The translations under genes and the position numbers were made by a program. DNA of 64,000 bases from Terriglobus albidus (GTDB lineage Bacteria > Acidobacteriota > Terriglobia > Terriglobales > Acidobacteriaceae), in NCBI RefSeq assembly GCF_008000815.1, contig NZ_CP042806.1, positions 682,001-746,000 of the forward strand, given 5' to 3'. Under the pieces are notes generated by a model, which saw nothing but the letters and a program-made list of their open reading frames with translations, did not search any database and was not told the origin of the DNA. Within the stretch, counting starts at the first letter, position 1; each line of letters opens with the position of its first letter. Shown piece after piece: positions 1 through 64,000 of the stretch.

Positions 1-13
1 GTCGTTCATGCTG

Positions 14-457
14 CTAGTGTCCGCTGTGGTAAGGGTGCCCGGCAAGGATGGTGAAGGCGCGATAGATCTGCTCCGCCAACACCAGCCGGGCGAGCTGATG
101 CGGCAGCGTCATTCGCCCAAGGGACAGAGTGAGATCGGCCAGCTTCAGCGTCTCGGGCGACCAGCCGTCCGGAGGTCCAATGGCCAGAAGAGCACGGCGT
201 TTGCCGCCATCCCTTGCTCCGCCCAGCGCGGCCGCAAACTCCTCTGAGGTCAGCAGCTTCCCCCGGCTGTCGAGCAGCACCAGAAGTACGGCGCCTTCCT
301 TCTGCTCGCGCTCCACCCGTTCCAGGAACTCCCGCTCCGTCTTCAGGGCAAGCTCTTCCACCGGAGCATAGCGGGAGGTCCTCTTCAGGTACTCGCCTGC
401 CAGACTGTCGATCGCGCGGTCAGAACCAGCCGAGACCGTGACAAGAGTGAGCTTCAT
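14..457 (-). CDS. rlmH: RlmH, 23S rRNA pseudouridine-1915 N3-methyltransferase
   Basis: RlmH is a SPOUT-class methyltransferase that methylates pseudouridine 1915 in helix 69 of 23S rRNA in the cytoplasm. The protein begins MKLTLVTVSAG, carries a knot-region motif close to the family's GGPDG (here AIGPPDGWSPE), and ends in the HPYH block that is characteristic of RlmH. From the chosen ATG at 457 it has 147 residues, slightly shorter than the E. coli protein. A longer reading frame from 475 adds six residues without family similarity. The gene is divergent from the receptor gene that starts at 684, and the shared upstream element at 470-528 lies directly behind its start. Confidence 0.93.
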   Translation of the reverse strand: MKLTLVTVSAGSDRAIDSLAGEYLKRTSRYAPVEELALKTEREFLERVEREQKEGAVLLVLLDSRGKLLTSEEFAAALGGARDGGKRRALLAIGPPDGWSPETLKLADLTLSLGRMTLPHQLARLVLAEQIYRAFTILAGHPYHSGH

Positions 458-469
458 AGAACAACTTCC

Positions 470-528
470 ATCCAAATTTCAATAGATTGTTACGGGAATA
501 TTCCATAAAACATAGAATTGGGTACGGT
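470..528 (+). promoter_or_regulatory. Conserved 59-bp upstream element, copy A
   Basis: This segment aligns without gaps to 4371-4429 upstream of the next receptor gene; I count 45 identical bases of 59. It ends 62 bases before a sigma54-type promoter at 591. The second copy ends 60 bases before its own. Position and spacing suggest a binding site for a sigma54 enhancer-binding protein (inference). Two related short words, GTTACGG and GGTACGG, lie about 32 bp apart inside it. Confidence 0.6.
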
Positions 529-590
529 ATCTGACTTTGATGTCATCGAAATGATTTGAAAACTAAGGCAGTTATTTCCCTTTTCCAGTC

Positions 591-606
591 TGGCATAGAG
601 TTTGCT
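591..606 (+). promoter_or_regulatory. Sigma54-type (-24/-12) promoter of receptor 1
   Basis: TGGCATAGAGTTTGCT matches the RpoN consensus TGGCAC-N5-TTGC[A/T] with correct spacing between the GG and GC dinucleotides and one change (C to T) in the -24 box. It lies 78 bases upstream of the ATG at 684. The same layout stands in front of the receptor gene at 4616. Confidence 0.65.
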
Positions 607-683
607 CCAACTGATTCGACCTAATAGGCACGCCATCCACCCGCTGGATGCGGTGCTTACCCCCTAGGGAGATGACAAATCAG

Positions 684-3600
684 ATGAAGAAGCTCCTTGC
701 CTTTGTGCTCTTTGGAGTTGTGCTCGGCACTTTGAGCGGACTTACTGCGTTTGGCCAGGCCATTTCGGTTAATGGCGGCGCCATTCAGGGAACAATCACC
801 GACACCACGGGCGCCGTCGTCAGCGGTGCAACCATCAGAATCGAAAATCCAGCAACGAACTTCACCAAGGTTATTACCAGTGACAGCTCCGGCTTCTATA
901 GCTTCGGACCTCTGGTTCCCGGCAACTATAAGGTTGTCATTTCAGCCTCCGGTTTCTCTTCACTGACCGTGGATACGGTCATCCGCACCGGCACGGCAAC
1001 TTCCGGTAACTTCAAGCTGCAGGTAGGCAGCGAAACCACAACCATCGAGGTGGTTGCCGGGGCACTGCAGATTAATACAGAGCAGGCCGGCGTCAGCGAT
1101 GTTCTGACGCAGGAGCAGATCTCGAAGCTGCCGGTGAATGGCCGTAACTTCCTCGACCTGGCTCAGATTGAACCCGGTGTCATCCTTCAGAGCGGTGAGT
1201 CCTTCGATCCAACCAAGGCGGGCTACTCGGCGATCTCGGTCGGCGGTGTTTCCGGTCGTACGACCCGCATTCTGCTTGATGGCCAGGACATTACGGATGA
1301 GACCGTCGGCACCACCATCTTCAACGTCTCGCAGGGCGCCATCGACGAGTTCCAACTCAACCGCGCCAACCAGGACGCCAGTGGTGAAGTTACCTCCACC
1401 GGTCAGGTGCTCGTTTCGACCCGTTCCGGAACCAACGCGTTCCACGGCCAGCTCTTCGGAAACTTTCAGGACCACCGCGCCGGTTTCGCGAAGCTCAAGT
1501 CATTCGACGTGCCCTTCCAGCGCAATCAATTCGGAGGCAGTGTCGGCGGCCCGATCTTGCCCAATAAACTCTTCTTCTTTGTGAACGCGGAGCGTATTAA
1601 GCAGGATTCCTCCGCAGTCTCTCCGGTTGGTCCGACGTTCTCCTCCATCTTCGCGGCGCATCCTACTATTCCGTCGCCCTACCGTGAGACCTATTCAACG
1701 GCACGCCTGGACTGGAACGGTCCGCTGCACGGCCATTACTTCGCCCGTATCAACTACAACGTCAACTCCGTCTCGTCCAACTATGGCTATGGCTATTGGC
1801 TCTATGCCAATCGTGACAACACTCCGGGCGGAGCCTTTGGCGCCGACTTCTCAGCAGGTCACTTCACCCACTCCTTCCGTGGAAGCTACGAGAAGTTCCA
1901 CAACCTGATCTCGGATCAGACCTCTGGTAACAGCTCCATCTACAACGGCATTCCCGGTTTTGCCTATTACTTCACAGCGCAACGACTGTATTCCGGCCCG
2001 AACTATCTGGCCCCTCAGGGAACCTTCCAGTCTGACAAGCAGGCTCGCTATGACGGTTCCTGGACCCGTGGGAGCCACAATCTCCGCTTCGGCGCCAGCG
2101 TAAATCGTCTTCTGGGTGGCGGTTTTGCCAGCTTCTTCGGACTCGCTCCCCGTGCCTCTATCGGTGCTGGCCTCTTTACCGGTCCTACAGCAGCGAACCC
2201 GAATGCTTTGGGTTGTGGCGGTGTTGCCGGTGCTGCCGCCTGTCCCAGCGACCCGCTACGTGGTTACCACATTAGTTCCATGTACATTGGCAACGGCCAA
2301 GGTGCGTTCACAGAAAATCCCGGCTTCGGCATGTCGAACGGCGGCGTTTTCTCCTGGCGGTATGCACTGTATGTTCAGGACTCGTGGAAAATCACACCCA
2401 GCTTTACACTCAGCGCCGGACTCCGTTGGGCCGTCGATACTCGACGCGCAAACCAGGACATAGCCACCCCTTCTTGTGCGGATGTGAATTCCAGCCTGGG
2501 ATTTAGCTGCACCGGAAACCTCTTTGATCAGTGGCAGTCTGGTCTTGGGAAGGTAGTACGTCAGCCCTATGGCAATCTGGCTCCTCAGCTTGGCTTTGTC
2601 TTCAGCCCTGGAGACCATAAGTGGGCTATCCGCGCCAGCGCCGGCATCTTCTTCGAGAGCAATGTCTTCAATAATCAGACCAACTCTCGTACCGGCCTGA
2701 TCAAGGCGGGCCTTTTCAATGATGAGAAGCTGCTTTGCGGCGGCACTTATTCCATGTCCTTCCCAGACGGAACCACCGTTTCGTCTGTGAACGGAACCTC
2801 TATTCAAACACTCTGCAATTCAACTCCTCTAGGGAACTCTGCTTCTTCCTTCATCCAGTTGCAGAATGCCTATCAGGCAAACACGACGAAGACCGGTCCG
2901 CTTAGCAACGGCGCGTATGTGGGCAATAACCTGTACGCCAACAACATCTATGCCCCTGGTTTCAAACAGCCCTACTCTGAACAGTGGAGCGCCGGCATCC
3001 AGCGTGAGCTCTGGAAGGGCACCGTGCTGAGTGCCGATTACGTTCACAACAGCACCATTAAGGTCATGCAGAAAGTCGACGTGAATCACGTCGGAGCTGC
3101 GCGGTTCCTCAACGCGACGGCTGCAAGGAATGCTATCGCGGCTACCACCGATGATGCCGGTTGCGCCGGGGGCGCCAGTGCTGCCGCCATTAACTGTGCG
3201 ATCGCCAATGGCTACACCATGACGGACTTCGCCGGCTTCGGCCTCGATTCCGCGAATAATGTGCTCGGTGGACCATCCATCCTGAGCTTTGGCGCGACGC
3301 CAAATGACGGTGCTGCATTTGCAGGACAGAATCCGTTGCTCGGCAACGGAAACTTCCTGTTCCCGGTTGGGCGCTCAGGCTACGATGCGCTGCAGATCGT
3401 CTTCCGTCAGCAGAAACGCAATCCATTCCCTGGAATCACCAACTCGAACTTCCAGGTCTCCTATAACCTCTCAAAGATCGTCACCAGCGCAGGTGGAGAT
3501 TCTGACCAGTTCTTTGTGGGCGCATCGAGCGCACCATGGAACAATGACAGCCCGACTGCAATCATGGGCCGTGCATCGCTCGATCGTACCCACCAGCTTA

Positions 3601-4268
3601 GCTTCGGCGGCGCTGTCAATCTGAAGTACGGTCCTCAGATCGGCATGATCGGCCACTTTACCTCGGCTGCTCCGACCTCCATGATTCTGGACGCCACAAA
3701 TCCGGCCGGCGACATCTTCCAGTCCGATCTAAATGGTGATGGAACCACTGGTGACCTGCTTCCCTTCACCGAGCCGGGCGATTACATGCATCGTTACAAG
3801 GGGCAGAATCTCAACAACGCAATTACGAAGTTCAACAACGAGTACGCCGGTAAGCTGACCCCCGCGGGGCAGGCGTTAGTCAGTGCTGGCCTCATGACCT
3901 CATCGCAGCTCGCTCAGCTTGGTGGTGTTGTCCAGGAGATCGCTACCGCGCCCAGCAACGGAGGCATCAATAACGCAGCCTTCCGTTCGCTTGATGTGAA
4001 CTTCTCCTATCCCATCCGCTTCCCGTGGCTGGGTGAGAGCTTCAGCCTCGAGCCGGCGGTGGCTATGTACAACGTCTTCAACTTCTCCAACTTCAATAAC
4101 CCGACAGGAACGCTTGTCAATACCACACACGCTGCCTCTTCGGCCGGTTATATCAATGGCGCGAACACCTATGATCAGCACGAGACCAACCGGGTGCAGC
4201 GTGGCTCCGGCACGTTCTCGCAAGGTGCTCCTCGTGCGACGGAGTTTCAGCTCAAACTCAACTTCTAA
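684..4268 (+). CDS. Oar-like TonB-dependent receptor (carboxypeptidase-regulatory N-domain)
   Basis: This is a predicted outer-membrane beta-barrel of about 1194 residues. A signal peptide (MKKLLAFVLFGVVLGTLSGL...AFGQ) is followed by a carboxypeptidase-regulatory/CarboxypepD_reg domain (GTITDTTGAVVSGATIRIEN), a plug-like region (LPVNGRNFLDLAQIEPGV) and a long barrel that ends in an aromatic-terminated strand (EFQLKLNF). This is the usual Acidobacterial Oar/SusC-like architecture, linked to uptake of large substrates or surface functions; the substrate cannot be told. The ATG at 684 is chosen because AGGGAG (666-671) precedes it at 12 bases, the same leader as the gene at 4616. An in-frame ATG at 672 would touch the ribosome site. 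A terminator follows at 4283. Confidence 0.88.
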   Translation: MKKLLAFVLFGVVLGTLSGLTAFGQAISVNGGAIQGTITDTTGAVVSGATIRIENPATNFTKVITSDSSGFYSFGPLVPGNYKVVISASGFSSLTVDTVIRTGTATSGNFKLQVGSETTTIEVVAGALQINTEQAGVSDVLTQEQISKLPVNGRNFLDLAQIEPGVILQSGESFDPTKAGYSAISVGGVSGRTTRILLDGQDITDETVGTTIFNVSQGAIDEFQLNRANQDASGEVTSTGQVLVSTRSGTNAFHGQLFGNFQDHRAGFAKLKSFDVPFQRNQFGGSVGGPILPNKLFFFVNAERIKQDSSAVSPVGPTFSSIFAAHPTIPSPYRETYSTARLDWNGPLHGHYFARINYNVNSVSSNYGYGYWLYANRDNTPGGAFGADFSAGHFTHSFRGSYEKFHNLISDQTSGNSSIYNGIPGFAYYFTAQRLYSGPNYLAPQGTFQSDKQARYDGSWTRGSHNLRFGASVNRLLGGGFASFFGLAPRASIGAGLFTGPTAANPNALGCGGVAGAAACPSDPLRGYHISSMYIGNGQGAFTENPGFGMSNGGVFSWRYALYVQDSWKITPSFTLSAGLRWAVDTRRANQDIATPSCADVNSSLGFSCTGNLFDQWQSGLGKVVRQPYGNLAPQLGFVFSPGDHKWAIRASAGIFFESNVFNNQTNSRTGLIKAGLFNDEKLLCGGTYSMSFPDGTTVSSVNGTSIQTLCNSTPLGNSASSFIQLQNAYQANTTKTGPLSNGAYVGNNLYANNIYAPGFKQPYSEQWSAGIQRELWKGTVLSADYVHNSTIKVMQKVDVNHVGAARFLNATAARNAIAATTDDAGCAGGASAAAINCAIANGYTMTDFAGFGLDSANNVLGGPSILSFGATPNDGAAFAGQNPLLGNGNFLFPVGRSGYDALQIVFRQQKRNPFPGITNSNFQVSYNLSKIVTSAGGDSDQFFVGASSAPWNNDSPTAIMGRASLDRTHQLSFGGAVNLKYGPQIGMIGHFTSAAPTSMILDATNPAGDIFQSDLNGDGTTGDLLPFTEPGDYMHRYKGQNLNNAITKFNNEYAGKLTPAGQALVSAGLMTSSQLAQLGGVVQEIATAPSNGGINNAAFRSLDVNFSYPIRFPWLGESFSLEPAVAMYNVFNFSNFNNPTGTLVNTTHAASSAGYINGANTYDQHETNRVQRGSGTFSQGAPRATEFQLKLNF

Positions 4269-4282
4269 CCACTAGGCAGGAT

Positions 4283-4316
4283 GGCCCGGGGAGCGCTCTG
4301 CTCCCCGGGCCTTTGT
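4283..4316 (+). terminator. Rho-independent terminator after receptor 1
   Basis: A perfect 12-bp GC-rich stem (4283-4294 with 4300-4311) has a five-base loop and is followed by a short T-rich run (TTTG). It starts 15 bases after the stop codon of the receptor gene. Confidence 0.8.
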
Positions 4317-4370
4317 GCATTTAAGGCGAGATTCCCAAGCAACCGCGCTGAGGTCTGGAATTGGAAATTC

Positions 4371-4429
4371 ATCCAAAATTCAATAGTCTGTCACGCTGAT
4401 ATTCCAAAAGTCATAGGTTTTGGCACGGT
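4371..4429 (+). promoter_or_regulatory. Conserved 59-bp upstream element, copy B
   Basis: This is the second copy of the element at 470-528, aligned without gaps (45/59 identical). It ends 60 bases upstream of the sigma54-type promoter at 4490. The 347-base gap between the two receptor genes holds only the terminator, this element and the promoter. Confidence 0.6.
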
Positions 4430-4489
4430 CAAACGTTTATTCAGTGCCAAAAGTACCTTTGAATCAATTACTTTCCATGTCGCTCAAAT

Positions 4490-4505
4490 TGGCATGATTC
4501 TTGCA
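4490..4505 (+). promoter_or_regulatory. Sigma54-type (-24/-12) promoter of receptor 2
   Basis: TGGCATGATTCTTGCA differs from the TGGCACG-N4-TTGCA consensus by one base (C to T). It lies 110 bases upstream of the ATG at 4616 and has no obvious competing -35/-10 pair beside it. Confidence 0.7.
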
Positions 4506-4615
4506 ACACCGACGCCCAACCAAAATCTGGCGCGTGGATTCGAACAGAGTTTCCCTGAATTCCACACATACAAATAAAGGTTTCCCAAAACCCCAAAGGG
4601 AGATGCAAAACAAAC

Positions 4616-7600
4616 ATGAACAAGCTATTTGCTGTTGTTGTATTCCTGTTTGGCCTTGTCCTCTGCACAGTACCTCTGACAGCTCAAACATCGGCCGGCC
4701 TCGGCACGATCACAGGCACAGTTACTGACCAGTCCAAGGCTGCCGTTTCGGGCGCAACCGTTATCCTGAGCAACGCCCTCACGGGCGAGACCCGTACCGC
4801 CACCACGAACTCGCAGGGTGGCTACCAGTTCCTTAACCTCCGCGTTATCTCTGGTTACTCCATCAAGGTCGAATCCAAGGGCTTCTCGACCCGTGAAGTC
4901 AAAGACATCAAGACCTCTGTAGGTTCCGCCACCAATGCTGACGTGACCCTGGCCGTTGGTTCCGAGTCGGTTGTCATCTCGGTTGAGGGCGGAAGCTCCG
5001 AGCAGGTCCAGACCGAAACCTCCTCTCTCTCGGAGCTCGTTGATTCCTCCGTCTGGAAGAGCTCGCCACTTGAGTCGCGTACCCAGAACGAGTTCGTCCA
5101 GCTCGTCGCAGGCGCAAGCCCTGACACCGCCGCCACCGGCCGCGGTTTTGCCGTAAATGGCGCCCGTACCGGTACTGGCAACTTCCTCGTCGAAGGTTTT
5201 GATAACAACGATCAGGGCCAGGGCGGCGCAGGCTTCACCTTCGGCCGTGGCGGCGCTGTGACCTCCATCTCGCCCGACGCCATCCAGGAATACCGCGTTA
5301 TCACCCACGTCCCTCCGGCTGAGTACGGCCGCGCGGGTGGCTTCTCCACTGACACCGTGCTGAAGTCCGGCGCGAACCAGTGGCATGGATCGCTCTTTGA
5401 ATACAACCGTATCCAGACCCTGGCGGCGAATAGCTGGTTCTCAAACAACAGTGGCCTGCGCGATCACCGCGTCCGTAATCAGTTTGGTGGATCCATCGGC
5501 GGTCCGATCCGTCGCGATAAGACTTTCTTCTTCGCGACGCTCGAAATCCACCGCTATCGTGAAGGTGTTCCAACTGTAGTAACGGCAACCACGCAGCAGT
5601 TCCTGGATTTCGTTAACAACGGAAGCTATCAGAAGTTCATGGAAGGCACTGCTTTCCAGAATCCGTCTGCAGGCCAGGAAGGCATCTGCCCAATCTATTT
5701 GAACCGTACTTGCCAAGGTGCATTCGCTCGCCAGTCCACTCTTGGACCGGTCTTCAAGGCGCTCTACGCGAAGTATCCGAGCTCGTTTCCGCTTGCAACC
5801 AGCAGCCTCGACAATGGAGCACAGGGTCTGCTTTCGGGAGGAGCGCTATCGTTCCCGGTACCCGTCTATGGTCTGACCGGCGTTATCCAGACGACCGTGC
5901 TCAACCAGAACCGCGGCACCATCAAGATCGATCACAAGCTGACTGAGAAGGACCAGCTTGCCTTTAGCTACATTCCTGATCTCTACACCAGCAGCTTTAA
6001 CAATGGTGGCGGTGACTCGACCCCCGGACCTCCGTACAACAACGTTGGCGGATCGCAGGTCTTTGGTGCGTCATGGACCCGTACCTGGACTCCGACCCTT
6101 ATCACGCAGGGCAAAGCAAGCTACCTTCGCCACGTGTCGAACTTCGAGGTTCCCGGAACCACGGGTGTTCCTTCCGTGTATACCGCGGACTCGTTGTTGA
6201 CAGGCTTCGGCGCCAGCACTGGCTTACCGCAGTACTTCACAGACAATCAATTCGCCTACGAGGGATCCCTCACCAAAACTCTGGGATCGCACACTGCCAA
6301 GGCAGGCTTCCGTTTTGTCCGTACCCGCAATGGCTCGTCTTTCTATAACGACATCAATGGCAATCTCGCGTTCTGGTCGGTGGAAGGTCTGGTCACGGAC
6401 GGTACTGCCGATGAAGATCAGTTGAAGACTGCTGCTACTGCTGCGGATGCAGCGACCTACGGCAGTCTGTACTCCGCCGGAGCATCGCTCGACCCGACGA
6501 CCAACTCCGCACCCGATCCCTACCGCGGTTACCGCGCGAAGGAGTTCGCGGCCTACGTGCAAGATGACTGGAAAGCCACGTCGCGCCTGACGCTGAACTA
6601 CGGCGTGCGCTGGGAGTACTTCGGCCCCCCGCATAACTTTAGGGCCGGTTTCGACTCCAACGTCTACTTCGGTAATTTCGGTACGCCTACTGCGACCGGC
6701 AATCCAAACCTGCCCAACACTCCGTTGTTGGCCGCTACCCAGGGAGCATTCTTCGCGCAGAAGGATAGCAACATCTGGAACAAGGACATGAACAACTTCG
6801 CTCCGCGTCTGGGCTTCTCCTATGACACGATGGGCAACGGCAGGCTTGTCCTGCGTGGCGGCTTCGGTATCGGTTACGATCGCCTCTACAACAACGTCTA
6901 CGAGAACATCCGTTTCAACTATCCGCACTTCGTGGACAACACCTACGGTTTCGGCGCGGGTTCGGCAGGCATCAGCCCGACCCTCCGCAGCCAGCTCGTT
7001 CAGGTGCCGTTTACCGGCAACTCCGCTCTGGCAGTAGCCGGTGCGAAGCCCGTACCTCGTCACATCGATCAGCGCCTGGTCACGGCTTACTATGAGCAGG
7101 CTCACTTCGGCGTGCAGTCCGGCTTTAGCGGCTACGTGTTCGAAGCGACTTACGTCGGCACCTTCGGCCGCAAGCTCGTCGGTCTGATGAATATCAACAC
7201 CTTCGAGGGCCGTACTGCCTGCATGGCATCGTCGAGCACGGCGCAGAAGGCGCTCTGCGCTGCCCAGGGGTATACCACCTACAGCTCGGCTCGTCCGACT
7301 CCGCTCTTCAACAACGACAACTTCCGTACCAACGCCTTCGGCTCCAACTACAACGGCGGCCAGGTCAGCGTGCGGAAGAGCTTCGCGAAGGGCGTTCAGA
7401 TGCTTGCCAACTACACCTACTCGAAGGCAATGGACAACACCTCTGACGTCTTCACGGTGAAGAGTGCCGGCACGGGTATCGTCTCTCCTTACAACCCGCG
7501 GTATGAGTATGGCGCGGCTGACTTCGATACCCGTCACAACCTGGTTGTGACCTCGAATATCGAGTCGCAGTGGAAGAAGAAGAACCTGCTCCTCGGTGGA

Positions 7601-8071
7601 TGGGCGCTTTCGCCGATCTTCTCGTGGCGCAGTGGTTCTCCGATCTACATCAAGAACGGCGCCAGCACCTATGACCCGAACAAGGATGGCACCACTGGTG
7701 TCGATCGCGCGGTCTATCTGAAGACCGGCGATCCTCGCAGCTCCATTAATCACAACGTGAGCCCGGCCAGCGGTTACATCACCAAAGGAACCTGGGGTGC
7801 GTACTCCTGCCCGACCGTCTGGTGCGATCCTCCGGTGCAGCGTAACAGCATCTATGGCCCGCGTTTCATCAACCTGGACCTGGGAGCGATCAAGCGCTTT
7901 GCCATCACGGAGCGGCAGACGGTCACCTTCCAGACCAGCTTCTTCAACATCTTCAACCATCCCAACTTCAAGAACCCGATTGGCGATACCAACAATGCCA
8001 ACTTCGGTAAGTCGACCGATGTGAACAAGGACGCTCGTATTACGCAGATGAGCCTGCGGTACGACTTCTAA
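4616..8071 (+). CDS. Oar-like TonB-dependent receptor, second paralogue
   Basis: This is a predicted outer-membrane receptor of 1151 residues. It has a signal peptide (MNKLFAVVVFLFGLVLCTVPLTAQ), a CarboxypepD_reg domain (TGTVTDQSKAAVSGATVILSN), a plug-like part with a VNGART motif, a large beta-barrel, and a final strand ending in MSLRYDF, which has the C-terminal aromatic residue needed for outer-membrane insertion. AGGGAG at 4597-4602 precedes the ATG at 13 bases, and the same leader is seen for the gene at 684. Sequence and promoter layout mark the two as diverged members of one family under common control rather than one transcript, since a strong terminator separates them. The substrate is unknown; many family members take up polysaccharide or peptide products. 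Confidence 0.88.
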   Translation: MNKLFAVVVFLFGLVLCTVPLTAQTSAGLGTITGTVTDQSKAAVSGATVILSNALTGETRTATTNSQGGYQFLNLRVISGYSIKVESKGFSTREVKDIKTSVGSATNADVTLAVGSESVVISVEGGSSEQVQTETSSLSELVDSSVWKSSPLESRTQNEFVQLVAGASPDTAATGRGFAVNGARTGTGNFLVEGFDNNDQGQGGAGFTFGRGGAVTSISPDAIQEYRVITHVPPAEYGRAGGFSTDTVLKSGANQWHGSLFEYNRIQTLAANSWFSNNSGLRDHRVRNQFGGSIGGPIRRDKTFFFATLEIHRYREGVPTVVTATTQQFLDFVNNGSYQKFMEGTAFQNPSAGQEGICPIYLNRTCQGAFARQSTLGPVFKALYAKYPSSFPLATSSLDNGAQGLLSGGALSFPVPVYGLTGVIQTTVLNQNRGTIKIDHKLTEKDQLAFSYIPDLYTSSFNNGGGDSTPGPPYNNVGGSQVFGASWTRTWTPTLITQGKASYLRHVSNFEVPGTTGVPSVYTADSLLTGFGASTGLPQYFTDNQFAYEGSLTKTLGSHTAKAGFRFVRTRNGSSFYNDINGNLAFWSVEGLVTDGTADEDQLKTAATAADAATYGSLYSAGASLDPTTNSAPDPYRGYRAKEFAAYVQDDWKATSRLTLNYGVRWEYFGPPHNFRAGFDSNVYFGNFGTPTATGNPNLPNTPLLAATQGAFFAQKDSNIWNKDMNNFAPRLGFSYDTMGNGRLVLRGGFGIGYDRLYNNVYENIRFNYPHFVDNTYGFGAGSAGISPTLRSQLVQVPFTGNSALAVAGAKPVPRHIDQRLVTAYYEQAHFGVQSGFSGYVFEATYVGTFGRKLVGLMNINTFEGRTACMASSSTAQKALCAAQGYTTYSSARPTPLFNNDNFRTNAFGSNYNGGQVSVRKSFAKGVQMLANYTYSKAMDNTSDVFTVKSAGTGIVSPYNPRYEYGAADFDTRHNLVVTSNIESQWKKKNLLLGGWALSPIFSWRSGSPIYIKNGASTYDPNKDGTTGVDRAVYLKTGDPRSSINHNVSPASGYITKGTWGAYSCPTVWCDPPVQRNSIYGPRFINLDLGAIKRFAITERQTVTFQTSFFNIFNHPNFKNPIGDTNNANFGKSTDVNKDARITQMSLRYDF

Positions 8072-8086
8072 CCGGAAACCTGAATC

Positions 8087-8122
8087 AATAAAGAAGGCCA
8101 CCCTAGGGTGGCCTTCTTTATT
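8087..8122. terminator. Bidirectional terminator between receptor 2 and rsfS
   Basis: A perfect 36-base palindrome (two 18-base arms meeting at a CCCTAGGG centre) has A-rich and T-rich outer arms. It can therefore end transcription from both the receptor gene on the left and the convergent rsfS on the right. Confidence 0.85.
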
Positions 8123-8165
8123 GGATATATCTGAAGTGCGGCAGATAAACCGCGTCTTTGTCAGT

Positions 8166-8708
8166 TCAGCGCTTCTTGCCTGCGGCTTTCTTGGCAGCCT
8201 TCTTTGCCGGTGACTTCTTCGCTGCAGGCTTCTTCACGGCTGTTTTTACAGACGCTTTCTTTACAGCCTTTTTGACAGCTTTCTTCGCGGCCTTCTTAGC
8301 CGGCGTCTTCTCGCGTACAGCCCTCGACTTGGCCGCGACCTCCTGATTCATCTCTGCCACCGAGATCGTCGTTGCCGACTTGCGCAACCGCTCCAGACCG
8401 TAGAACTCGCGCTTCTCCGGAGAGAAGATGTGGACGATGAAGTCCACATAGTCCATCAGGATCCACTCGGCCTGTCTGCGGCCTTCGACGGAGTTCGCAT
8501 AGACACCGAACTGCTTCTTCAATTGCAGTTCGATCTCATCGGAAATCGCATCGTTCTGGCGCTCGTTGGTGCCATTGCAGATCAGGAAGTAATCGCACAA
8601 CCCGCTCTCTGATGGATCGAGCTGCAGGATACGGATGTCCTCGGCCTTCTTACTGTCGGCCGCTTCTGCGGCGGCCAGAACCAACTGCTTGCTCTCGTTC
8701 GTTGCCAT
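8166..8708 (-). CDS. rsfS: RsfS, ribosomal silencing factor, with lysine/alanine tail
   Basis: RsfS binds ribosomal protein L14 and blocks joining of the ribosomal subunits when nutrients are scarce. Residues ~1-115 show the family core (ADSKKAEDIRILQLD, DYFLICNGTNERQ, EGRRQAEWILMDYVDFIVHIFSPEKREFYGLERL). The last ~50 residues are an added histone-H1-like tail of AKKAAKKA/KKPAAKK repeats that most RsfS proteins (about 105-120 residues) lack. The tail is lysine-rich and probably disordered, and may bind rRNA or DNA (inference). Two adjacent ATG codons are possible (8711 and 8708). AAGGAGG abuts the first, so the second is preferred. The convergent terminator at 8087-8122 ends it. Confidence 0.88.
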   Translation of the reverse strand: MATNESKQLVLAAAEAADSKKAEDIRILQLDPSESGLCDYFLICNGTNERQNDAISDEIELQLKKQFGVYANSVEGRRQAEWILMDYVDFIVHIFSPEKREFYGLERLRKSATTISVAEMNQEVAAKSRAVREKTPAKKAAKKAVKKAVKKASVKTAVKKPAAKKSPAKKAAKKAAGKKR

Positions 8709-8802
8709 CATCCTCCTTCAGTACATTCCCAAGGATAGGACATCCTATCTAATCCCGCCGGTTGGCTGCCAGAGCTTATCGACAAATTCGCTTTCACTGC
8801 GG

Positions 8803-8905
8803 AGTTATAGAGCGGGCCTTCAGCCCTTTGTTTTTCTATGGGGCAGTAGACCTGGGCGTTGCCCCAGGCTGATATAGAGCGCGCCTTCAGCGCTTGTCGT
8901 TGATA
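8803..8905 (-). repeat. Dispersed palindromic repeat family 3, copy 1
   Basis: Two short hairpins of the type GAGCGCGCCTTCAGCGC flank a CCTGGG...GCCCCAGG hairpin. The complement of this stretch aligns along its whole length with 59196-59303, and half of it appears again at 55073-55130. It occupies most of the 290-base gap upstream of rsfS; no gene is seen here. Confidence 0.7.
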
Positions 8906-8998
8906 TTACCCGGGTGCCCCACCCTCGCAACGCTAGGGTGGGTTCGGAATACCCCCTAAATTCCTATCAAAAACTCAAACCGAATTTGTCGACGCGCC

Positions 8999-9463
8999 CT
9001 AGCCATGTTTTGCTGGCTGGTAGTTGCCCACTGCGGGGCGAAACGCAATTGAAATTCTGTTCCAGCTATTGATCTGCGTGATCGCAAAGGTCAGCCGCAC
9101 GATCTCGTCATCATTAAACTGCGCCTTTACCTGTGCGAACGCGGCATCGGGAGCATGTCCCTGCTGGATGTTGGTAATCACCTCGGTCCATGCCAGCGCA
9201 GCCTGCTCGCGCGGAGTGAAGAACGTCGTCTCGCGCCATGCATCCAGGGCAAACAGACGCTGCGCGGTCTCTCCGGCGGCCATGGCATCTTTGCTATGCA
9301 TGTCCAGGCAGTAGGCGCATCCATTCAACTGCGAAGACCGCATCTTCACCAGCTCCAGCAAGCTGTGTTCCAGGCCGCTGTTGTCCACAATGTGTCCAAG
9401 CTGCTGCAGCGCCTTCACTCCGTCCGGAAAGGCCTTCCAATATGCAATACGCTGTTCGTGCAT
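8999..9463 (-). CDS. AhpD-like carboxymuconolactone decarboxylase family protein
   Basis: This 154-residue cytosolic protein carries the alkylhydroperoxidase AhpD core. The redox motif is C-A-Y-C-L-D-M-H, a CxxC pair followed by the conserved histidine three residues on, within LVKMRSSQLNGCAYCLDMH. Such proteins act as peroxidase or thiol-disulfide partners. AAGGAG upstream of the ATG at 9463 lies directly at the end of the inverted-repeat element at 9477, which therefore supplies the 5' leader. The length matches single-domain AhpD-like proteins. The physiological substrate is not evident from the neighbours, a phosphoesterase and nadD on the same strand. Confidence 0.85.
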   Translation of the reverse strand: MHEQRIAYWKAFPDGVKALQQLGHIVDNSGLEHSLLELVKMRSSQLNGCAYCLDMHSKDAMAAGETAQRLFALDAWRETTFFTPREQAALAWTEVITNIQQGHAPDAAFAQVKAQFNDDEIVRLTFAITQINSWNRISIAFRPAVGNYQPAKHG

Positions 9464-9476
9464 TCCGCTTCTCCTT

Positions 9477-9592
9477 TAGAGCATTTTTCCTGTTGCTGGG
9501 TATTCCGGAAGGGGCGTGCAGCGGCGTTTTCATTGCGGAAAACGCCCATAGATGCGGAAACCCTACTCTACACCTACAGGAAAAATGCTTTA
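9477..9592 (+). repeat. Inverted-repeat element R, copy 1 (116 bp)
   Basis: The element starts TAGAGCATTTTTCCTGT and ends with the near-perfect complement of this, and it has a central hairpin GGCGTTTTC...GAAAACGCC. It fills the space between two minus-strand genes. Its right end provides the TAA stop (9590-9592) of the phosphoesterase gene. Confidence 0.85.
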
Positions 9593-10636
9593 CTGCACCG
9601 GCGGAACGACTGTATGCGTGTCGTACCACGCGGCGTCTACACTCTGGATGCCGGCCGGGCTCACCGTGACGCGCAAAAATCCCCGAGCCTGTTCCGCTTC
9701 ACCCACCTGGTTCTTTTCACTTAACGGTGGCGCCACCCGGGTCTTTGCCGCAACACAGGGATTCACCGCCAGCGAACTGTCTGTACCTGCATAGCTGGTC
9801 TTTGCCTCGTCATGGAAGTGGCCGGCAAAGATGCCTATGACCTTCGGCCCACATGCGGTCTTCTCCCAATCCTTCCGCAAGGTCTCATCAATCTCCCACA
9901 CAGTATGTTTGCGGAATGGGTCCATCAGGTCCGGCTCATGCGTGAAGATCACCAGCGGCTGCGGTGAGTCGTCAGCCAGGTCCCCGATGAGCGCAATCTG
10001 CTCCTTCGGGCAGTTCACCGGCTCCGGCGCAATGGCGCAGGGCGCTGCGTAGTTTTCCTTCGCTTTAAAGCTGACCGTGTCCATGCCGGCGAAGCGAAGT
10101 CCACGGATGACGAATGCATTCTTCGTCAGCAGCGGATACACCTCAGGCCCATGCTTCGCTTTCATACGCTCCTGCAGCAGGGCCATAAAGCAAGGAAACC
10201 GCCCCGAGTCGGCAATGCGCTCATGGATCACGTCGTTATTTCCCGCCACGAAGTAGATCCGCTGTACCTTCAGCGGAGCCAGCAGCTCGGCCACCTCTTC
10301 CACGGCCGCGTCCAGACGGAAAGGCGGCAGACCCGTCGGCGATAGCGGTACAGGAGTCGCCGCACAGCGCGACTGCGAGAAGTCCACGTTCAGCAGGCCC
10401 ATGTCGCCGGTGAAGACCGCGAAGTCTGCCTGAAAGCCGCTGGCATTCATCGCCCCGATGGCCCAGCGGAAGCTGCGGCGATCCTCCGCGGCAACCTTGA
10501 ACGCCTCTTCCCGCGGAAGCTTATCTCCGTCATCGAACAGATGTGCGTCGGTGAACTGGAAGAAACGCACAGGCTCCTGGGCGTACAGGGCAGCAGAGCA
10601 GAGTGCAAACAGCAGTGTGGCAAGGAGACGCTTCAC
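9590..10636 (-). CDS. Secreted calcineurin-like metallophosphoesterase
   Basis: This protein of about 348 residues is predicted to be exported. From the GTG at 10636 the N-terminus is a signal peptide (MKRLLATLLFALCSAALYA). The metallophosphoesterase signature blocks appear in order: FTDAHLFD, FTGDMG, GNND, FTHEP and GHFHDEA, which together bind two metal ions for phosphoester cleavage. A longer frame to an ATG at 10705 only translates the repeat element at 10648-10761, so the GTG start is preferred. The stop codon also lies inside a repeat copy. The substrate is unknown; the family includes cyclic-nucleotide phosphodiesterases and sphingomyelinase-like phosphodiesterases. Confidence 0.85.
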   Translation of the reverse strand: MKRLLATLLFALCSAALYAQEPVRFFQFTDAHLFDDGDKLPREEAFKVAAEDRRSFRWAIGAMNASGFQADFAVFTGDMGLLNVDFSQSRCAATPVPLSPTGLPPFRLDAAVEEVAELLAPLKVQRIYFVAGNNDVIHERIADSGRFPCFMALLQERMKAKHGPEVYPLLTKNAFVIRGLRFAGMDTVSFKAKENYAAPCAIAPEPVNCPKEQIALIGDLADDSPQPLVIFTHEPDLMDPFRKHTVWEIDETLRKDWEKTACGPKVIGIFAGHFHDEAKTSYAGTDSSLAVNPCVAAKTRVAPPLSEKNQVGEAEQARGFLRVTVSPAGIQSVDAAWYDTHTVVPPVQ

Positions 10637-10647
10637 ATTCGACAGTC

Positions 10648-10761
10648 TAGAGAATTTTTCCTGTTGCTGGGTAGCCCGGGAGCTGGGGTGCAGCGGCGTT
10701 TTCATTGAGGAAAACGCCCGTTACACAGGCCCCGGACGACACCTACAGGAAAAATGCTCTA
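10648..10761 (+). repeat. Inverted-repeat element R, copy 2 (114 bp)
   Basis: Same orientation and layout as copy 1, with a slightly changed left tip (TAGAGAATTTTTCC). It spans the gap between the nadD stop codon and the phosphoesterase start. The nadD TAG stop is formed by its right terminal TCTA. Confidence 0.85.
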
Positions 10762-11358
10762 CCGGTACAGCCCATGCTCTTCGATGTAGCGAAGTACCGG
10801 CGGAGGCACCGCTCCCGGCTTTTCACCGCGTTTCAACGCATCGCGCAGATCCGTCGCCGAGATGGGTTCCTCAATATCGGTCAACAGATGCACGCGTGAA
10901 GACTGCGCCGATGTCAGTCCCAGATCGTTAATTCGCGAAAGATCGAAGCCCGGGCGCGAAACGACGATCCATTGGGCAAAGTTCAGAAGCTGCTCGGGCT
11001 GTTTCCATCGGCGAAGATCGAGAAAGCTGTCTGCGCCAACGATATTCCACCAGCTGCAACCGGGATTTTCCCCGCGCAGCGTCTGCAGCAGGTCGATGGT
11101 GAAATTCGGTTGTCCATCGCCACGCGGAGCGTCGGCCCCGCTGGCGACGAAGCGGTAGTCCGCCTCGCATACCATGCGCACCATCGCCAACCGCTGGGAA
11201 TAAAACGCCTGGGGAGGTGTGGGCTTCAACGGCTGGCGCCCCACGGGGATCCACCAGATCTCGGAAAGACCAAAGTTGTCGGCCGCTGCTCTTGCTACAT
11301 CAATATGGCCCGAATGGGGAGGGTCAAAGGTTCCACCAAAGATACCGATACTTCGCAT
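10759..11358 (-). CDS. nadD: NadD, nicotinate-nucleotide adenylyltransferase
   Basis: NadD adenylates nicotinate mononucleotide with ATP to give deamido-NAD, the penultimate step of NAD synthesis, in the cytosol. The 199-residue protein has the nucleotidyltransferase signature GIFGGTFDPPHSGHI (including the HxGH ATP motif) at residues 5-19 and the C-terminal ISATDLRDALKRG block equivalent to the family's ISSTxIR. The length is typical. The gene lies 21 bases downstream of the M13 peptidase gene on the same strand and is probably co-transcribed with it. Its last codons run into repeat copy 2. Confidence 0.95.
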   Translation of the reverse strand: MRSIGIFGGTFDPPHSGHIDVARAAADNFGLSEIWWIPVGRQPLKPTPPQAFYSQRLAMVRMVCEADYRFVASGADAPRGDGQPNFTIDLLQTLRGENPGCSWWNIVGADSFLDLRRWKQPEQLLNFAQWIVVSRPGFDLSRINDLGLTSAQSSRVHLLTDIEEPISATDLRDALKRGEKPGAVPPPVLRYIEEHGLYR

Positions 11359-11379
11359 GAATATGTCCCTGTCTTAGGT

Positions 11380-13389
11380 CTACCAGACCTTGCAGGTCTC
11401 TGCGCGCACCATCGGGTCCCCTTTCTTGCACCCCCATGCCTTCTCGAACTCCGGCATGTTCGATAACGGACCCAGCACACGCCATTTGCCCAGCGGATGT
11501 GGGTCCACCTGAACCTGGCTGCGTGCCGCCTCGGGCCGCACCAGCGCTCCGCGCCACTGCGCCTCTGCGAGGAAGAACTGCTGTTCCGGGGTAAGGCCGT
11601 CGACGGTAGCTTCCGGTCCCTTCCCCTCCCGCGATTTCTCGTACGCCCGGAGCGCGAGGTTTACGCCGCCCAAGTCACCTAAGGCCTCGCCTGTCACCAG
11701 CTTTCCGTTGTGATGAATGCCCGGCTCAATGAAGTAGTTGTCGTACTGCTGCGTCGTGCATGCTGTCTTGGTCTTGAACTTTTCAAAGTCCTCCGGTGTC
11801 CACCACATCGTCAACGATCCATCGGCGGCGAACTGCGCACCCTCATCGTCGACGCCGTGGCTGATCTCGTGGCCAATCGTTACTCCAATTGCACCGTAGT
11901 TGATGGCGTCGATGCCCTTCGGATTGAAGCCTGGTGGCTGCAGGTATCCCGCCGGTACAACAACCTCGTTCATTTGCGGGTTGTAATAGGCGTTCATCGT
12001 GGGCGGAGTCATATCCCAGCGGCCGCGGTCCAGCGGCTTGCCGATCCGCCCCAGGTCGTCGCGTATCTCGAAGGACTGCGTCGACATGACGTCCGACAGA
12101 AAGTCGCCGCGCGTGACCTTCACGCTGGAGTAGTCCTTCCATTTGTCGGGATATCCGACCTTGATATTCAGTGCAGCTACCTTTTCCAGAGCCTTGGCCT
12201 TGGTCGCCTGCGTCATCCAATCGTTATTGGTGATACTCAGCTTCAACTGCTCGGCGATATTGACTGCCATCTCGCGCGCACGAGCTTTCGCTTCGGGCGA
12301 GAAGTACACCTCGACATACTTCTTACCCAGCGCTTCACCGAGTTGGGAATCCACCAGGCGCGAGCAGCGCTGCCACCGCGGCCGCTGCTCCTTCACGCCG
12401 GTCATCACTGTTCCGAAGAAGCGGAAGTTCTCATCAACAAATGTCGTTGGCAGGTAGGCCGCATCCGCGTGCAGCACCATCCAGCGCAGATAAGCCTTCC
12501 ACTCGCCAACCGGCGTCTGTTTCAGCTCTGTGAGGAAGGCGGTGGTTAACTTCGGCTGGCTGAGATTCAGCTTGCCCTGAGGAATATTCAGGGCCTTGTA
12601 GGTAGCCGCCCAGTCGAAGCCCGGATACTGTTTCGTTAGCTCGCTGAATTGCATCGGATGGTCGGTGTTCTTCGGCTCGCGCAGCTCTACGCGCGACAGC
12701 CGCGCCTCGGCTAGCTTTGTCTCGATCTTAAGCACGGCATCGGTTGCTTCTTTTGCCTGAACCTCGCTATAGCCTGCAAGTTTGAACATCGCTTCCACAT
12801 GCGCGGTGTACTTCTCGCGAATCTCCTTGTAGCGGGGCTCATTGCGCAGATAGTAATCCCGGTCGGGCAGGCCGAGGCCGCGGATCGAGATCTCGGCGAT
12901 GGTATCCAGCGGAGCATGCGCATCCTGCGATGAACTGATATCGAGCGGAGCCCGAACGCCGACCTTCATCAGATCGACGATTGTTGTCTGTACGCCGCGA
13001 GCATCCTTGATAGCATCGACGCGCGCCAGTGTCGCCTGTAGCGGCTTCAGACCCGCTGCATTCACTGCGGCCTCATCCATGCAAGCCCCATAGAAGTCGC
13101 CGACCAGTTGTTCGGTGCTGCCGGCCGCCTGCTTCTTTGAGGAAGCCTCATCCAGCAGGCCGCGCAGCTTCGCCGTCGTCTCCTCCTGGGTTACCGTGCG
13201 CAATGCCCAGGAGGTCTGGATTGCCGGCATCGGATTCTGCTTTCGCCATTGCCCGTTGGCATAGTTGTCGAAGTCGTCACAGGCTGAGAGCGACGTATCG
13301 ATGTCCTGAACGCGCGCGCCCTGCTGGGCGGCGACGGTGGAAAATGGCAGCAGGGTGCATCCCAGTGCGGCTGCGGCAAACCACTTCAT
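11380..13389 (-). CDS. Secreted M13-family zinc endopeptidase (PepO/neprilysin type)
   Basis: This metallopeptidase of 669 residues cleaves short peptides outside the cytoplasm. A signal peptide (MKWFAAAALGCTLLPFSTVAAQ) is followed by the M13 N-terminal domain (from ~35, DDFDNYANGQW) and the catalytic domain. Key features are NAYYNP (466-471), the zinc motif H507-E-x-x-H511 with the third ligand E568 in GEALGDLGG, and the C-terminal CKVW ending that is diagnostic for M13. Acidobacteria carry many paralogues of this family. The gene is divergent from the YVTN protein, with repeat copy 3 between them. Confidence 0.95.
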   Translation of the reverse strand: MKWFAAAALGCTLLPFSTVAAQQGARVQDIDTSLSACDDFDNYANGQWRKQNPMPAIQTSWALRTVTQEETTAKLRGLLDEASSKKQAAGSTEQLVGDFYGACMDEAAVNAAGLKPLQATLARVDAIKDARGVQTTIVDLMKVGVRAPLDISSSQDAHAPLDTIAEISIRGLGLPDRDYYLRNEPRYKEIREKYTAHVEAMFKLAGYSEVQAKEATDAVLKIETKLAEARLSRVELREPKNTDHPMQFSELTKQYPGFDWAATYKALNIPQGKLNLSQPKLTTAFLTELKQTPVGEWKAYLRWMVLHADAAYLPTTFVDENFRFFGTVMTGVKEQRPRWQRCSRLVDSQLGEALGKKYVEVYFSPEAKARAREMAVNIAEQLKLSITNNDWMTQATKAKALEKVAALNIKVGYPDKWKDYSSVKVTRGDFLSDVMSTQSFEIRDDLGRIGKPLDRGRWDMTPPTMNAYYNPQMNEVVVPAGYLQPPGFNPKGIDAINYGAIGVTIGHEISHGVDDEGAQFAADGSLTMWWTPEDFEKFKTKTACTTQQYDNYFIEPGIHHNGKLVTGEALGDLGGVNLALRAYEKSREGKGPEATVDGLTPEQQFFLAEAQWRGALVRPEAARSQVQVDPHPLGKWRVLGPLSNMPEFEKAWGCKKGDPMVRAETCKVW

Positions 13390-13423
13390 GGCAAAGTCCT
13401 CAATGGCCCCACTATACCGGTTC

Positions 13424-13539
13424 TACCGGCATTTTCCCTGTTGCTGGGTATCCCGGAAGAGGAGTGCTGTGGCGTTTTCATTGCGGAAAACGCCCATAGA
13501 TGCTGGAGCCCGCGCTCCACCTACAGGAAAAAAGCTCTA
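13424..13539 (+). repeat. Inverted-repeat element R, copy 3 (116 bp)
   Basis: Orientation as copies 1 and 2. The left arm reads CATTTTCCCTGT; the right arm is ACAGGAAAAAAGCTCTA. It sits in the divergent control region between the M13 peptidase (minus) and the YVTN protein (plus). Confidence 0.85.
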
Positions 13540-13578
13540 GCGGCAAACGCTTCAGCTTTCCTGCTATCCTTGCCTGCC

Positions 13579-14556
13579 ATGAAAATCGCACTTGCCGCCA
13601 CACTCTTCGCTACCTCTGCCCTGGCCCAGTCCACCCTCCTGGTCACCAATCAGACGGACAGGAGCCTGACCTATATCGATACGGTGGCCGGCAAGGTCAT
13701 CGACACGATTCCCGAGAACGGTGTCACCGGGCACGAGATCACCACTACGCCCGACGGCAAAATCGCCTTCGTTCCCATGTACGGCAGTGCCGGTGTCGGC
13801 AAACCCGGAACCGACGGCGCGGAGATCCAGGTCGTCGATGTAGCCAGCCACAAGATCATCCACACCATCAATTTCGGTCACGGTGTACGTCCGCACAAGC
13901 CTGTCTATGACACGCACCGCAACGTCCTGTGGGTGACCACCGAGATCGATCAGAGCATCACCGCCATCGATCCCAAGACCTATAAGGTGCTTTATTCCAT
14001 CCCGACAGGACAGGCCGAATCGCACATGCTGGTGCTTTCTCCCGATGGCCACCACGCCTACACCGCGAACGTCGGCCCCGGTACCGTCTCCGTTCTCGAT
14101 CTGGATGCGAAGAAGCTCGTCACCATCATTCCGATCTCGAAGAACACACAGCGCATCACCATCACGAACGATGGCAAGTACGTCTTCACCTCAGACCAGG
14201 TTGAGCCGCGTCTCGCTGTTATCGATACCGCCACCAATAAGGTGAAGAACTATGTCGCGCTGCCGGCTTCCGGCTACGGCGGCGCCATTACGCCCGACGG
14301 TAAGACCCTGATCCTTTGCCTCGTACATGCCAATAAAGTCGCTTTTCTGGACCTGGCGACGATGAAGGTCACGAAGGTGATTCCGGTGGGCGAATATCCG
14401 CAGGCAGTCGTGATCACCAAAGACGGAACGCGCGCCTTTGTCTCCAGCCTGCACTCCGGGACCATTGATGAGCTGGACGTTGCCAAACAGGAGCAGGTAA
14501 AGAGCATCTTCTCCGGTAAGGGCGCGGACGGCATGGTGCTGGTCTCCGCGAAATAA
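13579..14556 (+). CDS. Secreted YVTN-type beta-propeller protein
   Basis: This exported protein of 325 residues is made of 40-45-residue beta-propeller repeats. Each contains blocks such as YIDTVAGKVIDTIPENG, VTPDGK and VLSPDGHHAYTANVGPGTVSVLDL, which is the YVTN/lactonase-like pattern. A signal peptide (MKIALAATLFATSALAQ) starts at the ATG at 13579; the open frame continues upstream only through the repeat element. Such proteins bind other molecules or act as lactonase-like scaffolds; no catalytic residues can be assigned. No clear terminator follows before the gene at 14604. Confidence 0.85.
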   Translation: MKIALAATLFATSALAQSTLLVTNQTDRSLTYIDTVAGKVIDTIPENGVTGHEITTTPDGKIAFVPMYGSAGVGKPGTDGAEIQVVDVASHKIIHTINFGHGVRPHKPVYDTHRNVLWVTTEIDQSITAIDPKTYKVLYSIPTGQAESHMLVLSPDGHHAYTANVGPGTVSVLDLDAKKLVTIIPISKNTQRITITNDGKYVFTSDQVEPRLAVIDTATNKVKNYVALPASGYGGAITPDGKTLILCLVHANKVAFLDLATMKVTKVIPVGEYPQAVVITKDGTRAFVSSLHSGTIDELDVAKQEQVKSIFSGKGADGMVLVSAK

Positions 14557-14603
14557 CGGTTACGCAGGCAGGCCTGGCGTTCGTCTGCTAGCCTTTTAGC
14601 AGC

Positions 14604-15284
14604 ATGGAAGCAATCTGCCATCGGTGCCATCAGTCGTTCCCCGCGGACTCCGCGTTCTGCCCTCACTGCGGAGCGGCGCAGCTCTATGTCACCGCGGAGC
14701 AGATGGAGGATGAAGCAGCCGCCGGCAATCTGCCGCCGTTGCAGCGAGTCTCGCGCATCGACTGGCACCGGGCCCTGCTCTCGTCGCTGGTGGTTGCCGC
14801 CGCAGCCGCGGTACTGTCTGCGCTGGCCGTGCTGGTGCCGGTGCTCTCTATCGCTCGCTTTCTCTGGATCCTCACGGCATCCACCACGACGCTCTGGTTC
14901 TACCTCAAGCCGGCGCCCAACCGTCCCATGGATGGCGGTATCGGCGCGCGTCTCGGAACGGTGACCGGTCTCGCCGTCTCGTTCCTCACCACCTTTTCGA
15001 CCGCGCTGCTGATGGTCATCCAACGTTATGTCCTGCATCGCGGAGCAGCCATGGACGCTGCTTTCGCCGACATGCTGAACAGGCTGGGTGAGTTTTACAA
15101 GAGTGTGGGCATTGACGCCCAGCAACAGCAGCTCGTCTTCTCCCTGCTGCGTTCTCCCGAAGGCCATGCCGGGCAGATGCTTTCGGAGTTCGCTATGCGC
15201 GCCGTCTTCATCACGGCCTTCCTTGCGCTGGTCGGCGCCATCTCCGGCATGGCCCGTAAGAGCCGTCGCCGCGTCGCTGGCTAA
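14604..15284 (+). CDS. Zinc-ribbon membrane protein of unknown function
   Basis: The 226-residue protein has a short N-terminal zinc ribbon (C-x2-C...C-x2-C within MEAICHRCHQSFPADSAFCPHCG), then about four hydrophobic segments (residues ~57-80, 82-94, 115-135 and 200-217) and a basic C-terminus (ARKSRRRVAG). I do not recognise a named family beyond the zinc-ribbon/DUF-type membrane proteins common in Acidobacteria. It stands 48 bases after the YVTN gene and 46 bases before a PadR regulator, all on the plus strand. A link to the PadR operon is possible but not shown. Confidence 0.7.
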   Translation: MEAICHRCHQSFPADSAFCPHCGAAQLYVTAEQMEDEAAAGNLPPLQRVSRIDWHRALLSSLVVAAAAAVLSALAVLVPVLSIARFLWILTASTTTLWFYLKPAPNRPMDGGIGARLGTVTGLAVSFLTTFSTALLMVIQRYVLHRGAAMDAAFADMLNRLGEFYKSVGIDAQQQQLVFSLLRSPEGHAGQMLSEFAMRAVFITAFLALVGAISGMARKSRRRVAG

Positions 15285-15285
15285 C

Positions 15286-15311
15286 ATATATCTGTTGCGG
15301 ATATATCTGTT
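15286..15311 (+). promoter_or_regulatory. Direct-repeat operator candidate upstream of PadR
   Basis: ATATATCTGTT occurs twice (15286-15296 and 15301-15311) with a 15-base period directly upstream of the PadR start at 15331. The site is suited to autoregulation by the PadR dimer (inference). Confidence 0.4.
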
Positions 15312-15330
15312 CCTGATGTAGAGTGCTTCC

Positions 15331-15672
15331 ATGAGCACCGCCAGGACTTCGCCCGAGGATCATCTTCCGCTAACGCCGGCAGTCTTCGCCATCCTTCTCG
15401 CCCTTGCCGATGGTGAAAAGCACGGCTACGCCATCATGCAGGAGGCGCGCGAGCACGTCTCCATGGGGCCGGGAACGCTCTACGGAACGCTCGACCGCCT
15501 GCTGACCGCTGGCCTTGTCGTGGAGACGGGCCTCTCTGAAGATGAGCGCCGGCGCTACTATCGCGTTACCCCGCTCGGCAGGCGTGTGCTTACAGCAGAG
15601 ACGGCACGGCTGCAGCGAGCGGTCGCCATGGCTCAGGACAAAGGCATACGCCCCATCGAGGTGAAGGCATGA
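15331..15672 (+). CDS. PadR-family transcriptional regulator
   Basis: This small winged-helix repressor has 113 residues. The PadR core reads FAILLALADGEKHGYAIMQEAREH...GPGTLYGTLDRLLTAGLVVE...RRRYYRVTPLGRRVL, and the C-terminal helix that normally drives dimerisation follows. The stop codon overlaps the next gene by four bases (ATGA), so the two are translationally coupled. PadR proteins usually repress their own operon and a linked membrane protein. The ligand is unknown. Confidence 0.9.
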   Translation: MSTARTSPEDHLPLTPAVFAILLALADGEKHGYAIMQEAREHVSMGPGTLYGTLDRLLTAGLVVETGLSEDERRRYYRVTPLGRRVLTAETARLQRAVAMAQDKGIRPIEVKA

Positions 15673-16421
15673 AGCTCGATCGTCTCCTCCGCATCTACGC
15701 TTTATCCCTGTACCTATATCCAAAGGCATTCCGAGAACGGTATCGCGAGCAGCTTCTCGACGCCGCGCGCCAGGCCTATGACGAGCGGCAATCGGGACAC
15801 GGCCGGCTGCTTCTGGTCCATCTACGGGACAGCCTGGGTTCCGGACTCTGGGAGCGGATAACGACACCTTTGCGGCCGCTGTACGCCATCCTGCTCTCTG
15901 GAGCCGTCACCCTGGTCCTCTTGGTGATGGCGGTTACAGCGCAGCAGATCGTGCGCCGCCAGGCCGATGTCAGGCCCCGACAGGCAGTGGCAAGCATCGC
16001 TGCCAGGCTCGGACAAGGCGCGAATGAGCATATCCTGCAGCCGCGAGAAGAGATCAGCGATGTCGATTGGCTGCGTTCTGACCATACCTTTGCCGCCATC
16101 TACAACCCTGCCGGCGAACCCATCGCTGCCAGCGCCACGCTGCATGGAGCCTTTCCGCATCTGCCCAGCGTGATCTTCCCTCGTATCCGGCAGACCGGGC
16201 GTACGGTCATCACCTGGCAGCCGGAGAATCGTCTGCGCCTTGCGCTCACCGTTCGTCCGCTTCCCGACGGTAACTATGTCGTCGCGGGCCAGAGCCTGCT
16301 TCCCTTTGAACGCCGGGAAAGCGCGCTGCGCCTCTCTTTTGCCATCGCCTGGGGCCTCATTCTTTGCGCCGCAGGAGGCCTCTTCCTCCGCCGTCCTGCA
16401 CCGTACGCTCCGCTCCGGTAA
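15669..16421 (+). CDS. PadR-linked membrane protein with extracytoplasmic domain
   Basis: The 250-residue protein starts with the conserved Acidobacterial segment LLRIYALSLYLYPKAFRERY, which resembles the prefix found before many PadR-controlled permeases. It has one transmembrane helix at ~72-97, an extracytoplasmic domain (~98-215) with sensor-like sequence (IYNPAGEPIAASATLHGAFP), and a second helix near 217-240. No kinase, cyclase or permease domain follows, so it may be a stand-alone envelope sensor or partner of the PadR protein (inference). It is translationally coupled to padR, and its end lies 25 bases before accD. Confidence 0.65.
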   Translation: MKLDRLLRIYALSLYLYPKAFRERYREQLLDAARQAYDERQSGHGRLLLVHLRDSLGSGLWERITTPLRPLYAILLSGAVTLVLLVMAVTAQQIVRRQADVRPRQAVASIAARLGQGANEHILQPREEISDVDWLRSDHTFAAIYNPAGEPIAASATLHGAFPHLPSVIFPRIRQTGRTVITWQPENRLRLALTVRPLPDGNYVVAGQSLLPFERRESALRLSFAIAWGLILCAAGGLFLRRPAPYAPLR

Positions 16422-16446
16422 AATAGCCGAGGCGGTTACGAACAGG

Positions 16447-17292
16447 ATGTCCTGGTTTAAGCGCGAAGATAACGAGATCATCAACGACGACACAGAGAAG
16501 ACAGTCCGCACGGAAGGTCTTTGGATCAAGTGTGAGGGTTGCCGGCAGATCATCTGGAAGGCTGATCTCGAAGCCAACCTGCAGGTCTGCCCCAAATGCG
16601 GCAAGCACTTCCGCCTCGATGCCCGTTCGCGTATCGATCTGCTGCTTGAGCCTGGCTATCAGCTGGTCGACCTGGATCTGCGCTCCACCGACCCGCTGAA
16701 TTTCACCGATCTTAAGAGCTACAGCGGCCGCCTGCAGGCAGCCCGCCGCAAGACCAACCTGAACGACGCCATCATCAATGCCGTCGGCCAGATGGGGCCG
16801 CATCGTGTCGTTCTTTCGGTGATGGAATATGGCTTCATCGGTGGCTCCATGGGCTCCGTCGTCGGCGAAACCATCGCCCGCGCTGTGGATCGCGCCTACG
16901 AAACCAAGACCCCGCTGATCATCATCTCGGCCTCCGGCGGAGCCCGCATGATGGAAGGCATCGCCTCCCTGATGCAGCTTGCCAAGGTCTCCACGGCTCT
17001 TACGCGTCTCGACGCCGAGAAGATCCCGTTCATCTCGCTGATGACCGACCCTACCACCGGTGGCGTCACGGCCAGCTTTGCCATGCTGGGCGACCTCAAT
17101 ATCTCCGAGCCCGGAGCCCTGATCGGTTTTGCCGGTCCCCGCGTCATCGAGCAGACCATCCGCCAGAAGCTACCCGAAGGCTTCCAGCGCGCGGAGTTCC
17201 TGCTGGAGCACGGCTTCCTCGATGCCATTGTTCCGCGCCGCGAGCTGAAGGACTACCTCGTCCGCGCTCTCAGTTTCATGCAGCCGGCCTAG
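16447..17292 (+). CDS. accD: AccD, acetyl-CoA carboxylase carboxyltransferase beta subunit
   Basis: AccD joins AccA to transfer carboxyl from biotin to acetyl-CoA, making malonyl-CoA for fatty-acid synthesis. The 281-residue protein has the N-terminal zinc ribbon C29-x2-C32...C48-x2-C51 and the carboxyltransferase core (ISASGGARMMEGIASLMQLAK, TDPTTGGVTASFAMLGD, IGFAGPRVIEQTIRQKLPEGFQ). The ATG at 16447 opens the normal N-terminus MSWFKRED. An upstream in-frame extension from 16240 only overlaps the preceding gene and is discarded. accA is not in the window. Confidence 0.97.
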   Translation: MSWFKREDNEIINDDTEKTVRTEGLWIKCEGCRQIIWKADLEANLQVCPKCGKHFRLDARSRIDLLLEPGYQLVDLDLRSTDPLNFTDLKSYSGRLQAARRKTNLNDAIINAVGQMGPHRVVLSVMEYGFIGGSMGSVVGETIARAVDRAYETKTPLIIISASGGARMMEGIASLMQLAKVSTALTRLDAEKIPFISLMTDPTTGGVTASFAMLGDLNISEPGALIGFAGPRVIEQTIRQKLPEGFQRAEFLLEHGFLDAIVPRRELKDYLVRALSFMQPA

Positions 17293-17373
17293 CCCAATAG
17301 AGACAAGATTTCGTATCCTTGCCGGGCCGTCCCATACCTCCTGGGATGAACCCTCTAAAGGAGACCTTGCCTC

Positions 17374-17763
17374 ATGGCTGAAACCGCAGGCACCTCGAAG
17401 GCCGCGCTGTGGACTGGGCGCATCCTCATCTGGATTCCCTCACTCTTTATCCTCTCGGGCGGCATCAACACGCTCCGCCACGCTCAGATGGTGATCGACG
17501 GCCTCAAGCAGTTCGGCTATCCCATGAGCATCCTTCCCTACATGGGCACTGTGGCTCTGCTCGGCGGCCTGCTGGCGCTGATTCCGGTCACCGAAGTGTT
17601 GGGCGTGATCCTGCTCACGGCCTACCTCGGTGCAGCTGCCCTCACCCACCTGCGGGCGGAACAGGCAATCTGGTACATGCCTGTTCTCTTCGGCGCCATA
17701 CTCTGGATTGGCCTCTACCTGAAAGAGCCTCGCGTCCGCGCGGTCTTTCCCCTCAACCGCTAG
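17374..17763 (+). CDS. DoxX-like small membrane protein (first of three)
   Basis: A 129-residue integral membrane protein with four hydrophobic segments in the DoxX-like/DUF4267-type pattern: ILSGGINTLRHAQMVIDGLKQFGYP, then LLGGLLALIPVTEVLGVILLTAYLGAA. Relatives are tied loosely to redox balance, but no function is established. AAAGGAGA precedes the ATG. The TAG stop codon at 17761-17763 forms the first three bases of the repeat element copy that follows, so the original C-terminus may have been reset by the insertion. Similar proteins are encoded at 47592 and 48990. Confidence 0.8.
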   Translation: MAETAGTSKAALWTGRILIWIPSLFILSGGINTLRHAQMVIDGLKQFGYPMSILPYMGTVALLGGLLALIPVTEVLGVILLTAYLGAAALTHLRAEQAIWYMPVLFGAILWIGLYLKEPRVRAVFPLNR

Positions 17764-17865
17764 AGCATTTTTCTGTAGGTGTAATGCAGGGTTTGTGCAT
17801 GTATGGGCGTTTTCCGCAATGAAAACGCCGCTGCACGCTCCTCTCGGAATGCCCAGCAACATCTA
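17761..17865 (-). repeat. Inverted-repeat element R, copy 4 (inverted, worn)
   Basis: Opposite orientation to copies 1-3: the TGTAGGTGTA side comes first. The far end has decayed (CAGCAACATCTA in place of the AGGAAAAATGCTCTA arm). The central GGGCGTTTTC...GAAAACGCC hairpin is intact. Confidence 0.8.
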
Positions 17866-18230
17866 GAGATATCGACATATAGAGATAGCCCATGCCCGGG
17901 TCCCCATGTCCCCAGGAGACATCCTCCAAGTCAGCGCAGTCCAAAGAAAAAATGACGCGAATGAGTCCCCTCATCCGCGTCCCAGGACACACCTTGGAAC
18001 TTCTTTATGGGCTCTTCCTTCCTCTTTCCCTCTTTCGAGGCAGGAAAATGCGATTCATGAGATTGCGGAACTGACTCGTAGGGTTGTACTTACGAGCGAC
18101 CACAAACACACATGCCGACGGCCAGAGGCAGACACGAGTTCATTCTCAGAAAAAATGATCGAGCCGATTGATTTTGGCAGCTGCCATTCAAAGAGAGGGG
18201 CGCCTTGCGGGCTCTTGGTAGCGATAAACG
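17866..18230. other. Intergenic stretch without recognised gene
   Basis: This is about 365 bases between the worn repeat copy and the promoter region of the DUF2975 gene. Short open frames here lack ribosome sites and family similarity. It contains scattered A-rich runs; nothing else is recognised. Confidence 0.5.
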
Positions 18231-18291
18231 CTATTTATTTATCGTTATTCGATAAATAAATATTGACAAAGACGCTCTAGCGTCTTACTGT
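18231..18291 (+). promoter_or_regulatory. Promoter and two dyads upstream of the DUF2975/XRE pair
   Basis: An AT-rich inverted repeat (TATTTATTTATCG...CGATAAATAAATA, 18231-18262) is followed by TTGACA at 18263-18268 and TACTGT at 18286-18291, 17 bases apart. The spacer holds a second dyad, GACGCTctAGCGTC. This is a strong sigma70-type promoter with likely repressor sites; the XRE protein of the operon is the natural candidate (inference). Confidence 0.65.
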
Positions 18292-18330
18292 TTCTTTCGT
18301 GGTGCTGGTAGATCTACGGAGGTATCGTTC

Positions 18331-18858
18331 ATGGATTCCGAACTCGAGAGAAAGCTGCAAAGGATTCGGTCGTTCAGCCAGGTTTTCAGGCGGATTTGCC
18401 AGGGAGCGTTGCTTGTCATGTTCCTGCTGTTGCTCGCCTGTATCGCCGGCATCTGCATTGGAAGGGGTGGAATCGTCCGTGCATTCGATATCTCGATCCC
18501 GTTGAGCACGTTGAGTGGATATCAACGCATCCTTATGGCTGTGGTTGCGGTGCTTGCGATCGCTGTTCCTATCAAAGGGCTGTATCACCTGGAACGGTTA
18601 TTTCGGAACTATACGGAAGGCAAGATCTTTACCGTTGCATCCGCTGGGGAGATCCGGCAATTGGGTATAACCGCTCTTCTGTGGGCCGCGGCCAATCTTA
18701 TATGGATTGCCGCTGCAGTGGTCTTAACCGAGCGGCGCCTTCCTCATTCCTTCTACTTCCGCATGGACTCAATCGCCATTGGCGTGACGGTCATCGTGAT
18801 CTCGTGGCTGATGGAGATGGCTGCGGCGATGCGCGAAGAAAACGAACTGACCATCTGA
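18331..18858 (+). CDS. DUF2975 four-helix membrane protein
   Basis: A 175-residue integral membrane protein with four predicted helices (~25-45, 68-86, 110-131 and 147-167). The block LYHLERLFRNYTEGKIFTVASAGEIRQLG is the typical DUF2975 motif. GGAGG precedes the ATG. Family members are almost always followed by a small XRE regulator, as here (22 bases downstream), and are thought to work with it in an unknown signalling role. Function is otherwise not established. Confidence 0.85.
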   Translation: MDSELERKLQRIRSFSQVFRRICQGALLVMFLLLLACIAGICIGRGGIVRAFDISIPLSTLSGYQRILMAVVAVLAIAVPIKGLYHLERLFRNYTEGKIFTVASAGEIRQLGITALLWAAANLIWIAAAVVLTERRLPHSFYFRMDSIAIGVTVIVISWLMEMAAAMREENELTI

Positions 18859-18880
18859 TCTGGCCGAAGGAGCGTTTGCA

Positions 18881-19132
18881 GTGCCAATTGTTGTCAATGT
18901 CGATGTGATGCTTGCCCGCCGGAAGATGAAGCTGAACACTCTCGCCGAACGAGTGGGCATCACGCCACAGAACCTCTCGGTCCTGAAAACCGGCCGCGCA
19001 AAAGCGATCCGGTTCAGCACGCTGGAACTGCTGTGTGAGGTTCTCGAATGCCAGCCTGGAGATCTGCTCGCGTTTGAAAAGTCACCCGCGAGTTCCACTT
19101 CTGAGGAAGAAGAAGAACTCGCTGAGCTTTAG
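18881..19132 (+). CDS. XRE (YozG-like) helix-turn-helix regulator
   Basis: This 83-residue DNA-binding protein is the constant partner of DUF2975. The helix-turn-helix is LAERVGITPQNLSVLKTGRAKAIRFSTLELLCEVLECQPGDLL. The GTG at 18881 has GAAGGAG eight bases upstream. The C-terminus is an acidic tail (TSEEEEELAEL). It probably represses its own operon through the dyads at 18231-18291 (inference). Confidence 0.88.
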   Translation: MPIVVNVDVMLARRKMKLNTLAERVGITPQNLSVLKTGRAKAIRFSTLELLCEVLECQPGDLLAFEKSPASSTSEEEEELAEL

Positions 19133-19212
19133 CAGTTATCGATGAATTCGGACGCTTTACTCTGGATGCCCGTTCATTGCATCGCAAAGGATGGAATATC
19201 TGGGGTGAACCA

Positions 19213-19393
19213 TTCGAGCGAAGCTCGAACCGGTGGGAGCCGTGGGCTTTAGCCCACGGTCTCTTTGCCCCAACAAGAAAATGGGCTTTAGCCCTGGGCC
19301 TTTCCTCGCGGGCGAAGGAGAACCCAGGGCTAAAGCCCATTTATTTTTGAGCCTTTATCAGCGGGCTGAAGCCCGCTGCTCCCGCCAGTCGTA
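19213..19393. repeat. Composite palindromic repeat family 2, copy 1
   Basis: Terminal arms CGAACCGGTGGGAGC and GCTCCCGCC enclose a row of hairpins (CGTGGGCTTTAGCCCACG, ATGGGCTTTAGCCC with its mate, and AGCGGGCTGAAGCCCGCT). A shorter copy with the same ends is at 43219-43386 and a fragment is at 34982-35060. It fills most of the 361-base gap between the XRE gene and the convergent serine hydrolase gene; no gene is seen. Confidence 0.75.
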
Positions 19394-19493
19394 GCCATGC
19401 TCTGGCTATCTCGATGCGTCCTGGCGAGGTACTTCCCCAATCCATCCCGGGGCAACCCTATTCAACGAGTCCCCGCCTTAACGCCCCAACTTT

Positions 19494-20978
19494 TTAACTC
19501 TTCCTCGGCCGCGTAAACACAAACGGCTTCACTGTCCGTTCCAAAGGAATCGAAAGCTCCGTCACCTTACCTTGAGCATCGAGATGGAAGCTTGCTGTCA
19601 GCCGGCCCGTAAATGGATCGCTCGCCACGAAGGTGTCGTAGTTGTAATGGCGGAAGTGCAGTGTCAGAGCGTCGAAGTGAAGATCGAGAACGTCTCCCTC
19701 TACCGTCATAGACACCTTGCCAAACGCCGGATGAAACCACTCTCCCGCATATGCAGAAAGCGGCAGCGATGTGGGCGCATGAGGCAGACGTCCTGCTTCG
19801 AATGCCGCATCAGCTTCTGCGCTTTTCTTCCTCGCGGTATCGATGTTCTGCTTGATCGCATCAATCCGGTCGTGAAACGGAAGATTGAGATAACGGCTCA
19901 GAAAGTTCTCCGCTACTGCTTTCGGTAAGGCCGTCTCAGCGTTGTTCAGTACCACGATGGCCGTATGCTTCTCCGGAATCAGAGCTACCATCGCGGTGAA
20001 TCCATTGATCGAGCCGTCGTGTAAAAGCAGGCGATATCCCGCGCGGTGCTCGATGATCCAACCCATCGCGTAGCTGAGATCACCGTCAGCAGAGATAGCG
20101 CGGTGAATTTGCGTGAACTGCTTTGGTGAAAGCACCACCTTCCCGTTCGCTGTGCCGTCTCCCATATGAAAGGCAAGGTATTTCAACATGTCGTTCACCG
20201 ACGAGTTCACTGCTCCGTTCGGGCCGATGCCGAAGGATTGATAGTCGTAAAACGGGATGGGCGCAGCCGTATCGTTTGTAACTTCGTGTGGCGTGGCGAA
20301 GTCAGGGCTCTGCTGTATCTCGCGCGCAGAGGAATTCGAGTGCGTCATGTCCAGCGGCACAAAGATGCGGTCATGAAAGAGCTGCTCCCAGCTTGTGCCA
20401 TTCGCATGGCCGGCGAGATAGCCGGCCACCACATACATCAGATTGTTGTACTGGAAGGTTTCGCGGAAGGTGTGATTCGGTTCCAGATAGCGCAGACGCT
20501 GGATAAACTCGTCGGGAGTGAGATGGGTGCTGTAGCGGATGAAGTCATGCCGCGAAAGTCCAGACCGATGTCCCAGCAGATCGCGCGGCGTAATCAGCTG
20601 TGTCGCAATGGGATCGTAGAGCCGAAAACCTGGCAGGTACTGCGTGACCGGTGTATCGAAGTCGAGCTTGCCGTCATCGACCATCTCCGCTACGGCCATT
20701 CCGGTAAACGACTTCGTGATCGACCCGATATCGAAGAGCGTGTCGGCGTCGACTGGCTGCGGCGAGCCTGCGCGGCGAACGCCATAACCCTTCACCAGCA
20801 CAACCTTGCCATCGACAAGAATGCCGACGGCCACCCCCGGCGCATGAAACGCGCTCATTGCGTGCGCAACGTCAGCATCGACGGTAGAAACATCGAATGC
20901 AGGCCCGGAGACCTGACCAGGCAGCAAAACAGAGCAAACAGCAAGCAGGCAAAGAGTGACGACGCGAGAAAGCTTCAT
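19494..20978 (-). CDS. Secreted serine hydrolase, beta-lactamase class C fold
   Basis: This exported penicillin-binding-protein-like hydrolase has 494 residues. A signal peptide (MKLSRVVTLCLLAVCSVLLPGQ) is followed by the class C domain with the nucleophile motif S86-I-T-K89 and Y177-N-N179. A C-terminal domain (from ~390, SLPLSAYAGEWFHPAFGKVSMTVEG) is of the DUF3471 kind. Such proteins are esterases or D-amino-acid peptidases more often than true beta-lactamases. The gene is divergent from a PadR regulator. A TACGTA-N4-TTCGTA site lies just upstream of its start, shared with the hydrolase at 33478. Confidence 0.88.
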   Translation of the reverse strand: MKLSRVVTLCLLAVCSVLLPGQVSGPAFDVSTVDADVAHAMSAFHAPGVAVGILVDGKVVLVKGYGVRRAGSPQPVDADTLFDIGSITKSFTGMAVAEMVDDGKLDFDTPVTQYLPGFRLYDPIATQLITPRDLLGHRSGLSRHDFIRYSTHLTPDEFIQRLRYLEPNHTFRETFQYNNLMYVVAGYLAGHANGTSWEQLFHDRIFVPLDMTHSNSSAREIQQSPDFATPHEVTNDTAAPIPFYDYQSFGIGPNGAVNSSVNDMLKYLAFHMGDGTANGKVVLSPKQFTQIHRAISADGDLSYAMGWIIEHRAGYRLLLHDGSINGFTAMVALIPEKHTAIVVLNNAETALPKAVAENFLSRYLNLPFHDRIDAIKQNIDTARKKSAEADAAFEAGRLPHAPTSLPLSAYAGEWFHPAFGKVSMTVEGDVLDLHFDALTLHFRHYNYDTFVASDPFTGRLTASFHLDAQGKVTELSIPLERTVKPFVFTRPRKS

Positions 20979-20988
20979 GGGTACTTCC

Positions 20989-21004
20989 TACGTATCATTT
21001 CGTA
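20989..21004 (-). promoter_or_regulatory. TACGTA-N4-TTCGTA site A, upstream of serine hydrolase
   Basis: TACGTATCATTTCGTA lies 10 bases upstream of the hydrolase ATG. The same 6+6 bases with a different 4-base spacer occur at 26976 and 33437, in front of the hydrolase remnant and the second intact hydrolase. Probably a common repressor site. Confidence 0.55.
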
Positions 21005-21052
21005 GTTTGGTTCCGTACGGTATGAATCATTCTCCAAATAGTCGCTTGCCTG

Positions 21053-21078
21053 CTTAACTCTACATATGTAGAGTTAAG
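21053..21078. promoter_or_regulatory. Perfect 26-bp palindromic operator before PadR
   Basis: The two 13-base arms meet at CAT|ATG, with core CTACATATGTAG, and are exact complements. The site ends three bases before the PadR ATG at 21082, so a bound dimer would block the start of the gene. Autoregulation by PadR is likely (inference). Confidence 0.7.
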
Positions 21079-21081
21079 GGC

Positions 21082-21381
21082 ATGAAGCTGCGCAGCTCAC
21101 CGCAAACCACCATGGTTCTTGCCGAGTTTCTTACTTCCAGAGAGGAGTGGAGGTATGGCTACGATATCAGCCGCAACACAGGGCTGAAGTCAGGGACGCT
21201 CTATCCCATCCTTATGCGGCTCGCCGACCATGGATTATTGCAGACAAGCTGGGCGCAAGGAGAGGACGGCAAACCACCGCGACACATGTACAAACTCACC
21301 CGCAGCGGTATCCGCTACGCGGCTTCACAGGTGGAACCTGGTGTTTCCCGGTCTCTCGTCAAACCAGCCTTTGAGGTGTAA
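21082..21381 (+). CDS. PadR-family transcriptional regulator
   Basis: A 99-residue winged-helix regulator: VLAEFLTSREEWRYGYDISRNTGLKSGTLYPILMRLADHGLLQTSW is the PadR DNA-binding core, followed by the wing (PPRHMYKLTRSGIRYA). It lacks a long C-terminal dimerisation helix and belongs to the short PadR type. It is divergent from the serine hydrolase and lies seven bases before the membrane protein at 21389, so it probably controls both. A decayed piece of a close relative lies at 27415-27527. Confidence 0.88.
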   Translation: MKLRSSPQTTMVLAEFLTSREEWRYGYDISRNTGLKSGTLYPILMRLADHGLLQTSWAQGEDGKPPRHMYKLTRSGIRYAASQVEPGVSRSLVKPAFEV

Positions 21382-21388
21382 ACAGCCG

Positions 21389-22075
21389 ATGACGATCCTT
21401 CGCAGAGTTGCACGCAACATCGCCGGTTATGTTGTCCAGCATGCCTCTCCAGGATGGAAAGAGTGGGCGGAGGGCCTCGGTCGCGAGCTTGACTTCATCG
21501 AAAGCGACTGGCGCGCTCTCAGATGGGCCGTCAGCAGCCTCCCGGTGCTCCTCGATCGCAGGCCGCGTGCCATTCTCTCCTCTGCCGATCTTGAGATTGC
21601 GGCACAGAAGTTTGCCTCGCAAAAACGCTATCGTGTGAATGATGTCTGGTTGGCCAATAATAAGGACTGGCTCGTGTGGGTAGGTCCGCTGCTTTCATGC
21701 CTCATTCAGCTTCTTACAGAGCACACCAGGTATTGGTCTGCAAACTGCGTTGCGCTTCCCGGTCTCATCATTCTTTTGACTCATGGAGTCCTCCATCGCA
21801 AACCGTCGTCCGTCCCCGACCGGGACGATACCGCAGGCATGGTTCAGTTCTACAAGAAAGAACTCGAACGCTTCTGCAATGTAAGTTTCTGGTTCTATTT
21901 TGTTGGTTTCCTATCAGTTGGCCTCGGCTACTCGCTGATGGTTGGGGTAATCGGGAAGTTAATTCTGGGCCTCTTCTGGACGGTAAACCTCTGGATCATT
22001 GCGTGGAAGTATCGGAACGACAGCAGGCATCTGCAACAGATCGAACGCTTGACCGGGGATGATGTGTCCGCCTGA
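21389..22075 (+). CDS. PadR-linked membrane protein, function unknown
   Basis: This 228-residue protein has a soluble N-terminal part (~1-95, HASPGWKEWAEGLGRELDFIESDWRALRWAVSSL) followed by three or four hydrophobic segments (~95-115, 118-135, 160-185 and 187-205) and a charged tail. The N-terminal block resembles small proteins encoded beside PadR regulators in Acidobacteria. The ATG at 21389 is seven bases after the padR stop. The frame is open further upstream, but only as a shadow of padR. No enzyme motif is seen. Confidence 0.65.
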   Translation: MTILRRVARNIAGYVVQHASPGWKEWAEGLGRELDFIESDWRALRWAVSSLPVLLDRRPRAILSSADLEIAAQKFASQKRYRVNDVWLANNKDWLVWVGPLLSCLIQLLTEHTRYWSANCVALPGLIILLTHGVLHRKPSSVPDRDDTAGMVQFYKKELERFCNVSFWFYFVGFLSVGLGYSLMVGVIGKLILGLFWTVNLWIIAWKYRNDSRHLQQIERLTGDDVSA

Positions 22076-22205
22076 ATGCGGTGAATTGGCAGATGCCGTT
22101 CTCTGACGGATCCTCGTTCTGCCTGCATCAATTGCGATCCTCCCTGCAAATTGCTGGAGATGTTGACAACACTCCGCGAACCTTGCCCCAGAGGGTAAGC
22201 GGAGA

Positions 22206-24965
22206 ATGCACCTATTTCGGATACTCGTCATCCTGGCCGTCATGTCCACAGCGGTCACCTCCTTAGGGCAGCAGCCATGCACCCGCGGTGTTCGCGTTGA
22301 CGGCCTGGTAACCGATCCCAGCGGAGCCATGGTTCCGGGTGCAACCATACAGGCCTCTACGGGCGCGGTGGCAACGAGTGATCAGACTGGACACTACCTG
22401 CTGCCGTGCCTTTCTCGTTCTTTTACTCTGCAGGCACGCGCGGATGGCTTCGCTCCGCAGACTCTCACTCAGACAGCAAACTCGCAGCAACTTCACCTCG
22501 ATATCCAACTCTCGATTGCTTCAGTGGAGTCTCAGGTGCAGGTCAGCGCCGACGACAACACCGTCGCTCTCGACCCAGGGCGAGGGCCAGGCACCGTCAC
22601 ATTGGACGAGCGAGCTGTGCAGCAACTTGCGGATGATCCAGACGATCTGCTGCGCCAATTGCAGATGCTCGCGTCGCAGAATGGCGGTGATCCCAGCACT
22701 GCGCGCATCACCGTCGATGGATTTCAGAACGCCACCACGCTGCCCCCAAAAGGTTCGATCGCATCGATTCGTGTCAACCCCGATCTCTTTTCCGCCGAGT
22801 ATCGTTGGCCGCCTTACGGTGGAGGTCTTATCGAGATCAAGACGAAGCCTGGTGCTGCGGCGATACACGGAGCCGCATTCTTTACCGGTAGTAATGGAAG
22901 CTGGAATGCGACTACCGCATTTGCACCCTCGTCGACTCCGGCAAGTAAACGCCGCTATGGTTTTGAGCTCAGCGGGCCTATTCTTCCTGGTCGCGGAGAC
23001 TTCTCCGCCGCCCTTGAAAAGCGCGATATCGATGAGTTCAAAGTCGTGAATGCGCAGGTTCTGGCGAGCGACTTCAAGATAAGCCCGTTCCGCCAGACCG
23101 TTCCCACGCCACAGCGCTTATGGGTGGCCTCGCTGCGCAGCGGCTGGCAGCTTGGCCAATCTGACACGCTCACCGGCTCCTTTGCTGCGAATGTGAACAG
23201 TCTCGGTAACCAGGGAGTCAGTGCCCTGGTTCTTCCAGAAGCCGGATACTCCACCATGGCAACTCAATACGAGCTTCGCCTTGCGAATGAGCTTACGCAC
23301 GGCGCAGGCCAACTTCACCAGACCAGGGTTGGACTGTCATCCCGGAGAAGCCAGAACACACCAAATGCGACAACCCCTTCGCTACAGGTGGCGGGATACT
23401 TCACCAGCGGCGGCGCCACAAGCCAGGCCACTGACAGCCGTCGATACACCCTGGAGCTCGATCACGATGCAATGTTCACGAAGGGCAGGAACACACTCAA
23501 GCTGGGCACCCAGAGCCTGGGCATCGTGATTCACAACCATACTCCCGACACTTTCAATGGAGCGTTTCTCTTTGGTGGAGGGAGCGCGCCGGCGCTGGAC
23601 CCTCAGAATGCGACTACGGGACAAACCGTCACCATTGACGGCATGGATCAATACCGCCGCACCTTGCTCGGGTTACCTGGCGGGAATCCCACTACCTATC
23701 AACAGACCAGCGGAAATCCCGAGGTGAACTTCACACAATGGCAAAACGCGCTGTATCTCGAAGAGAACTTCCAGGTCACTCAGCGGCTAACTCTGTCAGG
23801 AGGGTTCCGCTATCAGTTTCAGACCTCACCAGATAGCCTTGCCAACTTCGAGCCTCGGCTCGGCATCGGCTGGTCACCGGATAAGAAATCCACCTGGGTG
23901 ATTCACGCTCGTGCGGGTATCTTTTCGAACTTCATCGACGCGGACACGATTGCGGATGGTTTCAGGCTCAACGGCAGGCGTCAGCAGCAGGTCGTGGTCT
24001 ACTCGCCCGGTTACAGTGCGCCGCTCAACCCGAACTCAGCTTCCATTGCCGTCTCTACCCGGCGGGAGTTTGCGCCGGCGCTCTCGCAGACGACGACCTT
24101 TACCGGATACTTCACCGTTGAGCACACCTTCGCTCACCATTGGCTGGCACGCTCGGCCTTCTATTGGGGAGCCGACTGGAATGCGATCCGTATGCGAAAT
24201 ACTAATGCCCCCATCGTCAGCACAGCCATTGGCGCACCCGCTGATCCAATCGCGGCACTCCGCGCTCCGCGCCCGTATGGCGGCAATGAAAACATTCTGC
24301 GCTATGAGAGCTCGGGGCATCTCGCCGGCAATCTTGTCTCCTTCTCTGTTGAGCAACAGAGCTACAAACGCTTCAACCTGCGTGTGTACTACCGGCATGC
24401 GAACTTTAAAGCGAATGGTGGGGATGGCATCGTCACTCCGCAATCCTCCTACAGCGAACAAGGGGAATCTGCTCGTGCCGACTGGCTGAGACTCAACGGA
24501 GTTTCGTTGATTGGCAGCCTCATCCTTCCTCGCAGGGTCGAGTTAGCAACGGAGCTCGATGCTCACTCCGGCGCGGCATATACCATCACGACCGGAACCG
24601 ATGCAAATGGCGACGGTATCGTGAACGATCGTCCTTCCTATGCTTCTCCGGGGATGTCCGGATCCGTTTATCACACGCGGTATGGCCTGATGACGGCCGA
24701 TACGACCAACGGCAACGTGCCCCGGAACGTCGGCACAATGCCGCCTACGGTCCATCTCGACATGAACCTCAGCCGCGCCTTTACGCTCAATCCAAAAGAC
24801 AAGGAGCACGCGCGAACCATCACCTTCAATCTTCGCGCCGCTAATGTTTTGAACCACGTCAATATAAACGGGGTTGGGACTGTCGTCTCCTCGCCGTCCC
24901 TGGATAAGCCTTACCAGGCGGAATCCGCCAGGCGGCTCGAAGCCGGCGCGCGATTCTCTTTTTGA
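22206..24965 (+). CDS. Short Oar-like TonB-dependent receptor protein
   Basis: A predicted outer-membrane protein of 919 residues with a signal peptide (MHLFRILVILAVMSTAVTSLG), a CarboxypepD_reg domain (VRVDGLVTDPSGAMVPGATIQAST), a region resembling a plug (ITVDGFQNATTLPPKGSIASIRVNPDLFSAEY) and a beta-barrel ending in ARFSF with a terminal aromatic residue. It is 230-275 residues shorter than the receptors at 684 and 4616. Unlike them, it has no recognisable -24/-12 promoter or copy of the 59-bp element. A GCGGAGA ribosome site precedes the ATG. It stands directly before a LytS-type kinase gene (46 bases), which may place it under the same control. Confidence 0.82.
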   Translation: MHLFRILVILAVMSTAVTSLGQQPCTRGVRVDGLVTDPSGAMVPGATIQASTGAVATSDQTGHYLLPCLSRSFTLQARADGFAPQTLTQTANSQQLHLDIQLSIASVESQVQVSADDNTVALDPGRGPGTVTLDERAVQQLADDPDDLLRQLQMLASQNGGDPSTARITVDGFQNATTLPPKGSIASIRVNPDLFSAEYRWPPYGGGLIEIKTKPGAAAIHGAAFFTGSNGSWNATTAFAPSSTPASKRRYGFELSGPILPGRGDFSAALEKRDIDEFKVVNAQVLASDFKISPFRQTVPTPQRLWVASLRSGWQLGQSDTLTGSFAANVNSLGNQGVSALVLPEAGYSTMATQYELRLANELTHGAGQLHQTRVGLSSRRSQNTPNATTPSLQVAGYFTSGGATSQATDSRRYTLELDHDAMFTKGRNTLKLGTQSLGIVIHNHTPDTFNGAFLFGGGSAPALDPQNATTGQTVTIDGMDQYRRTLLGLPGGNPTTYQQTSGNPEVNFTQWQNALYLEENFQVTQRLTLSGGFRYQFQTSPDSLANFEPRLGIGWSPDKKSTWVIHARAGIFSNFIDADTIADGFRLNGRRQQQVVVYSPGYSAPLNPNSASIAVSTRREFAPALSQTTTFTGYFTVEHTFAHHWLARSAFYWGADWNAIRMRNTNAPIVSTAIGAPADPIAALRAPRPYGGNENILRYESSGHLAGNLVSFSVEQQSYKRFNLRVYYRHANFKANGGDGIVTPQSSYSEQGESARADWLRLNGVSLIGSLILPRRVELATELDAHSGAAYTITTGTDANGDGIVNDRPSYASPGMSGSVYHTRYGLMTADTTNGNVPRNVGTMPPTVHLDMNLSRAFTLNPKDKEHARTITFNLRAANVLNHVNINGVGTVVSSPSLDKPYQAESARRLEAGARFSF

Positions 24966-25011
24966 GAGGTATTCGTACAATGAAGACAGACATTCTCAAC
25001 GGAGGTGACCC

Positions 25012-26157
25012 ATGGGTCTCTTCATGAGCAATCTCGAAGCTGCTGTCCCTCCCGCGCTCGATCAGCTCCATTCGTCCACCTCTCCGCCGGCTGGAGCTGC
25101 CGCATTCGACATCAGGGCATGGCATATCGTCGTGCCGATCACGCTCGGCATTACGCTTATCACTGCTTCGGAGTGTCACTCCATCACCTCCATCCCCTCG
25201 CTTCGCTATGGTTTCGTCCTGGCGGGCTGGTGGGGAGCCACCGCTCTGGGGCTGTGGCGCGTGGCGCAATCGAGACCGCAACTCCTTCAACTACGTCCCG
25301 CGGTTCTCGCGGTTCATGCAGCCATCGCTTCCCTTCTCGGCGTTCTCCACCTGTTGCTCATGGCCTGGATGGATTTCCTCTTTCTTACGCCATCGGTCCA
25401 GGCAGCCATCCATCTGACATGGATGCGTTATCTGTATCTGAACCGCTGGGGTTTAGAGATGCTGGTCTACGGATTCATCTTTGGCGTCGCTGCCGTCGCC
25501 AAGCTGCAGTTGCTGGCGCAACGAAACTCAATGCGCTCGCTCGAGCTGCAGAAGGAGCTCTCTGCAGCGCAGCTTCATGCGCTGCAGATGCAGGTCGAGC
25601 CGCACTTCCTCTTCAATACACTTAACGCCATCACTACCCTGGTGGAGCTCGGCCAACAGCAGAAAGCGTCGGCGATGTTAAAGCATCTCAATATCATTCT
25701 GAAGACGACGCTTACACGCTCTGCCCCACAGAAGGTCCCGCTCGCGCAGGAGCTTGAGAATGTCGAGAACTACCTTGCTATCGAGCAGGTCCGATTCTCT
25801 GATCGTCTTCAACTCCAGTTCCGCATTGATCCGTCAGCACTCAATGCCCTGGTGCCAAGTTTTCTGTTGCAGCCATTGATCGAGAACGCCATACGCCATG
25901 GCATCGGTAAGCTCGAGGATGGTGGCGTCATTCAGACCTCCGTTGAAAATCGCAATGGTACCTTGTTGCTCCGTATTCATGACAACGGTCCCGGCCTGAG
26001 TACGCAGACGGCTTCAGGTCACGGCATCGGTCTCAGGAATACCGCGAGCCGTCTTGCTCATTTCTATCCGGATAAATACTCCTTCCAGACAGAACAGGCA
26101 GCGGCCGGTGGATTCCTTGTAAGCATTGCCATTCCCTTTGAGGTGGCAGCGATATGA
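25012..26157 (+). CDS. LytS/YehU-family sensor histidine kinase
   Basis: A 381-residue membrane kinase. Residues ~35-170 form four or five hydrophobic segments. The His_kinase domain follows with the phospho-acceptor H198 in QVEPHFLFNTLN, and an ATP-binding domain (PSFLLQPLIENAIRHGI, DNGPG) completes it. An excellent ribosome site (GGAGGTGA) precedes the ATG at 25012. Its stop overlaps the response-regulator start by four bases (ATGA), giving a coupled two-component pair. The signal is unknown. Confidence 0.93.
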   Translation: MGLFMSNLEAAVPPALDQLHSSTSPPAGAAAFDIRAWHIVVPITLGITLITASECHSITSIPSLRYGFVLAGWWGATALGLWRVAQSRPQLLQLRPAVLAVHAAIASLLGVLHLLLMAWMDFLFLTPSVQAAIHLTWMRYLYLNRWGLEMLVYGFIFGVAAVAKLQLLAQRNSMRSLELQKELSAAQLHALQMQVEPHFLFNTLNAITTLVELGQQQKASAMLKHLNIILKTTLTRSAPQKVPLAQELENVENYLAIEQVRFSDRLQLQFRIDPSALNALVPSFLLQPLIENAIRHGIGKLEDGGVIQTSVENRNGTLLLRIHDNGPGLSTQTASGHGIGLRNTASRLAHFYPDKYSFQTEQAAAGGFLVSIAIPFEVAAI

Positions 26158-26948
26158 GCCTCCGTGCATTGATCGTCGACGACGAGGCGCTTGCCCGCAC
26201 CCGCATGAACCGGCTGCTCTCCGGCGACCCCGAGATTGAGATCAGCGGTGAGTGCAGAAACAGCCGCGAAGCCTATGCGTTTCTCAGCTCCCAGACGGTC
26301 GATGTGGTCTTTCTCGATATCCAGATGCCCGGCGAAAATGGATTCGACCTGATCGAGAAGATCGGTTTTCGAAAGATGCCGGTAACGGTCTTCGTTACGG
26401 CACACAACCATTACGCCATCCGAGCCTTTGAAGTTCACGCTCTGGATTACCTGACAAAACCGATCGAGCAGGAGCGCCTCGCCTCCACCATCGAGCACGT
26501 CAAACAGAGGGTCAGGGAACGAACAGGGGAGCACCCCTCCGTCAGCTACCGGGGCGATCTTGAAGAGACGCTTCGTTCCATGCTCGCATCGCTTGGTCCT
26601 TCGTCGCAGACGGTGTCGTATACGAAACGGCTGCTTGTGCCTGACGGCGCGAAGACGACCTTCATCGATGTTGAAACGATCGAATGGATTGAAGCAGCCG
26701 ACTACTATGTCCGCATCCACTCCGGGCAGAAAGAATTCCTTCTCCGCGAAAGCATGAAAGATCTTGCCGCTGCTCTCGATCCTTCACGCTTCGTGAGAAT
26801 CCACCGCTCCGCGATCGTGAACCTCGCCTGTGTACGAGAGGTCTTTCGCGAAGGTAGAGGAGATGGGACGGTTGTCCTCTCGGGTGGACGTCGTCTCCCT
26901 ATGAGTAGCGTGGGATGGAAGGCGCTGCTCGCTTCTGGACGGAGCTAG
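26154..26948 (+). CDS. LytTR-family response regulator
   Basis: A 264-residue partner of the preceding kinase. The receiver domain (1-120) has the phospho-acceptor D55 in VVFLDIQMPG and K in YLTKPI. The C-terminal LytTR DNA-binding domain (~160-262) carries IEWIEAADYYVRIHSG, ESMKDLAAALDPSRFVRIHRSAIVNL and LPMSSVGWKALL. LytTR regulators usually activate nearby genes through direct-repeat sites. The receptor gene upstream or the flanking hydrolases could be targets (inference). Confidence 0.94.
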   Translation: MSLRALIVDDEALARTRMNRLLSGDPEIEISGECRNSREAYAFLSSQTVDVVFLDIQMPGENGFDLIEKIGFRKMPVTVFVTAHNHYAIRAFEVHALDYLTKPIEQERLASTIEHVKQRVRERTGEHPSVSYRGDLEETLRSMLASLGPSSQTVSYTKRLLVPDGAKTTFIDVETIEWIEAADYYVRIHSGQKEFLLRESMKDLAAALDPSRFVRIHRSAIVNLACVREVFREGRGDGTVVLSGGRRLPMSSVGWKALLASGRS

Positions 26949-26975
26949 TAATATACGAATCCATTCCTCGATATC

Positions 26976-26991
26976 TACGTAAATCTTCGTA
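26976..26991 (+). promoter_or_regulatory. TACGTA-N4-TTCGTA site B, upstream of hydrolase remnant
   Basis: TACGTAAATCTTCGTA stands 25 bases before the equivalent of the hydrolase start codon. It matches the sites at 20989 and 33437. The surrounding leader (CTACGTAAAT...CACCGGAGGCTT) is nearly identical to 33436-33474. Confidence 0.55.
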
Positions 26992-27016
26992 TATCCGCCT
27001 CGCACCGGAGGCTTCC

Positions 27017-27402
27017 GTGGGGAAGCTAGCGCTCCTCGTTCTGCTGCTGTCACCCGTCTCCTCTTCCCGCAGAACCAGCGATCCAGCTATTCCACAACTG
27101 GAACAAGGTATTCCGCAGTATGCAGGTAGCTGGCATTCCCGGGGCCTCTATCGCCCTCGCGCGACACGGCAAGACGGAGTGGCTCACAGCTTCGGCAAGG
27201 CTGACGTGGCTTTGAGCCGTGCAGTTACACAGCGAACCAAACTCAATCCAGCAAGTGTTATGACAGCCTGGGCGAGGCGTACATGAATGCAGGGAACAAG
27301 CCCTTGGCGATTAACAATTATGAAAAGCCATTCAGCTTCACGTCCATGCCGACAATGCACGGCAGATGCTGAATAAGCTTGGGCGAAACGTCGAGCCACT
27401 AG
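27017..27402 (+). pseudogene. Decayed serine hydrolase-TPR gene (internal deletion)
   Basis: The first ~225 bases match the start of the intact hydrolase gene at 33478 (GTG GGG AAG CTA GCG CTC...), then the sequence jumps to that gene's last ~160 bases (GTTATGACAGCCTGGGCGA... to the TAG at 27400-27402). About 1.05 kb of the middle, including the S-x-x-K nucleophile, is missing. Small insertions shift the frame in both halves, so no product is expected. It lies 68 bases after the LytTR gene, together with a PadR remnant. Confidence 0.85.
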
Positions 27403-27414
27403 AGCTTTTCCCTG

Positions 27415-27527
27415 AAGCTGGGCACAGAGCGAAAATGAAACCGCCACGCCACATGTACAAGCTCACACGCAATGGCATCCGCTATGCGGTTATACAAACT
27501 GACCATCAGCTAATTCCGGTGAAATAA
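27415..27527 (+). pseudogene. PadR C-terminal fragment
   Basis: The stretch from ATG 27435 encodes MKPPRHMYKLTRNGIRYA and ends in a TAA at 27525-27527. It closely matches the wing region (PPRHMYKLTRSGIRYA) of the PadR protein encoded at 21082-21381, and the similarity extends upstream into out-of-frame DNA. The DNA-recognition helix is missing. It follows the hydrolase remnant directly. Confidence 0.8.
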
Positions 27528-27579
27528 ATGTTCTGGACTATTTCCGCGAAGGTTGAGGTCGGCCTTCCTTACGATTGCT

Positions 27580-29100
27580 CTATGGTCGCCTCATTGGTGT
27601 TTTATGAAGCATTTCAATCAAGCTTGTATTCTTCCTTCGTTCAGGGTCTTGGTTGTCTGCTACGCTCCACAGGAAGTGTGTGGCCGTTGCGTCTCGCCGA
27701 TAGGCATCGTTGTAGGGCAGTATGTCGGTCAGAGGACATCCTGTTGGCAACGGATGTTTGTAAGCGCAAGGTGGTGGGGATCCGGATCGAATCGCCTGCT
27801 CAGCAGTAATCTTGCTGCTACCGGGGCGCATTACGGCCATTTGATGGCAATACATGCAATTAGAACTGGTCGCGTTATGGTTGGGCCCTTCAATATAAGG
27901 GTTGAATGCGATGTGAGGAGAACCGTCTTCCTCTAGCGGAACTGTGGGAGACATTGTCGTGTTCATCGCATAGAACCACCATGGTCCATACTGAGCTACG
28001 CTCGGCGGTTGATCGTCGTGTCGAGTGTCTTCTTTAGGATTGGGAGTCCACCAGTAGGTGGACCAGACCCAGTCATGCTGTTCGGCCGTAATGATATGTA
28101 CGCCCATCAATAATGCATAGAAGAATTTGCCGTGGCGACAGTGATTAACCTGTCCCACGCTCGATGGCGCAAGGCCGCCGTCTAGAAGCTCGCACGGATA
28201 ATATCGATGATAGAAACAATTGATCGGGACGGTTGAGTCTGTAGTTGGGGGGCGGTCCGGCGCGAAGGTCTTGAATCCTGGATGCGAGCTTACCGAACAA
28301 GGCGATGGGTCATTCACATCTACTTTCACTCGCTGCCACTGATCAACATTAGGTAAAACGGAATCACCATCGTTTTTCCTCTTGGCAAACGCTGGATTCC
28401 ATACGGAAACTTGGTGCCGGGGATCAGGTGTGGCCCAGATCAACTTAACAATTACAGACGTGTTATCGAATTGGCGATTTTGTTCACTCTCCCTCGCCAA
28501 TGATTCAATCCCCTGCGCCTGGTGTAGGCAATGCCGGCGTATAAAATCGGAGGCTTTAGGGTTGAAGCGAATCGAAGAGATAAATGCGAGAGCAGAAGGA
28601 GCTGGCAAGGCAGGAGCTTGAGGTGCATTAGAGTGAAGTTTCGTAAAATCGATTTGCTGCGTCGGAACTTCCATGAAGGTTGCAAATCGTGTGGCATTCT
28701 GCGGCTTCGGTAATGGACAATCTGAATTATTTACGATGCGGCATCTTGAGCTGTTGCCACCCAACCCCAATGTGCATTTATTTTCCCACTGACCATTCAA
28801 GCGATCCCAGTCAGCCACGTAGCCCGAATTGCCATTTTCACCCTGTGGATCTTTAGAAAGTAGCGAAGTGAGGACCGCCCAGCCATGCGCGCGTATTTCA
28901 CTTTGATCATTGCGCGAGATCATCTGCTGGATCTCATCATGAGTCATAGGGTACCTGCCAAGGGCTACACTCAGCTCATGTCGCACAGATGTGACAGTCG
29001 CCGTCCTTGATTGCTGATGGTTTTCTCTGGAAAAAGAGCAAGTAGATACGCCCAATCCCAACAGCAATGACATTGCAGTGGCTAAACTCAGAATGCGCAT
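27580..29100 (-). CDS. Secreted lipoprotein with single CxxCH haem-binding motif
   Basis: A 506-residue exported protein. The N-terminus (MRILSLATAMSLLLGLGVSTC) is a signal peptide with a possible lipobox (GVSTC). Near the C-terminus C415-M-Y-C418-H419 is a c-type haem attachment motif, preceded by AFNPYIEGPNHNATSSN. The rest is rich in W, H, C and P and resembles no family I can name; large single-CxxCH proteins of this layout occur in other soil bacteria. It is the last gene of a minus-strand group headed by an ECF sigma factor. Local base composition is lower in GC than in the kinase gene (26 of 60 in one row against 38 of 60), which suggests transfer. Confidence 0.6.
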   Translation of the reverse strand: MRILSLATAMSLLLGLGVSTCSFSRENHQQSRTATVTSVRHELSVALGRYPMTHDEIQQMISRNDQSEIRAHGWAVLTSLLSKDPQGENGNSGYVADWDRLNGQWENKCTLGLGGNSSRCRIVNNSDCPLPKPQNATRFATFMEVPTQQIDFTKLHSNAPQAPALPAPSALAFISSIRFNPKASDFIRRHCLHQAQGIESLARESEQNRQFDNTSVIVKLIWATPDPRHQVSVWNPAFAKRKNDGDSVLPNVDQWQRVKVDVNDPSPCSVSSHPGFKTFAPDRPPTTDSTVPINCFYHRYYPCELLDGGLAPSSVGQVNHCRHGKFFYALLMGVHIITAEQHDWVWSTYWWTPNPKEDTRHDDQPPSVAQYGPWWFYAMNTTMSPTVPLEEDGSPHIAFNPYIEGPNHNATSSNCMYCHQMAVMRPGSSKITAEQAIRSGSPPPCAYKHPLPTGCPLTDILPYNDAYRRDATATHFLWSVADNQDPERRKNTSLIEMLHKTPMRRP

Positions 29101-29169
29101 GACGCTCCGCCTTTCTTCGGTCTGTAAATTGCACGATCGGGAAGGGGGGAACTTCCCTATCGGTGATTG

Positions 29170-29514
29170 TTATGCGGATGTTGACTGCTGTGCCAAACGC
29201 ACCGTTGAAATCAAATTCTCGATCGCATCAATGGCAAGAGGGCAGAAGTCTCCCTGATACGGTCCCCCTAGCTCCGCTTTGACAAGATCATGGAAGCTTT
29301 CCTGTACGTTTTGAAATTGCATGCCAAACGATCCCGTAGCCTTCTTATAAAAATTCTTTACAGTGCCAGGTGAAACGCCAAGCCTATGAGCAAGAGCCGC
29401 CTGCGCCGTTGGATCCCTTAGGTCATCGAGATAGGCATGTCCGTTACTTCCTGTCTTTGTCGTGACGACGAGCCAAAGAATCAAGAGGTTCTTGAGAGCA
29501 GCGAGATCATTCAT
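29170..29514 (-). CDS. Small helix-turn-helix-like protein, unknown family
   Basis: A 114-residue protein between the kinase gene (20 bases upstream) and the CxxCH lipoprotein gene (69 bases downstream), so probably in one transcript with them. The segment AQAALAHRLGVSPGTVKNFYKKATG has the shape of a helix-turn-helix, but a matching family is not recognised. The first ~20 residues (LKNLLILWLVVTTKTG) are hydrophobic. No signal peptide or enzymatic motif is seen. It may be a transcription factor or a partner of the sigma factor (inference). Confidence 0.55.
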   Translation of the reverse strand: MNDLAALKNLLILWLVVTTKTGSNGHAYLDDLRDPTAQAALAHRLGVSPGTVKNFYKKATGSFGMQFQNVQESFHDLVKAELGGPYQGDFCPLAIDAIENLISTVRLAQQSTSA

Positions 29515-29534
29515 GGGATGTTCCTTTCACGCGG

Positions 29535-32500
29535 TTAGTGGATAGAGCGCGGTATCGCTGCCGGACGATCCGGATACGAGTTACCGTGAGGTGACGTCTG
29601 TGAGCGCAAATTGCGCAGTAACTTCTCTGCCTCGGCATATTGCCCGGTATGTTCGTCTGTTGTGCGGATCCAACCGCTCAGCTGAGCCACATAGGAGCCA
29701 GGTGGATGAGACGAAACGATGATCCAGATCAACGCGGGCCTGAATGCCACATAGGCATACGCGTCTGCCGCCTCTCGACGAAGCGCATGGCCACGTGCCG
29801 ATGATGTTTCCCATTCCGCGCACTGTTCGAGGCTCTGCGCGAGATACATGCGTGACTCCACAGCCGCATCGATGGCCGCTTCAGCGCGAAAGGCCTTCAG
29901 GGCTGTTTCGCAATGGTGCTGTGCCAATTGGAATGCGCCCTCTTTCTCCAGTTGAGCCATCTCGAACAGAGGGCCGATCTCATCGCGGTGGCCCTCGGAA
30001 TCCTTTGACTTCAATAGCTTTAGCAGGTGAGCCTTCTCAGCGACTCCAGCCGTAGGCGCAAATCTGCCCACCAATAGGCTTGCCGCGCGCATCCGATATG
30101 ACGAATGATCGATTGCCAGCGAGTTGTCTGCATCCTGGGCACAGGTGGTAATCTGACCCATCTGACATCGCAACCACGCCCGATCCATCAACACAGATGA
30201 CTGGTTCCCTTTTTCGCCTCCAGATTCCGCGAGTAGAAGGGCCTTATTGATCGACTCCTGAGCCAGCGCCAGCCGTCCCTCTTCCGCCTCTACGTGAGCG
30301 AGCAACTGGTACCCTGCAATCGCCCGGCTTGGTGACGTCGACCGGCTCACTTGGTTGAACCTGTCCTCTGCGGTTTGGGTGTCCCCCCGCAGGACCGCTG
30401 CTTCTCCCTCAATCCAGGCAGCCTCTATGGGATATCCATAACGGCGAAGTTCTGCGATCCATCCCGCCACTGCTGCCTGGTCGCCAGCGACGAGTGAAAA
30501 CTGCGCCAGTGTCGCTGTCGGACTCAGCCTCTGCGGGACCAACGCATGCGCATGTTTAAGGCATTCAATCGCTTCCTCTATGCGCCCCAGTCGCATCAGC
30601 GGCAAAGCGCGGTAGAACCAGGCGAGCCAATCACTGGGATAGTAGGAAGCAAGGTCGCGAAACTGAGCCTCCGCAGTAGCGAAATCATGAGTATCGCTGG
30701 CATAGATGCCACGTACGCGGTCCAGTTCACGGCGGGAAAGGCGCTGCCTACTTGTCGTGCTTATGGCCTCACGGTATGCCGCCAAGCCGTCGCGCCAACG
30801 GTTCATTGAGACGAGCACGTCTCCAAGCCGCGCATAGGCCAGGCTGAACTCGCGATCCAATTGCGTCGCACGTTCGAGAGCGGTAATCCCGTCATCGGTC
30901 TTACCGTCAAGAAGCAGCCTTTCTCCATGTGCGTACTCATCCAGTGCCTGCCAGTTCGCGGTCGTTGCATCTTCTGGAGGGATGTCGAGCCGTGCGATGT
31001 CATCGGCCGATTCCCCCACCTTTTCGCGAACCCAATCGCCTGCCTCGCGAATCATCGCTAGAGCCGCATTATCAAGAGGCGATGATTCTTTCGCTGCCTG
31101 CCAGCGAAACTCTCGAGTCCACTTTGTCCGGGAACGCGATGGATCGTGATCCGGTTGATCGATGGTGACGGACAGCGTATATCCTCCACGGGTCACCTCG
31201 ATCGATGGAAAGATCACACGCACCGCTCCGGTCCTTAACGCAATCTCACGCGCCGTTGCCGCATCGATCGATGTATCTGCCGGCTTCTTCATGTTGCGAA
31301 GGGTCTCGTCTATACGGCTCTGCTCTAAGACCTGTACGTGCGTCGATTGCGAGAGCTGACTGGCCAGCAGGGTAGTGGCCTGATCCAGTTCATGCACTGC
31401 GGCACGGTTGGTGAGCGGGGCGAGATACACGGTAGCTCCTGCCGGGACGGTGGAATGGGTGTTCACTTGTACTAGGCGCATGATGCCGCCAAAAAGGGCC
31501 GCGGCGATCAGCAATACTCCGCCACTAATGGCGAGCCACTGTTTTCGCAGTGCAGGCAGTGTTGGGCGCGACCATTTCTTCACCCGTGGGGGTTGTGCGG
31601 CAGTTGTTTCCAGATCATGTAGGAAGGCAAGCGTATCCGGGTATCTATCTTCCGGCTTCGGGTTCAGGCAACGTTCAAGAATCGAAATCCAGGCTGCGGG
31701 AATCTGAGATGGCAGCATGGTTGCCAGAGATGGCTGATCCAGCCGCGCCGCCATGCCATTCAACAGTCTGTGTGCTGCAAAGACTCGCGTTCCAGACAAC
31801 ATCTCTGCCGTCACCAGCCCGAGTGCATAGACATCCGTAGCTACCGTTGCAGTCAGCCCCTCTAACTGTTCGGGAGCCATGTAGGACAGCGTCCCGATCG
31901 GATATCCGCGTGTCAGCGATTCCTCGGCATCGCTTGCGGCATAAGCGGTGGTCCCCATCGGGGCGGCTAAGCGGGCCAGGCCGAAGTCGGTCACGACGGC
32001 GCGGACTTCCTTCGCTTCACTGCCCTCTTCCAGCAGCATGATGTTGCCTGGCTTGATGTCGCGGTGGACCACCCCCAGGCTGTGTGCCGCTGCCAGCGCC
32101 TGCGCAATCTGACGAAGAATATGCAGGGCATTGGTGCAGTCCAGGGGCCCTTCAGCGCGTAGCCGCTCGGCGAGCGTGCGGCCCTGAAGGAATTCCATCG
32201 TCAGAAAGACGATTCCGGCGCCCTTGTGCACCGTGCGTTCGAGATCGAAGGTGCGGCAGATGTTGGTATGAGTGATGCGCCGCGCCAGCGCGACCTCGCG
32301 GCGAAATCGCGCCACCACCTCCGGGTCATTCGCGATCTCCGGAAGAACGACCTTCAATGCAACCGGAGTGTGTAATTCCTGGTCGTACGCTTCATAGACC
32401 GTTCCCATGCCGCCAGCGGCGATCTGCCGCCGAATTAGAAAGCGGTCGCACAGCAGGTCGCCTTCCTCTATCGTTCCGGCCGCGAGCGTGGGATTGACAT

Positions 32501-32693
32501 CGAAACCTGCCAGCGCAGGTCTGGAGAGCCATGACGCGGCCTCTACATGAGCTTGCAGTAAGCGTTCCACTTCAGAGCGCAATCCGTCATCGTCACCGGA
32601 CTCAAGGGCGACGAACGCCGGGCGCTCCGCCACATCCAGTTCCAGGGCTTTGTGAAATATGCGGCTGACCGCCTCCCATCGCTTGCTCTGCAT
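29535..32693 (-). CDS. Transmembrane Ser/Thr protein kinase with TPR domain
   Basis: A protein of about 1052 residues. Numbered from the upstream GTG at 32696, the PknB-type kinase domain spans ~85-365, with a glycine loop AAGGMGTVYEA, catalytic K115, HRD at 211-213 and DFG at 237-239, and APEQ at ~274. A single transmembrane helix follows at ~388-408, then an extracytoplasmic part with a ~150-residue domain and about ten tetratricopeptide-like repeats (for example FSLAYARLGDVLVSMNRWRDGLAAYREAI). It starts 33 bases after the ECF sigma gene. Such pairs are known in which the kinase phosphorylates the sigma factor in place of an anti-sigma factor. Confidence 0.92.
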   Translation of the reverse strand: MQSKRWEAVSRIFHKALELDVAERPAFVALESGDDDGLRSEVERLLQAHVEAASWLSRPALAGFDVNPTLAAGTIEEGDLLCDRFLIRRQIAAGGMGTVYEAYDQELHTPVALKVVLPEIANDPEVVARFRREVALARRITHTNICRTFDLERTVHKGAGIVFLTMEFLQGRTLAERLRAEGPLDCTNALHILRQIAQALAAAHSLGVVHRDIKPGNIMLLEEGSEAKEVRAVVTDFGLARLAAPMGTTAYAASDAEESLTRGYPIGTLSYMAPEQLEGLTATVATDVYALGLVTAEMLSGTRVFAAHRLLNGMAARLDQPSLATMLPSQIPAAWISILERCLNPKPEDRYPDTLAFLHDLETTAAQPPRVKKWSRPTLPALRKQWLAISGGVLLIAAALFGGIMRLVQVNTHSTVPAGATVYLAPLTNRAAVHELDQATTLLASQLSQSTHVQVLEQSRIDETLRNMKKPADTSIDAATAREIALRTGAVRVIFPSIEVTRGGYTLSVTIDQPDHDPSRSRTKWTREFRWQAAKESSPLDNAALAMIREAGDWVREKVGESADDIARLDIPPEDATTANWQALDEYAHGERLLLDGKTDDGITALERATQLDREFSLAYARLGDVLVSMNRWRDGLAAYREAISTTSRQRLSRRELDRVRGIYASDTHDFATAEAQFRDLASYYPSDWLAWFYRALPLMRLGRIEEAIECLKHAHALVPQRLSPTATLAQFSLVAGDQAAVAGWIAELRRYGYPIEAAWIEGEAAVLRGDTQTAEDRFNQVSRSTSPSRAIAGYQLLAHVEAEEGRLALAQESINKALLLAESGGEKGNQSSVLMDRAWLRCQMGQITTCAQDADNSLAIDHSSYRMRAASLLVGRFAPTAGVAEKAHLLKLLKSKDSEGHRDEIGPLFEMAQLEKEGAFQLAQHHCETALKAFRAEAAIDAAVESRMYLAQSLEQCAEWETSSARGHALRREAADAYAYVAFRPALIWIIVSSHPPGSYVAQLSGWIRTTDEHTGQYAEAEKLLRNLRSQTSPHGNSYPDRPAAIPRSIH

Positions 32694-32726
32694 CACGGTC
32701 GCTTACTTGCCAGTCCTCTCTGTGTC

Positions 32727-33290
32727 TCACCTCGATAAGGCACTGAACAGCCACGCCCGCGTGAACTGCCACTCACGTTTCACTGTTCGCACCGAAATAC
32801 CAAGGACGCAGGCGATCTCCTCCTCGGTCAATCCGGCGAAGAATCGCATCTCGACGATCTTTGCTTTGCGTTCATGCTGTATGGCCAGTTCATCCAGTGC
32901 CCGGTCCAGCGCCAGCAGATTGACATCCCGCGATGGAGCACGGGCAAGGGCCTCATCCAGCGCAATCATCGTGACTCCGCGGCCACGCTTTTCCGCATCG
33001 TCGCGACGAGCTTTATCGATCAATATCTCGCGCATCAACCTGGAGGCCATCGCGTAGAAGTGAGCCCTGTTCTGCCACTCAATCTTCCGGATGCCAATCA
33101 GTTTGAGGTAGGCCTCGTGGACCAGGGCAGTCGGCTGTAGGGAGTTATCCGGCCGCTCCCGTCGCATGTGGGCCGCCGCGATCCTCTTAAGCTCCCCATA
33201 GACAAGCGGAAGCAGGCGATCTCTTGCCGACTCCTGGCCGTGTGCAAAATCCGCCAAAATTTGCGTGATCTCTTCCGACGCCGGGTCCAT
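32727..33290 (-). CDS. ECF sigma factor (TIGR02999 type) linked to Ser/Thr kinase
   Basis: A 187-residue RNA polymerase sigma factor with region 2 (DRLLPLVYGELKRIAAAHMRRER...LVHEAYLKLI...NRAHFYAMASRLMREILIDKARR) and region 4 (IVEMRFFAGLTEEEIACVLGISVRTVKREWQFTRAWL). This is the TIGR02999/Sig-70_X6 type, common in Acidobacteria and Planctomycetes and mostly encoded beside a Ser/Thr kinase without an anti-sigma factor. The ATG at 33290 (MDPASEEI) is preferred; a longer frame to 33341 lacks similarity. The gene heads the minus-strand group that runs to 27580. Confidence 0.92.
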   Translation of the reverse strand: MDPASEEITQILADFAHGQESARDRLLPLVYGELKRIAAAHMRRERPDNSLQPTALVHEAYLKLIGIRKIEWQNRAHFYAMASRLMREILIDKARRDDAEKRGRGVTMIALDEALARAPSRDVNLLALDRALDELAIQHERKAKIVEMRFFAGLTEEEIACVLGISVRTVKREWQFTRAWLFSALSR

Positions 33291-33436
33291 TCGAGCCTCA
33301 GACCTTGACAAAAAATAGGTTGTGAACTGTGCGCAAATCATAGCACACCGAACCCCCGTTACTGGTGAATGAGCCAGGCGGCCCCTGTTCCTTTTTTCCG
33401 ATCAGGGTGCCTTTTAGAACAAAGTCATTTTTTCTC

Positions 33437-33452
33437 TACGTAAATATTCGTA
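33437..33452 (+). promoter_or_regulatory. TACGTA-N4-TTCGTA site C, upstream of serine hydrolase-TPR
   Basis: TACGTAAATATTCGTA lies 25 bases before the GTG start at 33478. It is the third copy of the site seen at 20989 and 26976. The site lies in the divergent space between the ECF sigma gene and the hydrolase gene. Confidence 0.55.
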
Positions 33453-33477
33453 TATCCTCCTCCCACCGGAGGCTTTC

Positions 33478-34920
33478 GTGAAGAAGCTAGCGCTCCTCAT
33501 ACTGCTGCTGTCGCCCGTCTTCCTCTTTCCTCAGACCAACGATCCAGCTATTCCGCAACTGGAACAAGGGATTCCGCAGTGGATGCAGGCAGCCGGCATT
33601 CCCGGCGTCTCCATCGCCGTGGTGCGTCACGGTAAGACGGAGTGGCTCCATAGTTTCGGCATGGCCGATGTGGCTTCGGGCCGCCCGGTTACCCAGCAAA
33701 CCATCTTCAACGTCGGCTCGCTCAGTAAGGTCGTGTTTTCGTATGCGGTGCTCCGTCTGGTCGACCAGGGCAAACTCGACCTCGACACACCGCTCACGCG
33801 TTATCTTCCTAAGCCGTACATTGACAACGAACCTCGTCTGGAAAAGATCACTGCGCGTATCGTCCTCAGCCATCGCACCGGTTTTCCGAATTGGAGGCCG
33901 GATAAGGACGGTCCTCTGGTTATTCACTTCACTCCGGGAGAGCGCTTCAGCTACTCCGGCGAAGGTATGGTGTATCTGCAGGCAGCCATCGAAGCCATCA
34001 CGCACAAGCAGATGGAAGACGTTATGCGGGAAGAGGTCTTCCAGTATCTGGGCATGAAGCACTCCAGCTATATCTGGCATGAAGAGTGGGCGCCGGTGGT
34101 TGCGACTGGGTATGAGAGCGGCGGTGCGCCGTATCCAATCTTCCATGCGAAGTTCGCTGGAGTCGCCGGCAGCCTGATCACCACACCGCAGGACTATGCT
34201 CTTTTTCTTGAAGCCATTCTTGGCGGGAAAGGGCTGAAGCCTGGCACACTCCGCGAGATGGAGACACCGCAGATCGCTATCGATCCCTCCTGCTTCATCT
34301 GTACCGATCATGCGCCCGGCAGGCTGTCCGACAAGCTTTTCTGGGGCCTCGGCTGGGCAATCGAGAAAAACTCTTCTGGTACCTATCTCTGGCACTACGG
34401 CGACAACGGCGTTTTCAAAGCCTATGTTTCGGTCGATCTCAAGCGGCGCGATGCCGTCGTATATTTTGCCAACAGCCGCGATGGTCTTGCGATCGCTCCT
34501 GCGATTACGCAGACAGCCCTTGGCGGAGAACATACCTCGTTCTCGTGGGTGAAGTATGACACTTATGATTCGCCGGCGATGCGCTTCATGCAGTACTCCT
34601 TGCATCACTCCGTCGCAGAGACCCTGCAAGTCTTCGCTGCATCGCTTGAAGATGGAAGCATTACGGAAGGCAGTATGAATGCCTATGGCTACCGTCTGCT
34701 TTCTGTGAAAGATTTTGACGGAGCCATTACCGCCTTCCAGCGCAACATTGCACTTCATCCTCAATCCAGTAACTGTTATGACAGCCTGGGCGAAGCGTAT
34801 ATGGATGCAGGCAACAAACCCCTCGCGATTGCCAACTACGAAAAAGCTGTCCAGCTCGATGCGCATGCCGACAATGCACGGCAGATGCTGAACAAGCTTG
34901 GGCAGACGTCAAGCCACTAG
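33478..34920 (+). CDS. Secreted serine hydrolase (class C beta-lactamase fold) with C-terminal TPR
   Basis: A 480-residue exported hydrolase: signal peptide (MKKLALLILLLSPVFLFPQ), class C domain with S81-L-S-K84, Y159-S-G161 in the place of YxN, and WHYGDNG near the HxG position. Two tetratricopeptide-like repeats follow at ~415-475 (FDGAITAFQRNIALHPQSSNCYDSLGEAYMDAGN). The start is a GTG with GGAGG six bases upstream. The YxN change suggests an esterase or peptidase rather than a beta-lactamase. A deleted copy with the same leader lies at 27017. Confidence 0.88.
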   Translation: MKKLALLILLLSPVFLFPQTNDPAIPQLEQGIPQWMQAAGIPGVSIAVVRHGKTEWLHSFGMADVASGRPVTQQTIFNVGSLSKVVFSYAVLRLVDQGKLDLDTPLTRYLPKPYIDNEPRLEKITARIVLSHRTGFPNWRPDKDGPLVIHFTPGERFSYSGEGMVYLQAAIEAITHKQMEDVMREEVFQYLGMKHSSYIWHEEWAPVVATGYESGGAPYPIFHAKFAGVAGSLITTPQDYALFLEAILGGKGLKPGTLREMETPQIAIDPSCFICTDHAPGRLSDKLFWGLGWAIEKNSSGTYLWHYGDNGVFKAYVSVDLKRRDAVVYFANSRDGLAIAPAITQTALGGEHTSFSWVKYDTYDSPAMRFMQYSLHHSVAETLQVFAASLEDGSITEGSMNAYGYRLLSVKDFDGAITAFQRNIALHPQSSNCYDSLGEAYMDAGNKPLAIANYEKAVQLDAHADNARQMLNKLGQTSSH

Positions 34921-34981
34921 GGCCTATCAGCGAATTTGATCGATCTGAGATAGCCCAGGGGTCCCAATCGGCTTTGCCGGA

Positions 34982-35060
34982 TGGAGTGCGGCGGGCATCA
35001 GCCCGCTGATAAAAGCGTAAAGATAAATGGGCTGGGCCTTCTCTGTCCGTCAGGGAAAGA
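34982..35060 (-). repeat. Fragment of palindromic repeat family 2
   Basis: The stretch GCGGGC...GCCCGCTGATAAAAGCG followed by AAATGGGCT matches the complement of 19321-19380, but the outer arms are lost. It lies in the 493-base gap between the hydrolase and the Spy-like gene, where no gene is recognised. Confidence 0.6.
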
Positions 35061-35163
35061 TCGCCCGAACGTCTTACACATTGCAATGGATGAAGGACCC
35101 GGGGTAGTATCCCGAATTTGTCGATGCACCTTAGTGTGGTGAATCTGAAGTCCTTAGCAAGAT

Positions 35164-35200
35164 TTGTCATCCTGAGCGACGTGAAGGACCTGCTTTTTCA
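35164..35200. repeat. Dispersed intergenic repeat family 4 (GTCATCCTGAGCG type)
   Basis: TTGTCATCCTGAGCGACGTG and the following GAAGGACCTGC recur, with small changes, at 51821-51850. A diverged form (TTGTCATTTCGTAGCGCAGC) is found at 55785-55818, 60904-60940 and 61491-61575. No function is apparent. The remaining ~210 bases before 35414 hold nothing I recognise. Confidence 0.55.
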
Positions 35201-35413
35201 ACGCTTCGGATGGCAAACGCACTCATTATTTATGGCGCGAACTTCAGACTCAGGGACACTGGTTCCCGGGGCAACACGCATCCTGACATTTCCTTACACT
35301 CTGAAGCGCAACAGGAAGGCATCCCGTCCTGTCTGATGACATAGTTGTGCCGATCAGGAGAGCGGCATCGATCTATCTCTCCCCTTTGCCGAAGCAGGAA
35401 AGGATCATTCGCT

Positions 35414-35869
35414 ATGAAACGTCTCTGGATAAATTCGTGGGCAATCTCTCTGATGAGTTGTTTGCTCTTTGCCGGACCTCTGTGCCGCGCTTACGCCGAA
35501 GACCCCAGTCTTCAGGAGCAGAGCGCGCAAGATCAGAGTCCCGCTGCAAGCACAGGCCGTCAGCCGATGGATCCTGACCAGGTGGTGGATATGCTCGCCG
35601 CTAAGCTCAACCTGACAGAAGAGCAGAAGGCACAGATCAAGCCCATCATCGCTGACCGTCAGCAGAAGCTGAGAGATCTGCGAGAGGATACCTCGTCGCG
35701 TCCCATGCAGCGCATGCGTAAGGCAAAGAAGATCGTGGAAGACAGTGATAAGAAGATAGAGCCCATCCTCAATGAGCAACAGAAGCAGCAATATATTCAG
35801 ATCGAAGAGCAGATGAGGCAACAGGCCCGGGCTCGCATGCAGAACCGCGGCGCAGGCAACATGCAATAG
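35414..35869 (+). CDS. Spy/CpxP-like periplasmic protein (LTxxQ family)
   Basis: A 151-residue exported helical protein. A signal peptide (MKRLWINSWAISLMSCLLFAGPLCRAYA) precedes a Spy/CpxP-like region with LNLTEEQKAQIKPII (the LTxxQ motif) and a second, variant copy (ILNEQQKQQYIQIEEQM). Such proteins are periplasmic chaperones that buffer misfolded proteins; CpxP also restrains the CpxA kinase. A CpxA/CpxR-like pair is encoded at 38157-40257, separated from this gene by an esterase and an IS481 element, which makes a common envelope-stress role plausible (inference). An esterase gene starts 20 bases downstream. Confidence 0.85.
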   Translation: MKRLWINSWAISLMSCLLFAGPLCRAYAEDPSLQEQSAQDQSPAASTGRQPMDPDQVVDMLAAKLNLTEEQKAQIKPIIADRQQKLRDLREDTSSRPMQRMRKAKKIVEDSDKKIEPILNEQQKQQYIQIEEQMRQQARARMQNRGAGNMQ

Positions 35870-35889
35870 GAATTCGGAGGAGATGTCCT

Positions 35890-36771
35890 GTGAGATCGTG
35901 CATCGCTTCAGTGCTGTTATTTGTATCGTTCTCCGCTCCGGTGTTGCCGCAGCAGCAGGACGCTCCGCCCATCCGGCTTGTCCGGCGCGGTCTCGATCTC
36001 CCGCCGGGAGCTACCTTTTTCCGCGACATGGCTTATGGCCAGGCATCGTCGCAGATCATGGACGTCTACCTGCCGCCAAATCCCCGGAATGCCCCCATCA
36101 TTCTGATGGTGCATGGCGGAGGCTGGCGGATCGGCGATAAGACCTTGAGCGATGTTGTCGTGAATAAAGCGAACCACTGGCTTCGGAGAGGCTACGTCTT
36201 TATCTCGGCGGACAATCGGCTGCTTCCATCGGCGCGACCACTGGAACAGGCGCAGGATGTTGCGAAAGCCCTCAGCGTCGTACAGGCTAAGGCCGCCTCC
36301 TGGGGAGCGGATCCAAATCGCATCGTCCTGATGGGCCATTCGGCCGGCGCACATCTCGTCGATCTCCTCAGTACATCTCCTTCGTTGGTCGCCGGGCAGG
36401 GAGCGAAGTCATGGCTGGCGACCGTATCGCTCGACACCGCAACGCTCGATCTGATGGAGACCATGCAGGGGCCGCACTACCGTCTTTATGACAATGCCTT
36501 CGGATCCGATCCGGCGTACTGGAACCAAAACTCGCCGATGCAGCAGCTTACCCGGACGCCCATGCCGATGTTTCTGATCTGTTCGACAATTCGTCCCGAC
36601 CATCCATGTCCACAGGCCGAGAGATTTGCTGCGAAGGTGAAGTCGCTCGGCGGCCGGGCGATGGTGCTGCCACAGAATCTTTCGCATATGCAGGTGAACG
36701 CCAACCTCGGCCTACCCGGTGCATACACCGACGCGGTCGATGCCTTTCTACAGAAGCTGGGACTTCCTTAG
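35890..36771 (+). CDS. Secreted alpha/beta-hydrolase esterase
   Basis: A 293-residue exported esterase. The signal peptide is MRSCIASVLLFVSFSAPVLPQ from a GTG start with GGAGGAG upstream. The oxyanion-hole motif HGGG is at 75-78 and the nucleophile S151 lies in GHSAGAH, with the histidine likely in LSHMQVN near the end. This pattern matches the BD-FAE/carboxylesterase group that acts on acetylated or short-chain esters. It follows the Spy-like gene by 20 bases and is probably in the same transcript. The IS481 element begins 70 bases downstream. Confidence 0.88.
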   Translation: MRSCIASVLLFVSFSAPVLPQQQDAPPIRLVRRGLDLPPGATFFRDMAYGQASSQIMDVYLPPNPRNAPIILMVHGGGWRIGDKTLSDVVVNKANHWLRRGYVFISADNRLLPSARPLEQAQDVAKALSVVQAKAASWGADPNRIVLMGHSAGAHLVDLLSTSPSLVAGQGAKSWLATVSLDTATLDLMETMQGPHYRLYDNAFGSDPAYWNQNSPMQQLTRTPMPMFLICSTIRPDHPCPQAERFAAKVKSLGGRAMVLPQNLSHMQVNANLGLPGAYTDAVDAFLQKLGLP

Positions 36772-36814
36772 GCGCCAGGGTTCAACCTCTCCGCGCTTTC
36801 TATGAGTACGTCAT

Positions 36815-36841
36815 GGTTTTGCTTAAGGGCATGGCTTTAGC
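36815..36841 (+). repeat. Repeat fragment at the left flank of the IS element
   Basis: TTTTGCTTAAGGGCATGGCT followed by TTAG matches 55640-55665 (TTTTGCTTAAGGGCATGGCTTCAG). The complement of the right flank of the IS element (38118-38140) reads TTTTGCTCAAGGCTTCAG. The element therefore appears to have entered near the centre of a palindromic repeat. Confidence 0.6.
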
Positions 36842-38117
36842 TGTCTAGTCTCCAGAGATGGTTTACAGTTTGTCTCCACACATCCTTTACAGATTGAGTG
36901 AGTTTGCGGGGCAGGGTTCCACGATCGTGGAACCCTGCCCCGTGAGGTCGAGTTCCCGGATGGGCGTGTCACCGTAGAAGATCAGGATGCGTTGATCGAT
37001 GCGAGCGAGACGGACAGGCTGATGAGCCAGGGCTCCGGCTACCTGCCAGCTGCGTCCGTCCAGCCAGAGCGCTCCGTTGCTGTTGAGCTCGCGCACTTCG
37101 GCATCCGGGGCATACGCGGGGTTACGTGGTTCGGTGTACTCTCGCTGGCTGGGGTGCCAGTGGTCTGCTGGCGTTTCCATGTCCAGCGCTTCATGGGGAC
37201 GAACATGGTTGTACTCTTCCCGGAAGCGGTCCAGCCATGACTGGCCAGGCGGCGTATCCATCGGCCCGCACCTTCTCCGTGCCCGCTCCAGGGCACCGTG
37301 GAAGCGTTCCACCTTACCCTGGGTCTGCGGGTGGCGGACTCCGGAGAAGTACAGCCGGATGCCCAGCCGCATCAGCCACACGGATAGCTGCGTCCATCCT
37401 CCTGGTGACTGCGCGTTCCACCAGGGCTGGCCGTGATCCATCAGCATGGCCTCGGGCAACCCACAGTCAGAGAACGCCTTATCCAGCCTCTGTTGGACGA
37501 CGAGACCTTCACCCGAGGACAGTTGCTCCAACACCAAGGCATAGCGGCTGTGGTCATCCAACACGGATAAGGGGCCAAGATGCGCGTTCCATCCCTTAGG
37601 GCTTTTGAAATCCATCTGCCAGAGCTGATTAGGCGCCTCGCGACAGAAGCTGCCAGTGGCCTGTGGATGGCTGTCCAGCCGGTGGATCAGACCGTGCCGA
37701 CGCAACACTCGATGTACGGTCGACGATGGCACCTTCACCCCAGATCGGCCGAGCAGAACGCGAAGCTTACGTGCACCCCAGTCAGGATGCTGGCGCCGTA
37801 AAGACACGATCTGCTCTTCCAACTCGGCAGGGCTCTGACGGGGACTCAGCAGAGGCCTGCGGCTGGCTTCCTGCATGCCGGCCGCTCCATGCTCACGGTA
37901 TCGCTTCAGCCACAGATAACCCGTCGGACGGCTAATCTCGTACTCCACACACAGAGACGAAAACGATCGCTCTCCAATCATCGCCGCCTCCACAAACCGC
38001 AATCGCTGCGCTTCCACTTCCACCTTCCTCCATGCCATCCAAAAACACCCCTAAACAGGCATAAACCTGTAAAGGATGTCTGGAGACAAGGTGTAAAGGA
38101 TGTCATGGAACTGAACA
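36842..38117. mobile_element. IS481-family insertion sequence, ~1.28 kb
   Basis: One transposase gene lies between inverted ends. The inner repeats are TGTCTCCACACATCCTTTAC at left (36871-36890) and its near-complement at right (38067-38088). Outside these, both ends carry a second, diverged copy (TCTCCAGAGATGGTTTACAG at left). The two ends align over about 53 bases without gaps. A short AGCTG at both junctions may be a target duplication, but the site is palindromic and the exact boundary is uncertain. Confidence 0.8.
36887..38038 (-). CDS. IS481-family DDE transposase
   Basis: A full-length transposase of 383 residues. An N-terminal helix-turn-helix (VEYEISRPTGYLWLKRYREHG) and a second HTH_29/Mu-like segment precede the rve integrase core, with the catalytic D in LWQMDFKSPKGW, D in LMDHGQPWWN and E in GKVERFHGALE. 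The frame is intact, so the element may be active. It interrupts the space between the esterase and the CpxA-like kinase genes. Confidence 0.93.
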   Translation of the reverse strand: MAWRKVEVEAQRLRFVEAAMIGERSFSSLCVEYEISRPTGYLWLKRYREHGAAGMQEASRRPLLSPRQSPAELEEQIVSLRRQHPDWGARKLRVLLGRSGVKVPSSTVHRVLRRHGLIHRLDSHPQATGSFCREAPNQLWQMDFKSPKGWNAHLGPLSVLDDHSRYALVLEQLSSGEGLVVQQRLDKAFSDCGLPEAMLMDHGQPWWNAQSPGGWTQLSVWLMRLGIRLYFSGVRHPQTQGKVERFHGALERARRRCGPMDTPPGQSWLDRFREEYNHVRPHEALDMETPADHWHPSQREYTEPRNPAYAPDAEVRELNSNGALWLDGRSWQVAGALAHQPVRLARIDQRILIFYGDTPIRELDLTGQGSTIVEPCPANSLNL

Positions 38118-38156
38118 GCTGAAGCCTTGAGCAAAACAAAGACATCTGCTTCTGTC

Positions 38157-39551
38157 CTACATGCGAGACGCGGGACCTACGTTTGAACCCCAGCCCTGCA
38201 CCACCGGGAAACGCATCGTTACCTCAAGGCCGCCTTCCGCGCGGTTGCAGGCTTCCATAGCGCCTCCATGCAGCTCCACAATCCGCTGGCTAATGGAGAG
38301 GCCCAGGCCGGCACCGCGTCCGCTCTGTTCTCTCGATGCAGATACGCGAAAGAACGGCTCGAAGAGATGCGGCAGGGCATGCTCAGGAACGCCTTCGCCT
38401 TCATCAATCACACGTATCGTCGCCACTTGCCCCGCCGGCGTCTCATCCGAAAGAGTGACATTCACTTCGATGCCTGTATGCTGCGGTGTGTGCTGAATCG
38501 CATTGCGGACGACGTTCTCAATGCAGCGTTCCAACAGGTTGGCGTCGCCCTGCATCATTACTTCATTGGCGCCGGTCTGCACCAATGTCTTCTGCTCCGG
38601 CCGGCCTTCAAACGCAGCGTCTTCCAGAATGCGGCGCACCATGCCGGAAAGATCGATCCGGTCTCTGCGCGAGTTACGGTCTGAGGCTTCCATGCGGCTA
38701 AGCGTCAAAAGCTCCGAGATTAATGCTTCCAGCCGCCGAAGATCGCCTTCCATGCGTGACGCCGCGTCCGTATCTCCACGCTTGACCAGCTCCGCGGACA
38801 GGGTAAGCCGCGCCAGCGGTGATCGAAACTCATGCGAGATGTCGCGCAGCAACGTCTGCTGCCTTTCGATCAATGTCTGTACACGGTCGGCCATGCGATC
38901 GAAGTCAATCGCAAGCTCGCCCAGCTCATCGTCGCGTGGCCCCATCACGGGAGCCGCACGGGCCTTCAGATCGCCGGCGGCAATCCGTCTGGCCACACCC
39001 TGCAAGCTACGGATCGGTCGCGTGAGATAGCGGGCCATCAGGAGACAGAGCAGGCTCGCAACTCCCAGACCGGCGACCATCCGAGCCAGCAACGCGGCGG
39101 GTTGAAATGCTATCCGGGCCCTGCGTCTCGGGTGCTCTAATGCGACGAAGATATACTCTCCCCGATTACCGGGGATCGGTATCGCCGATGTCCAGGTCTG
39201 GATGTCGTTTTCGTTCCGCCGGCTAAGGCGCTCTCTGGCCAATACGGTGTCGGTGGTTGCAGGAACCTTGTGAGAGCCAAGCAATGCTCCATCAGGGCCT
39301 AGCAGGGCACCGTCTATTCCAGACGCCTGGATGTCGGTGAGGTAGTTGTTCAGGGCCGATGGGCCGCCATGCTCATACAGCTCGACAGCAGTCTGGCCAT
39401 ACCAGGTGAGCGAGTTCGCCAGCCACACGCGCAGCAGCGGACGTGTTCCCAGGGCGGCGTTCACCACGCCTACCGCGATGAGCACCAGGAGCGATGAGGC
39501 CCAGAACGACAGAAAGACCTTACCGAACATCCTCGGGAATAGCCTAAACAT
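38157..39551 (-). CDS. CpxA-like sensor histidine kinase
   Basis: A 464-residue inner-membrane kinase from the ATG at 39551. It has a transmembrane helix (FLSFWASSLLVLIAVGVVNAAL), a periplasmic domain (~35-165), a second helix, a HAMP segment (RSLQGVARRIAAGDLKARAAP), HisKA with the phospho-acceptor in LRDISHEFRSPLARL, and HATPase_c (NVVRNAIQHTP, DEGEGVPE, GRGAGLGLSI). The N-terminus (RLFPRMFGKVFLSFW) resembles CpxA. Its ATG overlaps the response-regulator stop by eight bases, so the two are coupled. Confidence 0.9.
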   Translation of the reverse strand: MFRLFPRMFGKVFLSFWASSLLVLIAVGVVNAALGTRPLLRVWLANSLTWYGQTAVELYEHGGPSALNNYLTDIQASGIDGALLGPDGALLGSHKVPATTDTVLARERLSRRNENDIQTWTSAIPIPGNRGEYIFVALEHPRRRARIAFQPAALLARMVAGLGVASLLCLLMARYLTRPIRSLQGVARRIAAGDLKARAAPVMGPRDDELGELAIDFDRMADRVQTLIERQQTLLRDISHEFRSPLARLTLSAELVKRGDTDAASRMEGDLRRLEALISELLTLSRMEASDRNSRRDRIDLSGMVRRILEDAAFEGRPEQKTLVQTGANEVMMQGDANLLERCIENVVRNAIQHTPQHTGIEVNVTLSDETPAGQVATIRVIDEGEGVPEHALPHLFEPFFRVSASREQSGRGAGLGLSISQRIVELHGGAMEACNRAEGGLEVTMRFPVVQGWGSNVGPASRM

Positions 39552-40257
39552 GCGAGCTCCCGGTGTAGCAATAGCCCACGCTGCGGATGTTCCGAATCCG
39601 TTCTCTGCCATCGGCATGGGGCCCAAGTTTTCTACGCAGGTTACTCATGTGGTTATCAATGCTGCGATCCACGGGGCCCATCGGACGCCCCAACGCCTGC
39701 TGGGAGAGATCGTCGCGTGTGACACAATCGCCTGCACGCCGAAGCAGTACAACCAGCAGGTCGAACTCCGCTGAGGTCAGGTCCATCGAAACGCCATCGC
39801 GTAGTGCCCGCCTGTTGGCAACTTCCACCGTGATATCGCCCACAACGATGATGTCTGCGGGCGCCGGAGGAGCGTGTCTGCGCAACACCGCGCGAATGCG
39901 GGCGATCAGCTCTCCAGGATTGAAAGGTTTGGCAAGATAGTCGTCTGCGCCATCTTCAAGCCCGGAGATGCGATCGGTTGCCTCCCCGCGCGCCGTCAGC
40001 ATGATGACCGGGATCGCCGTTCTGGTGCGAAGATCCCGCAACAACGCACGACCGTCACCGCCTGGCAGCATGATGTCCAGTACGACAAGGCGGTGCCTGC
40101 CGGAGAGGGCCTCGGCCAGTCCACTCACAACGTCATGCCGTACCGCGACGGCAAACTGCTCCATCTCCAGCAGAGAACGCAGCATACCGCACAACTCGAT
40201 ATCGTCATCAATGACAAGCAACGATGGCGCGTTACCCTGTTCCACCTGCATCATCAC
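39544..40257 (-). CDS. CpxR-like OmpR-family response regulator
   Basis: A 237-residue regulator with a receiver domain (phospho-acceptor D61 in VVLDIMLPGGDG, K in DYLAKPFNPGEL) and an OmpR winged-helix output domain (LTSAEFDLLVVLLRRAGDCVTRDDLSQQALGRPMGPVDRSIDNHMSNLRRKLG). The segment LLVIDDDIELCGMLRSLLEMEQF is close to the CpxR N-terminus. Start codons GTG 40257, ATG 40254 and ATG 40251 are all in frame, and the choice is open. A 10-bp direct repeat at 40339-40358 is a likely self-binding site. Confidence 0.92.
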   Translation of the reverse strand: MMMQVEQGNAPSLLVIDDDIELCGMLRSLLEMEQFAVAVRHDVVSGLAEALSGRHRLVVLDIMLPGGDGRALLRDLRTRTAIPVIMLTARGEATDRISGLEDGADDYLAKPFNPGELIARIRAVLRRHAPPAPADIIVVGDITVEVANRRALRDGVSMDLTSAEFDLLVVLLRRAGDCVTRDDLSQQALGRPMGPVDRSIDNHMSNLRRKLGPHADGRERIRNIRSVGYCYTGSSHV

Positions 40258-40338
40258 CAGATCCGCCAGAAGTGGATTTTCTCTTGTTTATGAAAACACC
40301 AGGCAGTGGCATCGGTTGCTGTTGCGCCCTGTAATCCG

Positions 40339-40358
40339 ACAAATCCTTACAAATCGTT
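40339..40358 (-). promoter_or_regulatory. 10-bp direct repeats upstream of the CpxR-like gene
   Basis: ACAAATCCTT and ACAAATCGTT lie head to tail, about 80 bases upstream of the regulator start. OmpR-type regulators bind tandem half-sites with a 10-11-bp period, so this is a plausible autoregulatory site (inference). Confidence 0.45.
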
Positions 40359-40373
40359 ATGTCCATGCCAGGC

Positions 40374-40488
40374 AGAGCATTTCTCCTGTAGGTGTATTGC
40401 GGGGCTTGGGCATCTATGGGCGTTTTCCGCAATGAAAACGCCGCTGTACCCTCCTCACGGGATACCCAGCAACAGGAGAAATGCTCTA
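40374..40488 (-). repeat. Inverted-repeat element R, copy 5 (inverted, 115 bp)
   Basis: Same orientation as copy 4. Left arm GCATTTCTCCTGT and right arm ACAGGAGAAATGC both carry the same change relative to copy 1, so pairing is kept. It lies in the divergent space between the CpxR-like gene and the GPNG-repeat gene. Confidence 0.85.
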
Positions 40489-40595
40489 GACATAACCTTA
40501 CACTTCTATTCCGCGACCATTCCCGTACGGCCGGTTCTCACACGAATGTCGGCAGTGCATACGCCGCCGCACGCTACATCTCAAGGAGACACATC

Positions 40596-41069
40596 ATGAA
40601 CAGACTTTCTGCTATCGCAGCCATCTTTGCTTTGAGTACGGGAGTGGCGCTGGCGCAAAGCAGCACCACCACAACCACCGTGACCGGCGCCAATGGCCAG
40701 ACGGCAACCCGCACTGCAACCCGTGGCAACGGCCAGACGAACGTTACGGTTACGGGCCCTAATGGACAGACCGCCACCCGCACTACCGGCCATTACGCCG
40801 GGGGCAACTCGACAACTGTTACCGGGCCAAATGGGCAGACCGCTTCGCGCACTGTCACCGGTCGCGGCACCGGTGATGTGAATGTTACGGCAACCGGGCC
40901 CAACGGGCAGACAGTCACACGCAACACGCAGCGCTACGCCGGCGGCAACTCCACCACGGTGACCGGGCCGAACGGCAACTCCGCAAACCGCACGGTCGTC
41001 GGGCGTGGTACAGGCAATGCGGTTGTGACACGCTCAGGGCCACGTGGAACCGTCGTGCGCCATCGCTAG
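40596..41069 (+). CDS. Secreted protein with TGPNGQT tandem repeats
   Basis: A 157-residue exported protein. After the signal peptide (MNRLSAIAAIFALSTGVALAQ) the whole mature chain is built from imperfect repeats of TVTGPNGQTATRT, alternating with GNGQTNV/GHYAGGNSTT segments about every 20-25 residues. It is rich in Thr, Gly and Asn, has no cysteine and ends basic (RGTVVRHR). I do not recognise a family. It may be a surface or matrix protein. AAGGAGA precedes the ATG. It is divergent from the CpxR-like regulator gene, which makes control by that regulator possible. Confidence 0.75.
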   Translation: MNRLSAIAAIFALSTGVALAQSSTTTTTVTGANGQTATRTATRGNGQTNVTVTGPNGQTATRTTGHYAGGNSTTVTGPNGQTASRTVTGRGTGDVNVTATGPNGQTVTRNTQRYAGGNSTTVTGPNGNSANRTVVGRGTGNAVVTRSGPRGTVVRHR

Positions 41070-41073
41070 AGCT

Positions 41074-41982
41074 CTAAATCCTTCCACCGATCTCTCTCAT
41101 CGTGGCGCGAAGCCAGGTGTGCGCGGCATCCGTATTCAGGCGCGGATGCCACGTCATCACATAGCGGAAGGTGCTGATCTCGGCAGGTGGCTTCAGAATC
41201 TTGATCGCCGGGTTGGAGATAGCTCCCGCGATGAACTTCCTGGGTACTGTCGCCATCAACTTTGTTCCCGCAACACAACGTACGGCTGCTTCGAAATACG
41301 GGACGTGTATGGCAATCTGGCGCTTGTATCCTTTGGCCGCCAGCGGCTTGTCGGGCGCGACCTGTATCCCGCCCTGGATGCTGACGCAGATATGTTCCGC
41401 CTGAAGATACTGCTCCAGGCTCATCGCCTTTCTCGACGGATACTTCGCATCGACGACGCAGACAAATTCCTCATCAAAGATGGTCTGGCTCTGTAAAGGA
41501 GAGGGCGCCTCCACGATGCTGGCAGCAAAGGTCAAATCCACGCTGCCATGTCTTACTTCGTCAAAGGTGCCGCTGTGCCAGGCCACAAACTCGAAACGCA
41601 CCTTCCTGGCTTTGGGCAGCACATCGCGACAGAGCTCAGGAATCAGGACAGCGGCTCCATTGTCCGTCACCGCAATCCGAAAGTTCGCCTGTTCGTTCGC
41701 AGGATCGAAGTTTGAGCCGCTCAAAAGGCGGTCCAACTTCGGCAGCATCACTTCTAGTTCACCTAACAGACGCTGACCCTGCGGTGTGAGCTCGTAACTC
41801 CCAGCCGATCGAACAAAGAGATCGTCATGGAACATGTCGCGCAGCCGCTGTAAGGCCCGGCTCACGGCCGGCTGGCTCAGCAGCAGCCGTGTCGCGGCGC
41901 GCGAAACATTTCTCTCTTCGGCAAAGACGGCGAAGATAACCAGGAGATTGAGATCGGCCTGTCGCAGTTGCGTCAAACGCAT
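41074..41982 (-). CDS. LysR-family transcriptional regulator
   Basis: A 302-residue regulator: the N-terminal helix-turn-helix (LLVIFAVFAEERNVSRAATRLLLSQPAVSRALQRLRDMFHDDLFVR) is followed by a PBP2-type ligand domain with the NodD/NahR-like start (FRIAVTDNGAAVLIPELC). Such regulators activate a divergent or nearby gene on binding a small aromatic or organic ligand. The divergent gene here is the cytochrome-b-like membrane protein at 42214. Only four bases separate its stop from that of the convergent GPNG-repeat gene. Confidence 0.93.
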   Translation of the reverse strand: MRLTQLRQADLNLLVIFAVFAEERNVSRAATRLLLSQPAVSRALQRLRDMFHDDLFVRSAGSYELTPQGQRLLGELEVMLPKLDRLLSGSNFDPANEQANFRIAVTDNGAAVLIPELCRDVLPKARKVRFEFVAWHSGTFDEVRHGSVDLTFAASIVEAPSPLQSQTIFDEEFVCVVDAKYPSRKAMSLEQYLQAEHICVSIQGGIQVAPDKPLAAKGYKRQIAIHVPYFEAAVRCVAGTKLMATVPRKFIAGAISNPAIKILKPPAEISTFRYVMTWHPRLNTDAAHTWLRATMREIGGRI

Positions 41983-41993
41983 ACGTACTATTT

Positions 41994-42008
41994 GTACGAT
42001 GTCCTGGA
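41994..42008. promoter_or_regulatory. Dyad operator candidate upstream of LysR gene
   Basis: CGTACTATTTGTACG, a dyad of CGTAC-N5-GTACG, lies 11 bases upstream of the LysR start codon, the usual place for an autoregulatory LysR site. Confidence 0.45.
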
Positions 42009-42061
42009 CGTATGGGGAATATAGTCCTCAATTAGAAATGTTCATGGCGCCAATTACGCGT

Positions 42062-42177
42062 TAGAGCATTTTTCCTGTTGCTGGGTATTCCGGAAGGGGC
42101 GTGCAGCGGTGTTTTCATTGAGGAAAACGCTCATAGATGCGGAAACCCTACACTACACCTACAGGAAAAATGATCTA
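42062..42177 (+). repeat. Inverted-repeat element R, copy 6 (116 bp)
   Basis: Orientation as copies 1-3. It separates the divergent LysR and membrane-protein genes and so stands between the LysR operator and its probable target promoter. The right tip is changed (ATGATCTA). Confidence 0.85.
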
Positions 42178-42213
42178 GCCTTGATTGCCAAGGAGCACAG
42201 GAGACCGTTCCCG

Positions 42214-43194
42214 ATGACGACGGCTGCACCCGTATCTGCCCAAAACATCAAACTCTCGCTTCGCCTGCGGATCACCCCTTGCCTCATCGGTCTGTTCTAT
42301 CCGGTCCTGGTCTGGAGTGTTGCAGCGTGGTCACCCTTTGCGCTGCTGCTGACGCTGCTCGCACCGGCAGTATGTCTCTATCTCGCATTCCGATTGGCGC
42401 GGACGAATACTTATCGCCGTGCGACAAGGATTGCGTATTTCGCCATCGGTGCACCGGCGCTCTACAGCTTCCTGGGCGGCTGGCTCGATTCGCAGCGGTG
42501 GATTCCCTATCGCGCCAACGGCGTATGGGTTTTGTTGTGGTGCATTCTGCTACTGATCCTCCTGACCGAGCGGCCAGAAGCCGCCGACAATGCTGACGTA
42601 CGTCCGGCAAAGCTGGCGGTCGCGCATGGAATCTCCGCGGCACTCATCACCATCTTCGCCGTCGCCCACCTCACCAACCATTTGGCCGGTGTTCTCGGCG
42701 GTGAAACGCATATCGCTGTCATGCGCCACCTGCGCGTGGTCTATCGCTCACCGGTAGTGGAGAGCCTGCTTCTGGCCTGCGTCCTCTTTCAGGTTGCAAG
42801 TGGCTGGGTGCTTCTCGCTCACAGGATACGCAAGCCATTCTCCGGTTGGATCGACACGGTACAGAACGCCTCCGGAATGTATCTTCTGCTCTTCTTTGCA
42901 TCGCACGTAAGCGCGGTGATGCGGGCCAGATATCTTCGCCACATCGACACCAACTGGGTCTGGCTTACGGCAGATAACCTGCTCAAGGACCCATGGAGCG
43001 TTCGCCTGGTGCCCTATTACTTCCTTGGTGTCCTGGCGCTCGCGGTGCACGGAGCCTGTGGCGTGCGCCACGTTTTGGTAGAGCATGAGCGGCCTCGCCT
43101 CGCAGGTCGGGCATTCGCGACGATTGTGGCAGGAGGCGGGGTTGTTGCCCTCGTGATTATCGTGGCGCTCGTAGCAGGGTCGTTGTCCCATTGA
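42214..43194 (+). CDS. Polytopic membrane protein, cytochrome-b-like
   Basis: A 326-residue integral membrane protein with about eight hydrophobic segments. Conserved-looking histidines lie in AVAHLTNH, ETHIAVMRHLRVVYRSP, FASHVSAVMRARYLRHIDTNW and AVHGACGVRHVL. This arrangement resembles succinate dehydrogenase/fumarate reductase cytochrome b subunits, in which such histidines hold haem. No flavoprotein or iron-sulfur subunit gene is nearby, so a stand-alone role is likely and the assignment is tentative. CAGGAGA precedes the ATG at 42214. Divergent from the LysR gene. Confidence 0.55.
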   Translation: MTTAAPVSAQNIKLSLRLRITPCLIGLFYPVLVWSVAAWSPFALLLTLLAPAVCLYLAFRLARTNTYRRATRIAYFAIGAPALYSFLGGWLDSQRWIPYRANGVWVLLWCILLLILLTERPEAADNADVRPAKLAVAHGISAALITIFAVAHLTNHLAGVLGGETHIAVMRHLRVVYRSPVVESLLLACVLFQVASGWVLLAHRIRKPFSGWIDTVQNASGMYLLLFFASHVSAVMRARYLRHIDTNWVWLTADNLLKDPWSVRLVPYYFLGVLALAVHGACGVRHVLVEHERPRLAGRAFATIVAGGGVVALVIIVALVAGSLSH

Positions 43195-43218
43195 GGCCGG
43201 TGTCCAGAATGAGCGGGA

Positions 43219-43386
43219 ACTCGAACGAAGTTCGAACCGGTGGGAGCCGTGGGCTTTCAGCCCACGGTTTTCCGGTCTCATAATGTATGGGCTTTAGCCC
43301 TGGGCCTTTACGTGATGGTGACAGAGCCCCGACGCTTCTATGACCTTGAATCAGCGGGCTGAAGCCCGCTGCTCCCACCGGTTCGT
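43219..43386. repeat. Composite palindromic repeat family 2, copy 2
   Basis: The ends TTCGAACCGGTGGGAGC and GCTCCCACCGGTTCG are complementary, with inner hairpins CGTGGGCTTTCAGCCCACG, ATGGGCTTTAGCCC and AGCGGGCTGAAGCCCGCT. It matches 19213-19393 but lacks one inner hairpin arm. It fills the gap between the membrane-protein gene and trhO. Confidence 0.75.
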
Positions 43387-43480
43387 AACCTTATCCAGAT
43401 TGCTCGGCCGACATTCTTTTTACCCATCCTGGTCGAGGAGTGGGTGTTAAATACAACCCAGCAACTATGATTAAAAGAGC

Positions 43481-44188
43481 GTGACTTACACCATCGCAGC
43501 CTTTTACCGGTTCCTCTCGATCGCAGAGCCGAAAGCTCTCGCGGCAGAGTTACGTCGTCTCTTCCAGGACTCGGACCTGCTCGGCACTCTGCTGATTGCC
43601 GAAGAAGGCATCAATGGCACGATGGCCGGCTCTGCCGAAACCATCGACCGGCTGCTGGCGACTCTCGCCGAGAAGGTCGGCCTGGACCGCGCCGAAGTAA
43701 AGTTCACCGCTTCCAAAACAGAGCCCTTCCGCAAGCTGCGTTTTGCCGTAAAGCGGGAGATCATCACTTTCCGTCAGAACGTCAATCCCAACCAGCCAGG
43801 CACCTATGTCCAACCCGACGACTGGAACGAACTGATCGCACAGGAGGATGTATTGGTCCTCGATACCCGCAACAGTTACGAGACAGAGGTCGGCACCTTT
43901 GAGAGGGCGGTACTGCCGCAGACGGCCAGCTTCTCTGAGTTTGCTGCGTACGTACGTCAGAATCTGGATCCGGCAAAGCATCGCAAGGTAGCGATGTTTT
44001 GCACGGGCGGCATTCGCTGCGAGAAGGCCTCCGCCTTCATGCTGCAGGAGGGCTTTGAAGAGGTGTATCACCTAAGAGGCGGCATCCTGCGTTACCTGGA
44101 GCAGGTCCCTGAGCAGGAGAGCAAATGGCAGGGACAGTGCTACATCTTCGATAAGCGCACCGTGGTCACCCCGGAAGACTTCCAGTAA
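43481..44188 (+). CDS. trhO: TrhO, rhodanese-type tRNA uridine-34 hydroxylase
   Basis: TrhO (YceA) hydroxylates uridine 34 of certain tRNAs using molecular oxygen, the first step toward 5-methoxy- or carboxymethoxyuridine at the wobble base. The 235-residue protein has the N-terminal UPF0176 domain (FYRFLSIAEP...LIAEEGINGTMAG) and a rhodanese domain with C174 in MFCTGGIRCEKASAFML, then LRGGILRYLEQVPEQESKWQGQCYIFDKRTVV. It lacks the C-terminal cysteine-rich extension of longer homologues (~350 residues). The start is a GTG with a weak ribosome site. Repeat copy 7 follows directly. Confidence 0.9.
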   Translation: MTYTIAAFYRFLSIAEPKALAAELRRLFQDSDLLGTLLIAEEGINGTMAGSAETIDRLLATLAEKVGLDRAEVKFTASKTEPFRKLRFAVKREIITFRQNVNPNQPGTYVQPDDWNELIAQEDVLVLDTRNSYETEVGTFERAVLPQTASFSEFAAYVRQNLDPAKHRKVAMFCTGGIRCEKASAFMLQEGFEEVYHLRGGILRYLEQVPEQESKWQGQCYIFDKRTVVTPEDFQ

Positions 44189-44189
44189 G

Positions 44190-44304
44190 TAGTGCATTTT
44201 CCCTGTTGCTGGGTATCCCGGAAGGGCGGGCAGCGGCGCTTTCATTGCGGAAAACGCCCATAGATCGAGAAACCCTGCACTACACCTACAGGGAAAATGC
44301 TCTA
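44190..44304 (+). repeat. Inverted-repeat element R, copy 7 (115 bp)
   Basis: Orientation as copy 1. Left arm GCATTTTCCCTGT and right arm ACAGGGAAAATGC share a change that keeps them complementary. It lies between the convergent ends of trhO and the esterase gene. Confidence 0.85.
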
Positions 44305-44307
44305 GCC

Positions 44308-45435
44308 CTAAAACTTATATCCCTTCCACAAATACTCCAGCGCCTCTGCCAGCGTCTGCTGTTTCACCGTTCGATCGGTATGCCCGGCATTGCGAGCGAA
44401 GACGAACTGGTAGTGGTAGCCCTTCGCCTTCAGCACTCGCGCCATATTCTCGTTGGCTACCACCCAGTCGTGCATGTTGTCGCGCATGGCATTAGGATTC
44501 AGATGATCGCGGTCACCCACCTCCATCCACAGACGTATCGGCTTCCGTGCGGACTGTGGGATCAGGTGTTCATGAAACTCCCACGCTCCATGCGGAGTCT
44601 TCGGGTCGCTCGGCCACTGCTGGTTCACATATGTGCCGGAGTAGGTCAGGACGCGATGGTAAAGCTCCGGGTGATACCAGGCCATGATCAGAGCGCATGA
44701 CCCGCCCGAGCTTCCGCCCATACTGGCGCGGCCCTCTGGATCATGCGTAAGCTTCACATGAAACTGCGACTCCACCTTCGGTAAAACCTCCTGCTCGACA
44801 AACTCCGCATAGCGCCCCGACATGGTGTCGTACTCAAGGCCGCGTTCACTGCCCTGGGCATCGCCACTGCCGTTTGAGATGGAGATGGCAATCATCGGCG
44901 GAACCTTATGTGCGGCGATCAGCGAGTCGAGCACAGTGAAGAGCAGCGTATCCGGCCCATCGGCGCCGACAATGAAGGGCGCGGCTGTGCCCGCAACATA
45001 CTGCTTCGGCACGTAGACCGTGACCTTGCGCGTATAGGGGGCGGGATGGCTGGTGGTGACGATCAGCTTCGCCGGATCGTTCGGATCGGGAGTGCCGAAG
45101 GTATTCGCCTCCCGCGCAATGCCCGGATAGATCTTGCTGTCGGCCGAGCTCAGGACAAACTCGCCGACATCGCCATGCGGTATTCCTTCGTGAGCGACGG
45201 CCTCTGGTGCGGGCTGATGTGTCGGCCCAAGAATGAAGTTGCCATCCTGGTCCGCTGGCGGAAGCTCCCCATCGACCAGATCTTTCGCCTCGACATAACC
45301 GGGCGTGTGCGCATCACGTGTCGGCGCCGGTGGCCGGACCGGTGTCGTGGACGGTGTCGCGGTTTGTGCATCCGCTCCCGCGCAGGTTGCCAGCAGAAGG
45401 ACGGCACAGGAGAGACGGTAGAGAGACAGACGCAT
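44308..45435 (-). CDS. Secreted enterochelin-esterase-like hydrolase
   Basis: An exported alpha/beta-hydrolase of about 375 residues. A signal peptide (MRLSLYRLSCAVLLLATCAGADAQ) and proline-rich linker lead into an esterase domain of the Fes/esterase D-like group, with the nucleophile in MGGSSGGSCALIMAWYHPELYHRVLTYSGTY, the acid in WMEVGDRDH and the histidine in NAGHTD. Members cleave siderophore or sugar esters; the substrate is not evident. The ATG at 45435 follows GAGGTG; an upstream in-frame GTG at 45447 is possible. Confidence 0.85.
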   Translation of the reverse strand: MRLSLYRLSCAVLLLATCAGADAQTATPSTTPVRPPAPTRDAHTPGYVEAKDLVDGELPPADQDGNFILGPTHQPAPEAVAHEGIPHGDVGEFVLSSADSKIYPGIAREANTFGTPDPNDPAKLIVTTSHPAPYTRKVTVYVPKQYVAGTAAPFIVGADGPDTLLFTVLDSLIAAHKVPPMIAISISNGSGDAQGSERGLEYDTMSGRYAEFVEQEVLPKVESQFHVKLTHDPEGRASMGGSSGGSCALIMAWYHPELYHRVLTYSGTYVNQQWPSDPKTPHGAWEFHEHLIPQSARKPIRLWMEVGDRDHLNPNAMRDNMHDWVVANENMARVLKAKGYHYQFVFARNAGHTDRTVKQQTLAEALEYLWKGYKF

Positions 45436-45481
45436 CGCAGCTTTCACCTCGCCGCGAAGTATATCCCGTGAGATCCGCCGC

Positions 45482-46729
45482 CTACTTCAATATCAATTTC
45501 ATTGCGTAAAGATCCAACACGAAGCCGGATGTCTGCATATAGAGATCTTTCCCAGCATTCGCGAAAATCCAGTCGCGATGATCCTGGCGTTTCGTCATGA
45601 TATGGGCAGGGCTGAGTGTCAGATTTTTCCCGTCGACCTGGAATGAGAGTTCAGAAACATCGATCGCATCGTTGCTCTCTGTGCCGCCGAGTCCGATGAT
45701 CTCATTCTTTCCCGCTCTTCCGTGCTGTTGCAGATAGTCAGAGAACTTGCGGGCAAACGGCGCATAGATGTCAGTTGTAGTTGCGCCGGAGTCTAATGAC
45801 ATCCATATCGGGTTCTCTTGAAACTTCGCCTGCAAGACAAGGTGGTCTCCTGCATCGAAGATGAGGTTCGAGCGCTCTGGAACAAATTCGTGGGGTTCTT
45901 CCCCAATGGTGAGCGTGCCCTTCGCATCCCAGCGAAAGGTCGCAATCGCAACCATGAGTGGCAGGCCAATAATCCCACGATGATCCATGGGTACGAGAGA
46001 CATCGGTGGCTGATCGTCCGGGAACACGGCAAAGGAGACATTTCGGAAATGCATCTTACCTATGGTGACCCGCTTTGCTGTTGCCATACGGAACCCGACG
46101 CTCTGTGCCATAGTCCCTAGGATGCCCGTAGAGTTTGAAAAGGTTAGGCCAAGCCGTTTTGCCTCATTCTCCGAGATGCATGAAAGATCGGCGCCATTAT
46201 CAAAGAAAAATTCGACATGCTTTCCGTTGATCGTTGCCGGAGCGGGAAGCGAATGGCCGTCGTGGCGCAACACGGATGCGGCGCGTGGACCGTTCTCCTG
46301 ATCGGGGAGATTCATAAAGGGAGCGTCCTCTTTTCTCTGTGAGGCGACCTCCTCTTTGCCAGGGAACAGCTTCCACTGTTCCTGGCGAATGGCGACAAGG
46401 CTATGGTAACGGCCAGACTTCTGATAGAGATTTGCCAGCCAGTTGTAAGCCTCGTAGGCATGTTCCGAGGTCGGCGCCTCCTGAACTACCTGCTTGAATA
46501 GCGACTCCGCTTTGGAATCGTTGTAGACGGCAGCCGCCACGGCGTTGTAGAAATCAGCGTTGCTGTCCTTTGAGGCCGCGATTCGAAGTTCGCTCCAACG
46601 TCGCTCACGGACAAGGTCGTCAAGAGTTGATGATGTGACCTGCGCACGCGTTGAGGGCGACACCATGCTCAACGCGAGCAGGCAGATTTTCATAGCTGAT
46701 AGCCTCGAAACTTTATTCAATGCTTCCAT
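45482..46729 (-). CDS. Retropepsin-like aspartyl protease with two catalytic halves
   Basis: An exported protein of about 415 residues. After a signal peptide (MKICLLALSMVSPSTRA) and a short helical, TPR-like part (~30-130), two aspartyl-protease-type halves follow, with FFFDNGADLSCISENEAKRLGL and MSLDSGATTTDIYAPFARKF. The second has the canonical D-S-G-A; the first has D-N-G-A. Such gag-like proteases are widespread in Acidobacteria and Bacteroidota, with poorly known substrates. The ATG at 46729 has GAGGAG eight bases upstream. Only 11 bases separate it from the MsrQ-like gene upstream, so the two are probably co-transcribed. Confidence 0.8.
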   Translation of the reverse strand: MEALNKVSRLSAMKICLLALSMVSPSTRAQVTSSTLDDLVRERRWSELRIAASKDSNADFYNAVAAAVYNDSKAESLFKQVVQEAPTSEHAYEAYNWLANLYQKSGRYHSLVAIRQEQWKLFPGKEEVASQRKEDAPFMNLPDQENGPRAASVLRHDGHSLPAPATINGKHVEFFFDNGADLSCISENEAKRLGLTFSNSTGILGTMAQSVGFRMATAKRVTIGKMHFRNVSFAVFPDDQPPMSLVPMDHRGIIGLPLMVAIATFRWDAKGTLTIGEEPHEFVPERSNLIFDAGDHLVLQAKFQENPIWMSLDSGATTTDIYAPFARKFSDYLQQHGRAGKNEIIGLGGTESNDAIDVSELSFQVDGKNLTLSPAHIMTKRQDHRDWIFANAGKDLYMQTSGFVLDLYAMKLILK

Positions 46730-46740
46730 CACTCAACTCC

Positions 46741-47385
46741 TCAATCGGTTTTACGCCCCATCCTTTTCCACCCAATCGTCTGAATCACAACCGCAGCAAC
46801 GCTGAGGCAGGCAAACACAACCACCCATGGAACCTTGCGCTTCTCGATCATCTGGTACGCAACTCCATGCGCGATGGTGAGCCCGAAAGTGACATAGGCC
46901 CACTGCTGTATTGCCTTCCAGCGCCCCACACCGAGGCGCCGTAGCGAAAGGTCATTCGAGATTGCCAGCAGAAGCAGGAAGAGTATCGCCGCAGCTAAGC
47001 CTACAAAGTTAGCGAAGCCAAACTTTGTATTCTGGATCGCCAACGGATGCAGGCGCTTGAAGAAGTACATCCACATCCGCCCCCGCAAATGTACGGTCAA
47101 GCCCACGGCGGTATGTACCAGCGCAAGCATTGCGGCCCAGATGCCGATATCTCTGCGCAGATCGAAGCTTACCGGGTTCGGTCTGCGGCGAAGAACGTTC
47201 CACGGACCAAGCCAGAGCGAAGCCACAAAGAAGGCCAGGCTGGCATACGCCGTTGCCATGCTGAACCGATGCCTGAAATCGGGTGGAGGTGTCGCAAGAT
47301 AAGCGCCGGCGGTGATGATGATCGCGCTCATAGCGAGCAGGCCGTGCCGCTTTGTGCGGTTCACCCAGTATGCTGTGCTACCCAT
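46741..47385 (-). CDS. MsrQ-like haem b membrane protein (ferric reductase-like domain)
   Basis: A 214-residue membrane protein with six predicted helices. Histidines in LALVHTAVGL, KRLHPLA and GLTIAHGVAYQ are placed as in the ferric-reductase-like transmembrane domain of MsrQ, which passes electrons from the quinone pool or flavin to the periplasmic methionine sulfoxide reductase MsrP. No msrP is encoded in the window, so a different partner is possible. The ATG at 47385 (MGSTAYWVNRTKRHG) is chosen; the frame upstream to 47493 lacks hydrophobic or family character. Confidence 0.75.
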   Translation of the reverse strand: MGSTAYWVNRTKRHGLLAMSAIIITAGAYLATPPPDFRHRFSMATAYASLAFFVASLWLGPWNVLRRRPNPVSFDLRRDIGIWAAMLALVHTAVGLTVHLRGRMWMYFFKRLHPLAIQNTKFGFANFVGLAAAILFLLLLAISNDLSLRRLGVGRWKAIQQWAYVTFGLTIAHGVAYQMIEKRKVPWVVVFACLSVAAVVIQTIGWKRMGRKTD

Positions 47386-47591
47386 AACTTTGTTTCTCTC
47401 TCGTAGACGCGGTTGCGGACGTTCTACGTCCTGGCAATTCCGCCCATCCTTCTTACCATTGTGGAACGGTCTTTGCGAAGCAGATGGAACCAATCAGGCA
47501 AATGGACGTGAAACCAGGTCGCTCTCCATCGCATCGTAGACAGCGATACGATGGGCAGGGTTCCAGATAAGCATGGTTGCAGGAGAGGTCC

Positions 47592-47963
47592 ATGAAATCT
47601 GTTCTCTACTGGTTGGCGACAGGCATTATTGCGGCGGAGTTGTTCGTGGGAGGCATCGCCGATCTGATGCGAGCCCAATGGGCCTCGGCGGTGATGATCC
47701 ACCTCGGTTACCCGCTCTACATGATGACGATCCTTGGCTTCTGGAAGGTCCTGGCCGCCATTGCTCTCGTCGTTCCCCGAATCAACCGCATCCGGGAATG
47801 GGCCTACGCCGGAACCGTATTTGAGTTGACCGGTGCTGCCGCATCTCACATTTTGCGCGGAGACGGACTTGCCGCGGCGATTGCTCCATCTGTGTTTACG
47901 TTGCTGACGCTCCTCTCGTGGATACTGTGGAATGCTCGCATAAGGATGGGCGCACATCCGTAG
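47592..47963 (+). CDS. DoxX-like small membrane protein (second)
   Basis: A 123-residue protein with four hydrophobic segments (VLYWLATGIIAAELFVGGIADLMR, HLGYPLYMMTILGFWKVLAAIALVV, AYAGTVFELTGAAASHIL, SVFTLLTLLSWILW). It is of the DoxX-like/DUF4267-type group and related in pattern to the proteins at 17374 and 48990. AGGAGAGG precedes the ATG at 47592. It is convergent with the AHSA1 gene. Function is not established. Confidence 0.8.
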   Translation: MKSVLYWLATGIIAAELFVGGIADLMRAQWASAVMIHLGYPLYMMTILGFWKVLAAIALVVPRINRIREWAYAGTVFELTGAAASHILRGDGLAAAIAPSVFTLLTLLSWILWNARIRMGAHP

Positions 47964-47976
47964 AGGATATGCGCCC
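47948..47976. terminator. Possible hairpin between convergent genes
   Basis: GGGCGCA...TGCGCCC and ATCC...GGAT pair around a five-base loop with one mismatch. The hairpin overlaps the end of the DoxX-like gene and faces the convergent AHSA1 gene. There is no T-run, so terminator activity is uncertain. Confidence 0.35.
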
Positions 47977-48010
47977 GATGCAGAGGTCATCTCGAATATG
48001 CGGTCTTCTT

Positions 48011-48487
48011 CTATCGTCCAGCCACTAACTTTGCAAGCTGCTCCGTGCAGATCTTCCAGCCCTCATGGAAGCCCATCTTCTCGTGTGCTTCACGATCGGC
48101 TTCAGTCCAATGGCGGGCTACCGCCGTGTACTTTGTCTTTCCTTCGTATGCCTCGAAGGTAAGAGTGACAGTCATGAAGGGTTTCTCTGAGGGCTCCCAG
48201 GCGCTGGTGTACGCATCGGTGAAGACCACGCGCTCATTCGGTACAACCTCGAGGTAGACGCCGCGGCAGGGAAACTCCGTTCCGTCCGGACCGCGCATTA
48301 CGAACAACGTTGTTCCGCCTGCACGAAGGTCGGTCTCCGCGTGTGGCGTCGTAAACGGCAGCGGAGCGATCCACTGTTTCATCAGCTCCGGTTCGGTCCA
48401 TGCGCGAAACAGCTTCTCCGGGGCGGCGTCAATCACGCTGGTAAGAATCAGGTCGCGTCCTCTGGTCTCTGTCGTCGTGTTGCTCAT
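48011..48487 (-). CDS. SRPBCC/AHSA1-domain protein
   Basis: A 158-residue cytosolic protein of the START-like AHSA1 group, starting RDLILTSVIDAAPEKLFRAWTEPELMKQWIAPLPFTTPHAETDLRAGGT and ending with the typical KMGFHEGWKICTEQLAKLV. The fold encloses a hydrophobic pocket for small ligands, but substrates are rarely known. It is the last gene of a minus-strand group with VOC, DoxX and a SigJ-type sigma factor, a combination seen in many soil bacteria. Confidence 0.9.
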   Translation of the reverse strand: MSNTTTETRGRDLILTSVIDAAPEKLFRAWTEPELMKQWIAPLPFTTPHAETDLRAGGTTLFVMRGPDGTEFPCRGVYLEVVPNERVVFTDAYTSAWEPSEKPFMTVTLTFEAYEGKTKYTAVARHWTEADREAHEKMGFHEGWKICTEQLAKLVAGR

Positions 48488-48541
48488 ACGTCCATTACTC
48501 CTTTTGCTGTGAAGATGTGAAGTCGACTACGTCGTCGCGGC

Positions 48542-48952
48542 TTACTGAGATAGGGCGCAGTTGAAGAACCACTGGATTCCGAACTTGTCAGTCAGCATGC
48601 CGAAACGCGCACCCCAGGGCATATCGCTCAGCGGCAGGCGAATCGTCCCGCCCGCCGCAACGGACGCAAAGAACTGTTCCAGTTCCGCCAGCGACTCGCA
48701 GTCGACTGAGACCGTGAAGTTGTTGCCGGCGTGGACCTTACCGCCGGGCGCCGAGTCTGAGGCCATCAGAATGGGCTGGCCCTTGTAGGTCAACTGGCTG
48801 TGCATGATCATGGCATTGGCATCGCTCGAAGGCTTGCCATCGGCGTCCGGATACGGGGTAAGCTGCAGCTCCGTGCCGAGACATTGTTGATAGAAATGCA
48901 TCGCCTGGCGGCAGTTGCCTTCAAAGTGCAGAAATGCAAGAACGCTCTTCAT
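48542..48952 (-). CDS. VOC-superfamily (PhnB-like glyoxalase fold) protein
   Basis: A 136-residue protein of the PhnB/3-demethylubiquinone-9 3-methyltransferase-like group: FLHFEGNCRQAMHFYQQCLGTELQLTPYPD, MIMHSQLTYKGQPILMASDSAPG, LPLSDMPWGARFGMLTDKFGIQWFFN. The metal and substrate are unknown. It is encoded between the AHSA1 and DoxX genes in the same direction, with short gaps (54 and 37 bases). Confidence 0.9.
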   Translation of the reverse strand: MKSVLAFLHFEGNCRQAMHFYQQCLGTELQLTPYPDADGKPSSDANAMIMHSQLTYKGQPILMASDSAPGGKVHAGNNFTVSVDCESLAELEQFFASVAAGGTIRLPLSDMPWGARFGMLTDKFGIQWFFNCALSQ

Positions 48953-48989
48953 CGTGATCTCCTTATGTCTGGTTGTAGTGGAATGGTGT

Positions 48990-49421
48990 TTAGCGAGCGA
49001 GAAACGTCTTCAGCCGCCAGTCGCGCAGATAGAGGCCGGTCCAGGCAATGCTTGCGAACACAACCGGAAACAGCATGTTGAACCATCCAGAGCTGATGCG
49101 GACATTCGCTGCCACGGCTCCGCCAAGGTAGCCGGTCAGCAGTACTGCGCCAAAAATGGCGGTGCGTGGAATCAGATAGAGAAGCGTGCTCAACAGTAGG
49201 GCGACGCCAAGGCCAATGATGCAGCTTTCGGGATAGCCGAGTTGCACGGTGGCCTGCACCACAAAAGGTGGCTTCACCAGCTTCATGCCGGCATCCATCA
49301 GAAAGAAGGCCGCGGCCAGCCAGCTCAACACGCGTCCAATCCAGAGTTGGGTCCGGGAAATGGTTTTCTGTCCGGGATGGGTTGAAAAGGTCTCAGAGTT
49401 CGCAATGGTCTGTGCAGTCAT
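48990..49421 (-). CDS. DoxX-like membrane protein (third)
   Basis: A 143-residue protein with a polar N-terminus and four membrane helices (IGRVLSWLAAAFFLMDAGMKLVKP, LGYPESCIIGLGVALLLSTLLYLIP, AIFGAVLLTGYLGGAVAANVRI, NMLFPVVFASIAWTGLYLRD). The ATG at 49421 has AAGGAGAA upstream; the frame to 49466 is not needed. It is part of the sigma-factor group running from 50478 to 48011. Confidence 0.88.
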   Translation of the reverse strand: MTAQTIANSETFSTHPGQKTISRTQLWIGRVLSWLAAAFFLMDAGMKLVKPPFVVQATVQLGYPESCIIGLGVALLLSTLLYLIPRTAIFGAVLLTGYLGGAVAANVRISSGWFNMLFPVVFASIAWTGLYLRDWRLKTFLAR

Positions 49422-49495
49422 GGTTCGTGTTCTCCTTACGAACGCATTGACTGCCCCGGCAACCAAAACTCATCGGTGTCCAGAAAATATTTCTC

Positions 49496-49535
49496 GGGGC
49501 TCAAACAATTCAACCATTCAACAATTCAACTAATT
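49496..49535. repeat. 8-bp-period minisatellite, locus 1 (ATTCAAC type)
   Basis: AATTCAAC, CATTCAAC, AATTCAAC and TAATTAAA units follow head to tail with an 8-base period, just after the stop codon of the SigJ-type gene. Related arrays lie at 50539 and 52618. Confidence 0.6.
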
Positions 49536-50478
49536 AAACGGTCATCCCAAACCCGAACCGGGGAAACAGGCGTGCCGTATCCAGGAACGTGGTTACGCCC
49601 GCGATCCGGTCGCCATCCAGCTCCAGCACGATCAGGCCCCAGGCCTTATGCCCGCCCTCGGGATTCGGGCGGTACTGCACAAATGCAGGCCAGCCGGAGG
49701 CAGAGGTCGGGAATAAACGCGATCCCCTGCAGCCGCAACCCAGGCCCAGCATCCAGGTCTGAATCTCTTCCGGCCCCTGCAGCCATAGCTCAAACGGAGG
49801 CATGCACAGCGTGACATCCTCACGCATCAGCGCTGTAAGTCCGGCGACATCGTACTGTTCGAAGGCCGTAACATACCGTCGCAGCATTCCCTGCTGAGCT
49901 GCGGTCAGCGAGACCGGCTGTTCCTCACTGCGTTTCGCCAACGTTGCCCGGGCGCGCTGTAATGCGCTGTTCACTGAGGGCACAGAGGTCTCCAGCGTCT
50001 CGGCTACCTCGGAGGCAGAGCATCCCAGGACTTCTGTCATCAGCAACGCGGCGCGCTGCCGCGGAGCAAGATTCTGCAGCGCTGCCACAAAAGCAAGCCG
50101 CACGCTCTGCCGCTGCACCACCTGTTCCGCCGGACTGGCATCGTTCGAGACGACCTGGGTATCCAGAATCGGTTCGATCCAGTACTCCTGCGGTTGCTGT
50201 GTCAACGACTCCAGCGGAGGTGCACCTGAGGAAGGAATACCTTCGTCGACCGGCCTGGCGCGCCGGCCACGCTTCTTCAGTTCATCGAGGCAGACATTGG
50301 TGGCAATGCGATATAGCCAGGTCTTTAAGGTCGAGCGGCCGTCAAAGCTCTCAAGGCTCTTCCATGCCCGAATCATCGTCTCCTGCACGGCATCGTCTGC
50401 ATCGAAGACGGAACCCAGCATGCGATAACAATGGCCGGTCAGAGCAGGCCGATACATCTCGATCTGGCTGATATCCAT
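49534..50478 (-). CDS. SigJ-like ECF sigma factor with SnoaL C-domain
   Basis: A 314-residue RNA polymerase sigma factor with region 2 (YRPALTGHCYRMLGSVFDADDAVQETMIRAWKSLESFDGRSTLKTWLYRIATNVCLDELKKR), region 4 (LAPRQRAALLMTEVLGCSASEVAETLETSVPSVNSALQRARATL) and a SnoaL-like C-terminal domain (~195-314) that takes the place of a separate anti-sigma factor. This matches the TIGR02960/SigX5 type. The ATG at 50478 begins MDISQIEMY. The gene heads a group with DoxX, VOC and AHSA1 genes, which are likely its targets. Confidence 0.9.
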   Translation of the reverse strand: MDISQIEMYRPALTGHCYRMLGSVFDADDAVQETMIRAWKSLESFDGRSTLKTWLYRIATNVCLDELKKRGRRARPVDEGIPSSGAPPLESLTQQPQEYWIEPILDTQVVSNDASPAEQVVQRQSVRLAFVAALQNLAPRQRAALLMTEVLGCSASEVAETLETSVPSVNSALQRARATLAKRSEEQPVSLTAAQQGMLRRYVTAFEQYDVAGLTALMREDVTLCMPPFELWLQGPEEIQTWMLGLGCGCRGSRLFPTSASGWPAFVQYRPNPEGGHKAWGLIVLELDGDRIAGVTTFLDTARLFPRFGFGMTV

Positions 50479-50538
50479 GGTCACAGAAGCGAGATCGATT
50501 GTAGCCGCTCCATCGAGCAGATGTCTGCCAGGCAACTG

Positions 50539-50579
50539 GTTCGATCCTTCAATTATTCAATTCTTCAATCCTTCAATCA
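50539..50579. repeat. 8-bp-period minisatellite, locus 2 (TTCAAT type)
   Basis: CCTTCAAT, TATTCAAT, TCTTCAAT and CCTTCAAT form four units with an 8-base period between the sigma gene and the divergent DUF1624 gene. Confidence 0.6.
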
Positions 50580-50629
50580 GCCGTATGATGTTGCACATTG
50601 GTCGTCCACGCATAAGGTAGACAGCACTG

Positions 50630-51808
50630 ATGGAGCCTCTGATCGTCCCGCCGCGGCCACGCCTCCACTCCATCGACGCGCTTCGTGGTCTGGTTATCTG
50701 TCTCATGGCGCTCGACCACACGCGCGACTTCTTTCACGCGAGTAGTTATGCCTATGATCCGTTAGACGCGGCGCAGACCACACCGGCGGTCTTTCTCACC
50801 CGTTGGATCACGCATGTCTGCGCTCCCGCCTTTCTTCTCCTTGCCGGTGTCTCGGCATGGCTGCAGCATCATCGCGGCAAATCGATCGCCCAGCTCTCCC
50901 GCTTCCTTCTCGCGCGCGGCGTCTGGCTTCTTGTGCTCGAGGTAACCGTCATCAGCTTCGGCTGGGCCTTCTCGGTTCCCTACCTCATCTACCTGCAGGT
51001 GATCTGGGCGATCGGATGCTCCATGATCGCCCTCGCCGCACTCATCTGGCTTCCACGCGCGGCCACCCTCGCTATCAGTCTTGGCATCATCGTGGGACAC
51101 AATCTGTTCGACGGTTTCCACCCTGCAGGGCATCTAGGGCAACTTTGGGCTGTGCTTCACAGCGGCGGACGGTGGCCCAATACTGATGCAGCCCTGTTGC
51201 TCATTACCTACCCGCTGCTTGTCTGGATCGCTGTCATGGCGCTCGGTTATGCCATTGCGCCCGTCTTCCTTTCCCTTCGCCGCGGCCAGATCCTTACTGC
51301 CTCTGGCGTGCTGCTCCTGGTCTTCTTCTTCGGTCTTCGTGCATTGAACCTCTACGGCGACCCGCATCCATGGACATCCGGAGAGACTCCAGCGCAGACC
51401 GTTATGCATTTCTTCAACGTGCAGAAGTATCCGCCGTCACTGCTCTTTCTCTCCGTCACGCTCGGCATTCTCTTCCTTCTGGCGCCACTGTTCGATCGCT
51501 GGGACGGCCGCTTCACTGATATTCTTCGCGTCTTCGGCTCGGTGCCGCTCTTCGCGTATGTCGTGCATATCTACCTGCTCCATGCCGCGAACATCGTTCT
51601 GCTGATACTGACGCACAGGTCCATGGCAGGCGCCTTCGACCAGGTTCGCAGCGCATTCTTCCTTCCGGAAACGCTTGCGGGTTCCAGCTTCTCGCTGCCA
51701 GTCGTGTACGTAGTGTGGCTGGCGGCGCTTGTCCTCCTCTATCCACTCTGCCGCTGGTGGGCGATGGTCAAATCGCGAAGACGCTCCTGGTGGATCTCGT
51801 ATCTATGA
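50630..51808 (+). CDS. DUF1624 (HGSNAT-like acyltransferase fold) membrane protein
   Basis: A 392-residue protein with about ten membrane helices. The N-terminal HSIDALRGLVICLMALDHTRDFFHASSYAYDPLDAAQTTPAVFLTRWITHVCAPAFLLLAGVSAWLQ is the typical DUF1624 motif, with the D-H pair related to heparan-alpha-glucosaminide N-acetyltransferases. It may acylate an envelope sugar; the substrate is unknown. It is divergent from the sigma gene across a minisatellite. An intergenic repeat of family 4 follows at 51821. Confidence 0.88.
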   Translation: MEPLIVPPRPRLHSIDALRGLVICLMALDHTRDFFHASSYAYDPLDAAQTTPAVFLTRWITHVCAPAFLLLAGVSAWLQHHRGKSIAQLSRFLLARGVWLLVLEVTVISFGWAFSVPYLIYLQVIWAIGCSMIALAALIWLPRAATLAISLGIIVGHNLFDGFHPAGHLGQLWAVLHSGGRWPNTDAALLLITYPLLVWIAVMALGYAIAPVFLSLRRGQILTASGVLLLVFFFGLRALNLYGDPHPWTSGETPAQTVMHFFNVQKYPPSLLFLSVTLGILFLLAPLFDRWDGRFTDILRVFGSVPLFAYVVHIYLLHAANIVLLILTHRSMAGAFDQVRSAFFLPETLAGSSFSLPVVYVVWLAALVLLYPLCRWWAMVKSRRRSWWISYL

Positions 51809-51820
51809 CAGCTAAAACGC

Positions 51821-51850
51821 TGTCATCCTGAGCGCAGCGAAGGACCCGCC
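51821..51850. repeat. Dispersed intergenic repeat family 4, copy 2
   Basis: TGTCATCCTGAGCGCAGCGA followed by AGGACC matches 35166-35190. It lies between the DUF1624 and cupin genes. Confidence 0.55.
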
Positions 51851-51930
51851 TTTCTGGTCGCCAGCTGAGATCAATCCATCCAACACCGCAACACGGTAGA
51901 ATTCCATGCGATGCCCGGGAGGGAGCCCGA

Positions 51931-52479
51931 ATGGATGCATTCGATCCGCAACGCCGTTCGTTCCTCGTGGGCGCCGGCAGCCTTGGCCTTACGCAGGTCC
52001 TTCCACCCGGTTCGACTCAGTCGCATACAACGCGACAGGGCCAGGTGCTCAGCGCGGGTGAAGGCGAAACCCTTATCCACTTCCGCGACAACGGCGCCAT
52101 CCTCATTAAGGCATCTCCGGCAACAGGTTCCGACCAGCTCGCGCTTGGCACGCAGCAGGTGATGCAGGGTACGGGGATTCCCGTTCACCGCCACCTTCAC
52201 ATGGATGAAGTCTTCTATGTTCTGGAAGGCAGCGGCAGTTTCCTCCTGAACGATGTTCCCCATCCCTTCGAAAAGAGCACAAGCATCTTCATCCCGCGCA
52301 ATGCGTGGCACGGCTTCCAGAACCCCGATCACGAACTGTTGCTGCTCTGGATAGTTTCACCTCCCGGACTGGAGGGTTTCTTCCGCGAGACTTGCGATGC
52401 TCCCGGAATACCGCCGAAGCAACTCACCCGCGAACAGATCCACGAGATCGCGCTCAAATACGGAACCGAATTCCGATAG
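51931..52479 (+). CDS. Tat-exported cupin-domain protein
   Basis: A 182-residue protein. The N-terminus DPQRRSFLVGAGSLGLTQVLPPG carries a twin-arginine signal, so it is likely exported folded with its metal. A cupin barrel follows: VMQGTGIPVHRHLHMDEVFYVLEGSGSFLLND and FIPRNAWHGFQNPDHE give the His/Glu metal ligands (H-x-H...E and H). The catalysed reaction is unknown. GGGAGGGA precedes the ATG. The squalene-cyclase-like gene starts 32 bases downstream and may share its transcript. Confidence 0.88.
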   Translation: MDAFDPQRRSFLVGAGSLGLTQVLPPGSTQSHTTRQGQVLSAGEGETLIHFRDNGAILIKASPATGSDQLALGTQQVMQGTGIPVHRHLHMDEVFYVLEGSGSFLLNDVPHPFEKSTSIFIPRNAWHGFQNPDHELLLLWIVSPPGLEGFFRETCDAPGIPPKQLTREQIHEIALKYGTEFR

Positions 52480-52511
52480 CCACAGACATCATCAAACTAG
52501 GAACCAGCATC

Positions 52512-53510
52512 ATGACTCCCCTTGACTGGCTACTCGAATCCGATCCCGCCATTCGCTGGCAGGCGCTACGTGACCTTATGGAATCTCCTCCATCGTCGGT
52601 CGAAGCAGAGACGATTCCACTATTCAACCATTCAACTATTCAACCAGCTTCATCCGAGCGCTCCCGCATCCCACTCGAAGGCCTGGGAGCGAAGGTTATC
52701 TCCAGCCAGCAGCCGGATGGTTCATGGCTCCGGACCGACGAGCCCAAATGGGCATCAACGCTTGTGACCATGCTTCTGCTGCGAGCCATGGGAATCGATC
52801 CAGCCGATCCCGCTGTCGATGCGGCTGTTGTCCGGCTCGAAACCAGCCTTTGCTGGGACGACCATCCAGGCTTCTGGGACCTGCGTCCTCCCACACCCGG
52901 TGGCAACCCGTTCTTTGAGGGCGAAGAAGAGCCTTGCATCAACGGCGGTGTGCTTGCACTCGGCGGCTACTTCGGCCGTCCGTCCTCAACTCTCGCGCAA
53001 CGTCTTATCTCGCAGCAGCTTGAAGATGGCGGTTGGAATTGTGACGCGCCGACGAGCAGCCGCTCCTCCTTCCACACCACCATCTGCGTTCTTGAAGGCC
53101 TGCTCGAGTATGAACGCGCCGCCACCGCTGCTTCGGTGGTTAGCTCGGCTCCGGAGATTGCTTCAGCCAGAGCTCGCGGTGAGGAATACCTACTGCAGCG
53201 CAGCCTCTTCCGCCGGCTCTCTACCGGCGAAATCGCGAACGCCGAGTTCCTGGAGCTCGCCTTCCCGCCGCGCTATCACTACGACATTCTCCGCGCCCTC
53301 GACTACTTCCGTACCGCCAACCACGCCGATCCGCGGCTCAGCGAAGCAATCGAGATTCTCAAGAGCGGCCGCCAGCCCGACGGCCGCTGGCTTCTCGACC
53401 GTGCTTACGACGAGGCGCTCCCGTTTCCCGTGGGAGAAGCGGTTGGTGAGCCAAGCCGGTGGAATACGCTCCGCGCCCTGCGCGTGCTTCGCTGGTACGA
53501 ACGGCAATAG
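52512..53510 (+). CDS. Squalene-cyclase/prenyltransferase-repeat-like protein
   Basis: A 332-residue soluble protein built of alpha/alpha-barrel repeats of the terpene-cyclase/prenyltransferase kind: VISSQQPDGSWLRTDEPKWASTLVTMLLLRAMG, LISQQLEDGGWNCDAPTSSRSSFHTTICVLEGL and LKSGRQPDGRWLLDRAYDEALPFPVGEAVGEPSRWNTLRALRVLRW. The DxDD motif of squalene-hopene cyclases is absent, so enzymatic function is uncertain. Near residue 35 the segment IPLFNHSTIQPASSER is encoded by an ATTCAAC minisatellite (52618-52655), apparently inserted in frame. The ATG at 52512 is preferred; the frame from 52305 is a shadow of the cupin gene. Confidence 0.75.
   Translation: MTPLDWLLESDPAIRWQALRDLMESPPSSVEAETIPLFNHSTIQPASSERSRIPLEGLGAKVISSQQPDGSWLRTDEPKWASTLVTMLLLRAMGIDPADPAVDAAVVRLETSLCWDDHPGFWDLRPPTPGGNPFFEGEEEPCINGGVLALGGYFGRPSSTLAQRLISQQLEDGGWNCDAPTSSRSSFHTTICVLEGLLEYERAATAASVVSSAPEIASARARGEEYLLQRSLFRRLSTGEIANAEFLELAFPPRYHYDILRALDYFRTANHADPRLSEAIEILKSGRQPDGRWLLDRAYDEALPFPVGEAVGEPSRWNTLRALRVLRWYERQ
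52618..52655. repeat. 8-bp-period minisatellite inside a gene, locus 3
   Basis: ATTCAACC, ATTCAACT and ATTCAACC units, with worn flanking units, lie within the coding region of the squalene-cyclase-like gene and keep its frame open. Confidence 0.6.
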
Positions 53511-53631
53511 CTTCGCCCGTCAGCGACGGCATTGCTGAATTCACCGCAGGATGCATGACGACGCAGCAGGAGAGGGGTATAGTCGAGGGGCCAGATAAGC
53601 GCGCTGTTCCATGCCGCTCCGGGAGACGCCA

Positions 53632-54291
53632 ATGAGCACACCTTGGTCACGCCGCACCTTCCTCTTTACTGCCGCTTCAGCCTCTATCGCGCCTTCCTTC
53701 TCGTTAGCTGCACAGGAAGCCCTGCCTTCTTCTCCGGACGCAGCGCTTCAGCGGCTGATGGAAGGTAACCGTCGCTTCGTCGCAGAGCAATACACAAGCA
53801 TCGCCCAGGACCTCAAGGTCCTGAAGGAACACACGGTCGACAAGCAGGAGCCCTTCGCGGCCGTGCTCTCCTGCGCCGACTCCCGTGTCCCCGTGGAGCT
53901 GGTCTTCGACCAGACCATTGGTCACATCTTCGTCAGCCGTGTTGCCGGCAACATCATCAACTCTGAGATCATCGGCAGCCTCGAATACGGAGCCGCGGTT
54001 CTGGGCGCGAAGGTCCTTCTGGTCATGGGCCATGCCAACTGCGGCGCGGTCAAAGCAGCCATCGCGAAAAAGCCTGTCCCCGGCCAGATTGCCTCGCTCT
54101 ATCCGCATCTGCAGCCTGCCATCGAGGCCGCAGGAGGAGATCTGGTCGCCACCATCAAGAAAAATGCGCAGATCCAGGCCAGCCTACTCGCCCAGACCTC
54201 TACCGTGCTGCGGCCCCTGGTCAACGAGGGCAAGCTGAAGATTCAGGCTGCCTTCTACGACGTCGCCACCGGCGCCGTCACGCTTCTGTAG
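53632..54291 (+). CDS. Exported beta-class carbonic anhydrase
   Basis: Interconverts CO2 and bicarbonate. The 219-residue protein starts with a Tat-like signal (MSTPWSRRTFLFTAASASIAPSFSLAAQ), then the beta-CA fold with zinc ligands C81, H134 and C137 and the D83-R85 dyad, all within SCADSRVPVELVFDQ and MGHANCGAV. Export of a beta-CA suggests periplasmic CO2/bicarbonate or pH handling. The ATG at 53632 follows GGGAG; an upstream in-frame ATG at 53611 would spoil the signal. Confidence 0.92.
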   Translation: MSTPWSRRTFLFTAASASIAPSFSLAAQEALPSSPDAALQRLMEGNRRFVAEQYTSIAQDLKVLKEHTVDKQEPFAAVLSCADSRVPVELVFDQTIGHIFVSRVAGNIINSEIIGSLEYGAAVLGAKVLLVMGHANCGAVKAAIAKKPVPGQIASLYPHLQPAIEAAGGDLVATIKKNAQIQASLLAQTSTVLRPLVNEGKLKIQAAFYDVATGAVTLL

Positions 54292-54385
54292 CCGGTGCAA
54301 ACCTAAGTTGTTCTGTCTATTTGATAGCCGAAAGAATGACTCGGGCGGTGACAACTGCAATCTCCGGCCCGGCAACTAAGGTTGC

Positions 54386-55027
54386 ATGAAACGGAAGGTG
54401 AAAGAAGCGCTGCGGATAGTCGCGTTTTCGGTGAGCGCCGTAGTCCTTGTGATGACGGCCTGCAAGAAGACAGCTACGGTCGCTCCTAACTATGCCGGCG
54501 CGATCGATACATACTATGCCGCTCACCCCCTGTGTGTATGGCCGGCGCCACCGCAGTTCCCCGTACAAGTAGCGCACTCTGACCAGGACAAGACGCGCCA
54601 GTTCGATGCCCTGGTCGACCAGGGACTGCTAACCCGCACCTCAGCCGAGAAGAAGATCATCATCGTCTCCAAACAGATGAACAACTACGACATCAGCGAA
54701 AAGGGCCGCTCCGCCTGGACAGTGGATCCATCCCAGCCCGGCTACGGCAACTTCTGCTACGGCCATCGCAAGGTTGCATCGATTGACAGCAACACGCCCA
54801 CGTCCGATCAGCCAGGAGCGACCACGACGGTGAACTATCACTACACCATCGACGGCGTCCCCGACTGGGCAGAGGCCCCCGAAACCAAGATCGCCTTCCC
54901 AGCGATACAGTTCGCCCTCAGCGGACCAAAACCGACAACCGCAATGCTCACCAATACTCCGCAAGGCTGGCAACTGACCAAAACCGGCAACAGCACTACG
55001 GGCGACGACTCGGGCGTCGTGCAGTAG
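54386..55027 (+). CDS. Predicted lipoprotein of unknown function
   Basis: A 213-residue protein with a lipoprotein signal (VKEALRIVAFSVSAVVLVMTACKK; lipobox MTAC). The mature part has VDQGLLTRTSAEKKIIIVSKQMNNYDISEKGRSAW, which resembles a small winged-helix-like segment, followed by a beta-rich part (TTTVNYHYTIDGVPDWAEAPE). I recognise no family. A threonine/serine-rich tail ends it. It lies 94 bases after the carbonic anhydrase gene. Confidence 0.65.
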   Translation: MKRKVKEALRIVAFSVSAVVLVMTACKKTATVAPNYAGAIDTYYAAHPLCVWPAPPQFPVQVAHSDQDKTRQFDALVDQGLLTRTSAEKKIIIVSKQMNNYDISEKGRSAWTVDPSQPGYGNFCYGHRKVASIDSNTPTSDQPGATTTVNYHYTIDGVPDWAEAPETKIAFPAIQFALSGPKPTTAMLTNTPQGWQLTKTGNSTTGDDSGVVQ

Positions 55028-55072
55028 TTACGCTCTGCCTCCGTTCGAATAGAAGGGACGGCGGAGGATTAT

Positions 55073-55130
55073 CTTTATAGCGCTGAAGGCGCGCTCTATA
55101 TATCAGCCTGGGCAACGCCCCAGGTTAGCG
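55073..55130. repeat. Dispersed palindromic repeat family 3, partial copy
   Basis: TATAGCGCTGAAGGCGCGCT and CAGCCTGGGCAACGCCCCAG match parts of 8803-8905 and 59196-59303; the third hairpin is missing. Confidence 0.65.
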
Positions 55131-55177
55131 GCATTAAGAGACCCAACCCGCCAAGCACCATTCAACCGATCCACTAC

Positions 55178-55522
55178 TTACTCATAATGCCCAGCTGAAC
55201 GGAAACACTTGCCTTCATCATTAAAGAAAAGGATCTCCCCACAGCGACGCCCCGCCTGGTTGGTGTAGCAGATCACCACCGAATTCGCTCCGGTGTAAAC
55301 CGTCTCCAGCGTGAAATGCAAACCGGGGAACAGACCCATGGCCCTCTCCCAGTAAGCACGAATGGCAGGTTTACCATACAGCGTGCCGGAAGGCTCTCCC
55401 ATGATGTTCACGATATGCGGAGACGACATCTCGAAGTCATCCGTGTAGAACGCCAACACACGATCCAGATCATGCGAATTCCAGGAAGCAATCCAGTTAG
55501 CGGCGAGATTCGAAGGCACCAT
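55178..55522 (-). CDS. NTF2/SnoaL-like small protein
   Basis: A 114-residue cytosolic protein of the nuclear-transport-factor-2-like fold: WIASWNSHDLDRVLAFYTDDFEMSSPHI, KPAIRAYWERAMGLFPGLHFTLETVYTGANSVVICYTNQAGRRCGEILFFNDEGKCFRSAGHY. The fold binds small ligands, and the function of most members is unknown. It stands alone between repeats. Confidence 0.88.
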   Translation of the reverse strand: MVPSNLAANWIASWNSHDLDRVLAFYTDDFEMSSPHIVNIMGEPSGTLYGKPAIRAYWERAMGLFPGLHFTLETVYTGANSVVICYTNQAGRRCGEILFFNDEGKCFRSAGHYE

Positions 55523-55585
55523 ACCTCATTGTGGCAAAGAGAGCCGCCTGATGTCTGCACGGTATTAATTTCTCAACCCACACTT

Positions 55586-55820
55586 TAGGGGCCCAACCAT
55601 TGCATCGCAATGGGTGTATTCGAGCGTCAGCTCGAATCGTTTTGCTTAAGGGCATGGCTTCAGCCATGCCGCACATGTGCCAAAGAAGCAAGCGGCTTCA
55701 GCCGCTGAGGTCCGCTCTTCACCCCGTCCGCACCATCCAACCGCTGGGGTGGGCCATTCGACCGCAGCACGAACGATCTTTTATTTGTCATTTCGTAGCG
55801 CAGCGGAGAAATCTGCTTGG
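55586..55820. repeat. Mosaic of intergenic palindromes
   Basis: This 235-base stretch, within a 354-base gap without a gene, holds ATTCGAGC...GCTCGAAT, TTTTGCTTAAGGGCATGGCT with its CAGCCATGCC mate, AGCGGCTTCAGCCGCT and a family-4 repeat (55785-55818). Pieces of each appear elsewhere in the window (19171-19230, 36815, 60904). Confidence 0.6.
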
Positions 55821-55876
55821 ATTCAGGGTCCAAGCTGCTTCTCGACCCATACTTCTTCTCACAAACGAAGAACCGC

Positions 55877-56524
55877 TCAAACCCTAAACAATCCGCGAAA
55901 CCCTCTGCCGCGATAAAAGCACGGCGCAGTGTTGTGATACACAAAGACACGCCCATACCGCCGGTCAGCGAAGATAGCTCCGCCCAGCTTCGTGATCTCA
56001 TCCGACGTCTTCAACCAGCTCTGGGTCTTGGTATCGAAGCTCCCAAGCTTCTGCAGCTCCCGATACTGCTCTTCGTCCAAAGGCTCAATCCCGATCTCCG
56101 CCGCCATATCCAGCACATTGCCGGCGATCGGCAGGCCTTCTTTCTCCCGCTTCTTCTGCCCTTCGCGGTCATAGCAGACGTTCCTGCGGCCCTCGGGACT
56201 CTCGGCCGAACAATCGCAGAAGATGTATTCCCCCGTCTCGTCATCCCTGCCGATCACATCCGGTTCGCCGCCGGTCCGCTCCATCTCGCTTAACGTCCAA
56301 AGCGCCCGGGACTTTCGTGTAAGTCGTGCCTGCACGTCAGGCCATGAGAGATCCTCATGACGCTTCCCGTTCTTCTCGAAGCGGTCTTGAAGGGTTTTGA
56401 GAAGCGTCTCGCGTTGCTCCTTCGAGAGAGTCGCAGCGGCCACCGACGTAGCTCCTGAAATGGCGCGGCTATCAGTACCGGCCTTGTCCTGGATGATATC
56501 GCGCAAACGGCGCGTTATGAGCAA
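55877..56524 (-). CDS. DUF4256 family protein
   Basis: A 215-residue cytosolic protein. LSKEQRETLLKTLQDRFEKNGKRHEDLSWPDVQARL, MERTGGEPDVIGRDDETGEYIFCDCSAESPEGRRNVCYD and LKTSDEITKLGGAIFADRRYGRVFVYHNTAPCFY form the DUF4256 domain, known from many genomes but without known function. The first ~30 residues lie outside the domain, so an internal start is possible. It lies 68 bases upstream of the phospholipase gene on the same strand. Confidence 0.85.
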   Translation of the reverse strand: MLITRRLRDIIQDKAGTDSRAISGATSVAAATLSKEQRETLLKTLQDRFEKNGKRHEDLSWPDVQARLTRKSRALWTLSEMERTGGEPDVIGRDDETGEYIFCDCSAESPEGRRNVCYDREGQKKREKEGLPIAGNVLDMAAEIGIEPLDEEQYRELQKLGSFDTKTQSWLKTSDEITKLGGAIFADRRYGRVFVYHNTAPCFYRGRGFRGLFRV

Positions 56525-56592
56525 TTCCTCTCCCTCGAAGACATACAGCTCTCAAATCTAGGGCAATCCCTGTCCTCTCGAAAAATCTCAAC

Positions 56593-59016
56593 CTAATACA
56601 TCTTCGTAGGCGTGCATGGATCATACCCAAGCGACTGCACGCTCACCGGCACCGGAGGTGTCGGCGGCGTTGACCATGGCACCGCGTTGAAATCGAAGAA
56701 CTCCAGCAGATTCGGTTGCGCCGCATCGCGCGCCGTCAAGTGCGACGAGGCTCCCAGGAAGCGGTTCTCTACGAACTTGATCACGGCAGTATGGTCCATC
56801 GGCGTGTGCGAGACGAAGTGCTTGCGGCTGAAGGGCGAGATGATGATGTTCGGAACGCGGAAGCCGAGCTGGGCAGCGAAGCCTTGCTTGGCAGGAGCGT
56901 CTGCAGCGTTGGCTCCGGGATCGTTCGAGTTGAGGTCGCAGTGTGTCGTCGGAACTCCACCGCTGGGCACGCAGGGTTTGTAACTGTCAGGATTTACCGA
57001 GATCTGCGCGATGTCCGGAATCGAGCCGAGTGAAGCATCGGTGTTGGCGTTCGACGCGCCGGGCACTGGAGGAACATGGTCATACGGTCCGCCGCCCTCG
57101 TCATAGCTGAGGAAGAAGACCGAGTCCTTCCACTCCGGGCTGGCCGTGAGAGCATTCACGACCTTCGCAACCTGCGCCTGTCCGACGATGTTCGATCCGC
57201 CGGAGCCGGGATGCTCGTCGTTTTGACCATAGCCGGCCTCGATGAAGGCGAAGCTGGGCAGCGTGTTGTTGGTCAGATCGATGAAGTAAGTCGAGAGCGG
57301 CGCGACGTGGTTGGGATCGATGCAGAAGGAGTTGGAAGCATCGCCGACAACACTGGACTTCTGCGTCGGAGCCACACACGCTGCGCCCGAAGGGTTCTGG
57401 TAGAGGTATTTGTTCGCCCACCCGAAGTAGCTGAGGACAGTGGCTGGGAACTGCGCGGCCGCGCCTCCCGTGCAGTCATCGGCAGAGAGGCACGAGCCCT
57501 GCGTGACTGTGTAGTACACCTTCCAGCTCACACTGGACTGGTCCAGTTCCTGGAAGATGGTCGTCAAACCAAGCTGCGGCAGATGGTCGTTCGAGCCAGG
57601 ATCGAAGACCAGGCCCTGTGTCGTTCCGCCGGTAAAGGTGGCGATGCGGTTGGGAATGCTCTTACTCGACAGTGGCGAGAACCAGCGGTCAGAGACGGCG
57701 AACTGCGAGGCCATGTAGTAGTAGTAGTTCAGGAATCCCTGATCGTAATACCCCATCACACGCTGCCCATTGGTATCGCTGTAGCTGCCGGAACATACGC
57801 CCGACTGCAGGCACGACTTCGCAAAGCCTTCGGCAGTGTGTACGAAGCCGTCGAGATTGATGCCGCGCAGTGTACTGAAGTCATAGCGGCTTACGTCACC
57901 GTAGCTCTCCAGCCATGAAGAGCTGGCGTCGTCGATACAACTGCTCTTCAGTTTGAAGAGCTGATAGGAAACACCTTCGTCGCTCTGGTTGCTGACACTC
58001 GCGAGCTTGTCGTCGATGCCGTCGACGTTGTATGTCTTGCCATCCTGGCCGATATTCCAGCCGTTGCTCAGGCGATACGGATTCAACATGCCGAAGTAGC
58101 TGTCGAAGCTGCGATTCTCCTGGAGCATGAAGACAACATGGTTGATCTTCTGTAGATCGGCTGCGGGCACAACCGTAACCGTTGCAACCACTGAGGTGTT
58201 GCCGTCCGCGTTCGTGGCCGTTGCCGTGTAGTTCGTGGTGGCCGTCGGAGTGACAACCTGCGTTCCGCCGGTCGCGGCGAGCGTGTAGTTGGAGCCATCG
58301 TTTCCGCTAATGACGACGCCGGTCGCATCGCCGGCGACGACCTTGAGAGTGGAAGAAGCGCCCGCGGTGATGGTGGAAGAGGTCGCGGTGAAGCTGACTG
58401 TGGGCGGCGCCTGATTTCTCACCGTAATATTCACCGGTGTGTTGAGCGCTCCGCCGCAGTTATCCCACTCCTGCACGACGGTGTTGTATGAACCTGGATT
58501 GAGAGTCAGCTTGGTGTTAAGCGACGAGCCGTTGACGTGGTAGGCGAGCGTGTTATTGACGTAGATGCCCATCGCCGCCACGCCGGCCGCGCAGGTGGTG
58601 CTGCCTGCCGAGGCGGTGTAGGTCACAGGCGAGGTATCCGTGCTGTTGTTCGCGGGCGAGCTGATGGTAACGCCATTCTGTGTGCTGCCGCCGGGGATCG
58701 TGATACTGACCGGCGTCGTCGTCGAACCGCCGCAGTTATCCCACTCCTGCACCACCGTGTAATACGAACCCGGACTCATCGTGAGCGAGGTGTTGAGCGA
58801 TGCGCCATTCACCTGATAGACGAGCGAGTTATTAACGTAGATCCCCATCGCGGCGACGCCGCTGGCACAGCCGGAGGCAGTAGCCGTGGCAACATAACTG
58901 ACCGGGGAGCTCACCGTCGAGCCGTTTTGCGGACTGGAAACCGTGACGGTAGCAAATCCGGGAGCAGCCAGGAGAAAAAAGACAGAAGCAAGAAAGACAC
59001 ACAGCTTGCGATTCAT
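56593..59016 (-). CDS. Secreted phospholipase C/acid phosphatase-family protein with Ig-like repeats
   Basis: An exported protein of 807 residues. After the signal peptide (MNRKLCVFLASVFFLLAAPGFA) come two near-identical ~85-residue domains (TVSSPQNGSTVSSPVSYVATA... and TISSPANNSTDTSPVTYTASA..., each with YVVQEWDNCGG-type ends), then an Ig-like/BIG2 part. The phosphoesterase (PF04185-type) domain follows from ~300 with INHVVFMLQENRSFDSYFGML and FLSYDEGGGPYDHVPPV. It hydrolyses phospholipids or other phosphoesters outside the cell. A similarly oriented sorbosone-dehydrogenase-like gene lies 409 bases upstream. Confidence 0.9.
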   Translation of the reverse strand: MNRKLCVFLASVFFLLAAPGFATVTVSSPQNGSTVSSPVSYVATATASGCASGVAAMGIYVNNSLVYQVNGASLNTSLTMSPGSYYTVVQEWDNCGGSTTTPVSITIPGGSTQNGVTISSPANNSTDTSPVTYTASAGSTTCAAGVAAMGIYVNNTLAYHVNGSSLNTKLTLNPGSYNTVVQEWDNCGGALNTPVNITVRNQAPPTVSFTATSSTITAGASSTLKVVAGDATGVVISGNDGSNYTLAATGGTQVVTPTATTNYTATATNADGNTSVVATVTVVPAADLQKINHVVFMLQENRSFDSYFGMLNPYRLSNGWNIGQDGKTYNVDGIDDKLASVSNQSDEGVSYQLFKLKSSCIDDASSSWLESYGDVSRYDFSTLRGINLDGFVHTAEGFAKSCLQSGVCSGSYSDTNGQRVMGYYDQGFLNYYYYMASQFAVSDRWFSPLSSKSIPNRIATFTGGTTQGLVFDPGSNDHLPQLGLTTIFQELDQSSVSWKVYYTVTQGSCLSADDCTGGAAAQFPATVLSYFGWANKYLYQNPSGAACVAPTQKSSVVGDASNSFCIDPNHVAPLSTYFIDLTNNTLPSFAFIEAGYGQNDEHPGSGGSNIVGQAQVAKVVNALTASPEWKDSVFFLSYDEGGGPYDHVPPVPGASNANTDASLGSIPDIAQISVNPDSYKPCVPSGGVPTTHCDLNSNDPGANAADAPAKQGFAAQLGFRVPNIIISPFSRKHFVSHTPMDHTAVIKFVENRFLGASSHLTARDAAQPNLLEFFDFNAVPWSTPPTPPVPVSVQSLGYDPCTPTKMY

Positions 59017-59195
59017 ATTGTTTTGCCCTGCAAATCGTCAGAGGGATCGACCGGCGTCGGCTTTCCCGCACAACCGGACGAAGATGTGTGATGCCAACTT
59101 CTTCCGTAGCGATTGCCTGCGCCCGAAGATTTTTGCAGAGCCGGTATCGACAAGTTCGTTGGTAACCCGGGTTTGGCCCGAGCTATATAGGGCTA

Positions 59196-59303
59196 TATAT
59201 AAGCGCTGAAGGCGCGTTCTATACCAGCCTGGGGCAACGCCCGAGGTTTCCGGCCCATTGAAAACTAAGGGCTGAAGGCCCGCTCTATAGTTCTTCAGTG
59301 AAG
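59196..59303 (+). repeat. Dispersed palindromic repeat family 3, full copy
   Basis: AAGCGCTGAAGGCGCG, CAGCCTGGGGCAACGCCC and AAGGGCTGAAGGCCCGCTCT follow each other as in the complement of 8803-8905. The rest of the 409-base gap (59017-59425) contains ATTCGAGCtccGCTCGAAT and a CCCACAT...ATGTGGG dyad but no recognised gene. Confidence 0.7.
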
Positions 59304-59425
59304 GTGGGTCTTCGATAGATCGAGCAGCACCGAAGGCGAGAAAAGCGATTCGAGCTCCGCTCGAATGTCCCACATAAGCTACGCGTATGTGGGGCACCCA
59401 GTTTTGTTCAGTCGAAAATCAACAC

Positions 59426-60772
59426 CTAGCCCGTATACGTCACCCGCCACACCGAATTGGAGGCGTCATCAGAAAAATACAGCGCCCCATCAGCCCCGGT
59501 GGTAATGCCAACCGGACGTCCCCAGACCGTGCCATCACTGTTCACAAAACCGGTGATGAAGTCTTCAAAGTATCCGGAGGGCTGGCCGTTCACCAGAATC
59601 ACGCGCAGAATCTCGTAACCACCGCGCACCGACTTATTCCATGAGCCATGAGAAGCGACAAAGATATCTCCCTGGTAGATCGATGGAAATACGGTTCCGC
59701 TATAGAAGCCGATCTGCAGCGGAGCGAAGTGCGGCTGCAGCAGAACATCCGGCACGATGGTCTTACCGGCGAGTTCAGGATGACTGGCAGGCAACCGTGG
59801 GTCCGGATTGGCGCCAATGTAATACCAGGGCCATCCGTAGAAGCCATCTTCACTGATGCGGGTAACGTAGTCGGGTGGCAGGTTGTCGCCCAGGCCATCG
59901 CGTTCATTCACAGAGACCCAGATGTTGCCCGACGCATCCGTGGTTAGCCCGACAGCGTTTCGCAAGCCGGTGGCATACTGCTTCAGAAACGTGCCGTCCG
60001 GCGTATAGGCCAGAACATCCGCGCGGTTCACTTCGTTCTTATCGCTGTCCGTATTGGTGATGTTGCTGCTGGAACCGACAGAGACGAGCAGGCGATTGTC
60101 TTTGGTGAAGGTCAGCGTGCGGGTGGAGTGGCCTCCCGTGGGCAGCGACGGGACAATCACCTGTGCCGCTCCACGAGCCGTCGTATCGCCGTTCTGATAC
60201 GCGAAGCGGACAACAGAGCCGGTATTGGCGACATAGACATACTGCGGGTTGGAATCTGCAGGATAGAAAGCGATGCCAAAGGGATAATTGAGCCCCGAGG
60301 CAAAGGTCGTTACGGTCTGTGCTGTGCCGTCGGAGTTCACGCCGTGAAGCACGCGCACCGCGTTACCGCCGGAATCCGCGAGAAAGATATCGCCGTTCGG
60401 CGCTGTAGTGAGCAGGCGGGCATTGCTGAAGCCCTTCGCGTAAAGCTGAACCTTGAAGCCTGCAGGAGCCACGGGGAACTGGTCACTCTTCCGGGGAGCG
60501 GCGGTGGGTCCGTTGGTGACAGAAGATGGTGTATTCGGTGCTGGCATGTCGGCAGGAGTGATCAAATGGCACACACCCGGAGACTGCTTGGTGTAATCGG
60601 TAAAAGCCGCGGCCCCGGTCAAGGTAGAGGTGCAACCCGAGGTGGCTGTCTTTGTATCCGTGGTCGGCGGAGTCGTCGGGGGTGGCGTATCGCCGGAGTT
60701 GGGAGGATTGCTCGTACAGGACAAGAGGAACAGTGTCGTCCCCAGCAGCATGGGCAGATAAATAGGACGCAT
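59426..60772 (-). CDS. Sorbosone-dehydrogenase-like lipoprotein (beta-propeller)
   Basis: A 448-residue exported protein. The lipoprotein signal is MRPIYLPMLLGTTLFLLSCTSNPP (lipobox LLSC), followed by a low-complexity T/P linker and a six-bladed glucose/sorbosone dehydrogenase-type propeller: APAGFKVQLYAKGFSNARLLTTAPNGDIFLADS, GLNYPFGIAFYPAD, EVNRADVLAYTPDGTFLKQYATGLRNAVGLTTDASGNIWVSVNERDGLGDNLPPDYVTRI and VGITTGADGALYFSDD. Family members oxidise sugars with PQQ, although several are of unknown activity. Confidence 0.88.
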   Translation of the reverse strand: MRPIYLPMLLGTTLFLLSCTSNPPNSGDTPPPTTPPTTDTKTATSGCTSTLTGAAAFTDYTKQSPGVCHLITPADMPAPNTPSSVTNGPTAAPRKSDQFPVAPAGFKVQLYAKGFSNARLLTTAPNGDIFLADSGGNAVRVLHGVNSDGTAQTVTTFASGLNYPFGIAFYPADSNPQYVYVANTGSVVRFAYQNGDTTARGAAQVIVPSLPTGGHSTRTLTFTKDNRLLVSVGSSSNITNTDSDKNEVNRADVLAYTPDGTFLKQYATGLRNAVGLTTDASGNIWVSVNERDGLGDNLPPDYVTRISEDGFYGWPWYYIGANPDPRLPASHPELAGKTIVPDVLLQPHFAPLQIGFYSGTVFPSIYQGDIFVASHGSWNKSVRGGYEILRVILVNGQPSGYFEDFITGFVNSDGTVWGRPVGITTGADGALYFSDDASNSVWRVTYTG

Positions 60773-60903
60773 AGAGGGAGTTGCCTCCTGCGAATGTCAG
60801 ATGCCTTTCCTCGCGCATTGGAAATCTGAGACGAGTCCGGAACTACATGTAATTTCTTTGTCACTCGCGGCCTCTGTGTGAGGCCTGACTCGAAAGTCTT
60901 TTG

Positions 60904-60940
60904 TTTGTCATCCCGTAGCAACGCGGAGGGATCTGCTTTT
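60904..60940. repeat. Dispersed intergenic repeat family 4, copy 4
   Basis: TTTGTCATCCCGTAGCAACG followed by GATCTGC matches 55785-55818 with few changes. It lies in the divergent space between the sorbosone-dehydrogenase-like gene and the acetyltransferase gene. Confidence 0.5.
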
Positions 60941-60983
60941 CGCCCACCGGGTTCATACTCCTTCCAAACGAGATAATGAACAT

Positions 60984-61469
60984 ATGGTCAACATACGGCC
61001 CGCAAGCGCCGCCGACGCCGATAGCATCTGGCTCATCCTCGAGCCCGTCTTCCGTGCCGGCGAGACATACACTTTGCCTCGGGATATCGCGCGCGATGAG
61101 GCGCTTGCCTACTGGTTTTCAGCCGGTAACCAGGTCTTCGTCGCAGAAGATGCCGGTGAGATCCTGGGTACCTACTACTTGCGCGCCAATCAACGCGGCG
61201 GCGGATCGCATGTCTGCAACTGCGGGTATATGACAGCGGCGCACGCAACCGGCAGAGGTATCGCCAGAACGATGTGCATGCATTCCAAAGAGCAGGCAAA
61301 ACGCTCCGGCTTCCGTGCAATGCAGTTCAACTTTGTGGTTAGTACGAATGAGCGGGCCGTAGAGCTTTGGCAGAGCCTCGGGTTTGCGATGGTCGGAAGG
61401 CTTCCTCGGGCCTTTGAGCATCCATCCAAAGGTTTCGTCGATGCGCTCGTCATGTTCGCGGAGCTCTGA
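60984..61469 (+). CDS. GNAT-family N-acetyltransferase
   Basis: A 161-residue cytosolic acetyltransferase that uses acetyl-CoA. The fold begins VNIRPASAADADSIWLILEPVFRAGETYTLP. The acetyl-CoA-binding region is NCGYMTAAHATGRGIARTMCMHSKEQAKRSGFRAMQFNFVVSTNERAVELWQSLGF, with the Q/RxxGxG/A-type loop present as ATGRGIA. The substrate is unknown. It is preceded by a family-4 repeat and followed by another. Confidence 0.92.
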   Translation: MVNIRPASAADADSIWLILEPVFRAGETYTLPRDIARDEALAYWFSAGNQVFVAEDAGEILGTYYLRANQRGGGSHVCNCGYMTAAHATGRGIARTMCMHSKEQAKRSGFRAMQFNFVVSTNERAVELWQSLGFAMVGRLPRAFEHPSKGFVDALVMFAEL

Positions 61470-61490
61470 TCGAGAGGACAAGGTCCTTTT

Positions 61491-61575
61491 GTTTGTGATT
61501 TCGTAGCGTCTGGGATCCCCGACCAGCTTGCTGTTGGAGCGGTCTCCAAAGGAGCGGAGAAATCTGCTTCCCCAC
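61491..61575. repeat. Family-4 repeat split by ~45-bp insert
   Basis: TTTGTGATTTCGTAGCG (61491) and AGCGGAGAAATCTGCTT (61553) are the two halves of the unit at 55785-55818. Here they are separated by an unrelated stretch containing CCCGACCAGCTTGCTGTTGG. Confidence 0.5.
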
Positions 61576-61663
61576 CCATACCCTTTCTTTCGGCCACAAA
61601 AACCTCCCTCACAACCTCATGCGAGATTTTGAAAGACAAACCTTGCCTACCCATCTATCAGGG

Positions 61664-61700
61664 TGTAGATTGTCTACATCATTGATGTAGGCGGTCTACA
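61664..61700 (+). promoter_or_regulatory. Twin PadR operator candidates
   Basis: TGTAGATTGTCTACA (61664-61678) and TGTAGGCGGTCTACA (61686-61700) are both TGTAG-N5-CTACA dyads, with centres 22 bp apart, about two helical turns. The second ends four bases before the PadR ATG, so binding would block expression of the PadR/permease operon. Confidence 0.7.
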
Positions 61701-61704
61701 CCCT

Positions 61705-62052
61705 ATGGCGACAAAGACGAAATATCAGAACCGGATCGAGCTTCTGCAGGGCACGTTGGACATGTTGATCCTGAAGACGCTTCAGTGGGGCGAACAGCAT
61801 GGCTATGGAATCAGTCAGGCGATCCGTGTGAGCTCCGGTGAGGTTCTTCAGGTGGAGACCGGCTCGCTTTACCCGGCGCTGCACCGGCTGGAGAATCAGG
61901 GCTGGGTCGAAGCCGAGTGGCGAAAGAGCGAGAGCAATCAACGCGCGAAGTATTACCGCATTACGAAGCTGGGTAAGGAACAACTGGCTTCCGACTACGA
62001 ACGCTGGGGGAAGATGGTTGCCACCATCGAGGCAATCATGACCGCGAAGTGA
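61705..62052 (+). CDS. PadR-family regulator of the ADOP permease operon
   Basis: A 115-residue winged-helix repressor: IELLQGTLDMLILKTLQWGEQHGYGISQAIRVSSGEVLQVETGSLYPALHRLENQGWVEAEWRKSESNQRAKYYRITKLGKEQLASDYERW is the standard PadR domain with a short C-terminal helix. Two operator dyads lie directly upstream. The permease gene begins eight bases after the stop codon, the common Acidobacterial PadR-ADOP arrangement. Confidence 0.95.
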   Translation: MATKTKYQNRIELLQGTLDMLILKTLQWGEQHGYGISQAIRVSSGEVLQVETGSLYPALHRLENQGWVEAEWRKSESNQRAKYYRITKLGKEQLASDYERWGKMVATIEAIMTAK

Positions 62053-62060
62053 GGTAGTAC

Positions 62061-64000
62061 ATGAGACTATTTCGATTCTTACGGCGTAAATCCGATCTGA
62101 CGGAAGAGCTGGAAAGCCATCTGAAGATGGCGATCGCGGAGCGGGTGGCACGCGGGCAGTCACCGGAAGAGGCACGCAGATCGGCACTTCATGAGTTCGG
62201 CAACGTGCCGATGATTGCGGATGTGACCCGAAACCAGTGGGGATGGTTGCGCCTGGAGCAGTGGCTTCAGGACGTCCGCTATGCGCTGCGGCAGCTACGT
62301 AAAGAGCCCGGCTTCACGCTCACCGTTGTCATCACCCTCGCGCTAGGCATTGGTGCGAATACTGCCATCTTCACGCTGGTGCAGGGCATCCTGTTGCGCT
62401 CGCTGCCGGTGAATGAACCTTCGCGCCTCTATCGCATCGGCGACAAGAACGATTGCTGTTACTACAACAACTATCAAAACGATAACGGCGACTTTGACAT
62501 CTTCTCCTACGATCTCTATCTCCACCTTAAGCAGGCGGCGCCGGAGTTCGAGCAGTTGGCGGCGGTCGAGGCGGGAGGCAACGGATTCAGTGTGCGCAAA
62601 GGCGCTGAGCCGGCCCGCCCAATGCGAAGCGAATATGTCTCGGGGAACTACTTCGCCACCCTCGGTGTAGGCGCGTATGTCGGACGTGTCCTCAGCGAAA
62701 ACGACGACACACCCGGAGCCGCACCCACACTGGTGCTGAGCTACAAGACCTGGCAGGCCGACTTCGCCGGGGACCCAGGCATCGTCGGCTCCACCCTTTA
62801 TGTGCAGACGCATCCCTTTGTTGTGGCGGGCATCGCGCCGCCGGGATTCTTTGGCGACCGCATCATCTCCAACCCGCCCGACTTCTGGATGCCCCTTGCC
62901 AGTGAGCCCGTGCTTGAAGGGGCTAACTCCGCACTGAAGGGCACCGATGAGCTCTGGCTCTACCCTCTGGGCAGAGTGCACCCCGCCGCTAACATACAGG
63001 CTTTGCAGGCGAAGTTGTCCGTGGCCTTGCAGCAATGGCTCGCCACCCGTCCAACGTACGCCGATCACGGTGGCGCGGCGCTGATTCCGCGGCAGCATGT
63101 CGTCCTCGCACCCGCCGGCGGCGGTATTCAAAGACTGCAGCAGCAGACGGGCACAGGTCTGCGCCTGATGATGATCCTTTCTACGGTGGTCCTTCTCATC
63201 GCCTGCGCCAATATCGCCAACCTGCTCTTAGCTCGCTGCACCGCACGCCGCGCGGATGTAGCGGTGCGCATCGCTCTGGGAGCGTCGCGGTTCAGAGTCA
63301 TACGCGAGATTCTCACCGAAAGTGTCCTGCTGAGCCTGATGGGCGGTGCGGCAGGCTTGGCCGTTGCCTATGCCGGCTCGTACGCGATGCTGATGCTTGC
63401 TTTTCCGGCCGCCAAAAACATGCCTGTTCAGGCACTTCCCTCAACGGCGGTCCTGGCGTTTACGTTTGTCGTGTCAGTGCTTACCGGCATTGTTTTTGGA
63501 ACGGTGCCCGCATGGTTGGCGTCGTATGCACAGCCTGTCGATGCTCTTCGTGGAGTGAATCGATCAACCGCAGACCGCTCGTCCCTGCCGCAACGCATTC
63601 TGATCGTCTTTCAAGTGGCCCTGTCGATGGTTCTGCTGGCAGGCGCATTGCTGATGACGAAATCGCTCCACAACCTGGAGCACCAGAACTTCGGCATCAC
63701 CACCGCCAACCGTTATGTCGTCTCCACTGATCCAAAGGGAGTGGGCTATACCGTCGATCGTCTTCCTGCGCTCTACCAGCAGATTGAAGATCGATTCGCA
63801 GCGCTGCCGGGAATGGCCAACGTCAGCCTCGTCCGGTATATCCCTCTCGGCGGTAATATGTGGGGCTCCTGCGTTATCCCTCAAGGTCACGCTGCGCCTG
63901 GCCCGAAGGACCCATGTTTTGCGGCCTGGGACCGTGCCAGCACTCGCTTTCTCGATTCGATCGGGGTGCCAATTGTGCGTGGCCGCAATTTCTCCACGCA
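62061..64000 (+). CDS. ADOP-family (MacB/FtsX-like) permease, cut by window end
   Basis: The open frame from the ATG at 62061 runs beyond the window; about 646 residues are visible and are expected to be followed by ~150 more. The N-terminal [41 protein letters not shown] is the permease prefix domain. [41 protein letters not shown] starts the MacB periplasmic core, which is followed by an FtsX-type segment ([63 protein letters not shown]), and a second periplasmic core begins near the end. No ATPase gene is visible. Such duplicated orphan permeases are very common in this phylum. Confidence 0.92.

Follow-up and report, generated by a model that had tools for sequence, protein, structure and literature searches.

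Oar-like receptors with predicted RpoN (sigma-54) promoters, often beside rlmH, in Terriglobus albidus and related Acidobacteriaceae

Acidobacteria are common in soil. In Terriglobus albidus two genes for Oar-like TonB-dependent receptors (R1 and R2) are each preceded by a copy of an upstream element and by a -24/-12 sequence, which raises the question of whether they belong to a set of receptors that is controlled by RpoN (sigma-54). The whole stretch of DNA analysed (64 kb, C1:682001–746000 of a one-contig genome of 6.4 Mb) is referred to as the window. The features of the locus, in window coordinates, are given below.

14–457, minus strand: rlmH, SPOUT methyltransferase (Pfam SPOUT_MTase, 2e-39)
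470–485, no strand: box A of the R1 element, ATCCAAATTTCAATAG (kept in seven promoters of five genomes)
500–515, no strand: box B of the R1 element, ATTCCATAAAACATAG (aligned promoters)
591–606, plus strand: predicted sigma-54-type -24/-12 promoter of R1, TGGCATAGAGTTTGCT (pattern search and promoter alignment)
666–671, plus strand: AGGGAG, likely ribosome-binding site of R1 (read off the sequence)
684–4268, plus strand: R1, Oar-like TonB-dependent receptor (Pfam; aligned promoters and starts)
4283–4311, plus strand: strong hairpin 3' of R1, candidate terminator separating R1 from R2 (folding)
4371–4386, no strand: box A of the R2 element, ATCCAAAATTCAATAG (promoter alignment)
4401–4416, no strand: box B of the R2 element, ATTCCAAAAGTCATAG (promoter alignment and box profile)
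4490–4505, plus strand: predicted sigma-54-type -24/-12 promoter of R2, TGGCATGATTCTTGCA (pattern search and alignment)
4597–4602, plus strand: AGGGAG, likely ribosome-binding site of R2, ATG at 4616 (read off the sequence)
4616–8071, plus strand: R2, Oar-like TonB-dependent receptor (Pfam OMP_b-brl_4, 2.6e-150)
8166–8711, minus strand: rsfS, opposite border of the receptor slot (Pfam RsfS, 3.3e-31)

The start of rlmH was read off the sequence as the ATG at 457. The gene is divergent from R1 and marks the receptor slot, adjoining slot receptors in relatives too; rsfS, followed by nadD, lies on the other side. Pfam assigned to R1 a CarboxypepD_reg domain and a beta-barrel, the E values being 3e-18 (R1) and 4e-18 (R2) for PF13620 and 4e-55 (R1) and 2.6e-150 (R2) for the PF25183 barrel; a plug match was found in R1 only and fell under Pfam's cut-off. 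CarboxypepD_reg with an OMP_b-brl_4 barrel is also the architecture of other acidobacterial Oar-like receptors. The two proteins are 32% identical over the N-terminal ~300 residues. The start at 648 given to R1 by the open-reading-frame caller is probably too early; the likely start is the ATG at 684, which lies 12 bases after AGGGAG and agrees with the start of the orthologue in genome G010. The hairpin that follows R1 has a 12-bp inner stem (-37.4 kcal/mol for 4270–4330, z = -5.1) and was missed by a simple terminator scan. R1 and R2 probably form two transcription units, in keeping with the strong hairpin.

The initial annotation had aligned 470–528 with 4371–4429. On re-examination 45 of the 59 bases were identical, and elsewhere in the window neither copy matched better than 31/59 on either strand. 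The pattern TGGCAYN5TTGCW was matched at 591 and 4490 with no third match in the window, and the distance from the element to the -24 sequence was 62 bases at R1 and 60 at R2, as had been reported. The AGGGAG leader does occur in both, but at unequal distances from the start of the -24 sequence (75 versus 107 bases), so that the likeness in spacing is limited to the interval between element and promoter. The description of the 59 bp as a single unit had to be revised: the part conserved between species consists of two similar boxes, ATCCRAWWTTCAATAG and TYCCAWAANNCATA, whose starts are 30 bp, or about three turns of DNA, from one another.

Close relatives were compared over the same region. 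Orthologues of R2 were present in G008 (95%), G001 (85%), G018 (80%) and G010 (95%, in two pieces), and a close orthologue of R1 was found in G010 only (97%). The promoters of both genes are kept in G010 and that of R2 also in G001, G008 and G018, so that seven promoters from five genomes of the Terriglobus group could be aligned. All seven fit TGGCAYN5TTGCW exactly and carry both boxes; three stretches (ATCCRAWWTTCAATAG, TYCCAWAANNCATA and the -24/-12 pattern) are kept, with the element 60–63 bp from the -24 sequence, in DNA that has otherwise diverged. The N5 spacer itself takes six forms among the seven. In G001, G008 and G018 the R2 promoter directly adjoins rlmH; in the window genome and G010 R1 intervenes. 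As R1 and R2 share just 32% of their N-terminal residues, the likeness of their promoters does not stem from a recent gene copy. A search of 397 genomes of the order for the two-box element (at most three mismatches) returned only the five source genomes, and the full element is therefore lineage-specific.

Selectivity within the genome was assessed on the 150 places that match PF13620 (Oar-type CarboxypepD_reg). After exclusion of short or very weak frames, the upstream DNA of 129 was examined (96 stretches, 30 loci and three in the window). Only R1 and R2 (2/129) combined the element with an exact intergenic -24/-12 site, which supports the claim of selective control; the upstream regions of the other receptors examined in the genome scored at most 31/59 for the element, and the receptor at 22206 had neither element nor -24/-12 site, as the initial annotation had stated. 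That annotation had regarded absence of the element from other receptor genes, both of this genome and of relatives, as evidence against its reading: the element is indeed absent at the other receptors examined here, but relatives do carry it at the corresponding locus. Exact matches to TGGCAYN5TTGCW preceded 3/129 receptors, namely R1, R2 and L116 (C1:6173469); the last falls inside an upstream reading frame and was counted as chance. A one-mismatch site at L047 was rejected as too close, only 56 bases before the domain.

Genome-wide the same pattern occurred 17 times, compared with 11 for a reversed control pattern, so that a -24/-12 match taken by itself carries little weight. A single box (two mismatches) was found at 34 places in the genome versus nine for its control, and among 30 such loci examined a downstream -24/-12 site (at most one mismatch) occurred only at R1 and R2; the match at L316 is not downstream, sitting 33 bases before its box.

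Other exact sites of the genome lie near different genes. At L012 (C1:4951441, minus strand) an exact TGGCATAGCGATTGCT begins 75 bases upstream of where a plug-domain protein probably starts; Pfam detected no CarboxypepD_reg in this protein, and there is no CATAG-type box. Exact sites at L011 (C1:4505611), L007, L009, L014 and L015 precede or overlap the starts of frames that are FeoB-, laccase-like, GFO/IDH/MocA oxidoreductase- and molybdopterin-binding-like, one frame having weak matches only; none has the receptor box and some of the sites may be chance.

Places with R1-like receptors numbered 14 besides R1 and its G010 orthologue, and ten were examined for sites. All six that lie beside rlmH (47–61% identical) had a -24/-12-like site with one or two mismatches, and in five of these six loci rsfS was on the other side (not in L221). 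R1-like receptors away from rlmH (L218, L219, L220 and L222) had a site in 0/4. R2 homologues alongside which rlmH was not found (L206, L207, L208 and L210; 43–46%) had a site with at most one mismatch in 0/4 and a single two-mismatch match in 3/4, which is the background level. L205 (55%), with rlmH and rsfS adjoining, had a two-mismatch site and a TTTTCCATAG box. Upstream of L206 (R2-like, 45%) a near-perfect palindrome, TTCCATAGCG-AC-CGCTATGGAA, resembles two opposed copies of the box; no good sigma-54 site accompanies it.

The neighbourhood of rlmH was then surveyed more widely. The gene was sought in 120 genomes (five of the window's genus) and found in 117. No adjoining receptor was detected at the 30 rlmH loci that scored highest with Pfam. 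In other genera an Oar-like receptor was divergent from rlmH in 22 of 40 loci; as these were hand-picked, mostly from the low-scoring end, with the window's genus excluded and several loci passed over, 22/40 is not a family frequency. The two sets cover the rlmH neighbourhoods of 70 of the 117 genomes. Beyond the receptor, rsfS was seen in 13/22 slots; elsewhere the stretch ended or rsfS was undetected.

Sites of the -24/-12 type with at most two mismatches preceded 15/22 slot receptors of other genera versus 12/127 non-slot receptors of the window's own genome (Fisher 1e-8), and with at most one mismatch 11/22 versus 2/127 (Fisher 3e-9), GG and GC being fixed in these counts and the non-slot stretches being the longer. 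The reverse strand of the slot DNA had a site in 1/22. Five of the 22 had only a three-mismatch site (background), and two had none even at three mismatches. The best sites of the second receptors in four tandem loci had one, one, two and three mismatches, only the one-mismatch pair being informative. The slot promoters of L293 (G024), L301 (G028) and L303 (G071) are other-genus examples with at most one mismatch.

A tree was calculated from 80 N-terminal parts of receptors, including 30 sampled non-slot receptors of the window genome; many branches near the root were poorly separated and the bootstrap had not fully settled. Slot receptors do not form a single clade in this tree, its well-supported branches forcing at least nine label changes, and 0/30 of the sampled non-slot receptors of the window genome fell inside a supported slot clade. 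The eight receptors that lay off rlmH or could not be placed in the two pattern scans described below were included, and seven fell among slot clades: L387 and L389 with R1-like receptors, L388 with L275/L287, L398 with L279, L392 with L301/L278, and L402 and L403 with L270/L292. L399 formed a long branch of uncertain position. Four non-slot R1-like receptors nest within the R1 clade and have no -24/-12 site, so the promoter cannot be predicted from place or from lineage alone.

For the upstream boxes, expectation-maximisation on 29 upstream stretches yielded TTTTTCATAG de novo, with a log-likelihood of 77 versus 30–40 in six dinucleotide shuffles, a score that related sequences inflate. The best box started 80–121 bases before the -24 sequence in 18/29 stretches and was on the other strand in 13/29. 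Trained on other genera alone the box became GTTTTTCATA, which matches box B of R1 at -93 and box B of R2 at -91; the match at R1 (498–507) overlaps box B as delimited by the alignment. The profile from other genera scored equally well or better in five (for R1) and 15 (for R2) of 127 non-slot upstream stretches of the same genome, so that the box by itself is not specific and separates the window promoters weakly. In our view it represents a family consensus, and the lineage of the window appears to have drifted away from it.

Box and promoter were then sought together in a blind scan of 398 family genomes with the pattern TTTTYCATA-N70..100-TGGCNYN5WTGCW, which returned 14 places against five for the reversed pattern. 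Ten of the 14 precede frames that match R1/R2 by tblastn (L387–L390, L392 and L396–L400), and the other four (L391, L393, L394 and L395) precede no such frame. Four of the ten receptors lie beside rlmH (L390, L396, L397 and L400) and five away from it (L387, L388, L389, L392 and L399); L398 could not be assigned to either group, since only 10 bases of contig precede its match. With the training loci L396, L397 and L400 removed the yield was 7/11. On the assumption that 3% of genes encode such receptors, the chance probabilities are 5e-13 (10/14) and 6e-9 (7/11). A second scan, with the box on the opposite strand, returned 11 places versus three in the control, and receptors followed at two of the 11 (L402 and L403; p = 0.04). 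The forward scan thus succeeded strongly, the reverse-box scan only weakly. The reading of the -24/-12 sequences as RpoN-type promoters, put forward in the initial annotation, thus held in relatives, in other genera and in the blind scan; the pattern points to sigma-54 control reaching well beyond the window, in what would be a small, old receptor regulon.

Other explanations were weighed against this reading. The shared element might be the remnant of a tandem duplication, with the -24/-12 letters present by chance: R1 and R2 stand in tandem, their signal peptides and leaders are alike, and the -24/-12 pattern alone exceeds its control only by 17 to 11. Their N-terminal identity is 32%, however, and yet the promoters have been kept (both in G010, that of R2 in G001, G008 and G018), while other genera have sites at the same slot amid different flanking DNA. 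Conservation of the promoters already makes a duplication remnant unlikely, and altogether we regard it as very improbable. A role of the boxes in the divergent rlmH promoter, or as binding sites of a repressor or nucleoid protein on A/T-rich DNA rather than of a sigma-54 activator, is easier to entertain, since box A of R1 starts 13 bases upstream of the ATG of rlmH, the boxes are rich in A and T, and their profile is unspecific within the genome. The boxes of R2, however, are conserved between the window genome and G010, and in neither do they adjoin rlmH; box plus -24/-12 site led to receptors off rlmH in five of ten cases, a sixth being at a contig end. Moreover, 18/29 best boxes start 80–121 bp before the -24 sequence, where enhancers of sigma-54 promoters usually lie. 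We hold this role to be unlikely.

Elsewhere, ECF factors control many TonB-dependent receptors. R1 and R2 might have additional promoters of the sigma-70 or ECF type, with RpoN as a secondary input. A simple scan of 400–4700, directed at sigma-70 only, found no sigma-70-like site where 2.1 were expected by chance, and we judge this arrangement to be about as improbable as a role of the boxes at rlmH. The preferred reading is that a subset of the Oar-like receptors forms an RpoN regulon, with an unlinked enhancer-binding protein as its switch; on the strength of the comparisons made here, we give this reading a probability of about 0.8. The receptor regulon proposed by the initial annotation is partly supported, by the enhancer-like box upstream and by the selectivity (2/129), but not by a linked activator gene, none of which was found in the loci searched.

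Under the RpoN reading R1 and R2 would belong to a receptor set present in many genera of the family and transcribed from RpoN promoters. The activator would bind A/T-rich CATAG-like boxes ~80–120 bp upstream of the -24 sequence (TTTTYCATAG in other genera; ATCCAAAWTTCAATAG and TTCCAWAANNCATAG at R1/R2) and would open RNA polymerase–sigma54 seated on TGGCAY-N5-TTGCW. A common home of these receptors is next to rlmH, in many cases with rsfS on the far side, and occupants from distinct clades share this type of promoter there. Binding of the activator and activation by RpoN are what we infer, as are the identity of the activator, its signal and the ligand; that a single activator serves both R1 and R2, and that a nutrient is the trigger, as initially suggested, is conjecture. 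Somewhat short of an even chance is given to a more specific proposal, that the Acidobacteriaceae possess an RpoN-switched receptor slot by rlmH, commonly in nadD-rsfS-rlmH, at which control is kept and the receptor repeatedly exchanged or tandemly duplicated; the incomplete view of rsfS lowered its odds.

The arrangement resembles NtrC-family RpoN systems in having the GG-N10-GC core within TGGCAY-N5-TTGCW, candidate boxes at enhancer distance, and one rpoN match and GAFTGA activators in the genome; it differs in that the targets are Oar-like receptors. Bacteroidota receptors of the SusC/RagA type are regulated by ECF/anti-sigma pairs or by hybrid two-component systems. They likewise comprise many paralogues with dedicated regulators, whereas in the present case RpoN is predicted as the factor, a search around the receptors (window and 17 related loci) found no activator gene, and receptors of different clades have one promoter class in common. 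From other acidobacterial Oar-like receptors the subset to which R1 and R2 belong is set apart by its common promoter class, often fixed place and exchangeable occupants.

A survey of sigma-54 regulons from 2025 covers 33 classes; its main text contains no word beginning with 'Acidobacteri', and the TonB passage there concerns TonB itself in Flavobacteriia (PMC12316311). Control of TonB-dependent receptors by sigma-54 has precedents, in so far as a -24/-12 sequence is listed before an Ni/Co TonB-dependent receptor of Bradyrhizobium DOA9 (PMC13207237) and 18 TonB-dependent receptors were altered in a study of FleQ in Xanthomonas (PMC6213323). These cases differ in being proteobacterial, and the portions of the two papers considered here describe no shared enhancer box, syntenic slot or Oar-like receptors. 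Among the papers listed in searches of the open-licence literature, none describes such a regulon or the control of acidobacterial Oar-like receptors. If the proposal of an RpoN-switched slot is true, one activator would expose whichever Oar-like receptor a lineage currently carries, and this would be, as far as the literature searched shows, the first regulatory code for the large Oar-like repertoires of the phylum. With a promoter signature that crosses genera and marks a small subset, it becomes testable which of the ~130 receptors is used when; the slot would serve as a natural experiment in which receptors are exchanged under constant control.

RpoN and candidate activators were sought with Pfam and tblastn. 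The window genome has one match to PF04552 (C1:4970495, 1.9e-57), and RpoN was present in 49/50 family genomes tested, both with and without the slot. Thirteen proteins of the genome match PF00158 (sigma-54 activator) strongly, nine of them with GAFTGA and none in the window, and tblastn with these 13 (1e-15) detected no linked enhancer-binding-protein gene in the window or at 17 related loci. The activator would be encoded elsewhere and might be a two-component response regulator. Five of the proteins had reciprocal best hits in all five slot-bearing genomes (five genera), a comparison which was made against slot-bearing genomes only and presumes that one activator serves all. Three of the five have GAFTGA: C1:4215845 and C1:2813151, response regulators with a receiver and a Fis-type HTH which form the shortlist, and C1:4045330, in which a C-terminal HTH was not recognisable by eye. 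C1:1557255, which a histidine kinase adjoins, qualifies if G009 is omitted. C1:4450132 and C1:4451615 (L059 and L053) form a divergent pair of enhancer-binding-protein genes, and a similar pair is present in G009, G024, G091 and G169.
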